From Patescibacteria group bacterium (GTDB lineage Bacteria > Patescibacteriota > Minisyncoccia > Phycocordibacterales > JACZSL01), in contig JADFRL010000003.1 in NCBI GenBank assembly GCA_022561335.1, forward strand, positions 1-53,003: 53,003 nucleotides of DNA, read 5' to 3'. Under the pieces are notes generated by a model, which saw only the letters and a program-made list of their open reading frames with translations, had not been told where the DNA came from and did not search any database. The translations under genes and the position numbers were made by a program. Shown here one piece after another: positions 1-53,003 of the stretch. How positions within the stretch are numbered: position 1 is the first letter of the stretch; the number at the start of each line of letters is the position of its first letter.

Positions 1-83
1 AGATACGCAAACGCGCCGAAGATGACCGCACATATACAGCCAATTACTGCAATGCGGATCGAGGCACTCATCTCTTTTTGCAT
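1..83 (-). CDS. partial small membrane protein (N-terminus only, runs off the window)
   Basis: Reverse-strand ATG at 83 preceded by AAGGAGGGTATCCCG; reads MQKEMSASIRIAVIGCICAVIFGAFAY with a hydrophobic stretch. Confidence 0.5.
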   Translation of the reverse strand, partial: MQKEMSASIRIAVIGCICAVIFGAFAY

Positions 84-415
84 CGGGATACCCTCCTTGA
101 TGCTGATGCCGATTACAAGGTACGTGTAGTTCACGCTTGGTATATCAGAATATTACACAATTGTCAATACCTCTGAAATTAAAGTCTGTTGCATGTTCTG
201 CTGCCATAGAGGTAAGATATTTCTTTCAACACGCTCTAGATTCTAGCTAGTATCCAAGCTATTGTTTATGGCCGGGATTTTAATGTTACGTTATTGAAAT
301 GCATGATTCCAGCTTAAAACCATATTTTTCGAGGTGTTCTATTCTAGGTACAGTGGACTTACTAACCACAAACCACTCACCAACAAAAAAATCAGGAGGG
401 TGCTAAACTAAGGTT

Positions 416-709
416 ATGAACTACCTTATTTTAATCATCGTCGCTATAGCCGGAATTGCACTTGGAATGTATTTAGGAAAGCGGAATGGAGGTTTGATTT
501 CTGTGCAAAGCAGAAAGAAAGCGGAGAATAAAAAGAAAATTTTGGAATCTTTGAAAGAAAAAGGAAGAGTGGTAAATAATGATGTTGAGAAATTACTCGG
601 CGTGTCAGACGCGACCGCAACGAGATATTTGGATGAGTTAGAAAAAGAGGGAAAGGTGCGGCAGATCGGTACAACGGGCCACGCTGTATATTATTTACTC
701 ATCAAATAA
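416..709 (+). CDS. membrane-anchored winged-helix DNA-binding protein (DeoR/MarR-like wHTH)
   Basis: N-terminal TM helix followed by wHTH (KKKILESLKEKGRVVNNDVEKLLGVSDATATRYLDELEKEGKVRQIG). Confidence 0.7.
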   Translation: MNYLILIIVAIAGIALGMYLGKRNGGLISVQSRKKAENKKKILESLKEKGRVVNNDVEKLLGVSDATATRYLDELEKEGKVRQIGTTGHAVYYLLIK

Positions 710-755
710 ATTTCGTGAATTTATTTGTTTTTTAGGTATTTTAAGGTAAAATCCC

Positions 756-781
756 CAACGGCTCAACGCGTTGAGCCGTTG
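756..781 (+). terminator. hairpin, probable terminator
   Basis: Perfect 26-nt inverted repeat CAACGGCTCAACGCGTTGAGCCGTTG followed by AAATTTT. Confidence 0.6.
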
Positions 782-882
782 AAATTTTCAGATTATTCGA
801 TTTAGAGAATTTTAGATTCGATGAATTTAAAATGTTAGGGTAGACGAACCTGTAGGGTCACAGTAAATTAATAACTTTATTT

Positions 883-2642
883 ATGCTTGCCAAAGGCTGG
901 AAAATATTATTTCGACATCTATTTGAGCGAAAGCGGGAGGTTATACTGCTTTCGATTCTTGGCGTATTGTCGGGTCTTGCAAACGGATCAGTACCTTATA
1001 TTATCGGACAGTTTTTTGATGCTCTTATTTCTCCTGATTTCATAATAGTATGGGGCACGCTTGAAATATCCGTGTATCTCCTGCTTGCTATCTGGGTTAT
1101 CGTTCAGATTATTTCAAATACCGTTGACTGGATAATTGACATAAAGAGACGCCGCATGGGTACGTATCTGCGAGCGGGGCATATCGCACGTTCGACGAGC
1201 GCGATTCTCGAACTGCCCGTTTCCTTGTTTAAAAATGAAAAGATAGGAGAAATAATTGATAGAATTCAACGTTCCTCTAATGCGTTGGCGGTAATAGTTG
1301 AACAAGTCGTCATTGATCTTACGCCCCAATTTCTAAGTGTAATTATTGGCGTGAGTATTGTCTTTATCATCAACCCTGTGCTTGCCTTGATTTTGGTCAC
1401 CGGGGTGTCGCTTTATATTGTAACGCTCATTAAAATTGTTCCCCCTCTTATCACCATGCAAAAAGAAGGCCAGAAAGTGCGGCGAGAGGCCTGGGGAGTA
1501 ATGGGGGATGCCATATCGAACTTCCAGACGGTAAAGCAATCAACGGCTGAGGAATATGAAAGAGATAGATTGTGGAACAAGTTCATACACGGCTTTGCTT
1601 TCACATGGAATAAGATTGAACGCATTTGGACGGGCATTTCTTTTTATCAAAGAGTTATCGTAGTACTCACTCAACTTACAGTTTTTATTGTCTCAATTTC
1701 CTTTATTACAAATGGAAGTCTGACTATCGGTGAGCTTATTGCGGTTAACAGCTACGGGCTCCTTATTTTTGGCCCTTTCGCAACCATGGGGCGCAATTGG
1801 CAGGTTATTCAGAACGGCTTGATAGCAATAGAGCAGACTGATGAGATGATCAATTTACCCAAGGAGGCTTATGAATCCAAAGTTGACGTCGGCAAAGAGG
1901 GGTTAAAGGGAAATGTCGAGTTTAAAAATGTCGTGTTCAAATATGATGCCGAAAGTGAAAATGTACTGCGTGGGATAAGTTTAAACGCCTACCAGGGAGA
2001 GATCGTGGCTCTCGTGGGGGAATCGGGGGTGGGGAAGAGTACCACCATTGAATTACTATCGGGTTATTATTTTCCCACAGAAGGTGAGGTGCTGATTGAT
2101 GGGCACTCCATACAAGACATCGGTCTTAAATATTTGCGAGAGAACATTGCCGTGGTGCCGCAGGAACCGGTGCTTTTCAATGACACGATCGAAGTAAATA
2201 TCCATTACGGAAAAATTAATGCTACTTTAGGAGAGGTGAAGGAAGCGGCACGGAAAGCCCATGCGGATGAATTTATTGAAAAATTTCCAAATAAGTATGA
2301 GCAGATTGTCGGGGAGCGCGGCATAAAGCTTTCGGTGGGGCAGAAACAGCGCATTGCTATAGCGCGGGCCATTTTACGTAATCCGAAAATTCTCATTCTT
2401 GACGAGCCGACGAGTGCACTTGATGCAAAGACCGAGCGATTCATTACGGGCTCGCTCGAGGAACTCATGGCCGGCCGAACGACCTTCATCATTGCCCATC
2501 GTCTGAGTACCGTACGAAAAGCCGACAAGATTTTTGTGTTGATAAGGGGAAAATTGTTGAAGAGGGCACACACAATGATCTCATTAAAATAAAGGATGGC
2601 GTGTATCGAAAACTCTATGAATATCAAATAGGGCTACATTGA
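883..2642 (+). CDS. ABC transporter, fused permease/ATPase (MsbA/MDR-type), frameshifted near 2540
   Basis: TM domain, Walker A GESGVGKST, signature LSVGQKQR, Walker B ILILDEPTSALD; the natural C-terminus continues in the other frame to 2642. Confidence 0.85.
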
Positions 2643-2713
2643 AGGATACTTATCCAGTATTAATTTTTTAGAGATTGTAGTAAGATTAGTTGAATAATTC
2701 CAAGTATTTTTAT

Positions 2714-3466
2714 ATGGCTGATACAGACAATACAGAAGAAAAAGAAGGTTCTATTAGTCCGCCGTCCTCGGTTAGCTCGCATGTATCTGCGTCAAGGAGA
2801 AAGAGAAATAACAATATAGCAATTACGATGATTATAGTTGCTATTGCTGTTTTTGTTGTTTTGAATTTTACTGAGACGATTAATTTGTTCGACCTACAGC
2901 CATCTGCAGCTGTGATAAATGGTGAAAAGATTAATCAATCAGATGTCACTGATAGAATTGACCAAATTCTTTCCTCACCACAAGCACAGGGTGTCGACAC
3001 TACCGACCCCACCCTTTTGGCGCAAGTCAGAGAGCAGGTGCTTAATGAACTTATAAGCACAGCACTTCTTCTTCAAGCGGCAGAAGCGGCGGGTATAGTG
3101 TCAGATCCGGAAGCGGTTGAAACGGAATATCAACTTGCTGTTACGCAGACTGGCGGAGAGGAAAAACTCATAGAACAACTTTCTGCTGGGGGTATAACGG
3201 TAGAGGAGTTTAGGGCAAACTTGAGAGAACAGCTTATCATTCGGCAATTTCTCACTGTAAATACCACTATATTTTCAATAAGTGTTACCGATGAAGAAGT
3301 AGCAGAATTCTACGAGCAAATGAATGCAGGTCAGGAAGGGGTACCGGCGCTTGTCGAAGTCCGCTCGCAAATCGAGGGTCAGCTCATAGCCAACAAACAA
3401 CAAGTGGAACTTGACGCTTTTATAGCGGCACTCCGAGACGCCGCTGAAATAGAGATCACCCAGTAA
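2714..3466 (+). CDS. SurA N-terminal-like peptidyl-prolyl isomerase/chaperone with N-terminal TM
   Basis: TM helix, then AAVINGEKINQSDVTDRIDQILSS...LLAQVREQVLNELISTALLLQAAE typical of SurA_N; ATG at 2714 preferred over 2690. Confidence 0.7.
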   Translation: MADTDNTEEKEGSISPPSSVSSHVSASRRKRNNNIAITMIIVAIAVFVVLNFTETINLFDLQPSAAVINGEKINQSDVTDRIDQILSSPQAQGVDTTDPTLLAQVREQVLNELISTALLLQAAEAAGIVSDPEAVETEYQLAVTQTGGEEKLIEQLSAGGITVEEFRANLREQLIIRQFLTVNTTIFSISVTDEEVAEFYEQMNAGQEGVPALVEVRSQIEGQLIANKQQVELDAFIAALRDAAEIEITQ

Positions 3467-3719
3467 CATTCTTCCCAAACACCCCTCGGTGGATGCTTTT
3501 TGACGATGAGGGCTTAACCTTTTTATCTGTTCCTCTTTTCCGGCCTCCCTTTTAGTCCAGAAGGTGAAGCAATCGGCAGGGTCGTCAATGGGACTCGAAA
3601 GTTCTTACCGCCTCGCCCGTCAGAGAGGCGAGGTTGTTTATCTTTTAAAACGGCTAGTGAGCATTCTTATGATAACTCAGTAGTTTGGGCAGGGAAAATC
3701 TCGTACAATAAATAGGGGC

Positions 3720-3741
3720 ACCTCGGGGCAAGCCCCGAGGT
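3720..3741. repeat. short hairpin
   Basis: ACCTCGGGGC-AA-GCCCCGAGGT perfect inverted repeat. Confidence 0.7.
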
Positions 3742-3766
3742 ATTAAACCTATATTAACTTCTCGGC

Positions 3767-3920
3767 CCCGCCTGCCAGTTGCCCGATGCTTATTATATCG
3801 TCCCATACAATATGTACAGAATGTTTCCCCTGCTTCCTTTGGCCCTATCAGCCGCTCTGGCATTGGCGGGCAGGTGGGAAATGCAAAAGTAAAACTTTTG
3901 CATTTCGCTCGCTCTGCGTC
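3767..3920. repeat. dispersed repeat element copy E1 (bounded module plus 12-bp hairpin plus conserved flank)
   Basis: CCCGCCTGCCA ... TGGCGGGCAGG (108 bp), then AAATGCAAAAGT-AAA-ACTTTTGCATTT and CGCTCGCTCTGCGTCGC. Confidence 0.65.
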
Positions 3921-3942
3921 GCTCATAAACAATTACACGGTC

Positions 3943-4899
3943 ATGGAAGTTGTTAATTCACTCATCCTTTTTGTCTTGGGCTTCTATATTCTCATCAAAG
4001 GAGCCCAACTTCTCATTCGAGGCGCCGTGTCGCTTGCGCGTGTTTTTAAGGTTTCCAATTGGTTCATAGGTGCTTTCGTCGTAAGTGTGGGGACGTCTGT
4101 TCCGGAGCTTTCCATCAACATTGCCTCGACCTTCACCGGGAACAATATAGGACTCGCTACGATAATCGGAAGCAATACGTTTAATATTTTTGTGATTTTG
4201 GGGCTCTCGGCTATTTTTTATCCTATCGTTATGCGGCGTGAGTGGGTGGTTAAGGACGCTTTCTTTAACATCGTCTTTATTTTTATAGCGACCATCATGA
4301 TATTGTTTTCCGTTGTGGGGGACTCATTTAACGGTATATCACAAGGGGAAGGCCTGATACTCCTGTCAATTTATTTTATATGGATATGGTTTCTATTTCA
4401 CAGGAAGAGCGGTGTGGAAGAAGAAACCGATATTGAAGTGGTTACGCTCTTTACCGCATTTATAATGGTCGTTCTCGGTATAGTCGGGGTTTTCTTCGGC
4501 GGACAGTGGGTGGTCGACGGGGCCGTGGTCATCGCACTTCTCCTGGGGATAGAGCCCTCTTTTGTTGGGTTAACCATTGTCGCGATAGGGACCTCACTTC
4601 CTGAACTCACGGTATCCCTGGTGGCTTTGTCAAAAAGATCGACAAGTATTGCCATCGGAAACATCCTCGGCTCGAGCATTTTCAGTTTTCTCGGAGTTTT
4701 GGGAGTCACGGCTCTTATTAATCCTATCGTGGTGCTTCCCGGAATTCAGTTTGATATTTTTGTAGTGCTCACAGCCGCCGTGCTTTTCTTCACGCTCGTG
4801 CTCGTCGGTCGTCGCTACACACTCACGAGGATGGAAGGTGTGCTGTTTCTCACACTCTACTTTTCATATATTATCTTTTTGATCTTCAGGATATTGTAA
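3943..4899 (+). CDS. Ca2+/Na+ antiporter (CaCA family, YrbG-like)
   Basis: Two alpha-repeats (GTSVPELSINIAST...GSNTFNIFVILGL; GTSLPELTVSLVAL...GNILGSSIFSFLGVLG). Confidence 0.85.
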   Translation: MEVVNSLILFVLGFYILIKGAQLLIRGAVSLARVFKVSNWFIGAFVVSVGTSVPELSINIASTFTGNNIGLATIIGSNTFNIFVILGLSAIFYPIVMRREWVVKDAFFNIVFIFIATIMILFSVVGDSFNGISQGEGLILLSIYFIWIWFLFHRKSGVEEETDIEVVTLFTAFIMVVLGIVGVFFGGQWVVDGAVVIALLLGIEPSFVGLTIVAIGTSLPELTVSLVALSKRSTSIAIGNILGSSIFSFLGVLGVTALINPIVVLPGIQFDIFVVLTAAVLFFTLVLVGRRYTLTRMEGVLFLTLYFSYIIFLIFRIL

Positions 4900-4911
4900 T
4901 GTACAGGCAAA

Positions 4912-6102
4912 ATGCACAAAGATTTTAACATCAGAGAATATTACAAACGAGTGCATCTTACTAGGAATATTCTATTTCTCTACACTAACCGTCTACTCAT
5001 ACAAGTTGGCATAGGGATGCTCAGTGTGTTTACGGCTATCTTCTTTTATGAAAAGTTCAATCAATCGTATACCGCGGTGGCGCTTGTTTTCACTGCAGTC
5101 TACGGTATATTTGTTCTTTTTATTCCCTTAGGCGCCATGCTTCTCCGGGTGCTGGGTACTAGGCATATGCTCATTATAGCGGTTATATTCCTGCCGGGAG
5201 CTATCCTGTCACTTTTGTTATGGGATACCAACCCAATGCTATCTCTTGGGATGTATCTTTTGTTTGGCACGATTTACCGGACGTTCTATTGGACGCCGTA
5301 TCACATTGACTTTGCCCTGTTTACGGATAAAAAGGTCCGAGGGAAGCAGATGTCACTTTTATTAAATGCTTCGGAGATTGTGCTGGCAGTCACTCCTTTT
5401 TTTGCGGGGCTTGTTATTGCCTTTTACGGTTTCGACAGTTTATTCATAATCACGAGTGCTTTTTTGGCAGTATCGATAATACCTCTCTTCTTTATTGAGG
5501 ATACGCGCGAGACGTTTTCTTTTGGGTACTTTGAGACCTATAGGAAGCTCTTTAAGAAGGAAAACAGAACGCTATTTATGGCCTATTTTGGCGAAGGTTT
5601 TCAGCATGCCGTGCAAATAGCCGTCTGGCCTATTTTTATTTATCTGCTTCTTAAAGGGGAATATGTGGTGCTGGGGCTTATTACTTCAGCCACGATTTTT
5701 TTGCTTATCCTGACTCGATTTCTTATTGGGAATTTGGCTGACAGATGGGATAAGAAGAGGCTCTTAAAGTACGGTACGTTTTTTGCGACGACCGGCTGGC
5801 TCCTCAAAGCATTTATTGAAACTGGTTTTCAAATAATGGTAATCGATACGTATCACCGTGTGGGGAGGGCGGTCAACAAGCTCTCCTTTGATATAGCAAC
5901 ATACGATCAAGCGGTAGACAATGGACACTACATAGATGAGTACACGGTGCTTAAGGAGATTGCCCTCAACATGGGAAGGACCACACTCTTCATTTCTTCA
6001 ATCTGGATAACCGCGGCATTCGGCTTCACCTCTGCATTTATCTTTGCCGCGGGGGCGACCCTCCTCATGACGCTTCTTAACAAAGAAGTCTTTCTGCAGT
6101 AG
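4912..6102 (+). CDS. MFS-type transporter
   Basis: Multiple TM helices with MFS-like loop LADRWDKKRLLKYG. Confidence 0.65.
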   Translation: MHKDFNIREYYKRVHLTRNILFLYTNRLLIQVGIGMLSVFTAIFFYEKFNQSYTAVALVFTAVYGIFVLFIPLGAMLLRVLGTRHMLIIAVIFLPGAILSLLLWDTNPMLSLGMYLLFGTIYRTFYWTPYHIDFALFTDKKVRGKQMSLLLNASEIVLAVTPFFAGLVIAFYGFDSLFIITSAFLAVSIIPLFFIEDTRETFSFGYFETYRKLFKKENRTLFMAYFGEGFQHAVQIAVWPIFIYLLLKGEYVVLGLITSATIFLLILTRFLIGNLADRWDKKRLLKYGTFFATTGWLLKAFIETGFQIMVIDTYHRVGRAVNKLSFDIATYDQAVDNGHYIDEYTVLKEIALNMGRTTLFISSIWITAAFGFTSAFIFAAGATLLMTLLNKEVFLQ

Positions 6103-6111
6103 TCTTCTAAC

Positions 6112-6873
6112 ATGGACAATATTACCCTCATCGATAAGCCAAAAGGCATCACCTCGTTTGACGTTATTCGAAAATTGAAAGTCATATACAGAAAGGGGAA
6201 ACGTGGGCACGGGATGCCCACGTTCGATCACGCCCTTCGACGAGGCCCAGGGCACGCCCTTCAACACGATTCAGGTTGTTCCGACTCTGAGAGTCGCCAG
6301 GCTCGAATGGGACAAGCTCGATTAAAAATGGGGCACGCCGGCACGCTTGATCCACTCGTCTCGGGGCTTTTGATCATCGGTATAGGGAAGGGCACTAAAA
6401 AACTCAATCAATTTTTGAAACTTCCTAAGATATATGATGTTATTGTCCTTTTAGGGGAGCAAAGATCGACGGGGGATATGGAAGGAAAAGTTACCCACAG
6501 TAAGAAGGTAGAGGGGTTAAATATAAAAGAAGTTAAAACTGTTTTGGATGAAATGGTCGGAAATAGAGAACTTGCCGTACCAAAGCATTCTGCTGTTAAG
6601 GTGGACGGGGAGAGACTCTACAAAAAGGCCCGAGAGGGAGCAGATTTCGAGCCCCCTAAAAAGATCATGGAAATTATGGCACTTAAATTGAATGGAGGCA
6701 GGCAAGACGGAGACTGCTATAGATTGGATATCACTATGAAAGTGGGAAGCGGCGCCTATGTTCGCTCGATTGCAGAAGAGCTGGGACGGCGCCTCGATTA
6801 TCCTGCCACTGTAAAGGAGCTGCGCCGGATTTCTATTGGAGATTTCTGTGTTGGAGATGCAGAGAAACTGTAA
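6112..6873 (+). CDS. truB: tRNA pseudouridine(55) synthase with an in-frame insertion of about 40 aa
   Basis: IDKPKGITSFDVIRKLK and GHAGTLDPLVSGLLIIG catalytic motif; KVDGERLYKKAREG. Confidence 0.9.
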   Translation: MDNITLIDKPKGITSFDVIRKLKVIYRKGKRGHGMPTFDHALRRGPGHALQHDSGCSDSESRQARMGQARLKMGHAGTLDPLVSGLLIIGIGKGTKKLNQFLKLPKIYDVIVLLGEQRSTGDMEGKVTHSKKVEGLNIKEVKTVLDEMVGNRELAVPKHSAVKVDGERLYKKAREGADFEPPKKIMEIMALKLNGGRQDGDCYRLDITMKVGSGAYVRSIAEELGRRLDYPATVKELRRISIGDFCVGDAEKL

Positions 6874-6877
6874 CAAT

Positions 6878-7408
6878 ATGAGAAAAGTTTTGCCGCAATC
6901 ATTTTTTCAAAGGCAGGTGCTTATAGTAGCGCAACAACTTATTGGAAAGTATCTTGTGCGAAAGAGAGCAGGGAAAGAATATTCTTTTATGATAACTGAA
7001 GTTGAGGCATATCAAGGAGAAAATGATTTAGCATCGCATGCACGCTTCGGAAGAGGCGGCCGCAGTCAAATAATGTTTGAAGCAGGCGGGCACATTTACA
7101 TTTACCTTATCTACGGGATACATCGTATGCTAAATATAGTAACGGAGAAGCAGGGTGAACCATCAGCTATTCTTATTCGGGGCGTGGAGGAAATTGAAGG
7201 CCCTGGACGGCTAACGCGTGAGCTTGAGATCAGCAGTCACCTCAACGGAAAGGTGGCAGAGCCAAGCGCTGGTTTGTGGTTTGAGGATAGGGGAATTAAG
7301 GTGACAGGGAGATCCTCCGTCTGGCGAATCAAAAAAACACCTCGGATAGGTGTTGAATATGCAGGTAAATGGGCAAATAAACCGTATAGGTTTGTATTAG
7401 ATAAATAA
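6878..7408 (+). CDS. 3-methyladenine DNA glycosylase (MPG/AAG family)
   Basis: LIGKYLVRKRAGKEYSFMITEVEAYQGENDLASHARFGRGGRSQIMFEAGGHIYIYLIYGIHRMLNIVT. Confidence 0.9.
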   Translation: MRKVLPQSFFQRQVLIVAQQLIGKYLVRKRAGKEYSFMITEVEAYQGENDLASHARFGRGGRSQIMFEAGGHIYIYLIYGIHRMLNIVTEKQGEPSAILIRGVEEIEGPGRLTRELEISSHLNGKVAEPSAGLWFEDRGIKVTGRSSVWRIKKTPRIGVEYAGKWANKPYRFVLDK

Positions 7409-7412
7409 AGTA

Positions 7413-7442
7413 GCGCAGTGGATAAATAAATTTCCACTGCGC
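7413..7442. terminator. bidirectional terminator between convergent genes
   Basis: GCGCAGTGGA-N10-TCCACTGCGC. Confidence 0.65.
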
Positions 7443-7700
7443 CTAGAGATCGAGCTCAAACTGCCGGGCCTTTTCTTCTTCTTTTCGTTTGTGCTTTCTG
7501 CGTGCACTTCTGCTTTTGGCTGATGCTTTACCCGCCATGCTTGAGATGATCGACTTGATTCGCTGTTCTTTTTCAAAAGACCATGTTCCAGACATCATGA
7601 GGTATTCACCCACGACAGAATTGGGGTAAGCTCTTCTTCTAAATCTTCGTGCCCATCGCATGACGGCTTTAGCAGTCTCTTTATCGGTTACAGGCCGCAT
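7443..7700 (-). CDS. small basic hypothetical protein
   Basis: 85-aa ORF with AGGAGG 5 nt upstream of ATG; no family recognised. Confidence 0.6.
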   Translation of the reverse strand: MRPVTDKETAKAVMRWARRFRRRAYPNSVVGEYLMMSGTWSFEKEQRIKSIISSMAGKASAKSRSARRKHKRKEEEKARQFELDL

Positions 7701-7709
7701 CGCATCCTC

Positions 7710-7862
7710 CTAATCGATAGGACAGATATGCTCGTTGGCCTCGACGGCACGAGCACACATCTCAGTTTGACGCTCTTCTTCGGCAATCTGCGTCAAGATC
7801 TTGCGATGCTCCTTTTCGGATCGCCGTTTTCTTGCTGTGGCACGACCGCCGGCGCGACTCAT
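7710..7862 (-). CDS. small basic hypothetical protein (50 aa, absent from supplied ORF track)
   Basis: Reads MSRAGGRATARKRRSEKEHRKILTQIAEEERQTEMCARAVEANEHICPID*; immediately upstream of the 85-aa ORF. Confidence 0.4.
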   Translation of the reverse strand: MSRAGGRATARKRRSEKEHRKILTQIAEEERQTEMCARAVEANEHICPID

Positions 7863-7961
7863 CTGCTAAGTGCGCTTCGGTATCTCCGGTGACGATAGCT
7901 TGGTGGACTTTCCAAGGTTTCATCTGCACTTTCCCTTGTCCTTGAAAGTTAATCTAAATGT

Positions 7962-7990
7962 TTTATATTAAGAATTGACTATTTTGTCAA
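7962..7990 (-). promoter_or_regulatory. sigma70-type promoter
   Basis: TTGACA-17 nt-TATAAA on the minus strand upstream of the small-ORF cluster. Confidence 0.6.
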
Positions 7991-8000
7991 GTACTCCTGC

Positions 8001-8040
8001 AAAAAAACACTCGGCCGAGAGCGCAGTACGGCCGAGCGTG
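8001..8040 (-). terminator. Rho-independent terminator
   Basis: Minus strand CTCGGCC-N13-GGCCGAG followed by TGTTTTTTT. Confidence 0.7.
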
Positions 8041-8105
8041 AGCTTCCCTGAGGGAATATAAAATTTTGTTGCTTTTAAACTGCGGTGCTTTGGAACCAGA
8101 ACACG

Positions 8106-8519
8106 CTAGTGTACGCGTATTTCTTCTTCCGCGTCCTGACTTCGATAGAACTGCGGCAAGGGGTGTCTTACCGAGAGGCATTTGCATAGCTCCAGGTATC
8201 CCTTTCTCGCCATGCAGGTGTGTATGCCGAGTATGTTCTTGATATTCCTCTGAAGGACTCCGCCTCGTTCGCCGAGTCTCTCCAAAGATTTCACTCGTGG
8301 GCACGGAAGAATGATGCACAACCGTCCATCTGCAGTCCCACGGCTAATCGTCAATCTCCCGCCGTATTTGGTTTGAAGATTTTCCAGATCAGCGTAATTG
8401 ACCCTGTTCTCGGCCGGTATCGATGCGCCGACAAAAAACAGGATGGACAAATCCTTGGGTTTAATTGCGAGCGTTATTACGGCCGCATCGTTTTCAAGGT
8501 TTAACTTTTGTCCATGCAT
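8106..8519 (-). CDS. hypothetical protein
   Basis: MHGQKLNLENDAAVITLAIKPKDLSILFFVG...; AGGGGG SD upstream; promoter at 8565-8593. Confidence 0.55.
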   Translation of the reverse strand: MHGQKLNLENDAAVITLAIKPKDLSILFFVGASIPAENRVNYADLENLQTKYGGRLTISRGTADGRLCIILPCPRVKSLERLGERGGVLQRNIKNILGIHTCMARKGYLELCKCLSVRHPLPQFYRSQDAEEEIRVH

Positions 8520-8564
8520 GTCGAATCCCCCTATTTCCAAAACGTGAAGAGCGCTCCATTTTAG

Positions 8565-8593
8565 AATATATAATTTAATAATTTTTTTGTCAA
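8565..8593 (-). promoter_or_regulatory. sigma70-type promoter
   Basis: TTGACA-17 nt-TATATT on the minus strand. Confidence 0.6.
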
Positions 8594-8696
8594 ATAATAG
8601 GGGTGTCCTAGGATAGAGATTCTCCAATCCCACAGCACACCTCGCGGGCTCGGTAGCTGTAGGGCAAGCCTTTTGAGTATATAAAATAGAAGACGA

Positions 8697-9152
8697 TTAA
8701 ACGGAGAGGAGACCTTCAACTATTTTCTTAACCAGAGCTCCGTCGGCGTTCCCTTTCAATTCTTTCATGACGGCACCCACAAGCAAACCTGACTTAGATT
8801 TATCGGTAATTTCTAACTCACTTTTCTTTGCGCGAGCCACTTTTTCAATTTCTAGAGCGCTCATAGCTTCTGGCAGATAAACCTTCAACATTTCCAATTC
8901 CTGCTGTTCTTTTTGTGCCAGTTCAGGCCGTCCGCCTTTATTAAATTGCTCAATGGATTCCTTTCTCTGCTTGACGGCGCGTTTAATAACGGCTATAGCC
9001 TCCTCGTCAGAGAGCATTCCGTCAGGCTTCCGCCCGCGAGCTATCACTTCATTAGTAAAAGAGGCTAAGAGTCCTCTAAGTACTGACAGGCGAAGCTCAT
9101 CCCTTTCGCGCAGAGCTCCTTTGATCTCTTCTTTTATTTGCCGGTGTAACAT
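8697..9152 (-). CDS. GatB/YqeY domain protein
   Basis: MLHRQIKEEIKGALRERDELRLSVLRGLLASFTNEVI...MKELKGNADGALVKKIVEGLL. Confidence 0.9.
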   Translation of the reverse strand: MLHRQIKEEIKGALRERDELRLSVLRGLLASFTNEVIARGRKPDGMLSDEEAIAVIKRAVKQRKESIEQFNKGGRPELAQKEQQELEMLKVYLPEAMSALEIEKVARAKKSELEITDKSKSGLLVGAVMKELKGNADGALVKKIVEGLLSV

Positions 9153-9238
9153 GCTGCTCTTTCCAATATCTAATATGCGCCTAATGCTAACAGAATGCTG
9201 ACTAAATTCAATACGGAGTCTGTTATACTAAAGGCACA

Positions 9239-11926
9239 ATGAAGTCCAGAAGACAACTTCCATGGTCTAACATAAGCGTTGCTCGCTTGACCTTGGAGTT
9301 TAATACCAATCTAGAAACAGGCCTTACCCCTTCCCGGATTCCGGAGCTAAGGGAAAGATACGGACCCAATAAACTTCAGGCTGAAAAAGAAATAGGCATT
9401 TTTGAAAAAATACTGAAGCAGTTTAAAAGTCCGCTTGTTTTTATCTTGCTTGCGGCAGGCTTTGTTACACTTATTCTGCAGGTGTTTATTGATTCGGCGG
9501 TTATTTTTATTGCGGTTTTCATAAATGTCGTCGTCGGAGTGTTTCAAGAGGAACGCGCATCGAAAGCTTTTGAAAAGCTAGAGGCATCTCAGGAGAAAAA
9601 TGCCGTAGTGATCCGGGCCGGAAAGAAAATTATTATTCCCGCAGAGGAATTGGTGCCCGGTGATCTTGTGGTTATTGAAAGCGGCTATAGTGTGCCTGCA
9701 GACATTCGGGTTGTTTCAGAAAGAGGTCTTACTATTAATGAAGCGGCATTGACAGGAGAATGGGTGGCAGTAGCAAAAGATATTAAATTGCCTCGCGACA
9801 GTGCTCCTATTACAGAGCAATTTAATATGGCGTGGATGGGCACCATGGTTGCTTCTGGGTATGGAAGGGGGGTCGTTGTTGCCATAGGAGAAAATACACA
9901 GGTTGGAATTATTGCAAAACATCTTGGACGAGTGGAGGAAAGGGCTACGCCGCTGCAGCAAAGCATAAAAAAACTTGCACGATTTCTCATGTACATGCTG
10001 GGTGTCTCAATTCTTTTTATTTTTACTCTTGGACTCTATCGAGGCGAGGCTATAGGAAATCTGCTCCTGACTTCGATCGCGATTGCGGTTGCTACCATTC
10101 CAGAAGGGCTGCCTGCCGCTGTTTCTATTGTTCTTGCGCTTGGCATGGAGAGTATTCTCAAAAAAGGAGGGCTGGTGCGTAATTTATTGGCGGCCGAAAC
10201 ACTTGGCGCCACAACCATAATTCTTACTGATAAAACAGGAACACTAACAGTAGGCAAGATGAAGCTGGTAGAACTTCATTCACTTGCTTCACTGAAATCG
10301 AAGATTAGCAAGGAACTTGGGGAAATTCCTGATGACCATGAACTTCTAAAAGCGGCTGTGCTGTCATCTTCGGCTTTTATTGAAGAAGGGGAAGATGCCC
10401 CTAAGAAACTTACGGTTCATGGAAGCCCTATTGAAAAATCTATCGTGCTTGAGGGTCTCGAACGCGGTATCTCCCAGATCGAGTTAAGGGAGAAAAATAA
10501 GCGCATTGATTATGTCCACTTTGAATCAAGCAGACGCTTCGGGGCCTCACTCAACGAAATGCCAAGAGGAAAATATAAGCGGTTGTACTTAAAGGGTGCT
10601 CCGGAGACACTTCTTGAAAATTCAACACATGTCCTTTACTTAGGAAGAAAGATAAGGATGACTGACGAAAAAAGGGAAATGTTTAATATAGCGCAACAGC
10701 ATCGCAGTCAAGAGGGTATGCGTCTTATAGGGGTAGCCTACAGAGATGTTCACTGGGAAACACTTCCGATTGCCAGTGACGAGGAGGAGTGTAAAAAAAT
10801 AGCTGAGGGACTCACCTTCATGGGGCTCATTGCCTTTAGTGATCCTCCTCGCGAGGACGTGGGGCAAGCTATTGCGACCGTCAAGCGGGCAGGCGCACGA
10901 GTGATAATGCTTACGGGGGACAATCCAGAGACAGCCAGAAAAATAGCTCGTGACGTAGGAATTGCCGGGGAGTTTGATAGCGTTCTATTAGGAGAAGATA
11001 TAGAGCATTACGATGATGAGGCTCTCTTTGAAGCTATTAAAACAACCCCTGTCTTTGCGCGTGTTCTTCCACAGCAGAAACTTCGTATCGTTCGTGTTTT
11101 GAAAAATAAAGATGAAGTGGTGGCTATGACAGGAGACGGTATCAATGATGCTCCGGCGCTTAGGGCTGCCGACATTGGCGTCGCGGTCGGAAGCGGAACT
11201 GAAGTGGCCAAAGAAGCGGCCGACATAGTGCTTCTTAACAACAGCTTTTCAATTATAGTTGATGCTATCCGTGAAGGAAGGAAAATTATAGACAACTTAA
11301 AAAAAATTGTTGCGTATCTGCTCTCAACGAGTTTTAGCGAAATATTCATCATAGGCGGGGCGCTTATTGCAGGAGTCCCGCTTCCCTTACTGCCGTCTCA
11401 GATTTTGTGGGCAAATATTATAGGAGAAGGTTTTATGAGTTTTGCGTTTGCGTTTGAAAAACCCGAGGAGGGGATTATGAAGCGCGACCCTCGCTCAAGT
11501 GCAGCAAAAAATATTCTTACACGGGAGTTGAAGTTTCTTATTATAATAATTTCTGCTATTACAGGAATATTTCTTACCGGTCTTTACTTCGTTCTTTTAA
11601 AACGGGAACTTCCCATAGAGGAAATTCGGACTATTATGTTTGCGGCACTTTCACTGAGTTCAATCTTTTTTGCGTTTTCTCTTAAGAGTTTTCATAAGCC
11701 CGTGTGGCGAGTACAATTTTTCAGCAATTGGTATCTTATTTTTGCACTGGCAGTAAGCGTTCTCCTTCTATTTTCAGCTCTTACTCTAGCTCCTCTTCAG
11801 CTTCTTCTCACGCTGACCCCGCTTTCTAATCTTCAGTTTCTGCTGCTCCTCGGCATAGGACTTTTCAATTTACTGGTCATTGAGCTCGTCAAATATTTCC
11901 TTTTTGAGCGGGAGCTCAAAAAGTGA
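9239..11926 (+). CDS. cation-transporting P-type ATPase (Ca2+-type, P2)
   Basis: DKTGTLT phosphorylation motif, MLTGDNPETA, MTGDGINDAPALRAADIGVAVG, TM segments. Confidence 0.92.
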   Translation: MKSRRQLPWSNISVARLTLEFNTNLETGLTPSRIPELRERYGPNKLQAEKEIGIFEKILKQFKSPLVFILLAAGFVTLILQVFIDSAVIFIAVFINVVVGVFQEERASKAFEKLEASQEKNAVVIRAGKKIIIPAEELVPGDLVVIESGYSVPADIRVVSERGLTINEAALTGEWVAVAKDIKLPRDSAPITEQFNMAWMGTMVASGYGRGVVVAIGENTQVGIIAKHLGRVEERATPLQQSIKKLARFLMYMLGVSILFIFTLGLYRGEAIGNLLLTSIAIAVATIPEGLPAAVSIVLALGMESILKKGGLVRNLLAAETLGATTIILTDKTGTLTVGKMKLVELHSLASLKSKISKELGEIPDDHELLKAAVLSSSAFIEEGEDAPKKLTVHGSPIEKSIVLEGLERGISQIELREKNKRIDYVHFESSRRFGASLNEMPRGKYKRLYLKGAPETLLENSTHVLYLGRKIRMTDEKREMFNIAQQHRSQEGMRLIGVAYRDVHWETLPIASDEEECKKIAEGLTFMGLIAFSDPPREDVGQAIATVKRAGARVIMLTGDNPETARKIARDVGIAGEFDSVLLGEDIEHYDDEALFEAIKTTPVFARVLPQQKLRIVRVLKNKDEVVAMTGDGINDAPALRAADIGVAVGSGTEVAKEAADIVLLNNSFSIIVDAIREGRKIIDNLKKIVAYLLSTSFSEIFIIGGALIAGVPLPLLPSQILWANIIGEGFMSFAFAFEKPEEGIMKRDPRSSAAKNILTRELKFLIIIISAITGIFLTGLYFVLLKRELPIEEIRTIMFAALSLSSIFFAFSLKSFHKPVWRVQFFSNWYLIFALAVSVLLLFSALTLAPLQLLLTLTPLSNLQFLLLLGIGLFNLLVIELVKYFLFERELKK

Positions 11927-11940
11927 TAGACTGGTAGTCA

Positions 11941-12990
11941 ATGGAATCAGCGATAATTGTGTTGCTTATAATTTTGGTTGCTTCAAATGGAATTTTGCTG
12001 TGGCTGCTTATTCGAAAGGGAAAATCGAAGGAGGATTCACAAGGCTTTATGATGCTTCAGAATCAAGTGCAGGAGCTTAATCGTACCTTAGATACAAAAC
12101 TCGGGGAGAGCTCAAAACAAATGAGCGAGTCGGTTAAAGCGCAATTAGGAGAGTCCGCTAAAATTGTGCGTGAGGTAACCAAAGGGCTTACAAAACTCGG
12201 TGAGACCAACAAAAAGGTAATTTCATTTGCCGACCAGTTGCAGCATTTGCAGGATATCTTACATAACCCGAAACAGCGTGGAGTGCTAGGTGAATATTTT
12301 CTTGAAACCGTACTGCAAGATGTGCTCCCGGAAGGGATATATAAAACACAATACGAATTTAAAAATGGAGAAAAGGTTGATGCTGTCGTGTTTATAAAAA
12401 ACCAAATAGTTCCGATAGATGCTAAATTTTCACTTGAAAACTATAATCGCATGGTTGAACAGCGTAACTCTGCCGAACGTGAGCGGCTTGAGAAACAATT
12501 TGTAAATGACTTAAAGTTAAGAATAAAAGAGACCTCGAAATATATAAGGCCTCAAGAAGGGACAACAGATTTTGCCTTCATGTTTATACCATCTGAGGGA
12601 ATTTATTATGATCTTCTCTCAAATAAAGTAGGTTATATTAAGGGACAGGAGGATAACCTTATTCAACGGGCAATTAAAGAATATAAAGTTATTATTGTTT
12701 CTCCGACTACATTTTATGCCTACTTACAGACAGTGATGCAGGGATTGAGGGGTCTTCAGATTGAGGAGAAGGCTCAGCACATCATGAAGCGAGTAGAGCA
12801 GCTCGGACGCCACATAGGCAGCTATGAAGAGTTCATGAAGAAACTCGGTATCTCGCTCGGGACTACAGTAGGTCACTACAATACTGCTCATAAAGAACTC
12901 GGTAAGATTGATAAGGATGTACTGCGTATCACAAGTAAATCTATTAGGATAGAACCGCTTGCGCTTAATCGACCCGACAAAGATGAATAG
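11941..12990 (+). CDS. rmuC: DNA recombination protein RmuC family
   Basis: N-terminal TM, coiled coil, QRGVLGEYFLETVLQDVLP...VPIDAKFSLENYNRMV...FAFMFIPSEGIYYDLL. Confidence 0.88.
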   Translation: MESAIIVLLIILVASNGILLWLLIRKGKSKEDSQGFMMLQNQVQELNRTLDTKLGESSKQMSESVKAQLGESAKIVREVTKGLTKLGETNKKVISFADQLQHLQDILHNPKQRGVLGEYFLETVLQDVLPEGIYKTQYEFKNGEKVDAVVFIKNQIVPIDAKFSLENYNRMVEQRNSAERERLEKQFVNDLKLRIKETSKYIRPQEGTTDFAFMFIPSEGIYYDLLSNKVGYIKGQEDNLIQRAIKEYKVIIVSPTTFYAYLQTVMQGLRGLQIEEKAQHIMKRVEQLGRHIGSYEEFMKKLGISLGTTVGHYNTAHKELGKIDKDVLRITSKSIRIEPLALNRPDKDE

Positions 12991-13040
12991 GACACCTTGA
13001 TTTTTTAAGAAGAATCAGTACTATATGAACACACTTTAAT

Positions 13041-13424
13041 ATGGCAGTAGAAAAGAAAGCAGAAAATAAATCTGTACCTGCAAAGAAACCCGTAAAGCAA
13101 AATATGGAGGAGTTTGCTGTTATCCAAACAGGAGGAAAGCAATACAAGGTCTCCGTTGGAGATGATTTAAGAATAGAAAAACTTGCCGGTGTTTTTAAGG
13201 AGGGCGATAAGATTACCTTTGATAAGGTGCTCCTCGTCGATAATGGTAAAGATACGACTATCGGTGTCCCCTATATAGAGCGGGCAAAAGTACGGGCGAC
13301 ACTTAAAGAGATAGGGCGCAGCAAAAAGATATCTGTCATTCGATTCAAGTCAAAGAGCCGCTACTTTAAAAAGAAAGGACATAGACAGCCCTTTTTCAAA
13401 GTAAAAATAGAATCAATCAAATAA
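13041..13424 (+). CDS. rplU: 50S ribosomal protein L21 with a charged N-terminal extension
   Basis: FAVIQTGGKQYKVSVGDDLRIEKL...KRKSRY/HRQPFFKVKI-type core. Confidence 0.92.
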   Translation: MAVEKKAENKSVPAKKPVKQNMEEFAVIQTGGKQYKVSVGDDLRIEKLAGVFKEGDKITFDKVLLVDNGKDTTIGVPYIERAKVRATLKEIGRSKKISVIRFKSKSRYFKKKGHRQPFFKVKIESIK

Positions 13425-13431
13425 ATCTTAC

Positions 13432-13458
13432 AACCCCCAAGGTTTAACCTTGGGGGTT
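13432..13458. terminator. terminator hairpin after rplU
   Basis: AACCCCCAAGG-TTTAA-CCTTGGGGGTT. Confidence 0.7.
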
Positions 13459-13521
13459 TAGAGAAGTAAACAGTGGTAGGGCTCGGTAATAGGTAGCTTT
13501 TTTAAAGTTCATATGAACGCA

Positions 13522-13565
13522 TTACAATAACGTTATTAATCAGGTGATTAATAACGTTATTGTAA
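13522..13565. repeat. 44-bp AT-rich palindrome
   Basis: TTACAATAACGTTATTAATCA-GG-TGATTAATAACGTTATTGTAA, 21-bp perfect arms. Confidence 0.9.
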
Positions 13566-13620
13566 AATCTAGACAGATGTTTGATGCATTGTATCATTGA
13601 AAATTGAGAATAGAAAATTA

Positions 13621-14229
13621 TTAATGCCTGTTTTGGAGGGCATTTTTTATTGTGTCCATGTCTGAGTACTCGAGTTCACTTCCTGTTGAGAGACCCCGTC
13701 CTAATTCTGAAATTTTAGGAACATTTTTTAGGTCGAGTTTTTTAATGAATTCTCGGACGAACTTGCTGGTATTGTCTCCATCGGGAGTCGCAGAGAGAGC
13801 GAGGATAATTTCTTTGAAACGACTGCTCTTTAGCCGTTTTGACAACCTCCTCGTATGAATTATCTCCTCTGGATTCTTTTCTAAAAGAGGAACGACTCCT
13901 CCAAGCACAAAATAATGACCTTTATATACATTACTGCGTTCAATATTGTCGAGATCAACATCCTTCTCAACAATCAAGAGAATATCCTCACTTCGGTTTC
14001 GACTGCTGCAGATATCGCATACAATTACATCGGCGCCGTCCAGCGTAAAAAATCGATGACAGAGTGTACATTCTGACACCTCACTTCCTAAATCTTTCAG
14101 TAGTTTTGCCAACTCAGCGTGGAAACTTTTAGGCTGTGTGAGCAGGAAATAGACGAATCGCTTTGATTGTCTCGGTCCTATTCCGGGGAAGCGAGAAAAA
14201 TATTCTTCCAACTTGTTTATACTATTCAC
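13621..14229 (-). CDS. recR: recombination protein RecR
   Basis: FPGIGPRQSKRFVYFLL, zinc motif CTLCHRFFTLDGADVIVCDICSS, Toprim. Confidence 0.93.
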   Translation of the reverse strand: MNSINKLEEYFSRFPGIGPRQSKRFVYFLLTQPKSFHAELAKLLKDLGSEVSECTLCHRFFTLDGADVIVCDICSSRNRSEDILLIVEKDVDLDNIERSNVYKGHYFVLGGVVPLLEKNPEEIIHTRRLSKRLKSSRFKEIILALSATPDGDNTSKFVREFIKKLDLKNVPKISELGRGLSTGSELEYSDMDTIKNALQNRH

Positions 14230-14240
14230 CCCGTTAGAGG

Positions 14241-14347
14241 CCCGCCTGCCATCGCTTCAAAGCAATAAAGGTGAGCGTTGTTACTTTTGATAATGTTTTT
14301 TTGTGTTCATATGCTGCATTCAGTCGGCTCGGGCTTTGGCGGGCAGG
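14241..14347. repeat. dispersed repeat element copy E2
   Basis: Same end sequences as E1: CCCGCCTGCCA ... TGGCGGGCAGG, 107 bp. Confidence 0.6.
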
Positions 14348-14475
14348 TAGAGGATGTTTATATTTCCGTATCTGAGTTATAACTGATAAGAATTTTCGAC
14401 TTTGTTTGTGATTTTGTAGCTGTTGTAATTTCATGACGCTTTAATCTCTAGCAGGGTCCGTACTGACGCCATGGA

Positions 14476-15873
14476 TTAATAAGGGGCATCTTCCCCTGTT
14501 TCTACTGTCTGTTCAAAATCTTTAATGCCACCCTTTTCGATGCTCAGAAATGTTGTACGTTTTGCATCAAAGTAGAGTTCCACTTTTCCCGTGGGGCCAT
14601 TGCGATGCTTCTCAATGAGAATTTCAGCAATATTGGGCTTTTCAGAATTTTCATTATATTTGTCGTCACGATGAATAAACATCACGACGTCTGCATCTTG
14701 TTCGATGGACCCTGAATCCCGCAGATCAGACAGACGCGGTCTGCCGCGCCGTTGTTCGACGGCCCTCGAAAGCTGAGAAAGAGCGAGAACGGGTACATCA
14801 AGCTCACGAGCCATGGTTTTAAGTGAACGTGAAATCTCTGTTATTTGTTGATACTGCGAATCAGCAATACGACTCGTTGACGGCAGCATAAGCTGCAAAT
14901 AGTCAACAATAATGAGACCAAGTCCATGTTCATGTTTAAGCCGTCGTGCCACTGAACGCATTTTTAATATGTTGTTTGCCGGCTGGTCATCGATATAGAT
15001 TGGTGCCGATGAGAGGACATCAAGGGCATCACGTATCTTATTAAATTCTTCATCAGCCCTCAACTTACCGGTTCTAAGCTTCCACGCATCAACGCGTGAT
15101 TGCGCTGCCAGCATTCTATCCACGAGTTGCTGGGAGCTCATTTCAAGAGAAAAGATTCCGACCGGAGTTCCATATTGAGTTGCTGCTTGCCGTGCTATAT
15201 CAAGGGCGAGAGCTGTTTTCCCCATTGAGGGACGAGCGGCAAGAATTATAAGGTCAGATTTTTGAAACCCTGCGAGCATATTATCGAGTCCTTCAAATCC
15301 TGAACGAACACCTCGCAGTTCGCCATCAGATTTAGTGAGGCGATCAAGGCGTTCCCACGCTTCACCGAGGGACTGCCTAATAGGGGTAAATTTGTTGAGT
15401 GTAGGAGAGGCCGTTATCTCATATAATTTTTTTTCTGCTTGATCCAAAATCTCTTCAAGATCTTGGCTGTCATCATAGCCAAGATCTGATATATGTTCAG
15501 CAGCTGCGATTAGATTTCGCATCATCGACTTTTTTTGAACAATTTTTGCGTAGTGCTTGATATTGGAAGCCGAAGGCACCCCATTTACAAGTTCTGCAAG
15601 ATAACTGCCACCTCCTACTTGATCGAGCCGCTTTTTGTCTTTTAACTTAGTTGAGAGTGAAAGCAGGTCAATCGGTTCATTTTTTGTATACAGGTCAAGC
15701 ATTGACTCTAGAATCATGCGATGCTTCTCTACATAAAAAGATGCAGTTGAGACAATATCAATGACTTCGTTTAGTGCTTCTGGTTTGAGCATAATTGAAC
15801 CTAAGAGTGCTTTCTCGGATTCGATCTCCTGTGGAGGAACTTTATATGTGTGAGTCTTAGCTTTTTCGTTCAT
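14476..15873 (-). CDS. dnaB: replicative DNA helicase DnaB
   Basis: PPQEIESEKALLGSIML; AARPSMGKTALALDIARQAA; LSQLSRAVEQRRGRPRLSDLRDSGSIEQDADVVMFIHR. Confidence 0.96.
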   Translation of the reverse strand: MNEKAKTHTYKVPPQEIESEKALLGSIMLKPEALNEVIDIVSTASFYVEKHRMILESMLDLYTKNEPIDLLSLSTKLKDKKRLDQVGGGSYLAELVNGVPSASNIKHYAKIVQKKSMMRNLIAAAEHISDLGYDDSQDLEEILDQAEKKLYEITASPTLNKFTPIRQSLGEAWERLDRLTKSDGELRGVRSGFEGLDNMLAGFQKSDLIILAARPSMGKTALALDIARQAATQYGTPVGIFSLEMSSQQLVDRMLAAQSRVDAWKLRTGKLRADEEFNKIRDALDVLSSAPIYIDDQPANNILKMRSVARRLKHEHGLGLIIVDYLQLMLPSTSRIADSQYQQITEISRSLKTMARELDVPVLALSQLSRAVEQRRGRPRLSDLRDSGSIEQDADVVMFIHRDDKYNENSEKPNIAEILIEKHRNGPTGKVELYFDAKRTTFLSIEKGGIKDFEQTVETGEDAPY

Positions 15874-15955
15874 AGTGCTTATGTTAGCACATCGAAGAGT
15901 CTCCTCAAGAAAGAGTCATCTTTAAAAGCTGTGCTTAAACTGTGGGAAGCGGCAC

Positions 15956-17416
15956 TTATTTTTTCACGAGATGGGCTTCTTCGCCTGAGTCCTCGATGTT
16001 ATATCCCCGTCGGTGGATTTCTTCTCGCAGTTCATCTGCGCGTTGCCAATTCTTGCTCTTTCGGGCATTATCCCGCTTCGCAAGAAGCTTTTTAACGTCT
16101 TCAGGAGCTTCATCGACTGTAAGCCGGATCTTGCCTGAAAGATTCTCAACTAATCGCTTATTTGTCTCGGTAAAGCCCAATCCGAGTACTCGGTCAAAAT
16201 CTAAAAAAGTTGTCCGAGCATCCTGTTTGGATACTCCGCCGTCCCTCATCAGTTCGAACAATAAGGTAAGAGCCTGCGGTGTGTCAAGATCATCATTTAG
16301 AAACGCTAAGAAACGTTTCTGGTAAGAGTCAAGGACAGTGCCCCTTTTTGTTGTCCTGAGCTTTTCGACAAAGTGTCGGTGGAGTCTAAAAAGAGCTGTC
16401 TGGGCTCCTTCGAGAGCTTCCCAGGTAAAATTTATGGATGAGCGGTAATGGGCCGTGAGAAGCCAGTACCTATAGGCGAGTGGGGAGAATCCGCGGTCGA
16501 TGATGTTTCGAAGCAGGATCTCATTTTTAAATGATTTGGAGACTTTCTTTCCCTCGATGGTAATAAATGAATTGTGCATCCAAAAGTTCACAAACTTCTT
16601 TCCTGTTGCTGCTTCGGTTTGGGCGATTTCGTTATTGTGGTGAATGTGAATATGATCGATGCCTCCTGTGTGTATGTCAAAACTCTTTCCCAGATACCGC
16701 GTTGACATTGCTGTGCACTCGATATGCCAGCCCGGAAACCCCATACCAAATGGACTTTCCCAGCCCATTTTTTTATTAAATTTCCAAAGAGCGAAGTCTC
16801 TCGAATTTCTTTTTTCTACGTTCACTCCTATACGCGAGTATTCTTTTTCTTGATCGTTTTGCTTTCTTCCTTGATTTCCCAAGGCTCCATATGCTCCAAA
16901 TTTACTCGTATCAAAATAAATTCCGTCACCTGTAGCATACGTGTATCCTTTTTCTTCAAGTGTCTTGATGTAAGCAATTTGTTCGGACACATGTTCGCTC
17001 GCTTTGGGCATTTTAGACGGACTTTTTATATTTAACAGCTTGAGTTCTTTTTTAAACTCCCTCGTATAAAAATCACCCAGCTCTTTCATTGACGCCAGTG
17101 ACAGGGGCTTACCCTCTCTTTTAAGAGCTTTAGTCATCTTGTCTTCCCCCTCATCAGCATCTGATACAAGATGCCCCATGTCAGTAATATTAATAACATG
17201 CCGTACGTTAAGTCCGTTATATTCCAACAGCCGGTGGATTATGTCTGAAAAAATGTAGGAGCGCAGATTTCCAATGTGTGCATAATTGTAGACGGTAGGG
17301 CCGCAGGTGTATATGAGAACCTCTCCTTTCGTTATTGATTTAAAAGGCTCTTTTGTTCCGGAGAGCGTGTTGAAGAAAATTATCGGTGTATCTCCCGATC
17401 TTCTATCTTTCTTCAT
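15956..17416 (-). CDS. cysS: cysteinyl-tRNA synthetase
   Basis: YTCGPTVYNYAHIGNLRSYIF; GWHIECTAMS; KVSKSFKN (KMSKS variant). Confidence 0.95.
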   Translation of the reverse strand: MKKDRRSGDTPIIFFNTLSGTKEPFKSITKGEVLIYTCGPTVYNYAHIGNLRSYIFSDIIHRLLEYNGLNVRHVINITDMGHLVSDADEGEDKMTKALKREGKPLSLASMKELGDFYTREFKKELKLLNIKSPSKMPKASEHVSEQIAYIKTLEEKGYTYATGDGIYFDTSKFGAYGALGNQGRKQNDQEKEYSRIGVNVEKRNSRDFALWKFNKKMGWESPFGMGFPGWHIECTAMSTRYLGKSFDIHTGGIDHIHIHHNNEIAQTEAATGKKFVNFWMHNSFITIEGKKVSKSFKNEILLRNIIDRGFSPLAYRYWLLTAHYRSSINFTWEALEGAQTALFRLHRHFVEKLRTTKRGTVLDSYQKRFLAFLNDDLDTPQALTLLFELMRDGGVSKQDARTTFLDFDRVLGLGFTETNKRLVENLSGKIRLTVDEAPEDVKKLLAKRDNARKSKNWQRADELREEIHRRGYNIEDSGEEAHLVKK

Positions 17417-17454
17417 TATTCTTTTTATGACGTTCAGCACAGATTCAGAGATTA

Positions 17455-18369
17455 CTACAGCCACTTTTTGTATTTAAATAAGACAAAGAACATGATGGTG
17501 GCAAAAACCATAATGCCCATGATGATCCAAAAGTCATACGGCCTTCCCACTATAGGCAGCGTTGAAGTATTCATTCCAAAAATTGAAGCAATCACCGAAA
17601 GGGGAAAGGTGACGAATGCCATGATGGTGAGCACTTTCATGATTTCATTTTGTTTTGTAGTCAGAAGTGAATTATTGGTTTCTCTCAACTCTACAAGAGA
17701 TTCAATCAGCATCTTAATTTCATCATGTATTTTATAGTATTCGCCGGAGATTGATTTAATGTGATAGATAAATTCTACACCGAAAAATTGTCTTCCCACA
17801 CTATCAAATGATTCCAGTATTTCTTTATGCGTGTCAGTTGTCAGTTTAAAATTTAAAAGTTCTCTGCTTACCTTGGAGATCTCAATTACCATGGCTTTTT
17901 CCTTGCCTTCAAAAATACGATCCTCAATAACCAAGAGGGAATCTCTTATGTAGGCTAGTTCGTGCTCAACTGATTTATATAATTTTTTTATCATGTGGAA
18001 AAAGAGATACCCTGCGTGATTTCCTATGTCACCTCGTTCGAGTATGGAATTTACTTCAAAAATTTTTGAGAATTTATGAATGGGGTCGATAGTGTCGTAC
18101 CGAGTCGTAATAAGAAATTTTTGACCTATGATGAAATCTACCTCTTGGTTTTTATCTTTTTTATGAGTGTGCTTGAAAGCGGGAAAATGCATGATTAGAT
18201 AGATGAAATTCTGATGAAAGTCCACTCTTGGCTTTACGCTCGGCTGAAGCAGTTCATCTGCAACGAGGGGATTTATGCTGTACTCCCTCATAATTTCTCG
18301 AACCTCCTCTTGAGTAGGCGATTCCAGATCCACCCACACTAAATCCTTATGTGTGTATTTGGTTATCAT
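17455..18369 (-). CDS. corA: CorA family Mg2+ transporter
   Basis: C-terminal SIFGMN (GMN variant) with two TM helices. Confidence 0.9.
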   Translation of the reverse strand: MITKYTHKDLVWVDLESPTQEEVREIMREYSINPLVADELLQPSVKPRVDFHQNFIYLIMHFPAFKHTHKKDKNQEVDFIIGQKFLITTRYDTIDPIHKFSKIFEVNSILERGDIGNHAGYLFFHMIKKLYKSVEHELAYIRDSLLVIEDRIFEGKEKAMVIEISKVSRELLNFKLTTDTHKEILESFDSVGRQFFGVEFIYHIKSISGEYYKIHDEIKMLIESLVELRETNNSLLTTKQNEIMKVLTIMAFVTFPLSVIASIFGMNTSTLPIVGRPYDFWIIMGIMVFATIMFFVLFKYKKWL

Positions 18370-18518
18370 AGAATAATTATATAATGGCAGGCGGTACGTT
18401 CAAAGCGGAAGCGAGTGTGTTTAGAGATGATTAACATTATTTGACGCTTAAAGTACATTTTGCGATAATAGGAAAACTCGTAATAAGATTTATCTGTGTG
18501 CGGGAGAAATATATATAT

Positions 18519-19772
18519 ATGAACTGGTTTTTAAAAGAGCAGTCAATCGCCACAAAATCCGCAGTAGCCATGATGCTCTTGGCACTCTTCGTGGGAGGAG
18601 CTTTTGTGATTGGTGTGAACGTCGGATCCTCAGGAGGGAGAAGCAGTGCCGATAGCTCTTCTTTGTTATTTAGCGGAAGTGACGCGCTTCAGCCCGTCGG
18701 AGTTGATTTTTCACCCCTATGGAAGGCATGGAACACTATCAATAACAAATTCGTACCCGTCTCGACTTCTACAAAAATAACCGATGCAGATAAAGTATGG
18801 GGCATGGTTTCCGGCCTCGCAGGTTCGCTTGAGGACCCGTATACCGTTTTCTTGCCGCCTGCAGATTCTGAAATATTTGAAGATGATATCAGTGGAAATT
18901 TTGAAGGGGTGGGTATGGAAATTGGAATGCGTAATAATATACTGACAGTCATAGCGCCACTCAAAGGAACTCCGGCAGATAGGGCGGGTATTATGAGTGG
19001 GGACAGTATATTGCGTATTGACAAAGAACCGACAGATAATTTGACTATCGATGAGGCTGTTAAGCGTATACGGGGAGAGAGGGGCACACCCATTATCTTT
19101 ACTATCGCACGGGACGGAGAAGGGGAGTTTCTTGAAATAGAAGTTATAAGAGATATTATCGAGATCCCAACCATTCAGACTGAACTGAGAGATGATGGTA
19201 TCTTTGTAATCAATCTATTTAATTTTTCAGCACTTTCACCCAATCTTTTTAGACAGGCACTGCGGGAATTTGTTCTCACAGGATCTAATAAACTTATTCT
19301 TGATCTGCGCGGCAACCCAGGAGGTTTTCTCGAAGCGGCTGTCGATATGGCAAGCTGGTTCTTGCCGACAGGAGAAGTAGTGCTTCGTGAGGATTTTGGC
19401 AGATATGAGAAACTAAGTGTTTATAGGAGCAAGGGGTACGATATATTTAATGAAAATTTGAAGATGGTTATACTTATTAACCGAGGTTCAGCTTCAGCTT
19501 CGGAGATTCTTGCGGGAGCACTTCAGGAGCACGGTATCGCGATGCTTGTGGGAGAAAAGTCATTTGGGAAAGGATCGGTTCAAGAGCTTGTTAAAATTAC
19601 TCCCGACACTTCTCTTAAAATAACGATTGCAAGATGGCTTACGCCCAATTCGGTCTCTATTTCAGACGGCGGGCTTACTCCTGATATAGAGGTTTCAATT
19701 ACTCCGGAGGATTTTGAAGCGGAGATTGACACCCAGCTCGATAAAGCAGTCGAAATTTTAGACGGCAGTTAA
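18519..19772 (+). CDS. C-terminal processing peptidase, S41 family (CtpA/Prc)
   Basis: PDZ domain and LILDLRGNPGGFLEAAVDMASWFLP...INRGSASASEILAGALQEHG...GEKSFGKGSVQ. Confidence 0.93.
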   Translation: MNWFLKEQSIATKSAVAMMLLALFVGGAFVIGVNVGSSGGRSSADSSSLLFSGSDALQPVGVDFSPLWKAWNTINNKFVPVSTSTKITDADKVWGMVSGLAGSLEDPYTVFLPPADSEIFEDDISGNFEGVGMEIGMRNNILTVIAPLKGTPADRAGIMSGDSILRIDKEPTDNLTIDEAVKRIRGERGTPIIFTIARDGEGEFLEIEVIRDIIEIPTIQTELRDDGIFVINLFNFSALSPNLFRQALREFVLTGSNKLILDLRGNPGGFLEAAVDMASWFLPTGEVVLREDFGRYEKLSVYRSKGYDIFNENLKMVILINRGSASASEILAGALQEHGIAMLVGEKSFGKGSVQELVKITPDTSLKITIARWLTPNSVSISDGGLTPDIEVSITPEDFEAEIDTQLDKAVEILDGS

Positions 19773-19830
19773 TAGTTATAAGTATGGTATATATCCTAAA
19801 ACATAAAATCTAAAACTGAAAACCTAAACT

Positions 19831-20286
19831 ATGAAAGTCATTTTGCTTGCAGATATCGCCAATGTCGGCCAAAAACATGATGTCAAAGAGGTTGCTTCCG
19901 GATATGCAGCTAATTTTCTCATTCCGCGTAAACTTGCAGAAATTGCCACAGACAGCAAGATAAAGAGGGTTAGCGAGTTAAAAAAACAGCATAAGGCAGA
20001 GCGAGAAGTTCAGGAGCAATTGCTCTCAAAAAATATTGAGTCCTTGAAAAATATTTCAATTGAGATAAAGGTTCCTGCAACTGAACAGGGGCACTTATTT
20101 AAGGGGATTCACAAAGAGGAAATTGTCTTACAACTCAAGGAGCAAGCACATATAGATATTGCACCAGAGATGATTGTCCTCAAGCATCCGATTAAGAAAG
20201 TAGGAGAATTGGATATGGAAGTGAGAGTGAGAGATAAATCAGGGACGTTTAAACTTATTATTTCTGCAGAGGGTCCTCTTAAATAG
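19831..20286 (+). CDS. rplI: 50S ribosomal protein L9
   Basis: MKVILLADIANVGQKHDVKEVASGYAANFLIPRKLA. Confidence 0.95.
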   Translation: MKVILLADIANVGQKHDVKEVASGYAANFLIPRKLAEIATDSKIKRVSELKKQHKAEREVQEQLLSKNIESLKNISIEIKVPATEQGHLFKGIHKEEIVLQLKEQAHIDIAPEMIVLKHPIKKVGELDMEVRVRDKSGTFKLIISAEGPLK

Positions 20287-20305
20287 TAAGGTGGTTTTTA
20301 AAAGA

Positions 20306-20333
20306 GAAGAATCCCCGCAAGCGGGGATTCTTC
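20306..20333. terminator. terminator hairpin after rplI
   Basis: GAAGAATCCCCGC-AA-GCGGGGATTCTTC, 13-bp perfect arms. Confidence 0.7.
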
Positions 20334-20741
20334 ATCTTCGGCTGGGTTTACTCTGGTGGATTGATGATTCCGCAATGTTTTATTATAGTGTGTCTTTAGT
20401 TTCAATCATAAAATTGAAACTATGCTGACACTAATATTTATTGATTAATTCGGAATATTTTGTCCACCGAGAGGTAAACTTATATAAATAGTTACAACTT
20501 CTGTGAAATAAGTCAATGACTAAAACTAACATAAGTCGTGTACAAGATGTGTACAAGTTGTGGACGAGGCAGTGTATAAGGTGTTGATTCTCTGTGCATT
20601 CTCAGTCAAAGTCTGTTCAGTGTATCTGAATACTGAAGCTATAGCAGCATAAATGATAAAAGTGTCCTTTGTAAAATATAGTTTTAAAAAACTGGGTTAT
20701 TCTGAAGTCTGAAAGAGTTTGTTTATGTGGATAAATAAGTA

Positions 20742-21014
20742 CTATAAGACATTTACAATTTTCTTTATAATCGTTTTCCCATTGAAAGAAATCTTTCTTT
20801 TTTTACCAAAAGAAACCTTCCCGCCCTTAAGAGCAAAAAGAGTATGGTCTTTACCCACTCCTACATTTTTACCGGCTTCTATTTTGGTTCCTCGCTGGCG
20901 CACTATAACAGAACCCGCTTTAGCGGCCGAACCGTCATAAAGCTTAACTCCAAGATATTTAGGTTTTGAGTCTCTTAAATTTTTTGCTGAGCCTCCGGCT
21001 TTTTTATGTGCCAT
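20742..21014 (-). CDS. rpmA: 50S ribosomal protein L27
   Basis: [62 protein letters not shown]. Confidence 0.97.
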
Positions 21015-21072
21015 ATGTTACATATTAATGACGTATGCCCTGTCATCAGTATGGTACTATGATAACAGTTGT

Positions 21073-21525
21073 ATGAGTATAAAGGAGAGGAATAAAAAAA
21101 TCAACAGTCTGCATGGCGAAGTGATCAGTCGCTTTGACGGAAGGCTCGGTTTCCTGTCTACGGATTTTTATATAGTCCTTATCATCATACTGGTCGGCCT
21201 TGGTGGATTTGGACTGGGGCGCCTCTCGGCTCTGGAAGAAAGCAGACTGCCAGTATATATAGAAAGTAATGAGCGTATTCAAACAAACATGAAGGGAGCA
21301 GTGGGAGATGCCCTTTCGGGTCTAGGAAGCTCAGGGCAGGAAGAGACAGTTAGCGGCAGTGGAGATGGACTGCTCGTTGCCTCAAAAAATGGCTCAAAAT
21401 ACCACTTCCCGTGGTGCTCAGGCGCACAACGCATGAAGGAGGAAAATAAAATTTGGTTTGACTCAGCAGAAGAAGCGCGCAAGGCAGGATACACGCCGGC
21501 GGCAAATTGCAAAGGACTCAAATAG
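21073..21525 (+). CDS. membrane-anchored protein with Ada-type metal-binding-like C-terminal domain
   Basis: TM segment then LVASKNGSKYHFPWCSGAQRMKEENKIWFDSAEEARKAGYTPAANCKGLK. Confidence 0.65.
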   Translation: MSIKERNKKINSLHGEVISRFDGRLGFLSTDFYIVLIIILVGLGGFGLGRLSALEESRLPVYIESNERIQTNMKGAVGDALSGLGSSGQEETVSGSGDGLLVASKNGSKYHFPWCSGAQRMKEENKIWFDSAEEARKAGYTPAANCKGLK

Positions 21526-21567
21526 TGTTGCACACGTATGGTAGCATACAATTAACAATATATTTTC

Positions 21568-22164
21568 ATGATCGTAGTAGATATAGAAGCAAGCGGAACT
21601 GAGTATCATAAACACTCAATTGTCAGTATTGGAGCGCTTGATTTTAGTATTCCGAGCAAAAGATTTTATGAAGAATGCCGTATATGGGATGGGGCACATA
21701 TAATGGATGAGGCCCTTGCCGTGACCGGTTTTACAAAAGAAGAAATTACGGACCCTAATAAAAAAAGTGAAGGAGAAATTGTAAAGGCTTTTTTAGAGTG
21801 GGCACATAAAGCAGAAGAGCATACACTCGTGGGGCAGAATGTCTCTTTTGATAGAGATTTTCTGAAAGCGGCGGCAGAACGCGCGCATTTAGATTGGCCA
21901 TTGGCATATCGTTCAATTGACACCCACACGCTCTGTTACATGCATATGGTAAGACGAGGAATCAAAATTCCCATAGCGAACGGGCACTCTGCTCTTAATC
22001 TGGATGCAGTACTTAATTACGTTGGTATTCCGGATGAGCCAACGCCTCACAATGCACTCACGGGCGCTCTCTCGCATGCTGAAGTGGCGCATCGATTGTT
22101 TTATGGCAGGCAATTGCTTCCTGAGTTTGAGGGATTTTCCATTCCCTGGGAGAAGTCAGTGTGA
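21568..22164 (+). CDS. 3'-5' exonuclease (DnaQ/RNase T-like)
   Basis: IVVDIEASGTEYHKHSIVSIGA (DxE), VGQNVSFDRDFL, HNALTGALSHAEV. Confidence 0.85.
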   Translation: MIVVDIEASGTEYHKHSIVSIGALDFSIPSKRFYEECRIWDGAHIMDEALAVTGFTKEEITDPNKKSEGEIVKAFLEWAHKAEEHTLVGQNVSFDRDFLKAAAERAHLDWPLAYRSIDTHTLCYMHMVRRGIKIPIANGHSALNLDAVLNYVGIPDEPTPHNALTGALSHAEVAHRLFYGRQLLPEFEGFSIPWEKSV

Positions 22165-22181
22165 GCCGAAGGTAGAAAAGC

Positions 22182-23615
22182 ATGTCATATATAAAACGTC
22201 CGACAACCATTGTCATATTCGGTGCCACGGGAGATTTGAACAGAAAAAAGTTAATGCCGGCACTCTTTGATTTATATACAAAGAGTCTTTTGCCCAAGCA
22301 GTTTAGAATAGTAGGTTTTTCGAGGCAAAAGTTGACGCATGATGCGTATCGCTCCTTTGTAAGGAATGTCATTGAGCAAAAAGGGCATAAGCACAGCAGT
22401 CGAGACGTAGATATCTTTTTAGACCATCTATTTTATTGCCCGGGCCTATTCGAGGACGCTGCTTCCTATGGGAATCTTTCAAAATTTTTATATGAACAGG
22501 ATGAAAAGTTGGGACAATGCAGTTGTAAGCTATTCTATTTGGCTGTCCCGCCCAATTTTTATGACACCATTTTTCAAAATGTGGCAGACTCAGGTTTGAG
22601 TATTCCCTGCGCAGGTGATAATGGATGGACGCGCATCTTAGTCGAGAAGCCCTTTGGAAAGGATTTGCTGACTGCTCAAGAGCTTGATAAAAAATTAGGA
22701 CTCTTGTTTGACGAGGATCAGATATTTAGGATAGATCACTACTTAGCCAAAGAGACGCTGGAGAATATTTTGGCGTTCCGCTTTTCAAACAGTATATTCC
22801 AGCCCGCCTGGAACAACAAATATATTGGAAAAGTACATATACAACTTTTTGAAGATAGCGGGGTGGGGAAGAGGGGGGCATTTTATGACGGGGTGGGAGC
22901 TCTGCGTGATGTAGGGCAAAATCATATACTCCAAATGCTTGCTCTCATAGCCATGGAGGACCCGGGTGTCTTTGAAGCCAAAAAAATTCGATTGGAACGA
23001 GAAAACGTCATACAGTCGCTCCGTGCATTCTCAAGAGAAGAGTGCGAGGAGTATACCGTGAAGGGGCAATATACCGAATACCGCAGAGAGGAGGGAGTAT
23101 TACCGCAGTCAAATGTTGAAACCTATTTTTACATTACCGCTTTTATTGACAACGAGCGTTGGAGAGGGGTGCCCTTTCATCTTGAGGGAGGTAAAAGGAT
23201 GTATAAAAAGAAAACTGAAATCACCGTTTATTTTAAGAAGCTTGATAGTTGTGTCTACAAGCTCGATGATAACAGCTCGGAGTACGGAAATGTTTTAAAA
23301 TTTGTCATTCAGCCCGAGGAAAAGATTAGTGTGCGCTTTTGGGTGAAAAAACCCGGCTTTGGCATGAAGCTTGAGCCTCAGCTTCTCACGTTCAGTTATG
23401 AAGACACCTCGGGCAGCAAGCATTTTCCCGATGCTTACGAGAAATTGTTCCTGAGCACTCTCGAAGGAGACCAGACGCTTTTTACGAGCAGTAGGGAGGT
23501 TGAAGCGGCGTGGGAGTTCATAACGCCGATTATGGAATATTGGAGGGACAAAGAACCGGTGCTCTACGGCAGGGGATGTAAGGAAGGCGGGATCCCTCTT
23601 ATGGGAAATACGTGA
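22182..23615 (+). CDS. zwf: glucose-6-phosphate 1-dehydrogenase
   Basis: TIVIFGATGDLNRKKLMPALFDLY; EKPFGKDL; RIDHYLAKETLENILAFRFSN. Confidence 0.95.
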   Translation: MSYIKRPTTIVIFGATGDLNRKKLMPALFDLYTKSLLPKQFRIVGFSRQKLTHDAYRSFVRNVIEQKGHKHSSRDVDIFLDHLFYCPGLFEDAASYGNLSKFLYEQDEKLGQCSCKLFYLAVPPNFYDTIFQNVADSGLSIPCAGDNGWTRILVEKPFGKDLLTAQELDKKLGLLFDEDQIFRIDHYLAKETLENILAFRFSNSIFQPAWNNKYIGKVHIQLFEDSGVGKRGAFYDGVGALRDVGQNHILQMLALIAMEDPGVFEAKKIRLERENVIQSLRAFSREECEEYTVKGQYTEYRREEGVLPQSNVETYFYITAFIDNERWRGVPFHLEGGKRMYKKKTEITVYFKKLDSCVYKLDDNSSEYGNVLKFVIQPEEKISVRFWVKKPGFGMKLEPQLLTFSYEDTSGSKHFPDAYEKLFLSTLEGDQTLFTSSREVEAAWEFITPIMEYWRDKEPVLYGRGCKEGGIPLMGNT

Positions 23616-23752
23616 GTAATAGGATGAACGGGAGGTCTTTCTAAGGGCTTTGGCTGAGGCGGCGTTTATCCCCATTTTTTCGTTACGCTTTAGGGGAGGG
23701 GGTATATAATATAGTAAGTAACACCGTAATTACTCAGAATATAGAGTACTAG

Positions 23753-24655
23753 ATGACAATAGGATATATAGGACTCGGGAAAATGGGCCTAAATATGATT
23801 GAGCGGCTTCTTGATAAAAAGTATGAAGCCGTTGTTTTCAATCGTTCCCCCGAGCCTGTGCGCAAGGCCGAACAATGGGGAGCTCGCGGTGCCTCATCTC
23901 TTGCTGATTTGGCTAAAAGACTTGCTCCTCCAAGGTTGATCTGGATTATGGTGCCTCACCGTGCAGTTGATGATGTACTTTCCCAACTGATGCCCTTCTT
24001 AGAGCCCGATGATACCGTAATAGATGGCGGTAATTCACCGTATGCGGCATCGGTAGAGCATTTTAAAGCTCTTAAGAAAAAAAATCTTAATTTTCTAGAT
24101 GTCGGTGTTTCGGGAGGACCGGAAGGTGCGAGAGAAGGTGCTTGTCTTATGATCGGCGGTGACAAACACACGTATGAGAGGTTTGAGGAGCTTTTCAAGG
24201 ATTTATCAATTGAGAAGGGATATAAGTACGTAGGGGAAGCGGGAGCGGGCCACTTTGTTAAGATGGTGCACAACGGTATCGAGTATGGAATGATGCAGGC
24301 TATAGCAGAGGGTTTTGCTATCATGGAAGCCTCAGACTATACCTTAAATCTCGCAGATATTTCAGAAGTATATAATCACAGAAGCGTCATTGAGTCTCGA
24401 TTAATAGGATGGCTTAACAGCGCCTTTCGGACTTACGGAGAGGAACTCAAGAATATTTCTGGTGAGGTCGCGCATACCGGCGAAGGAGAATGGACGATAA
24501 AAGAAGCTAGACGCCTTAATGTTCCCGCAGTAGTCATTGAACAGTCACTGACATTTCGGATTGCGTCTCAAGGAAGGCCAAGCTATACAGGCCAAATCGT
24601 TTCAGCCTTGCGCAATCAATTTGGCGGTCACAGTGTCATAAAAGACAGACATTGA
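23753..24655 (+). CDS. gnd: 6-phosphogluconate dehydrogenase, decarboxylating (short YqeC-like form)
   Basis: IGYIGLGKMGLNMIERLL; DVGVSGGPEGAREGACLMIGG; GHFVKMVHNGIEYGMMQ. Confidence 0.93.
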   Translation: MTIGYIGLGKMGLNMIERLLDKKYEAVVFNRSPEPVRKAEQWGARGASSLADLAKRLAPPRLIWIMVPHRAVDDVLSQLMPFLEPDDTVIDGGNSPYAASVEHFKALKKKNLNFLDVGVSGGPEGAREGACLMIGGDKHTYERFEELFKDLSIEKGYKYVGEAGAGHFVKMVHNGIEYGMMQAIAEGFAIMEASDYTLNLADISEVYNHRSVIESRLIGWLNSAFRTYGEELKNISGEVAHTGEGEWTIKEARRLNVPAVVIEQSLTFRIASQGRPSYTGQIVSALRNQFGGHSVIKDRH

Positions 24656-24725
24656 GCAAAGAACATGCAGGAGCATGTTTTTTATGTGCATCGATGTTTA
24701 AGCAGTTGACTAAACGTCATAAAAA

Positions 24726-25046
24726 ATGACCGAACAAACCTTTTCAAAATTAAAGCAGAAAGTAGAAGCTGACCGAAAGCGAAGCCGGCCTCTTTATTCT
24801 TCATTTGGAGCTCTGGGAGATTCAACAAGGTATGTCATCTTTAACGTACTGGTACAGCACGAGGGATTTTGTGTGAGTGATGTCGCTCGTATCGTAGGGA
24901 TAAGTGTTCCTGCAACCTCACAGCAATTGAAATACCTGGAATTGAGCAATCTTGTGATCCGAAAGCGGTCAGGTCGAAAAATCTGCTATGAGGTCAACGT
25001 CCGAAATGCCATTGCGCGGTCACTAACTCATTTAATGCAATCATGA
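24726..25046 (+). CDS. ArsR-type transcriptional regulator
   Basis: wHTH: LGDSTRYVIFNVLVQHEGFCVSDVARIVGISVPATSQQLKYLELSNLVIRKRSGRKICYEV. Confidence 0.85.
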   Translation: MTEQTFSKLKQKVEADRKRSRPLYSSFGALGDSTRYVIFNVLVQHEGFCVSDVARIVGISVPATSQQLKYLELSNLVIRKRSGRKICYEVNVRNAIARSLTHLMQS

Positions 25047-26257
25047 GAGTACTTATGTTGGGGTGGGAATTTCCACCGTACCATCATGGAGGATTGGGAG
25101 TAGCAAGTTTAGGTCTTGCGCAAGCTCTCGTAGAGCAGGATGTGGAAGTTATCTTCGTACTTCCCAAGAAACTTGATATATCGCATGATTCCATCAAGTT
25201 AGTCTTTGCTAACGTCCCCAACGTAAAGATTAAAAGTGTGGATACAGCGCTTACTCCGTATCTTGTGTCGCATGAGTACGCGCGTCTCCGCTCTCTAACT
25301 GGCAGCCTTGTATATGGAGGCAGTCTTTTTGAAGAGATGGCCAGGTATGCTGAATTAATCGGCGATATAGCGCGGGAGGAGGAGTTTGATGTTATCCATG
25401 CGCATGACTGGCTTTCATATCTTGCGGGGATAGAAGCAAAGCATGTAAGCGGCAAGCCTCTTATTTTACATGTACATGCGACAAGCTTTGATCAGTCGGG
25501 GAGGGGGCCGGTAAATCCACAGCAGTATGAAGTAGAAAGGCATGCAATGAATATAGCCGATGTCGTGGTTACTGTTTCGGAGTTCACCAAAGATACTATC
25601 GTTAACCACTACGGTGTAGATCCGCGAAAAGTTCAGGTGGTGCACAATGGAATAGAGACCGCTTCCTTAGACGATCGGGAGGACGATTTATTTGCGCTGA
25701 AGGCATCAGGGAAAAAAATTGTTCTCTATCATGGCAGGCTTACCATACAGAAAGGGCCAGACTATTTTATACGAGCCGCTAAGCGAGTTTTAGAATACAA
25801 TCCCAATGTTTTATTTATTATTTCAGGAGAAGGGGATATGGAGCATCAGATCATTCGTCTTGCCGCAGAATTAGGGATTTCTGAACATGTATTGTTTGCA
25901 GGAGCATTGTGGGACGAAGAGCGTGACCGTATGTACCGGGCCGCCGACCTTTATGTTATGCCTTCCGTCTCTGAGCCTTTTGGACTCACGCCGCTTGAGG
26001 CACTCATTAAAGGCGATACCCCTGTAATTATTTCCAAACAGTCAGGAGTCAGTGAAGTTTTGAAGCACGCACTTACAGTGGATTTTTGGGATATTGATGA
26101 AATGGCAAATAAAATTATTGCTGTACTTGGCAACGGTGCTTTATCAAAAGAACTGTCGACAAACGGCAGAAAAGAAGCCTTTGGCATTACGTGGCATAAG
26201 GCGGCCTCAAAAGTAGTAGAGATATATAACGATATTGTCAATTTCTTTAAAAAATAA
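25043..26257 (+). CDS. glycosyltransferase family 4/glycogen synthase-like
   Basis: GWEFPPYHHGGLGVASLGLAQAL; LYHGRLTIQKGPDYFIRAA; MPSVSEPFGLTPLEAL; overlaps preceding gene by ATGA. Confidence 0.9.
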   Translation: MRVLMLGWEFPPYHHGGLGVASLGLAQALVEQDVEVIFVLPKKLDISHDSIKLVFANVPNVKIKSVDTALTPYLVSHEYARLRSLTGSLVYGGSLFEEMARYAELIGDIAREEEFDVIHAHDWLSYLAGIEAKHVSGKPLILHVHATSFDQSGRGPVNPQQYEVERHAMNIADVVVTVSEFTKDTIVNHYGVDPRKVQVVHNGIETASLDDREDDLFALKASGKKIVLYHGRLTIQKGPDYFIRAAKRVLEYNPNVLFIISGEGDMEHQIIRLAAELGISEHVLFAGALWDEERDRMYRAADLYVMPSVSEPFGLTPLEALIKGDTPVIISKQSGVSEVLKHALTVDFWDIDEMANKIIAVLGNGALSKELSTNGRKEAFGITWHKAASKVVEIYNDIVNFFKK

Positions 26258-26274
26258 GGTATTATATAAAAACC

Positions 26275-27510
26275 ATGTTTTCAGTGTGTCTCTATTTTCA
26301 TATACATCAACCGTATCGAATAAAACGATACAGAGTTTTTGATGTAGGAGTCGACCATAATTATTTTAACGATTCCTCAGAAAGTGATCTCAATAATAAA
26401 AGAGTACTTGCTAAAGTGGTGCAGAAATCTTATCTTCCGACCAATGATGTGCTGTTCCACCTTTTAAAGAAGCATCCCGAATTTCGATTTGCCTTTTCAT
26501 TTTCAGGGGTGCTCCTTGACCAATTAGAGGAGGATTTCCCTGAGGTTATTGATTCGTTCAAGCAGCTTGTGGATACGGGACGCGTTGAGATCATGGGTGA
26601 TACGCATCATCACTCACTGGCCTTTTTTTATTCAAGACAAGAATTTGGACGACAAGTCCGCCGGCATCGGAAAATCATGAAGCGTATCTTTGGGCAAGCT
26701 CCGCGCGTGTTTCGGCACACCGAGCTTGCTTACAATAACGAATTGGCGAGGTGGGCTGAAGAAAACGGATACATGGGTATTATGGCGGAAGGGTGGGAGG
26801 GAGTGCTTGGGTGGAGAAGCCCTAATTTCCTATATCAGCCGCAGGGATGCTCAAAGATAAAAGTACTGCTCAAAAATTATCGATTGTCTGACGATATAGC
26901 GTTTCGTTTTTCAGAGAGGTCTTGGTCTGGGTGGCCGCTTGATGCAAAAAAGTTTGCTAAGTGGGTTTTGGCACATCATGGGAATGGTCAGACGGTAAAT
27001 CTTTTTATGGACTATGAGACATTTGGAGAACATCAATGGGAGGACACAGGAATTTTTGAATTTTTGAAATCTATGCCGGGAGAACTTTTAAAGCATCCCC
27101 ATACGACCTTTAAGACGCCCATTGAAGTAGTAGAATCAAATGAAACAGTGGGTGTTATCGACGTACCGCATATTCTTACGTGGGCAGACACCGAGCGTGA
27201 CCTCACCGCGTGGACAGGAAATGATATGCAGAAAGCTTCAATTGGCGCACTCTATGCTTTGGAGGATGATATGCTAGCGAGTGGGGACAGCGGGCTTATT
27301 GAAGATTGGCGCCGGCTTCAAACGTCTGACCATTTTTATTACATGTGTACAAAATGGTTTGCGGATGGTGATGTCCACGCTTATTTTAATCCATACGACT
27401 CACCTTATGATGCTCATATTTCATTTATGAATACCTTAGCTGATTTAAAACTCAGGGTGGCTCCGCGGGGCCATTCTAAGAAGAAGCGAAAACAGCTTGC
27501 GTTGGTATAG
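26275..27510 (+). CDS. glycoside hydrolase family 57 (alpha-amylase-like)
   Basis: FHIHQPYRIKRYRVFDVG; VFRHTELAYNNELARWAEENGY; MDYETFGEHQWEDTGIFEFLKSMP. Confidence 0.9.
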   Translation: MFSVCLYFHIHQPYRIKRYRVFDVGVDHNYFNDSSESDLNNKRVLAKVVQKSYLPTNDVLFHLLKKHPEFRFAFSFSGVLLDQLEEDFPEVIDSFKQLVDTGRVEIMGDTHHHSLAFFYSRQEFGRQVRRHRKIMKRIFGQAPRVFRHTELAYNNELARWAEENGYMGIMAEGWEGVLGWRSPNFLYQPQGCSKIKVLLKNYRLSDDIAFRFSERSWSGWPLDAKKFAKWVLAHHGNGQTVNLFMDYETFGEHQWEDTGIFEFLKSMPGELLKHPHTTFKTPIEVVESNETVGVIDVPHILTWADTERDLTAWTGNDMQKASIGALYALEDDMLASGDSGLIEDWRRLQTSDHFYYMCTKWFADGDVHAYFNPYDSPYDAHISFMNTLADLKLRVAPRGHSKKKRKQLALV

Positions 27511-27559
27511 AGGATAATTTCTTTTATTATTGTAATTATTAGCATAGTATTTTAAATAT

Positions 27560-27841
27560 ATGTCACGTCGAAAAAAGAATTTTACATCAATTTTACCGGA
27601 GCACTGCTTTTGGATTTACCACGGCCCTATAGTGAGTGATTTGAAAGAATTGCGTGGAGCGCTAAGGGGAGATGTAACCAACGAGCAATTCAAACATCAC
27701 GTGACAAAGGAGAAAAACGATTTTGCACATTGGACGTTGGATACATTAAAAGATAAAAGCTGTTCAGTTGTTTTAAAAAAGACATGTACTAAGAAGGGAA
27801 CTATACGTGCCCTTACGGAATGCCTTTCGAAGTACGAATAG
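27560..27841 (+). CDS. DUF5752-like protein
   Basis: CFWIYHGPIVSDLKELRGALRGDVTNEQFKHHVTKEKNDFAHWTLDTL. Confidence 0.65.
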   Translation: MSRRKKNFTSILPEHCFWIYHGPIVSDLKELRGALRGDVTNEQFKHHVTKEKNDFAHWTLDTLKDKSCSVVLKKTCTKKGTIRALTECLSKYE

Positions 27842-27861
27842 TTATATTGCGATTATAAAAC

Positions 27862-29844
27862 ATGCCAAAAGCGGTAATCTTGGGGAATGGAAGAATATTG
27901 GTTGGCCTAGACAAGCGTGCACAAGTGCGTGACTTCTATTTTCCGTATGTGGGTCTTGAAAATCATGTAAGTGGGCATCATGTACATCGAGTAGGGGTAT
28001 GGGCAGACGGGGAGCTTAGGTGGTTCGACGATCCTTCGTGGAATATCTCAGTTGATTGTGATGTCAAAACAGGAACGTGTCTTACTTCGGCTCGGAATGA
28101 GTTTTTGGGCGTTCAATTAAACTTAAGTGACGTCGTATATAATGAGAAAGATATATTTATACGGGAGATTACTGTCATCAACCTATTTGATAAAAAAAGA
28201 GAACTTAAAGTATTTTTTGGCCAGCAATTTCGAATTTCTGAATCACGCCGCGGTGATACGGGCTATTATGATCCCAGATGCCGCGCCATTATTCACTATA
28301 AAGGCAAACGGGCTTTTCTTGTTAATGTGCGGAGAGGCGACTCTATGTTCGATGAATACAGTGTCGGACTTTTTGAGATAGAAGGGAAGGAGGGTACTCA
28401 TGCAGATGCTCTTGATGGAAAGCTTTCAAAAAATCCTATCGAGCACGGGTCAGTTGATTCTGTCCTCGGGATAACACTTACGCTGGAGGCCAAACAAGAG
28501 GACACGGTGCACTATTGGATTGCGGTAGGGAAATCCATAAAGGAAGTGCAGACGCTTAATACATACGTGATCGTATCATCCCCGGAATATTTAATGAAGA
28601 CGACGAAAGACTTTTGGAATGCATGGGTGAATCGGCAAAATTTCAGTTTCTACGGCCTTGATGATTCAATAATAAATTTATTTAAAAAATCACTTCTTAT
28701 AATTCGCGCCCATGCCGATAATAGAGGAGCAATAATTGCTTCAGGCGATTCGGATATGCTTCAGCATGGAAGGGACACCTACAGTTATATGTGGCCTCGT
28801 GATGGGGCAATCACTGCGCTTGCTCTTGCGCGCTCAGGAAGTTTCAATACTACACGCCGCTTTTTTGAATTCTGTAATGATATTGTGGAAGAGGAAGGAT
28901 ACTTTATGCACAAATACCGTCCAGATGGCTCCCTGGGGAGTTCTTGGCATCCTTGGATACGAGACGGTAAGGCGGAACTACCAATCCAAGGTGATGAGAC
29001 GGCTCTTGTTCTGTATGCGTTGTGGGAATATTATAAATTGAGCAAAGATTTGGAATTTGTGGAAAATGTTTATAATTCACTGATCCGGAAGACTGCCGAA
29101 TTTTTGATGAATTATACCTATAAGGAAACCGGACTTCCGTACCCCAGCTATGATCTGTGGGAAGAAAAGTATGGCATCTCGACTTTTACGTGTGCCTCCA
29201 CTTACGGTGCTTTGATTGCCGCTTCTCGGTTTGCTGATCTCTTGGGTAAAGCCGACAGTTCGCAATCATTTAGGGATGCGGCAGAAAAAATCAAGGAGGC
29301 AACCCTGTCATATCTCTACTGCGATGATATTAAAATGTTTTGTAAATTGATAAATATAACCGATGGAAAGATTAACTATGACAAGACTATCGATATGAGC
29401 AGTTTTTATGGAGCCTTCAAATTTGGTATGCTAGATATATCTGAGGAGCATATTCAAGAGAGCCTTAAAACTATTGAGGAAAAGCTATGCCTAACGGGTG
29501 GAATTACGGGAGTGCCTCGCTATGTCAATGACAATTATTATCGTACGGGTCCCTTCGCACCCTCAAATCCGTGGTTCGTTACCACATTGTGGCGTGCGCA
29601 ATATTATATTACAAAAGCGCAAAACGAAGAGGATCTGGAGATCGTCAAAGATTGTTTTGCTTGGGTATGCAGATATGCATTGCCCTCAGGAGTTTTGTCA
29701 GAACAGCTCAATCCCTTTACAGGAGATCAGCTTTCGGCAGCACCACTTACGTGGAGTCATGCCGAATTTGTGAATACAGTTATTGATTATTTAGATAAAC
29801 TAGAATCTTTTGGTGTTTCCAAGGCGTGCTCCCCACTTAAATAA
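27862..29844 (+). CDS. glycoside hydrolase family 15 (glucoamylase/trehalase-like)
   Basis: MLQHGRDTYSYMWPRDGAITALAL; DLWEEKYGISTFTCAS; LSEQLNPFTGDQLSAAPLTWSHAEF. Confidence 0.93.
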   Translation: MPKAVILGNGRILVGLDKRAQVRDFYFPYVGLENHVSGHHVHRVGVWADGELRWFDDPSWNISVDCDVKTGTCLTSARNEFLGVQLNLSDVVYNEKDIFIREITVINLFDKKRELKVFFGQQFRISESRRGDTGYYDPRCRAIIHYKGKRAFLVNVRRGDSMFDEYSVGLFEIEGKEGTHADALDGKLSKNPIEHGSVDSVLGITLTLEAKQEDTVHYWIAVGKSIKEVQTLNTYVIVSSPEYLMKTTKDFWNAWVNRQNFSFYGLDDSIINLFKKSLLIIRAHADNRGAIIASGDSDMLQHGRDTYSYMWPRDGAITALALARSGSFNTTRRFFEFCNDIVEEEGYFMHKYRPDGSLGSSWHPWIRDGKAELPIQGDETALVLYALWEYYKLSKDLEFVENVYNSLIRKTAEFLMNYTYKETGLPYPSYDLWEEKYGISTFTCASTYGALIAASRFADLLGKADSSQSFRDAAEKIKEATLSYLYCDDIKMFCKLINITDGKINYDKTIDMSSFYGAFKFGMLDISEEHIQESLKTIEEKLCLTGGITGVPRYVNDNYYRTGPFAPSNPWFVTTLWRAQYYITKAQNEEDLEIVKDCFAWVCRYALPSGVLSEQLNPFTGDQLSAAPLTWSHAEFVNTVIDYLDKLESFGVSKACSPLK

Positions 29845-29856
29845 TGTTATTATTGT

Positions 29857-30594
29857 ATGACTATGATTAACGAAAAAGAAAGACATAGTTCAAAAAACAA
29901 AGATCGGCTTCGACCTCGAATCGAGAGTGAGCTTCTGGTACAGGAGAAGGATGCGACTGACGCATGGCGTATTTTAAAAATAATGTCGGAATTTGTAGAA
30001 GGTTTTGAAGTGCTCAGAAAATATAAGAGGGCAGTAACATTTTTTGGAACTGCACGGTGCAGTCTCGACGACGAGAGCTACAAACAAGCAAATGAACTTG
30101 CCTCACGGCTTTCTAAAAGCGACTTTACGATAATAACAGGTGGTGCGTCAGGAATCATGGAGGCCGCCAATAAGGGAGCATTTGAGGCAGGAGGGGAATC
30201 TGTTGGATTGAATATAAAACTTCCCAGAGAACAGGGGCCAAACCCTTTCACCACTGATTCTGCGTCATTTAGTCATTTCTTTTCCCGCAAGGTTATGCTC
30301 TCTTTTGCTTCCGAAGTCTATGTTTACTTTCCGGGAGGTTTTGGAACACTTGATGAATTTTTTGAATTAGTTACACTCGTTCAAACGAAGAAAATTCGGT
30401 CCATTCCCATAATACTCATCGGGCGGGAGTATTGGGAACCGCTTCTTGCGTGGATTGACTCGTCTCTTTATAGAAAGTATCACACCATAGGAAAAGAAGA
30501 CATGCAGATTTATCACCTTATTGATTCAGTCGATGAAGCGTATGATCTTATCATTGAACTGGTGGAAAAATACTGCAAGGTTTATGATTGCTAG
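29857..30594 (+). CDS. LOG/TIGR00730-family Rossmann-fold protein
   Basis: ITGGASGIMEAANKGAFEAGGESVGLNI; YFPGGFGTLDEFFELVTLVQTKKI (PGGxGTxxE). Confidence 0.9.
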   Translation: MTMINEKERHSSKNKDRLRPRIESELLVQEKDATDAWRILKIMSEFVEGFEVLRKYKRAVTFFGTARCSLDDESYKQANELASRLSKSDFTIITGGASGIMEAANKGAFEAGGESVGLNIKLPREQGPNPFTTDSASFSHFFSRKVMLSFASEVYVYFPGGFGTLDEFFELVTLVQTKKIRSIPIILIGREYWEPLLAWIDSSLYRKYHTIGKEDMQIYHLIDSVDEAYDLIIELVEKYCKVYDC

Positions 30595-30606
30595 ATACGT
30601 GTATAT

Positions 30607-31932
30607 ATGGAATTTCTCTATCGAAGTTCGGCGAATATATCAGACAGTGATTTAATAGAACTTAACGAGTTACTTGTTGATTATAAAGCGCATCTCGTCC
30701 GTGTAGCGAATAGGGGGGGATATGAGGACAAGGAAAGCTCGATTAATCTTCCTGTCGATGAAGTCCTGCTTCGTGATGTTCTTGCCGCTTCCGAGGCAAA
30801 AAGCGAGAGGGCGCTCAAGTATATTATTGTTATAGGTATTGGCGGCTCAAATCTTGGCACGAAAGCAATCTATGATTCTCTCTATGGTTTTTTTGATCAA
30901 TTTGAGCCTGACAGGTTTCCTAAGGTGCTCTTTGCAGATACAAATGATCCGAAAACAATAACTAAACTGACAGATTTTCTTATAACGCATATACAAGACC
31001 CTTCAGAATTTGTCGTTAATTCAATAAGTAAATCAGGAGGCACAACAGAAACAATTGCGAATACTGAGTTTATCGTTGGAGCGTTGCGGGAGCGTTTTGG
31101 CGATACTGTCTATGAGCGAATGGTCGTGACATCCGACGCCGGCTCGCCCCTATGGACATCTGCGGTTGAGAGGGGCATTACAACACTTTCCATTCCAAAA
31201 AATGTGGGTGGAAGATTCTCTGTTTTTTCTTCTGTAGGATTATTTCCTCTGGCTCTTTTAGGACTTGACGTGAGAGCACTTCGGGAAGGCGCACGTGCTA
31301 TGCGAAAACGTTGCTTGAGTGAGCCAATCCAGACTAATCCCGCCATGCTCTCCGCGATTATACTCTTTAGTCATCTAAAAAAAGGGAAAACCATCAATGA
31401 TAATTTTATTTTTCATCCCGAACTCGAGTCACTTGGGAAGTGGTATCGTCAACTCATGGGAGAAAGTATTGGAAAAGAAAAAGACTGGGATGGAAACATA
31501 GTCCATACAGGCATCACGCCGCGTGTATCCATCGGCTCGACTGATCTTCATTCTGTAGGACAGTTATATCTCGGAGGCCCGCAGGATAAGACAACTACGT
31601 TTATTTATACAAAACGAGTGGCAAGTACGACGCTTATGCCGCGCAGGCGTCTCTTTCCGGATCTTATTGAAAGTCTGCATGATAAATCTCTCGATCAAAT
31701 AATGAGGGCCATTCTTGAGGGGACAAAAATTGCCTATTTGAAGAACAAACTGCCGTTTATGGAAGTGATACTTCCCGATATTTCAGAGTACTCGCTTGGT
31801 GAATTTCTACAGTTTAAAATGATCGAGATGATGTATCTTGGCAGTTTGCTACGTGTGAATGCGTTTGATCAGCCGAATGTAGAGTTATATAAAATTGAAA
31901 CTAAACGAATACTAGAGGAGGAAATGAGTTAG
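30607..31932 (+). CDS. pgi: glucose-6-phosphate isomerase
   Basis: IIVIGIGGSNLGTKAIYDSL; SISKSGGTTETIANTEF; GGRFSVFSSVGLFPLAL. Confidence 0.93.
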   Translation: MEFLYRSSANISDSDLIELNELLVDYKAHLVRVANRGGYEDKESSINLPVDEVLLRDVLAASEAKSERALKYIIVIGIGGSNLGTKAIYDSLYGFFDQFEPDRFPKVLFADTNDPKTITKLTDFLITHIQDPSEFVVNSISKSGGTTETIANTEFIVGALRERFGDTVYERMVVTSDAGSPLWTSAVERGITTLSIPKNVGGRFSVFSSVGLFPLALLGLDVRALREGARAMRKRCLSEPIQTNPAMLSAIILFSHLKKGKTINDNFIFHPELESLGKWYRQLMGESIGKEKDWDGNIVHTGITPRVSIGSTDLHSVGQLYLGGPQDKTTTFIYTKRVASTTLMPRRRLFPDLIESLHDKSLDQIMRAILEGTKIAYLKNKLPFMEVILPDISEYSLGEFLQFKMIEMMYLGSLLRVNAFDQPNVELYKIETKRILEEEMS

Positions 31933-32102
31933 AGGAATTAGAATATAGAATACAGAATAAAGAGTTCAGAATTATGAAGAATTATTTTAAATCAACGGGA
32001 AGAGAATCTAGAATCAGGAATTAAGAATTATGAGTCAGAGAAAATATTAGGTTGCCTATTTTTTGAGATAAAAGACGAACTTTGATAGTATAATACAAAT
32101 AT

Positions 32103-32489
32103 ATGATACAAATAGTAGCAAATATAAAAATACATCCTTGGAAAATCTATTGGAGGGTATTCTTTTGGGTTGCAATTATTTGGGTCACAGTACCGATACT
32201 ATATTTATCACTAGCCGATATATCAGATTTTCCATTTTTCTGCGGGACATCTTACTATCAATCAGATTTTTGTAGTCCTGTTGGAATTGACTTTTTATTT
32301 GGGGGTATGCTTTTATTGACTCCACTTGCAGTACCAACTATAAGTGGTTATATATTTGTATTGTTAAAACTCTTTCCACAAAATACAGATGCCGGCAACG
32401 TTAAGATATGGAAAAGGATAGGAATGTATATTCTTCTTGCTCCTGTTTTGACGTATTTATTTGCGTTTATATTTGCTCCCTTTCTTTAA
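32103..32489 (+). CDS. small multi-TM hypothetical protein
   Basis: 128-aa ORF with about 3 TM helices; TATAAT 8 nt before ATG. Confidence 0.5.
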   Translation: MIQIVANIKIHPWKIYWRVFFWVAIIWVTVPILYLSLADISDFPFFCGTSYYQSDFCSPVGIDFLFGGMLLLTPLAVPTISGYIFVLLKLFPQNTDAGNVKIWKRIGMYILLAPVLTYLFAFIFAPFL

Positions 32490-32728
32490 AATTTGTTAAA
32501 TTCATAATTCTAATTTTATATTCTAAAAAACTACCCCACAAGAATTTTACAAAACATGTTTAGTTTTTCTAAAAATACCTATACACTTGTTAGTTTTGGG
32601 AAGCAGTACGCTTCGCCCAGCAAGGGAAGTGCTATTCGCACGCGCATGTTGCAAAAAGGTACAATGGCAAAATTCAAGCGGGGTGCTCAATTTTATAATT
32701 ATTCGCTTTGCTCATAAACAAAATTGGC

Positions 32729-33574
32729 ATGTATTTAGCGTTTGATATTGGAGGAACCAAAATGAGAATTGCAGTTTCGCGCGACTGTAAAACATTATTT
32801 GGGGAGCCCAGAATAGTTAATACACCAAAAGGATTTGATGAGGGTATGGCAGTATTTAGTGAACTTGCTAAAGAGTTGTGTGGCGGGGAAAAAATAAAAA
32901 TGGCAGGAGGGGGTATTGCAGGACCTCTTGATAAGGACAGAACTAAACTGCTCAATTCGCCTCATATTCCCGGATGGATTGGTAAGCCTCTTAAAAAGAA
33001 GCTTTCAAATATACTTGGAGCACCGGTGTATATCGCAAATGATACAGCTATTGTAGGTTTAGGGGAGACACATTTTGGAGCAGGGAAAGGATACAACATT
33101 GTTGTGTACATTACGGTCAGTACTGGTGTCGGGGGAGTTAGAATTGTAGACGGACTCATTGATAAGAGAGCTTTTGGATTTGAGCCAGGCCATCAAGTAA
33201 TTGATATTGATAATACCGTATGTCCGAAGTGTTTAAGCGGTCAACTTGAAGATTTAATATCGGGGACCGCTGTAGAGAGACGTTACCACAAAAAACCTTA
33301 TGAAGTGCAAGACGAAACTCTATGGAACGAGGAGTTGCCAAAGTGGCTCGCCTATGGTCTCGCTAACACCATAATGCACTGGTCGCCCGAAGTGGTAGTG
33401 CTCGGAGGATCAATGGTGGTGGGTGATCCCGCTATTTCGGTTTCTCAAACGAAAAAATATTTACAGGACATATTGAAGATATTTCCAAAGTCGCCCGATA
33501 TAAAGAAAGCTGAGTGTGGAGATTCAGGAGGCTTATATGGAGCTCTTGTATTTATGGATCAGCACAACGTGTAG
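32729..33574 (+). CDS. ROK family sugar kinase (glucokinase-like)
   Basis: MYLAFDIGGTKMRIAV; GGIAGPLDKDRTKLLNSPHIPGW; NDTAIVGLGE; CxxC motif CPKCLSGQLE. Confidence 0.88.
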   Translation: MYLAFDIGGTKMRIAVSRDCKTLFGEPRIVNTPKGFDEGMAVFSELAKELCGGEKIKMAGGGIAGPLDKDRTKLLNSPHIPGWIGKPLKKKLSNILGAPVYIANDTAIVGLGETHFGAGKGYNIVVYITVSTGVGGVRIVDGLIDKRAFGFEPGHQVIDIDNTVCPKCLSGQLEDLISGTAVERRYHKKPYEVQDETLWNEELPKWLAYGLANTIMHWSPEVVVLGGSMVVGDPAISVSQTKKYLQDILKIFPKSPDIKKAECGDSGGLYGALVFMDQHNV

Positions 33575-33586
33575 TGAATATCATCC

Positions 33587-34174
33587 ATGATTGAAATAAC
33601 TATATCCAACGCTCATAGCAGAACCATTTTATATCCAGCAGACACAATATCTTGGGCTACGGATCATAAGGATTTAAATAATCAACCATCGCTACTTTTT
33701 TTCGGACCCTCATCAGAAGACACCCATTTCCACGGGCAGCAGTTGTCCTTTGATAGAAAAAATGGATTGGGGCAAGTTAATCCCTACGCTGTAATCGGAG
33801 AGTGCCGGGTAGTAGACTACATGCATGTAGGGGAATACATATCACTCGGCGACATTGAATTTATCAATGTAAAATACAAGGAACGTATTCTTGTTAAAAC
33901 TCCGACTGATCGCTTTGTGCATCTCCACTCCGAGGCAGCTAGACATCTTATGTCAAAAGAAATTACACTTTTTGGGATAGACGCTCTGATGCAAGGGAAG
34001 CACGACCGTTTGGAGTTTACATATCATAAAAAGTTTAAGGAACGAGGTATCACGGTGATTGAGGGGCTTGATTTAAGTAATACTCCAGGTGGACGCTATT
34101 TTCTCATAGGGTTACCCAGCAGGCTTGCTCAGGGAGAAAGCGTGCCCGCGCGAGTGTACTTAATTCCTTTGTGA
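33587..34174 (+). CDS. divergent cyclase/kynurenine formamidase-like fold protein
   Basis: C-terminal GIDAL...VIEGLDLSNTPGGRYFLIGLPSRLAQGESVPARVYLIPL resembles cyclase-family C-terminus; DTHFHG in place of GTHxD. Confidence 0.5.
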   Translation: MIEITISNAHSRTILYPADTISWATDHKDLNNQPSLLFFGPSSEDTHFHGQQLSFDRKNGLGQVNPYAVIGECRVVDYMHVGEYISLGDIEFINVKYKERILVKTPTDRFVHLHSEAARHLMSKEITLFGIDALMQGKHDRLEFTYHKKFKERGITVIEGLDLSNTPGGRYFLIGLPSRLAQGESVPARVYLIPL

Positions 34175-34215
34175 TACAATGGACGTCTAATCGTATAAAG
34201 CAACTGTATAATAAT

Positions 34216-34971
34216 ATGTTTCAAATACTTACCTATCTAGCCATTGTTCTAGCTATTGCCGTCGGTATTCTGCGGCAAGTTAATCAATATGAGCGCGGTG
34301 TAATGTTTACGCTGGGTAAATTTACCGGCATTAAGCAGCCGGGGTGGAGAATTGTAATTCCTGTGTTTCAAATGATGCAAAAAATTGACATGCGCATGAA
34401 GGCAGTAGATGTGCCTGATCAAAGAGCAATCACAAAAGATAATGTTGCGGTAGGAGTGAATGCTGTCATTTATTACAAAGTAGTTGACGCGGCCAAAGCT
34501 ATACTTGAAGTTGAAGATTTCTTTCATGCTATGACCCAACTTGCGCAAACGACCATGCGAAATGCGGTAGGAGAGGTGGAGCTCGATGATTTGTTAAGCA
34601 AGCGGGAAAAGATCTCTGAACGTATTCGAGAGATAGTTGATAAAGCGAGCGATGATTGGGGAATTAACGTCGACAATGTAGCACTTAAAGATGTGGTGCT
34701 CCCTTCTAGTATGGAGCGGACCATAGCTAAACAGGCTGAGGCCGAGCGAGAAAAAAGAGCTGTTATTATTAAGGCAGAGGGAGAAGCAATTGCGGCCGAC
34801 AACATGGCCAAGGCGGCACACATCTTATCTCGAGAACCAGGAGCACTTCACCTGCGGACACTTCAGTCTATTAATGATATAAGTTCTGATCAGTCCAATA
34901 CGGTGATAGTTGCGTTGCCGCTTGAAGTGCTCCGTGCATTTGAAAAATATAATAGCGGGAAAAGTGCGTAG
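34216..34971 (+). CDS. SPFH/Band 7 (slipin/stomatin-like) protein
   Basis: QVNQYERGVMFTLGKFTGIKQPGWRIVIPVFQMMQKIDMR...EREKRAVIIKAEGEAIAADNMAKAA. Confidence 0.92.
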   Translation: MFQILTYLAIVLAIAVGILRQVNQYERGVMFTLGKFTGIKQPGWRIVIPVFQMMQKIDMRMKAVDVPDQRAITKDNVAVGVNAVIYYKVVDAAKAILEVEDFFHAMTQLAQTTMRNAVGEVELDDLLSKREKISERIREIVDKASDDWGINVDNVALKDVVLPSSMERTIAKQAEAEREKRAVIIKAEGEAIAADNMAKAAHILSREPGALHLRTLQSINDISSDQSNTVIVALPLEVLRAFEKYNSGKSA

Positions 34972-35092
34972 CTATTTTTTTAATGTTGTGACTGTATTAT
35001 GCGGGGTGTAGCATGATGATAGCCAAAATATTTTTATATTCGATAAAATGGATGAGTAAATATACACGCGCTTGCCTCTCCAATATTTTCGG

Positions 35093-35163
35093 CGGGGTGT
35101 AGTATAATGGCAGTATATGCCCATGGGGTGGGTAAGACTCGAGTTCGATTCTCGGCACCCCGA
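35093..35163 (+). tRNA. tRNA-Pro(GGG)
   Basis: CGGGGTG/CACCCCG acceptor with C1:G72 and A73; TGCCC-ATGGGGT-GGGTA anticodon arm (GGG); TCGAG-TTCGATT-CTCGG T-arm; no encoded CCA. Confidence 0.9.
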
Positions 35164-35341
35164 AAATTAAGAGGATGAAGGTAGCGTGTTAGGTTGGTTC
35201 AATTTCGGGCTAAAACAGTCCGAAGGAATATATTAGAGCAGTGTTCTGCTCCGGAATTCTTGGGAAATTTCCGCGTCCCGATATAAATGATAGGAAAAGC
35301 ACATCTTGACAAATTAGTCAGTTATGTTAACATAAGATAAA

Positions 35342-35362
35342 TTCGGTAAGACCGGATTTTTT
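35342..35362 (+). terminator. Rho-independent terminator
   Basis: TTCGGT-AAG-ACCGGA followed by T6. Confidence 0.6.
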
Positions 35363-35428
35363 GTTTGTCAGCATAATTAACGACTTATTTTATATTTCAT
35401 AAACCTTACGATCTCTACAGCTCTGCTG

Positions 35429-35803
35429 ATGTTGATTCCTTTTGCGTATGGAGTGGGGGAGGCCGAGGCACCTTTTGGGCGTGCCCAAACGACAGAGGAG
35501 TATGTAAGAAGCTATTTTATCGACATACCCGTAATGGCCGATATTGCGTACTGTGAGTCAAGATTTCGCCATGTGGGTAGCGACGGGAGCCTATATAGAG
35601 GAAAAATTAACCACAGTGATGTTGGCGTCATGCAAGTTAACGAGTATTACCATTTAGCTACCGCAGTTAAACTTGGCTATGATATATATACGTTAAGGGG
35701 GAATCTTTCGTATGCAGAGTGGCTCTATCATAAAGAAGGGACCGTACCGTGGTTATCTTCGTCCTCTTGTTGGAAGAAAGAAAACCTTGTAGCAATGAGG
35801 TAA
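35429..35803 (+). CDS. lytic transglycosylase-like (SLT) protein, possibly N-terminally truncated
   Basis: VMADIAYCESRFRHVGSDGSLYRGKINHSDVGVMQVNEYYH (E catalytic, GVMQVN). Confidence 0.75.
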   Translation: MLIPFAYGVGEAEAPFGRAQTTEEYVRSYFIDIPVMADIAYCESRFRHVGSDGSLYRGKINHSDVGVMQVNEYYHLATAVKLGYDIYTLRGNLSYAEWLYHKEGTVPWLSSSSCWKKENLVAMR

Positions 35804-35808
35804 CAAAA

Positions 35809-35837
35809 AACCTCTCACAGTGAAATGTGAGAGGTTT
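35809..35837. terminator. bidirectional terminator
   Basis: AACCTCTCACA-GTGAAA-TGTGAGAGGTT between convergent genes. Confidence 0.75.
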
Positions 35838-35858
35838 ATTGGTTGTACATATGCAATG

Positions 35859-36266
35859 TTACTCCATTGGTACTGTTTTGCGTTTACTGTCTACACTGAA
35901 CGGACCAGCTCCATAAATGGCCACAAACAGAAGGCCCCCCGCGATGGCAAGGTTCTTCATAAAGTTGGTCATTTGTGCTTGGTTGGCAAAATCAAAATGA
36001 TATAGCAATGCCGCAAGCAACGTATAACCTGCTACAGCAAGAGCAGCCCATCTTATTTTGAAACCGAAAAGCAGCATGAGGCCACCACCAAGTTCAACTG
36101 CAATAGCTACGATGATAGCTAGGGTAGCAAGTGATTCTCCTACACCCGTTGCTGCAAATTGAACACTTCCGGTAAAATTAGTCACTTTGGCAAAGCCGGA
36201 CAGAATAAATATAAGAGAAAGTAGTATTCTACCCGTAAGAGGCCCGTATATTTCTAAAGCTCGCAT
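35859..36266 (-). CDS. DoxX family membrane protein
   Basis: LTGRILLSLIFILSGFAKVTNFTGSVQFAATGVGESLATLAIIVAIAVELGGGLMLLFGFKIRWAA. Confidence 0.85.
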   Translation of the reverse strand: MRALEIYGPLTGRILLSLIFILSGFAKVTNFTGSVQFAATGVGESLATLAIIVAIAVELGGGLMLLFGFKIRWAALAVAGYTLLAALLYHFDFANQAQMTNFMKNLAIAGGLLFVAIYGAGPFSVDSKRKTVPME

Positions 36267-36379
36267 ATAATTTTTGACTAATATTAGTAATGCAATATTT
36301 CTATTTTTAATAATAGCATATTTCAACCACATAAGAGCCGGCCGTCCTCTTTACTTTTGTTCATGGTAGTATAAAAATT

Positions 36380-36838
36380 ATGGAAAAAACTCGAGATAAA
36401 AAATATTGGCTCATGAAAAGTGAACCGAGTGATTACTCGATTGATGATCTAAAACGGGCTAAATGCGAACCATGGGACGGCGTACGAAATTATCAGGCGC
36501 GCAATTTTATGCGGGATGAAATGAGAGTAGGGGATGGAGTACTCTTTTATCATTCAAGCACTGACCCACCTGGTATAGCGGGAATAGCTAAGGTGTGTTC
36601 TAAACCGTACCCTGACAAAACAGCGTTTGATAAGAGTGATAAACATTTTGATCCAAAATCAAAAAAGGATGATCCCACATGGTATTTAGTGGATGTTTGT
36701 TTTGTAAAGAAATTCAAGAATTTTATATCCCTTAACGAGCTTAAAGCAGATCCGAGGTTTGAAGGCATGATGGTTACCAAGAAAGGTTCAAGACTTTCAA
36801 TTCAACCTGTCAGCAAAAAGCACTTCGACGGCATCTAG
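36380..36838 (+). CDS. EVE domain protein
   Basis: YWLMKSEPSDYSIDDLKRAKCEPWDGVRNYQARNFMRDEMRVGDGVLFYHSSTDPPGIAGIAKV. Confidence 0.93.
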   Translation: MEKTRDKKYWLMKSEPSDYSIDDLKRAKCEPWDGVRNYQARNFMRDEMRVGDGVLFYHSSTDPPGIAGIAKVCSKPYPDKTAFDKSDKHFDPKSKKDDPTWYLVDVCFVKKFKNFISLNELKADPRFEGMMVTKKGSRLSIQPVSKKHFDGI

Positions 36839-36921
36839 TGCTCTGTGTCCGTAGTATTGTATTTTGGGGTACTTTTAGTAAGATAAAGAGTCTAAGGTAG
36901 TTCTTTATATGGAGGTGTCTC

Positions 36922-37173
36922 ATGATAATAGGCATAAGGAGGATGTATCAGTTTGTTGTCTCCTTCCTGGGAGTCCTTTTTCTGGCTCCGATACCATGGT
37001 TATCAATGGGGGTATTGTCGGTTATCGGGATATCAGTCGAAGAGGACATTCCTATTAAGTACTGGGTCGTATACTGGGGAGCTGTATTTCTTAGCTTGGT
37101 TATGTTTCTTTTCATATGGAAACGCTACCCAGAAAAGATACCTAAGAAACTCAGAACAAAAAAGAAAATGTAG
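36922..37173 (+). CDS. small membrane hypothetical protein
   Basis: Two hydrophobic segments; GGAGGT SD upstream; terminator downstream. Confidence 0.55.
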   Translation: MIIGIRRMYQFVVSFLGVLFLAPIPWLSMGVLSVIGISVEEDIPIKYWVVYWGAVFLSLVMFLFIWKRYPEKIPKKLRTKKKM

Positions 37174-37176
37174 ACT

Positions 37177-37210
37177 AAGGCGAGCTTTGTATGAGGTTCG
37201 CCTTTGTTTT
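37177..37210 (+). terminator. Rho-independent terminator
   Basis: AAGGCGA...TCGCCTT followed by TGTTTTTC. Confidence 0.7.
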
Positions 37211-37346
37211 TCTTGAAAAAACTTTGAAATTACAGGACCAGACTGAAGAGAGGGAATTGGTTGGTTGATTTCCAATTCCCTGTGGATGCGTGACCTTCGG
37301 AGTAAAATATATCGCGAATTTTTGTGGAAGTGCTCATAATACTCTG

Positions 37347-38321
37347 CTATTTGTTATCAATCTCGCTGCCGCCATGGAATTTCTCATGGATTTCACGAAG
37401 ACGTTTGTTAGTGACATGGGTATATATTTGCGTTGTAGCAACATTCTTGTGGCCGAGAAGTTCCTGGACACTTCGCAAATCAGCGCCATGCGAAAGAAGA
37501 TCGGTTGCGTACGTGTGTCGCAGTGTATGCGGTGTGACTTTCTTTGAAAGACCAGCAAGTATTGCACATCGCGATATCATTTTTTGGATATACCGAGGGG
37601 ATAACCGTCTATTATCTGCATCTTTTAACCGCAGATTAATGAAAAGGGGTTTATGTACATCTGGTCTCGAAGCGAGATATGTTCGGAGCCACTGCGCGGC
37701 GCGGGGAGAGATAAAAATGGTGCGAACATGACGCCCTTTGCCAACTATCGAAAGCTCAAAGGTTTTTTTAGTATTCTTGTCCTTAAGGAAAGAAAGCTGC
37801 TCAACGTTGAGTGCTACGAGTTCGGAAATACGCATACCCGATGAAAAAAAGAGCTCCATAATGGTTCGGTCACGTAAACCATTTGGAGTTTTTGTGTCAG
37901 GAATTTTGAGCATTTTTTCAATGTCATGTGTTTCTAAGAATGAGATTGTCTCCTCGCTCTTTTGTTTAGCGAGCTTTACCTTGGAGGAGGGGAGAGTCTC
38001 AATATCACGCTCCGCAAGAAAGTTCAAAAGTGCTCGCAGTGCTATGAGGTAGTAGTTTTGAGACTTCTTTCCTAAATGCTTTCCAGAAGGTGTTCTGTAT
38101 GTACGAGCTAAATATAACCGATAATCCCAAATATGTGTCGGAGTCAGTTGATGCGGTAAAAGTTTTTCATCTCCGTTTTCCTGAAGCCAATTCACAAATA
38201 GTTGCAAGTACTGTTTATAGTTCTTTTGAGTGTTGTTGGACAACCCCTTTTCGATTTCACAGTAATCTAAGAAAGGGAAGAGGTGTCCAGCAAGGGGCTC
38301 CTTACTTCTGCCTGCTTTCAT
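37347..38321 (-). CDS. tyrosine recombinase XerC/XerD-like
   Basis: Core motifs [53 protein letters not shown]. Confidence 0.93.
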
Positions 38322-38344
38322 GTATATATAATACTATATACATA

Positions 38345-38372
38345 AGTTCGCACAATATATGTAAAACGAACT
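38345..38372. other. dif: candidate dif site
   Basis: 28-bp AGTTCGCACAA-TATATG-TAAAACGAACT, 11/6/11 layout, 23 nt upstream of the Xer gene. Confidence 0.55.
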
Positions 38373-38421
38373 AAGGTGGATAAGATCAAGCTTAAAATAA
38401 ATAGCTTAAAAAGGGGTCCGA

Positions 38422-38550
38422 TTAACCCCTTCTCTTGCCCTTAATACCTTTATTTTGCACTTTACCACTCATTCGAGGCGGTTTCCGCAGTGGAGTGCAT
38501 ACTTTTCTTTTGTCGAAGGCAATATTTTGCCCAATACGTTTTTTACTCAT
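38422..38550 (-). CDS. 42-aa highly basic protein (absent from supplied ORF track)
   Basis: MSKKRIGQNIAFDKRKVCTPLRKPPRMSGKVQNKGIKGKRRG*; TGATATAAT promoter-like box just upstream of ATG. Confidence 0.45.
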   Translation of the reverse strand: MSKKRIGQNIAFDKRKVCTPLRKPPRMSGKVQNKGIKGKRRG

Positions 38551-38569
38551 ATGAAAATTATATCACACT

Positions 38570-39130
38570 TTAATTCTCCAACAGGTGAACAGGAACGCTA
38601 AGGCGGTCATCATTTTCCGGAAGTCCTGAAGGGTTGTTTTTTTCAAGGATGAGCAGTCCTCGTTGGAAAGGAGTGGTGAATATGAGTTTCCCTTCAAAAG
38701 GCACAAATTCCTCAGTCATCCATTGACTCTGTGCGGATAGGACGCTCTCCCCTATTAACTTTCCATTTTCGTCAAGGAGTCTTACGGAAAAATCTCCCTC
38801 GAAAAACCAATAGCCGCGAGCTTCTCCTTCAATTAATAATGGACTTGAAATTGCTTGTCCGGGACGTGGATTATTAATGCGTATTAAATCCAATTTCTCA
38901 AACTCATTTCCAATATCTTCCACAAAAGTCTCATCCCCTGCCCTGCACTGCCGCGGCCACGATTCCATTACAAGATTTCCAGCCGCCGCGCATTCATCAA
39001 AGTTTGTGATATTTTGATCAGGAACTGAACTCCTATTTTTAAAAATACTAATAAAAAATAACCCAAATAAAATTCCTGCCACTACAAAGGCAACAATAGC
39101 TATTGAAATTGATGAAGTACTCTTTTCCAT
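38570..39130 (-). CDS. Gmad2 immunoglobulin-like domain protein, membrane anchored
   Basis: N-terminal TM; FDECAAAGNLVMESWPRQCRAGDETF; IRINNPRPGQAISSPLLIEGEARGYWFFEGDFSVRLLDENG. Confidence 0.75.
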   Translation of the reverse strand: MEKSTSSISIAIVAFVVAGILFGLFFISIFKNRSSVPDQNITNFDECAAAGNLVMESWPRQCRAGDETFVEDIGNEFEKLDLIRINNPRPGQAISSPLLIEGEARGYWFFEGDFSVRLLDENGKLIGESVLSAQSQWMTEEFVPFEGKLIFTTPFQRGLLILEKNNPSGLPENDDRLSVPVHLLEN

Positions 39131-39395
39131 GTATATACATCCTACTTCCCTCTTTTATCGTGTCAATAGTTGCTGATAATTTTGTTTGATATATCGAACA
39201 AATTTAAGATTGATATTAATTAATTTGTCACAAAAGCGCTCTCTTGAAAATATACTTTTACAATTCACTGAGACGTGCAGCACTTTTTCAGCAAGAAGTG
39301 GTTTTACAAATGTAGTCTACTATGGCATCATGGCATTTTCTTGCTTGTTGTAACCTTTTTATCGTAAAGTGGCATATTACTAATGAATAGAAAAA

Positions 39396-39929
39396 GTGAG
39401 CGAAATAGATGATCTAGAGCTTCAGAACACGGTTGAAAAGGCTCAAAATAGGGACGGTGAGGCTTTTCGCGAAATTTTCGAGCTGATGTCAGGCGAGCTG
39501 TTTTCTTATGCTCTTTCACATATTAAATCCCGAGAGGACGCGCTTGATATTGTCCAGGAAACATTTATCGAGCTATGGGGTGCTCTTCAAAAACTTTCTT
39601 ACCGCAGCCGCCAAGAATTCTACGGTTTTGTATACATCATTCTAAAGCGACGGCTCTACAAACATTATAGGAAAGCCGGCAAGTCCGTAGAATTAGAAGA
39701 GCGTCACATAGTCGATAATTATGAGATAGAAGTCGAAGATTATCGCTATCTGCATACATTCATGAAAGCGTTACCGGAAAGGTATCAAGAATTATTGCAT
39801 CTGCGGTATTGGTCTTCCCTTTCATTTCGCGAGATTGCTCTTTATATGGATATTAAAGAAACTACGGCAAAAGTGTGGCACCATCGAGCGATCAGGAAAC
39901 TTCAGGAAGTAGCAGGGAAATTAGCATAA
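39396..39929 (+). CDS. ECF-type RNA polymerase sigma factor
   Basis: Region 2 AFREIFELMSGELFSYALSHIKSREDALDIVQETFIELW and region 4 LPERYQELLHLRYWSSLSFREIALYMDIKETTAKVWHHRAIRKL; GTG start. Confidence 0.9.
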   Translation: MSEIDDLELQNTVEKAQNRDGEAFREIFELMSGELFSYALSHIKSREDALDIVQETFIELWGALQKLSYRSRQEFYGFVYIILKRRLYKHYRKAGKSVELEERHIVDNYEIEVEDYRYLHTFMKALPERYQELLHLRYWSSLSFREIALYMDIKETTAKVWHHRAIRKLQEVAGKLA

Positions 39930-39941
39930 TTAAACATCAGT

Positions 39942-42326
39942 ATGAAAAAAAATATAGATGATATGTTGCGTAACGTTAAATTAAAAAAATTAACCTCAGA
40001 AGAAAAAAGCTACCTCTGGTCTAATATTTCGAACCAATTGAAATTGAGCAGGCAAACTCAAAAGATTGATCAAAAAAATCGTCTATATTATTTTGCTGTA
40101 TTTGGTTATAAAAAAATAATTGCAGCTGCAACGCTTGTGGCCTTTTTAGTATTAGGGACTGCTACAGCCTGGGCATTTGATGATATACATCCGGGTGACT
40201 TTTTCTTTCCCGTTGATATTGCGGCAGAAAAAATACTTTTAATCCTTACCTTTGGCGATACCGAGGATGTTTTTCGACTGCGTTTTGCAGAGGAGCGACT
40301 TGATGAAGTACTGGCTCTTTTGGCGCTGGCTGAAAGTATTGAAATAGAGGGAACCTCAGATACATCAACTGATTCGTCAGATGGTACAGGGACAACGACT
40401 GACGACGATACGACCACAACCGTAACTGCTTCAAGTGATGATGAATCTGATGAAAGCTCTGACAACGGCACTACAACAGAAAATGGCACAAATGAAAATG
40501 GAGTGGATCTGATTGAGGAAGAATTTTTGAATAGCTTTGATTTTGATATAGATACGATTGAAGACGCACTTCTCTTTGCTCTCGCGCAATTGGAAGAATC
40601 AAAGGCGGTTTTTGCAGCAAACGGCAATGCGAACGGCGTTGTTGCCATTAATTCATTCATTGATCAGCTTAATGATTTAGCTCTCAATCATATAGATAAA
40701 CTTGACCGTGTTGCTGTTACGATCAAGGACGGAGGAAATGAAGATGTAAAAATAAAAATATCTATATCTTCACATGAACTCAAGAGAAAGTTTGAGTTTA
40801 CGGAAACAACCGACAGTGACGGCAGTACCACTCAAAAAGTTACCTTCCGTAACGAAGATACCAGCTCGAGCTTGAGATCTGATGAGGACGGAGGTTTTAA
40901 ATTTAGCTTTAACTTCAGAAATAAAGATAAAGATGACAAAAATGGTAAAGATGGAGATGATGGAGAGGATGGCAAAGGTGGAAAGAAAAATAAGAATAAA
41001 ATAAAAGTTTGTCACAAAGACAAAAAGACTCTCAGTATTTCTAAAAATGCCCGCTGGGCGCACCTCCTTCACGGTGATAGTCTGGGCCCGTGTGAGAAAG
41101 ATGACGATGACGACAATAACGATGACGATACGACGGCTCCGGAAATAACAAATGTAGTGGCTGATCCTGCCGTAACTACAGCAGAAGTGGCTTGGTTTAC
41201 AGATGAGGATGCAACAAGTCTAGTTTGGTACAGTACCACAAGTCCTGTTGTTCTAGACTTCCCTAACCCAGTGGAAGAAAGCGCCGTGCTGACGCAATAT
41301 CATGTTCTGGTACTCAACGATCTTGTCGCCAATACGATATACTACTATGTAGTTTCCTCAGAGGATGAATCTGGCAATAAGGCTACCTCTACCGAGCATT
41401 CGTTTACGACTGACCCCGAGCCAGATCCAGGCGATACCACTCCTCCGATCATATCAAACATCTCTACGTCGTCGGATATGATCTCTGCAGACGTCAGTTG
41501 GACCACTGATGAAAACGCAACGAGTAAGGTTTGGTTTAGTACTGAAAGCCCAGTTGTATTAGATACACCAACCGAGTTTGTCAGCAGCAGCGGCCTCGTG
41601 CAAAACCGAACCTTGACCTTAAACGGTCTTACAGCTAGCACCACCTACTTTTATATTGTTGAGTCGGAAGATGCCGAGGGAAACATTGCTACTTCATCTG
41701 AACAGACTTTTACGACTGACCCCGAGCTGGAGCTGGCAGACACCACACCGCCTATAATCTCAGCACTTAATGACAATGCCGCGACAACTGAGGCAGTCAT
41801 TACATGGATCACTGATGAAAATGCAGACAGCACGGTCTTCTACAGCATATCGTCCCCCGTTGATCCTGATACGGCGGACAGTGTAGAAAATACAAGCTTT
41901 GTCACGAGCCACTCGCTTGATTTGATAAATCTTACAGCAAGCACCACGTATTACTATCTTGTAGTCTCAAGTGATGAAAGTGGGAACACGTCTACTTCAA
42001 CCGAGAACAGTTTCACTATTACATCAGAACCTGAACCGGAAGATACTACCCCGCCCATGATCTCAACCATTACGTCCTTTGACATCGGGACGACAACTCT
42101 AGCAATCAGCTGGACAACCGATGAAATCGCAAACGGCAAGCTTTGGTATGGAGAAGGAGATCCTCTTATAGCAATGGTAAGTCATAGTGACTTTATAACC
42201 GCTCATGAACTTTTACTCGGCGGTCTAGTCGCAAGTACTACGTATCAATTCTTAATCGTCTCGACTGACGAATTTGGCAACACAGCGACATCAACTCAGC
42301 AAACAGTTACGACAATCAGCCAGTAG
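39942..42326 (+). CDS. DUF5667-like membrane-tethered surface protein with collagen-like linker and four FN3-like (purple acid phosphatase N-domain type) repeats; possible anti-sigma
   Basis: Short cytosolic N-terminus, TM, DIHPGDFFFPVDIAAEKILL...FAEERLDEVLALL; four DTTPPxI...WxTDExAxSxVxYS...LTASTTYYYxVxSxDExGN repeats. Confidence 0.75.
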   Translation: MKKNIDDMLRNVKLKKLTSEEKSYLWSNISNQLKLSRQTQKIDQKNRLYYFAVFGYKKIIAAATLVAFLVLGTATAWAFDDIHPGDFFFPVDIAAEKILLILTFGDTEDVFRLRFAEERLDEVLALLALAESIEIEGTSDTSTDSSDGTGTTTDDDTTTTVTASSDDESDESSDNGTTTENGTNENGVDLIEEEFLNSFDFDIDTIEDALLFALAQLEESKAVFAANGNANGVVAINSFIDQLNDLALNHIDKLDRVAVTIKDGGNEDVKIKISISSHELKRKFEFTETTDSDGSTTQKVTFRNEDTSSSLRSDEDGGFKFSFNFRNKDKDDKNGKDGDDGEDGKGGKKNKNKIKVCHKDKKTLSISKNARWAHLLHGDSLGPCEKDDDDDNNDDDTTAPEITNVVADPAVTTAEVAWFTDEDATSLVWYSTTSPVVLDFPNPVEESAVLTQYHVLVLNDLVANTIYYYVVSSEDESGNKATSTEHSFTTDPEPDPGDTTPPIISNISTSSDMISADVSWTTDENATSKVWFSTESPVVLDTPTEFVSSSGLVQNRTLTLNGLTASTTYFYIVESEDAEGNIATSSEQTFTTDPELELADTTPPIISALNDNAATTEAVITWITDENADSTVFYSISSPVDPDTADSVENTSFVTSHSLDLINLTASTTYYYLVVSSDESGNTSTSTENSFTITSEPEPEDTTPPMISTITSFDIGTTTLAISWTTDEIANGKLWYGEGDPLIAMVSHSDFITAHELLLGGLVASTTYQFLIVSTDEFGNTATSTQQTVTTISQ

Positions 42327-42337
42327 CCAAAAACCAT

Positions 42338-42366
42338 TTTCCTACTCCCTTGTGGAGAGTAGGAAA
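42338..42366. terminator. hairpin
   Basis: TTTCCTACTC-N9-GAGTAGGAAA. Confidence 0.6.
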
Positions 42367-42384
42367 GTTGAAAGTATGATTAAT

Positions 42385-42418
42385 AAATCGCCTCAAGAAT
42401 CTTTTGAGGCGATTTTTC
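42385..42418 (+). terminator. Rho-independent terminator
   Basis: AAATCGCCTCAA-GAATCTT-TTGAGGCGATTT followed by TTCTC. Confidence 0.75.
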
Positions 42419-42501
42419 TCAGCGTGGCGGATTTATGATGTACGTAATGAAGTCTAAACCGTCGGAGATTGGCTTGCCGCACTTCCAGTGCTTTCAGCAT
42501 T

Positions 42502-42695
42502 TCATTTGGTTTCGCAAGATCTACAATTGCCTTTGTGAGTCGCAATTTCGTATACGGCAGCAAGACCTATTAATACATAGATGAGTCTGGAAATAATTGC
42601 TTCTGAACCTCCAAAAAGGGCTCCAATTTCCATTGGAAGACTCCAAGAAACAGCCAGTTCAACCCTCCAATAACGAGAAGGAGGAATGCGGCCAT
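42502..42695 (-). pseudogene. frameshifted DUF378 family small membrane protein
   Basis: Frame 1 MAAFLLLVIGGLNWLFLGVFQW, frame 2 EIGALFGGSEAIISRLIYVLIGLAAVYEIATHKGNCRSCETK*; single-base shift near 42627-42633. Confidence 0.75.
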
Positions 42696-42817
42696 GTGAA
42701 TCTTCTTGTTGTTTATAGGTTATTATGAAAACTAATTATTAATTCGACTCTCTACATTCTATCACGAGTGCTTGCTACTAGCGCATCCATAGTAACAAAT
42801 AACACTACATAAAGAGC

Positions 42818-43072
42818 CTATATATGCTTGGTAAAGTGCTGTTTTATGGTGCTGTCAAGAGCCTTTTGAAGCTTTATAGCGTGCTGTGGTGTAATTATTA
42901 TTTCAGATACCATGGTTCCTTGGCTGGTATTCGGGCGCACAAAGATAAACTGCAGTGTTACTTCCTCGTTGGCGACATTAATTTGGACTGAATTAGCAAA
43001 TGTCGGGATATGATTTTCTGGCACTTTCACGTGCAATTGTTTTGTTAGTTGCAGAGATTTATCTTCTGCCAT
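42818..43072 (-). CDS. DUF3467 family protein
   Basis: FANSVQINVANEEVTLQFIFVRPNTSQGTMVSEIIITPQHAIKLQKALDSTIKQ. Confidence 0.8.
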   Translation of the reverse strand: MAEDKSLQLTKQLHVKVPENHIPTFANSVQINVANEEVTLQFIFVRPNTSQGTMVSEIIITPQHAIKLQKALDSTIKQHFTKHI

Positions 43073-43142
43073 GATTATATTGGTTAGCTGTTAATATTAA
43101 AAGAGAAAGGCGACATGAAGCCGCCTAGATTATGGAGAATAC

Positions 43143-43325
43143 TTATTGGTTTTTAGAATCTGAAAAGTCACAGCCGTGAGGTTTGTTGCCTTTTATTGGG
43201 CATCGGTCCTTTGGTAAGAGGCAGATGCTGCAGCAAAAGATAAATTGGTCCATCTCTCTTGAATTGGGTGGCGGTGGCTTTTCTTCGCGAAACCCAAAAG
43301 TCAGTTGCTTCCCTTTCAGTTTCAT
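43143..43325 (-). CDS. small Cys-rich hypothetical protein
   Basis: 60 aa, CCSICLLPKDRCPIKGNKPHGC; AAAGGAG SD upstream. Confidence 0.55.
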   Translation of the reverse strand: MKLKGKQLTFGFREEKPPPPNSREMDQFIFCCSICLLPKDRCPIKGNKPHGCDFSDSKNQ

Positions 43326-43381
43326 CGCAACTTACTCCTTTAGCGACGTTCAACCTTCTAGTCAAAAATATAACATATAAT

Positions 43382-44683
43382 TTATAGATATGACAGAGGA
43401 TTCAAGTATGCCTCAAAGGGGGCAACCGGTACATAGGCATTAGCGCAGTTGGTTTTCTCTTTTATATCTCCAAATCGGACCACGCGTACACCTTGGGTGA
43501 CAAAAACTCCTAAGTGCAGATGGGGGCCGGTTGAATACCCTGTATTGCCACTGTAACCTATTACGTGCCCAGTCAGCACCTGATCTCCTTTTTTGACACT
43601 TATATATGACAGATGCGCATAAAGAGAAGAAAGTCCATTGTTATGCTTGACCAAAATCCATTTGCCATATGAGTAGCATCCCGCGACAGTATCTGTATCT
43701 CCTGTTGCAGTTACAGTTCCTTTCAAGACAGATCGTACAGATGTCCCCGGTGCTGCGCGGAAATCAACACCGTTGTGCCCTTTCCCGTTGTAGGCGCCGC
43801 CCTTAGCAAATTCTGTATCTCCAAAGTTTTGAGTGACTTTAATCAGGTCAAGAGGAGGCGCCAGAACTTTTGAGCCTGCGGCAGGAATGCTTGCGGGGTC
43901 TATAACAATTTGCAGTTGGGATTCAAATTCCAGAAGCTCCTGCTCGAACTGCTTTTGTGCCGTAATTTTCTCCTCAAGAAGCGTTTTATAATTTAATTCC
44001 TTGCTCTTTGTTTGGATAAGTAAGATATTTTTTTCACTCTTAGTAATTTCTATCACCTTTTTTTGGTTACCAAGTTCGTATTCAGAATTGGTCAATTCCC
44101 TTCTTTTGCTCTCCCGTTTAGATTTGGAACTTTCGAGTTCTTTTTTTAATTCCCGGAGTGAAGTCAAGTTTTGACGCAGGAGAATTTGAAATCGTTGTAA
44201 ATTTTCAACCTGCTCCCACAATTGTGATAGATTATCATAAGCAAGCAGTGATTCGATAAATGTATTTTCCTCTACTTCGTTGATCTGTCGTATACTTTCA
44301 GCCAATGTTTTTAAGTGAAGCTGTATTCCCCTTTCATTATCAGCAATTTCAAGGGCAAGCTTTTCAATCTGAAACGTTGTAGCGCTGATCCTATTTTGAG
44401 TAATGTCTATATTTGCGGAGAGCTTTTTTGCAGATATATCGAGTGTCTTGATGGCTCTTTGCAAGGATGTCTTTTCCCTGCCTACTTTATTTAAGTCATT
44501 CTGAAAAACTTCAATTTCTTTTTTTGTCTCCTCTATTTTAGAAATTTTATTACTGATCTTATCCTGAAGCTCATTAATAGTTTGCTGGCTTTCAGCCGCG
44601 AGAGATTCAGTCAGCCCTAAGGCGCCTGTCAAAAACAGGACTCCTGCAAGTACTACTGCATACAAGATCGACGTATATGACAT
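43382..44683 (-). CDS. murein hydrolase activator, coiled coil plus M23 peptidase (EnvC-like)
   Basis: Long coiled coil; GHNGVDFRAAPGTSVRSVLKGTV...GLSSLYAHLSYISVKKGDQVLTGHVIGYSGNTGYSTGPHLHLGVF. Confidence 0.93.
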   Translation of the reverse strand: MSYTSILYAVVLAGVLFLTGALGLTESLAAESQQTINELQDKISNKISKIEETKKEIEVFQNDLNKVGREKTSLQRAIKTLDISAKKLSANIDITQNRISATTFQIEKLALEIADNERGIQLHLKTLAESIRQINEVEENTFIESLLAYDNLSQLWEQVENLQRFQILLRQNLTSLRELKKELESSKSKRESKRRELTNSEYELGNQKKVIEITKSEKNILLIQTKSKELNYKTLLEEKITAQKQFEQELLEFESQLQIVIDPASIPAAGSKVLAPPLDLIKVTQNFGDTEFAKGGAYNGKGHNGVDFRAAPGTSVRSVLKGTVTATGDTDTVAGCYSYGKWILVKHNNGLSSLYAHLSYISVKKGDQVLTGHVIGYSGNTGYSTGPHLHLGVFVTQGVRVVRFGDIKEKTNCANAYVPVAPFEAYLNPLSYL

Positions 44684-44684
44684 A

Positions 44685-46064
44685 CTATTTAATTTTAGCA
44701 GATGCTGCCGAGAGTCGAGCCAGTGTTTCATCTTTACCAAGGATCTCACTTATAATAAAAGGGTCTGGAGATTTTGCTAGTCCCGTCAGCGCGTATCGCA
44801 TAGGCCACAGCACTAGTCCTCTGCCCTCTTTGGTTGCGAAGTCCCATACGGCGGCTTTAATGGAGTCCTCAGAGAATGCTCCTGCATCAAGGGATCCTAA
44901 TATACTATGCAAGGTCTCGAGATATACTTTAACTTGCCCTAGGTCGTGTGCGTCCTTAGAGAGGAGTCGGCTAGCCTCATAGTTTGGACGAGCAAAGTAA
45001 AAATCCAACTCTCCATTTTCTGCAAGCGCCGTAATATCATCAAACGTCTTGATTCTCTCTCTAATAAGCGGCAGTGCAGAATTGAGAATTTCTTCACTGA
45101 AGTGTTCTAGTTGTTTTACTCTCGTGGGAAGTTTTGAGATGACCCTTTCTTGTAGAGCCTCTCTATCTAGACGATTGATATATTTTTTATTTACTGCCTT
45201 TAGTTTTACAATATCAAATATGGCTCCTCCTTTCTGGACATCAGAGATATCGAAAAGCTTAATAAGTTCATCTCGTGTCAAAATTTCTTCTTTTGTTCCC
45301 GGATTCCATCCTAAGAATGCAAGATAATTTATCATGGCATCAGGCAGGTAGCCGCTCTTGAATGCTGAAAGTGAGACAGCACCGTGGCGTTTTGAAAGTT
45401 TGGAGCGATCTTCGGCTAAGATAAGAGGTAGGTGTGCATAGCTGGGTCTTTCAATACCGAGGGCTTCTTGAATCAAGATTTGCCGCGGAGTGTTTGATAT
45501 ATGATCCTCTCCTCGAATGATATGGGAGACTCCCATTTCAAAATCATCGACAACGACGGTTAGATGATAGAGCGGCTCACTGCGGCTTTTAGCTATGACA
45601 AAATCTCCAAGTTCAGCTGTATTAAAGGTGATATCTCCCCGGATGAGGTCATGAAAGGTGATGTCTTTATTGGGGTTCTTAAGGCGTATAAGCTCTGCCG
45701 TTTTAGTTGGATCTTCTTTACTGGCCTCTTTGGAAGAGTAAGCTTTGTTACTATCAATAAGTCGATCTATATAGGTGGTGTATATATCCGTGCGCAGTGA
45801 TTGTTTTTCAAATCCATCATACGGCAGTTGCAACCATGCGAGGCCTTCAATGATGTCTTGTTCGAATTCTTTTTTTGATCTTTTTCTATCAGTATCTTCT
45901 ATTCTCAGCAAAAAAAGTCCGCCGTGGTGTTTGGCAAACAGGTAGTTAAAAAGGGCACTCCGAGCTGTCCCTACATGCAGTGGACCTGTAGGACTTGGAG
46001 CGATGCGAGTTACCACCTTAGCTTCGGTACCGCTTTTCTTTTGAAATGGGTTAGAGAACTTCAT
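44685..46064 (-). CDS. gltX: glutamyl-tRNA synthetase
   Basis: TRIAPSPTGPLHVGTARSALFNYLFAKHHGG; LSKRHGAVSLS. Confidence 0.96.
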   Translation of the reverse strand: MKFSNPFQKKSGTEAKVVTRIAPSPTGPLHVGTARSALFNYLFAKHHGGLFLLRIEDTDRKRSKKEFEQDIIEGLAWLQLPYDGFEKQSLRTDIYTTYIDRLIDSNKAYSSKEASKEDPTKTAELIRLKNPNKDITFHDLIRGDITFNTAELGDFVIAKSRSEPLYHLTVVVDDFEMGVSHIIRGEDHISNTPRQILIQEALGIERPSYAHLPLILAEDRSKLSKRHGAVSLSAFKSGYLPDAMINYLAFLGWNPGTKEEILTRDELIKLFDISDVQKGGAIFDIVKLKAVNKKYINRLDREALQERVISKLPTRVKQLEHFSEEILNSALPLIRERIKTFDDITALAENGELDFYFARPNYEASRLLSKDAHDLGQVKVYLETLHSILGSLDAGAFSEDSIKAAVWDFATKEGRGLVLWPMRYALTGLAKSPDPFIISEILGKDETLARLSAASAKIK

Positions 46065-46210
46065 CTAAATACATAATGGATTTAATGAATGTTGCATTGT
46101 AAGAAATAGCATCTTTAATCGGGTTCATCCTGCTGATGAGTTACTTGTATGATGATTACATTTCATATTCATCGGTTTTATATATTTTATTGTATATACC
46201 ACTATAATTA

Positions 46211-47344
46211 CTAACGGGATTCATGTGTAAGTGCTATTCGTATAAGTTCTTCTGCAATTTTTTTTGCGGCATCGGGATGTGCAAACATCTTAGCGCTTTT
46301 CCTCATTTTTTCCTGCTGATCCTTGTCATTCATAAGACGATGTATTTCAGCAGTTAATATGTGGGGTGTAAGGTTTTTTTCCTCTATGACTATAGCGGCT
46401 CCTGACCGTGCGTACGTGAAAGCATTTTTGTGCTGGTGCCCGTTGCTTATTTCCTTTGGAACAGGAATGATAATGCTCGGTATTCCCCAGATGGCAATTT
46501 CAAAGATAGTCGAACCTGCGCGTGAGATAATAATATCCGCAGATCCTGCTGCCATTCGGAGAGCTAAGTCATTTAAATATTCAAAAGGCTGGTAGCGAGT
46601 AACATGCTCACTTCCTTCAAGCACGACGTGGGCAGTAGTTTTGACCTGATTGAAATTTCTTCTTCCCACTTGGTGTAGAATCTGATACTTGGAGACTAAC
46701 TCAGGGAGAGCGTCTATAATGGTGTCATTGATAATTTCTGCTCCCTGGGAGCCCCCTAGTATTAAAATCACCGGTATTCCTTTCTCAAGGTGCAGAAACT
46801 CTAAAGCACCTTCGGGTGCCAAGGTATACAGTTCGCGTCGTACAGGGTTGCCGGTATAGGCGACTTTTTCCTTAGGAAAATACTTAGCAGCCTCTGGATA
46901 AGAGAGTGCAATACGTCTGGCGAATTTTCCTGCCCATATATTTACACGGCCGGGAATACTATCAGATTCGTGAATAAATATGGGAATTCGGAAAAGTTTA
47001 GCTGCAATGACAGTAGGAAAGCTGGCGTAGCCCCCTTTGCTGAAAATGACATCGGGGTAGATGAAAAATACTTGGAATGCGGCCTTGACTATTCCCCACC
47101 ATGTTTTGAATATATCGGTAACATTAAGAATAGAGAAATAGCGCCGCATTTTGCCCGCAGGGCTCTTTTTAAAAACAATATTATTTTGGAACAGAAGTTG
47201 TTCGTCAAATGGATCCGGAGCTAGATAATACAAAGAAGGTTCCAGTAGTTTCTGCTCCTTAACTATAGTATTAATCTCCTGCGCTACAGCGATGATGGGA
47301 TAAAAATGCCCCCCCGTACCTCCGCCAGTAAAAAGAATCTTCAT
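46211..47344 (-). CDS. murG: UDP-N-acetylglucosamine transferase MurG
   Basis: ILFTGGGTGGHFYPIIAVAQEI; GGYASFPTVIAAKL; ILGGSQGAEIINDTI. Confidence 0.95.
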   Translation of the reverse strand: MKILFTGGGTGGHFYPIIAVAQEINTIVKEQKLLEPSLYYLAPDPFDEQLLFQNNIVFKKSPAGKMRRYFSILNVTDIFKTWWGIVKAAFQVFFIYPDVIFSKGGYASFPTVIAAKLFRIPIFIHESDSIPGRVNIWAGKFARRIALSYPEAAKYFPKEKVAYTGNPVRRELYTLAPEGALEFLHLEKGIPVILILGGSQGAEIINDTIIDALPELVSKYQILHQVGRRNFNQVKTTAHVVLEGSEHVTRYQPFEYLNDLALRMAAGSADIIISRAGSTIFEIAIWGIPSIIIPVPKEISNGHQHKNAFTYARSGAAIVIEEKNLTPHILTAEIHRLMNDKDQQEKMRKSAKMFAHPDAAKKIAEELIRIALTHESR

Positions 47345-47386
47345 TTCTTTGGGATGTTACTGCTAATATTGACTTCCTTATTCATA

Positions 47387-48484
47387 CTATACTTTTCCAT
47401 AACGAGAAATGCCAAGGATAATTCCAACCCCAAGAAGTGTAAAAAAAAGAGCACTTCCTCCATGACTTACAAAGAGAAGCGGCAACCCCGTTAAAGGGAA
47501 TATACCTAGCATTGAAGCCATATTGATAAATGATTGAAACACTATCAGTATAACAATTCCCACGACGACGAGTCCACTGAAATAGTCAGGAGCACGAGTT
47601 GCAATTTTAAGGCCCCTTAGAGCCAAGAAGAGAAACAGGATAATGAGTAATGAACTTCCTATAAATCCAAATTCTTCGGCTGTTACGGCAAATATAGAAT
47701 CTCCAATAGGCTCAGGTAAAAAGCTGAACTTTTGAATACTTTGTCCAAAGCCTCTACCGAAGAGTTCACCTGATCCTACAGCAATGAGAGATTGTTGAAT
47801 TTGGTAACTTGCGCCAAGGGGGTCTCTCTCCGGATTAATAAATGCAAGTATTCGATCCATAATATACGGACGCGACAGCACAAGGAGGACAGCTCCTGAT
47901 AGAGATGCGCCGACAAGTACGGCAATATCTCTCCATCTGGCTCCTCCAGCAAAAAACATACCAAATCCCGCAGCTAATATAACAAGCAGTGTGCCGGCAT
48001 CAGGTTGGGATAAAAGCACCGCACCTATGATTCCCATTAAAAGTACAAAGGGAATTACACTGTAGAAAAAAGAATGCAACTTATCTCTAATTCCTGATAA
48101 CCAAGCGGCAAAATAAATAACGAATGCTATCTTTAGAAATTCTGATGGCTGAACTGACATGGTGCCAATGAGGAGCCATCTTCGCGCCCCATTGAATTCA
48201 AGGCCTAGACCCGGGACAAAAACCAAGAGCGTTGTAACCATTGAGAGGATGAATATCACAAGAGAATATCTGCGCAAATAGTTATAGTGAATATTGGACA
48301 TGACAAGAAGCGCCATTGATCCTAAAAATATCCCGAGAAAAAATTGACTAAATGCTACAGATGAAAACCGTGCTCCGTCTCGGGCTAGCAATCCAAGCGA
48401 GGCGGAACTAAAAATGAAAAAACCTAAGATAACAAGAATGGTGACGGTTATGAGAAAGAGTCTGTCTACTCTACTTTTTCTCAT
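47387..48484 (-). CDS. ftsW: lipid II polymerase/flippase FtsW (SEDS family)
   Basis: SEDS topology; GARRWLLIGTMSVQPSEFLKIAFVIYFAAWLS; QSFINMASMLGIFPLTGLPLLFVSHGGSALFFTLLGVGIIL. Confidence 0.94.
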   Translation of the reverse strand: MRKSRVDRLFLITVTILVILGFFIFSSASLGLLARDGARFSSVAFSQFFLGIFLGSMALLVMSNIHYNYLRRYSLVIFILSMVTTLLVFVPGLGLEFNGARRWLLIGTMSVQPSEFLKIAFVIYFAAWLSGIRDKLHSFFYSVIPFVLLMGIIGAVLLSQPDAGTLLVILAAGFGMFFAGGARWRDIAVLVGASLSGAVLLVLSRPYIMDRILAFINPERDPLGASYQIQQSLIAVGSGELFGRGFGQSIQKFSFLPEPIGDSIFAVTAEEFGFIGSSLLIILFLFLALRGLKIATRAPDYFSGLVVVGIVILIVFQSFINMASMLGIFPLTGLPLLFVSHGGSALFFTLLGVGIILGISRYGKV

Positions 48485-48486
48485 AC

Positions 48487-49557
48487 TTAGCCAATGAGCG
48501 CGAGTATCATACCTATGATGGCAAAAATAACACTAATGATCCAAAAACGCATCGTTACCTTGTATCCTGGCCAGCCAAGTGCTTCAAAATGATGATGAAT
48601 GGGTGCTACAAGAAAAACCTTTTTCCCTCTGATTTTTTTTGACAGAACTTGAATAATATCAGAGAGTACGGTAATGGCGAGGGGAAAAGCTACTATAGGT
48701 AAAACGAGAACCCCATAGCCTCCTCCCAATGAATCAGTCATGAAGGCAACGACGGCTAGTGTTATAGTGAGCCCCATCGTTCCAGTTTCAGACATATAGA
48801 ATCTTGCCGGAGGTATGTTAAACCAAAGAAATGCCAATATTCCTCCGGCGATCATGGCAGAAAACGCCGCTAGGTCAATTTGCTGTTGATAAAACGCTAT
48901 ACCACTATACGCGGCGAAAATAACTGCAAATACTCCACCCGACAATCCGTCTATGCCGTCAATGACACCGCTTGCGTAGAGAGCTAACGTAACGAGTATG
49001 AAAAAGGGTATAAAAAACCAGCCGACAGCCAAATCCTCTATGAAAGGCATTCCTATTGTTGTAATATCCAACTTAAAGAAAAACCATAGTGCGACGAACA
49101 GTGCTACCGCTCCTACGATTAAGAGGCGCGCCCTCAAGGACAGCCCTCCTGTTCCCTGTCTCAGTGTCGAAGAAATTTCGTATACGTCATCGACAAGTCC
49201 CACCAAGGAACCTGCCATGAGAGTGAAAAGAGGGATCCATGTTTGATTTCTGCTCAAAAAGTCTAATTTTTGGGTAATCTCACCCGGAAATATTTTTGAT
49301 ATAGCCCAAATTAAAATGATTGTAATAAATGAGCTTGCCCAAATAACAATGCCCCCCATGCGGGGGATGCCGACTTCCCTGTCCTTGTGGAGATTATTAA
49401 AAATAGGCGTTCCACCTCCGCCGAGACCGACCTTGCCCGCCTTTTTTTTCCACGCTTTGTGTTTATATAGATAGTGGGTAACTATCGGGGTAATGCCTAT
49501 GCCTATAAAAAAAGCCAGCGCCGCAGGTACAAAAATTTTAACAATGTCGATAATCAT
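48487..49557 (-). CDS. mraY: phospho-N-acetylmuramoyl-pentapeptide transferase
   Basis: GVIDGIDGLSGG; MSETGTMGL; VAPIHHHFEALGWPGYKVTMRFWI. Confidence 0.94.
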   Translation of the reverse strand: MIIDIVKIFVPAALAFFIGIGITPIVTHYLYKHKAWKKKAGKVGLGGGGTPIFNNLHKDREVGIPRMGGIVIWASSFITIILIWAISKIFPGEITQKLDFLSRNQTWIPLFTLMAGSLVGLVDDVYEISSTLRQGTGGLSLRARLLIVGAVALFVALWFFFKLDITTIGMPFIEDLAVGWFFIPFFILVTLALYASGVIDGIDGLSGGVFAVIFAAYSGIAFYQQQIDLAAFSAMIAGGILAFLWFNIPPARFYMSETGTMGLTITLAVVAFMTDSLGGGYGVLVLPIVAFPLAITVLSDIIQVLSKKIRGKKVFLVAPIHHHFEALGWPGYKVTMRFWIISVIFAIIGMILALIG

Positions 49558-49605
49558 CGCTTAAATTGTACCTATTTAATGGGTTTTTCGCAAAAGACTA
49601 TTAGC

Positions 49606-49693
49606 GGCGCAGAGCGAGTGAAACGCCCAAGCTAAAGGCTTGGGCGTTTCCGAGCCGAGCATTCATGCGCAGGCAGGGAGCTGATAGGAGACG
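49606..49693. repeat. dispersed repeat element copy E3 (12-bp hairpin with conserved flank)
   Basis: GGCGCAGAGCGAGTG-AAACGCCCAAGC-TAAAG-GCTTGGGCGTTT-CC ... CTGATAGG. Confidence 0.65.
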
Positions 49694-49701
49694 AAATGCT
49701 T

Positions 49702-50694
49702 TTACTCCGAGAGTGAGAGGAGGCTGGCTTCTACAAGCTGCACTATATCGCTAAATCTTCCCTCTTGTGTAGAGCTGAGAACGACGGCGATCAAGGGTCT
49801 GTTGAGTCCGGCATTATAGGCAACTATAAGATTTCCCCCCGCCAAATCGGTAAATCCTGTTTTTGAGGCAATGAGTCCTGGAATGCTCCCAATAATTTTA
49901 TTGGTGTTAGTCGCCGTATGAGTAATGCCGGAGAGTGACGTAATGTCTAAAGTTTTATATACAGTGGCACTGACAAGTGTCGGGTGCTCTTTCAAAATAT
50001 ACTCCATAAGCAAAGCGACGTCTTTCACAGATCCATATCCTCCACTCATACGTGAGTTGGGGTCTAGCCCCGTTTCATTGATAAAATAGGTTTGACTAAG
50101 GTTTATGTTTGTTGATTTGGAGTTCATGGCTCGCACAAATGTAGCTTCTGGTGAGTCATCTGATTGCGGGGACATCTGCATACGAGCTGCTCCGGCAATA
50201 CTGGCAATTACATTAGCTCCGTCATTGGAAGAAACGACCAGAATAAAATCCAGCATATCAGAAAGATTCCATTTTTCATGAGCGAAAAGCCCACTGTCCC
50301 CCTCTTCCAGGAGAGAGTCCTCCTCGACTGTTATAATATATTCGTCTGGCAGTAATTCAGAGGCCACCAAAACTGTCATGAGCTTAGTCAGTGAGGCTAG
50401 AGGAAGCTGCGCTTCACTGTTGTATTCATACAGTGACTTTTGCTTATTGATATCCCAGACAATCGCCGCTCGAGCTTCTAGATTAAGATCGTCAAACGGA
50501 TTTTTTTTCAGGATAATAGGAGGATTTTCAGAATTTTTTGGTGGAGAGGGACGTGCGGGTGTAGTTGTCTCCTTAGTAAAGATTAATAGTGAGGTTACGA
50601 TGAGCCCCAGTATAGAGAAGAAGATTACAACTCTTATGTAGCTCAATTCTCCCCTGTCACGGCGCTTAAGTTGATCGTTCTGTGTTTTCTCCAT
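49702..50694 (-). CDS. dacA: D-alanyl-D-alanine carboxypeptidase (S11)
   Basis: LPLASLTKLMTVLVA (SxxK), SSNDGANVIAS (SxN), SKTGFTDLAGG (KTG). Confidence 0.92.
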   Translation of the reverse strand: MEKTQNDQLKRRDRGELSYIRVVIFFSILGLIVTSLLIFTKETTTPARPSPPKNSENPPIILKKNPFDDLNLEARAAIVWDINKQKSLYEYNSEAQLPLASLTKLMTVLVASELLPDEYIITVEEDSLLEEGDSGLFAHEKWNLSDMLDFILVVSSNDGANVIASIAGAARMQMSPQSDDSPEATFVRAMNSKSTNINLSQTYFINETGLDPNSRMSGGYGSVKDVALLMEYILKEHPTLVSATVYKTLDITSLSGITHTATNTNKIIGSIPGLIASKTGFTDLAGGNLIVAYNAGLNRPLIAVVLSSTQEGRFSDIVQLVEASLLSLSE

Positions 50695-51238
50695 CGTCTT
50701 CTATTTTTTCTTCTCCTGCTTTAACAAATATTTCAAGCTCCTTTTTTGCTGTATCAAAGTTGGGTAATTCTTCGATATTACTTATACCAAGAAATGATAA
50801 AAGTTCAAATGTCGGCTTGTAGAGAAAGCTGCGCGCATCGTCAGGATTTTGGACACGCTCCACTAAACCGCGGACCATGAGGGCTCTTAGTATAAAGGTT
50901 GAATTGACCCCTCGAATATAATCGATTTCACTTCTGGCAATGGGAGATTTGTATAAAATTATTGATAGCGTTTCAAGCCCTGCCCTTCCCACGTCTCTGG
51001 AGAGTTCTGCTTTTCGAATCCGCTCAATCAACTCTGACAGTTCAGGTGCGGTTCCGAGCATCACTGAAGCATCCTTTTCCATGAGACAAATTCCACGTCC
51101 CTCAATCTGCTCTTTTAAATTGACAAGAGCCTCTTGAATATCTTTCTCGCTTTTCTTAAGAATTGTTGCCAACTCCTTTATTTTTACAGGTTCCGCCTTG
51201 AAAAAGAGGATTGCTTCTACTTGCTGTTCTATGTTCAT
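50666..51238 (-). CDS. scpB: segregation and condensation protein B
   Basis: QQVEAILFFKAEPVKIKELATIL...ETLSIILYKSPIARSEIDYIRGVNS. Confidence 0.93.
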   Translation of the reverse strand: MNIEQQVEAILFFKAEPVKIKELATILKKSEKDIQEALVNLKEQIEGRGICLMEKDASVMLGTAPELSELIERIRKAELSRDVGRAGLETLSIILYKSPIARSEIDYIRGVNSTFILRALMVRGLVERVQNPDDARSFLYKPTFELLSFLGISNIEELPNFDTAKKELEIFVKAGEEKIEDDGENTERST

Positions 51239-51248
51239 GTGTATTTAA

Positions 51249-51986
51249 TTACTGACTGTATATAGGAACGCTCACTTTTTGATTTTCCATTTGTATATCA
51301 CCAAAATGCTCTTCTTGATTTACGGCAATGAGTTCCTGCTTTACAAGTTCAAGCAGGGCAAGAAAGCTCAGGATAACATTAATCTTTTCCGATTTTCCCA
51401 TTCCTGAAAATTCTTTAAAGCTCAACCTTATATTCTTCTGGATTCGATTTGCCAGACTTTCAATCATACTCTCCAGGCTTATCATTTTTTGTACAGTAAC
51501 CTCGGGGACAAAAATCCCTTTGGGAAGATACTTGATTACATCTTTAATGGAAGAGTCTATCAGCTTGACCGTGAGGTTCGCTTGCGGTGAGAACAGAGAC
51601 TCGAAACTTTTTACGTATGTTCGAGGAAAAATGATATTTTTCCCGAATTTATCTGCAATCCCGTGCGATAATTTTTTAAAGTATTTATAAAGCTTTAATC
51701 TATGTTCCAGATCCTCAATATTTCCTTCCTCTTCATCGGTTAGACTGAGCGTGGGAAGCAGAGAGCGAGATTTTAAAAGAAGTAGTGTAGAAGCGATGAG
51801 TACGAAGTGAGCTGCCTGAGATATGGGAAAATCATTTATTTTTTTTGTATACGCTATAAAATCATCAGTTACGCAAGAGAGCGATATATCATTTATAAGA
51901 AGCTTTCGTTTCTCAATGAGAGTGAGCAGTAAATCCAAAGGTCCTTCGAATACTTCCGTTCTGATGCTGAATTCTGCGGAATGCAT
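51249..51986 (-). CDS. scpA: segregation and condensation protein A
   Basis: FEGPLDLLLTLIEKRKLLINDISLSCVTDDFIAYTK...LIASTLLLLKSRSLLP. Confidence 0.93.
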   Translation of the reverse strand: MHSAEFSIRTEVFEGPLDLLLTLIEKRKLLINDISLSCVTDDFIAYTKKINDFPISQAAHFVLIASTLLLLKSRSLLPTLSLTDEEEGNIEDLEHRLKLYKYFKKLSHGIADKFGKNIIFPRTYVKSFESLFSPQANLTVKLIDSSIKDVIKYLPKGIFVPEVTVQKMISLESMIESLANRIQKNIRLSFKEFSGMGKSEKINVILSFLALLELVKQELIAVNQEEHFGDIQMENQKVSVPIYSQ

Positions 51987-52026
51987 ATATAAATTATACG
52001 TTGTTTAGCTGTTTATTCAATATGAA

Positions 52027-52056
52027 AGAGCCGCTCACAAGATTAGTGGCGGCTCT
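52027..52056. terminator. terminator hairpin
   Basis: AGAGCCGC-N14-GCGGCTCT. Confidence 0.6.
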
Positions 52057-52078
52057 CCATGCAGCTTTTTGGTGCCGC

Positions 52079-52303
52079 TCATACAGAAAGGCGAACCCCT
52101 CCGTATATTTTTCGGGCGCAAGAGGGACACAATTGGCCGGCTCCCTCCACGTAATTTCCCATGCGGCGTGGATCACCTATATCACACGCTTTGGGGATGC
52201 CTGTGTCGATACCGCAATCAGGACCGATACAAATCTCAATCCCTGTGAGATTGGGCGGCTCTGCTTGAGCTTTGGTCCCATCTAATCGAACCGCTTTTGA
52301 CAT
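52079..52303 (-). CDS. small Cys-containing hypothetical protein (zinc-ribbon-like)
   Basis: MSKAVRLDGTKAQAEPPNLTGIEICIGPDCGIDTGIPKACDIGDPRRMGNYVEGAGQLCPSCARKIYGG. Confidence 0.5.
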   Translation of the reverse strand: MSKAVRLDGTKAQAEPPNLTGIEICIGPDCGIDTGIPKACDIGDPRRMGNYVEGAGQLCPSCARKIYGGVRLSV

Positions 52304-52464
52304 AGTGTATTTCTCCATTTTCTATCTTCCAAGAAAGTTTGAACTCTATTATAACTATAGCCTATTTATTTAACTATGTCAATTATTACAGTGACTCAAA
52401 AGCCTTAGAGTTTCACCCGACTTGGACACCAGGTTTCCAAGTGGGTCCACGTATTCAAGTGGTA

Positions 52465-53003
52465 TTAATACGATTCGATTAATTTTAGAAGGAAGCGTAC
52501 CGGCTCGCCTGCCGCGCCGGGGGCAAGATTATCACTGGGAATGGACTCCATACGAGGGGCAATATCAATATGCACCCACGGAAGACCTCGTGCAAATTCG
52601 TGTAAAAATATGCCGCCGTTAATGGCCCCTCCGTAACGTCCGCTCTTGTTATGTGTGTTAGTCACATCTCCCCTACTTCCTTTGACTTCTTCCTCGTATT
52701 CTTCCCACAGAGGCAGAGACCACATATAGTCACCACTCTCCTCTGCAAGTTTTATAAACAAACTCTCAAGTTTTCTGTCTTTCGTCATGATCGCCGACGC
52801 ACGCTGTCCGAGTGCAACCATGGCGGCCCCTGTGAGTGTCGCCACATCTACAACAAGACGAGGCTTAAATTTTTTTGCATAGGTAATAGCATCTGCGAGG
52901 ATAACTCTCCCTTCAGCATCGGTGTTCATTATTTCAATGGTTTTTCCTGACATTGATCTGAGCACGTCACCGGGACGATAACTCGATCCCCCCGGCATAT
53001 TCT
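52465..53003 (-). CDS. leucyl aminopeptidase (M17), partial
   Basis: MSGKTIEIMNTDAEGRVILADAITYAKKFKPRLVVDVATLTGAAMVALG; runs off the window. Confidence 0.93.
   Translation of the reverse strand, partial: NMPGGSSYRPGDVLRSMSGKTIEIMNTDAEGRVILADAITYAKKFKPRLVVDVATLTGAAMVALGQRASAIMTKDRKLESLFIKLAEESGDYMWSLPLWEEYEEEVKGSRGDVTNTHNKSGRYGGAINGGIFLHEFARGLPWVHIDIAPRMESIPSDNLAPGAAGEPVRFLLKLIESY

Follow-up and report, generated by a model that had tools for sequence, protein, structure and literature searches.

Small dispersed hairpin elements widespread in Patescibacteria and their possible movement in trans as folded single-stranded DNA

Two intergenic hairpins, E1 and E3, were found in a window of 53,003 nucleotides that makes up contig 27 of a 667-kb Patescibacteria genome (36 contigs). 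They are members of a widespread family of small dispersed hairpin elements, which is real and apparently undescribed: the open-access part of the literature, in which the search was made, contained nothing on the motif string or on Patescibacteria in combination with REP or MITE terms. E1 and E3 are best read as copies of a non-coding, non-autonomous element that an enzyme acting in trans would move, perhaps in the form of a folded single strand of DNA; a probability of roughly 0.55 is assigned to this reading. The evidence comes from the build of the copies, the covariation of their stems, their insertion sites and the replication strand on which they lie.

Structure of the element

Full copies of the element are about 165 bp long, within a range of about 70–200 bases, have no coding content and are built of two hairpin domains side by side, of which domain 1 is the 5' one and domain 2 the 3' one. 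Domain 1 is composed of a 7-bp outer stem P1 (TATTAGC/GCTAATA), a conserved internal loop and a variable hairpin P2. The strands of the internal loop, GACGYAGAGCGAG and CGAGCCGAGGA (in fuller form 5' GACGYAGAGCGAGYG and 3' CCGAGCCGAGGA), fit tandem G.A pairs, in that GCGAG/CGAGC places tandem G.A mismatches between G-C pairs; RNAalifold independently pairs the identical bases, and the G.A cells are retained in 98 and 102 copies out of 111. In distant genomes (L235, L237) P2 is entirely swapped and the internal loop is kept. Domain 2 runs TATAGG...CCTATA and encloses one to three units of (T)AATACC followed by a GC hairpin. Matched-pair changes occur in its closing stem (TATAGTCC/GGACTATA, TATAAGAC/GTCTTATA and TATATGCC/GGCATATA), and a partner of 7/8 or better is present in 41% of copies vs. 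16% in cross-copy comparison. RNAalifold applied to full-length copies recovered domain 1 well and aligned domain 2 poorly. Domain 2 often contains GAGCGAAGCGA (L139:1570–1650 and many full-length copies); GCGAAGC forms a DNA mini-hairpin of exceptional stability, and a role as single-stranded DNA would be in keeping with this.

The copy E1 lies on the minus strand at 3711–3927, has a SurA-like gene and a Na/Ca exchanger gene as neighbors, and is a long variant with a nested module (covariance-model match of 46.9 bits, E=6e-8). The 5' strand of its outer stem P1, TATGAGC (3921–3927), aligns with TATTAGC of the other copies and is followed by the conserved 5' internal-loop strand GACGCAGAGCGAGCG (3920–3906) and by P2 (3878–3906), a hairpin of 13 bp counting the foot G-C, with the arms AAATGCAAAAGT (3905–3894) and ACTTTTGCATTT (3890–3879) and the loop TTT. 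An inserted palindromic module, CACCTGCCCGCC...GGCAGGCGGG, occupies about 3767–3876; it is missing in most copies, and related modules stand free elsewhere in the genome. The 3' strand of P1, GTTAATA (3752–3758), is at the position equivalent to GCTAATA of the others, and domain 2 (3711–3753) consists of TATAGGTTTAATACC, the hairpin CCTCGGGGC/GCCCCGAGG and CCTATT. At an unrelated locus on another contig (C24:17060–16895) the long variant is duplicated, in a second copy that is 93% identical to E1 over 165 bp.

The copy E3 lies on the plus strand at 49599–49704 (covariance-model match at 49599–49690, 68 bits, E=3.6e-13), between genes for a glycosyltransferase of family 4 and a D-Ala-D-Ala carboxypeptidase of family S11. 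It comprises the 5' strand of P1, TATTAGC (49599–49605), the conserved 5' internal-loop strand GGCGCAGAGCGAGTG (49606–49620), a 12-bp P2 (49621–49649) with the arms AAACGCCCAAGC (49621–49632) and GCTTGGGCGTTT (49638–49649) and the loop TAAAG, the conserved 3' internal-loop strand CGAGCCGAG (49651–49659), an optional and degenerate GC-rich insert CCTGCCTGCGCAGGCAGG (49660–49679), recognized by alignment with copies on contigs C25, C7 and C19, and the 3' strand of P1, GCTGATA (49680–49686). The copy ends in an alternative 3' tail, GGAGACGAAATGCTTTTA (49687–49704; relatives have GAGACGAAGTGCTTTTA for comparison), which shares bases with the stop codon of the gene for the S11 peptidase (49702–50694).

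Judged on sequence, E1 and E3 are homologous. Direct reading of both copies confirmed the sequences as first written and the four differences between the 12-bp P2 stems, every one of them compensated in the partner arm (T-A to C-G, A-T to C-G twice and again T-A to C-G). The pattern CGCAGAGCGAGYGAAA-N6..30-TTTC is present at exactly two places in the window and in none of 100 shuffles. The predicted extents needed revision: the hairpins and arms hold, the element begins 7 bases earlier on each side (TATGAGC at 3927–3921 and TATTAGC at 49599–49605), and E1 reaches about 3711 with a second domain beyond the span first given. CTGATAGG, which had been taken as a flank shared by the two copies, is not homologous between them; in E1 it is held within the inserted module, the true 3' strand being GTTAATA at 3758–3752, and in E3 it belongs to the outer stem, as that stem's 3' strand.

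Optional palindromic modules occur within domain 1 of some copies, E1 and E3 among them, and are of the type CCTGCCTGCGCAGGCAGG or CCTGCCCGCC...GGCAGGCGGG. The latter constitutes a second dispersed palindrome family, found nested inside copies of the element (E1, 3767–3876) and free-standing at 14327–14348 in the window and on contigs C36 (34306), C14 (7809), C19 (18046) and C32 (12930). Repeats of another kind lie at 41181–42142 of the window, where the ORF of 794 codons at 39942–42326 contains four direct repeats of 306 bases and so encodes a protein of tandem domains.

Distribution among Patescibacteria

The original prediction of a dispersed family is borne out, as copies far exceed the two in the window. 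Searches by BLAST and by a covariance model (R1) that was derived from 22 copies gave nine copies in the genome of the window at E≤0.001, plus truncated or module-swapped relatives. One truncated domain-1 copy in this genome (minus strand, C32:8903) is followed by an unrelated inverted repeat of about 130 bp (AATCCCGTTAGTAGTCACGGACAC...GTGTCCTACTACTAACGGGAT). An exact 25-base pattern was matched by 29 stretches in public genomes, the hosts being Yonath-, Vogel-, Lloyd-, Taylor- and Doudnabacteria and unnamed Patescibacteria. With R1 the element was detected in 86 of 297 genomes sampled from the order and in 27 of 380 genomes of a phylum-wide sample, several families outside the order included. 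Presence across genomes is patchy. Within one genus of Yonathbacteria, 14 of 16 genomes carry the element, with a maximum of 21 copies per genome. Tandem copies have been seen (L217, L105), and in one assembly of this genus (G205) an N-gap falls within tandem copies (L213:1628–1679), so that copy numbers from draft genomes are probably underestimates. Viral contigs (searched with the exact pattern), phages and plasmids gave no match to the element. Five copy-bearing or candidate loci had no match in Rfam at E up to 5, and an Rfam search of the window matched only a tRNA.

Covariation of the stems

Among 111 distinct copies, 95.8% of domain-1 cells are paired. Double-sided changes occur at 18 of the 19 domain-1 pairs (shuffled mean 11.1; reached in 0 of 500 shuffles), double-changed cells number 247 against a shuffled mean of 50, and the covariation score is 0.398, compared with 0.137 for shuffled and at most 0.087 for slid controls; these figures are to be read with the copies being related, the alignment being model-fitted and the seed pattern having fixed the 5' side of some copies. 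The covariation of the stems that had been predicted thus stands well above both controls. In the modelled strand G-T mismatches outnumber A-C mismatches by 64 to 35 in the larger sample, the first sample having been near parity (38:30), and the internal loop has an excess of G-T over A-C in the same direction. A tRNA control of this wobble test was uninformative because ARAGORN reports only valid pairs. The G-T excess hints, modestly, at the folding of one particular strand; an RNA would show a moderate excess too.

Paired changes of this kind may reflect selection on the fold, or they may come from mutation, when template switching copies one arm off the other (quasipalindrome correction). 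Such a process would find ideal substrates in perfect arms closed by short loops, P2 has a fair number of A-C mismatches (20 vs. 46 G-T), and template switching fits any mobile-element reading. However, the outer stem P1 covaries too (six of seven pairs double-sided), with some 50 bases usually separating its arms, as does the stem of domain 2, and mutation alone leaves the conserved internal loop between the stems unexplained. As the source of the paired changes, template switching is considered rather unlikely.

Mobility and insertion sites

Several observations indicate that the family of E1 and E3 is probably a mobile, non-autonomous element. Full-length copies paired between different species are 87–95% identical over 162–176 bp, with abrupt ends and unrelated flanks, and copies are intergenic. 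Three empty orthologous sites were found, in the dnaX, lepA and infC spacers. The tRNA-Gln/dnaX spacer, compared in 13 genomes, contains the element in one and is without it in 11, the remaining one being masked. In the lepA and infC spacers of one species the element lies inside or right after the T-tract of a terminator, and the same spacer of its sister species is without it. The 5' junction is T-rich, and base −1 is T in 90% and C in 10% of copies and never a purine. Targeting of terminators, hinted at by lepA and infC, was rejected: an upstream terminator-like hairpin was present at 19 of 81 copies, compared with rates of 18% in local control windows and 7% in shuffles. This enrichment is too small, and only the T-rich junction was retained. 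Empty sites lie in T-runs on both sides, which leaves the exact junction ambiguous and no target-site duplication demonstrable.

The tRNA-Gln/dnaX spacer has other features. In genomes of the Yonathbacteria genus (L190, L192, L194, L195, L197–L200) it carries a conserved box, CAGAATACACCAAAA...GGCAACG. In several genomes the 5' end of the tRNA is duplicated around a palindromic insert of 60–130 bp, a layout that would suit the integration of a small element at this place.

Movement of the copies by a DDE transposase (IS630/Tc1-like), as TA-bounded MITEs of the ERIC, Correia or RUP kind, is unlikely. The ends of domain 1 resemble those of such elements: 5'-TA-3' stands at both, and TATTAGC/GCTAATA forms an inverted repeat of 7 bp. 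Domain 2 is TA-bounded as well (TATAGG...CCTATA). The moving unit is, however, domain 1 plus domain 2; it runs from TATTAGC to CCTATA or CTTTTAT, no inverted repeat is formed by its two ends, and the inverted repeats bound domain 1 only. A target-site duplication cannot be demonstrated with the sites in T-runs, and a DDE transposase gives no reason for the replication-strand bias described below. Because the moving unit is without inverted-repeat ends, the element is not a classical MITE.

Orientation and replication strand

The genes next to the copies follow no rule of orientation (++ 21, -- 18, convergent 12 and divergent 7), which counts against a leader or an mRNA element. A cis-regulatory mRNA leader of the riboswitch type was rejected on these counts, as copies are not consistently in sense orientation upstream of a gene class. 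A fold selected in the transcript, either as an independent sRNA or as an element for mRNA stability or termination, is decidedly improbable. The multi-hairpin build, the tandem G.A-like internal loop, the compensatory stems and the 64:35 excess, read as G-U over A-C in one strand, are all in keeping with a structured RNA. Against it are the variable orientation to genes, an upstream composition that is not promoter-like, loci that are not conserved, the patchy presence and the lack of any Rfam match.

The copies have a preference for one replication strand. Of 73 copies compared in 20-kb windows, 50 (68%, p=0.002) have the modelled strand on the G-rich strand, a bias that rests on local GC skew and is lower than expected for a strict single-strand transposon. 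Where |skew| is at least 0.03 the count is 43 of 59 (p=0.0006), and a second batch repeated the bias (16 of 22, after 29 of 42). With neutral neighbors (convergent or divergent genes) the G-rich strand is occupied in 19 of 24 cases, and gene orientation therefore does not account for the bias. On parental DNA the template of the lagging strand is the G-rich one, and this is the strand that IS200/IS605-type elements prefer.

A route through single-stranded DNA is favored mainly because of this moderate strand bias, and it is proposed with a confidence clearly below even odds. An enzyme supplied in trans would recognize the folded single strand by the conserved internal loop plus any stable stem. 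The element would move through single-stranded DNA, preferentially where the modelled strand is the lagging-strand template, and its targets would be T-rich sites. Such movement would resemble that of an IS200/IS605-type (HUH/Y1) end. A wider proposal is more tentative and must be called doubtful: that the copies represent a phylum-wide class of minimal elements moving in trans as a folded strand via the lagging-strand template, recognized by the tandem-G.A internal loop, with a replaceable distal hairpin, and mobilized by an enzyme that has yet to be linked with them.

Search for a mobilizing enzyme

Y1 transposases are present in 182 of 297 genomes of the order. Their co-occurrence with the element is weak (61 of 86 genomes with it vs. 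121 of 211 without it; p=0.035, uncorrected for phylogeny), and no Y1 gene was detectable in genomes with 11–12 copies. Among the loci retrieved, no transposase-bearing copy with the same ends was seen. In one relative, a Y1 gene 150 bp from a copy (G180:C116) was set aside as a separate IS200-like element with its own end hairpins.

The search of the genome of the window for a Y1 transposase yielded one gene, amid different palindromes that are found nowhere else in that genome. It is a RAYT-like gene of the 250-aa class at about 931–1584 on contig C35 (L072:741–1903). The perfect palindrome GGCGGTCCGACCGCC lies inside its own frame (1107) and on both sides (900 and 1595), and GGACATCSGATGTCC occurs at 741, 1702 and 1888; neither of these 15-mers is present elsewhere in the genome. 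The gene is possibly a RAYT with private REPs inside its own coding sequence.

Movement of REP/REPIN sequences by a RAYT, the identity first suggested, would fit intergenic, palindromic, multi-copy elements and the single Y1 gene of the genome, but it is very improbable, as the hairpin foot has no GTAG/CGTC (nearly all copies have GCGAGYG/CGAGC at the foot of P2), the loop ACGTAG is 8–9 bases off the stem and often ACGCAG or ACATAG, the resident RAYT is ringed and interrupted by palindromes of its own, and genomes with 11–12 copies are without Y1 matches. The element is not a REP: the tag and the linkage to a RAYT were tested for and neither was found.

Comparison with known dispersed repeats

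The ERIC/IRU sequences of enterobacteria are likewise intergenic, imperfectly palindromic, about 70–200 bp long, present in many species and without coding capacity, and ERIC has a 7-bp terminal inverted repeat with TA ends (PMC2229807), here found in domain 1. Their sequence is unrelated, and the present element differs in its two domains, in lacking inverted-repeat ends on the whole unit and in its replication-strand bias. BOX elements of Streptococcus pneumoniae are modular, with outer parts closing a structure that holds variable inner modules (PMC3049150). They share with the present family the modular build, nested insertions and dispersal; their sequence is unrelated, in the present family the modules consist of variable hairpins and GC-rich palindromes, and its hosts come from many families of the phylum. 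REP/REPIN sequences are intergenic hairpins with compensatory stem variants (PMC3733652). Such variants, dimers and tandems and a possible single-strand recognition are common to both, whereas the present element has no GTAG/CGTC tag, a far longer conserved internal loop and no linked RAYT. The ends of IS200/IS605 and derived miniatures are similar in the subterminal hairpins at both ends, the T-rich 5' junction, the bias to the lagging-strand template (68% here) and the lack of an evident target duplication, which is not resolvable here in T-runs. They differ in that no transposase-bearing copy with these ends was found and that presence tracks Y1 genes weakly.

Significance

The streamlined genomes of Patescibacteria are not expected to hold many dispersed repeats. 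An element that is shared across the phylum, with a testable fold and a strand bias, marks recent movement and exchange of DNA in bacteria that are mostly uncultured. It also accounts for part of the structured intergenic DNA that could otherwise be mistaken for riboswitches or sRNAs. In addition, the model separates invariant recognition bases from a freely varying stem and is directly usable in the hunt for the enzyme.
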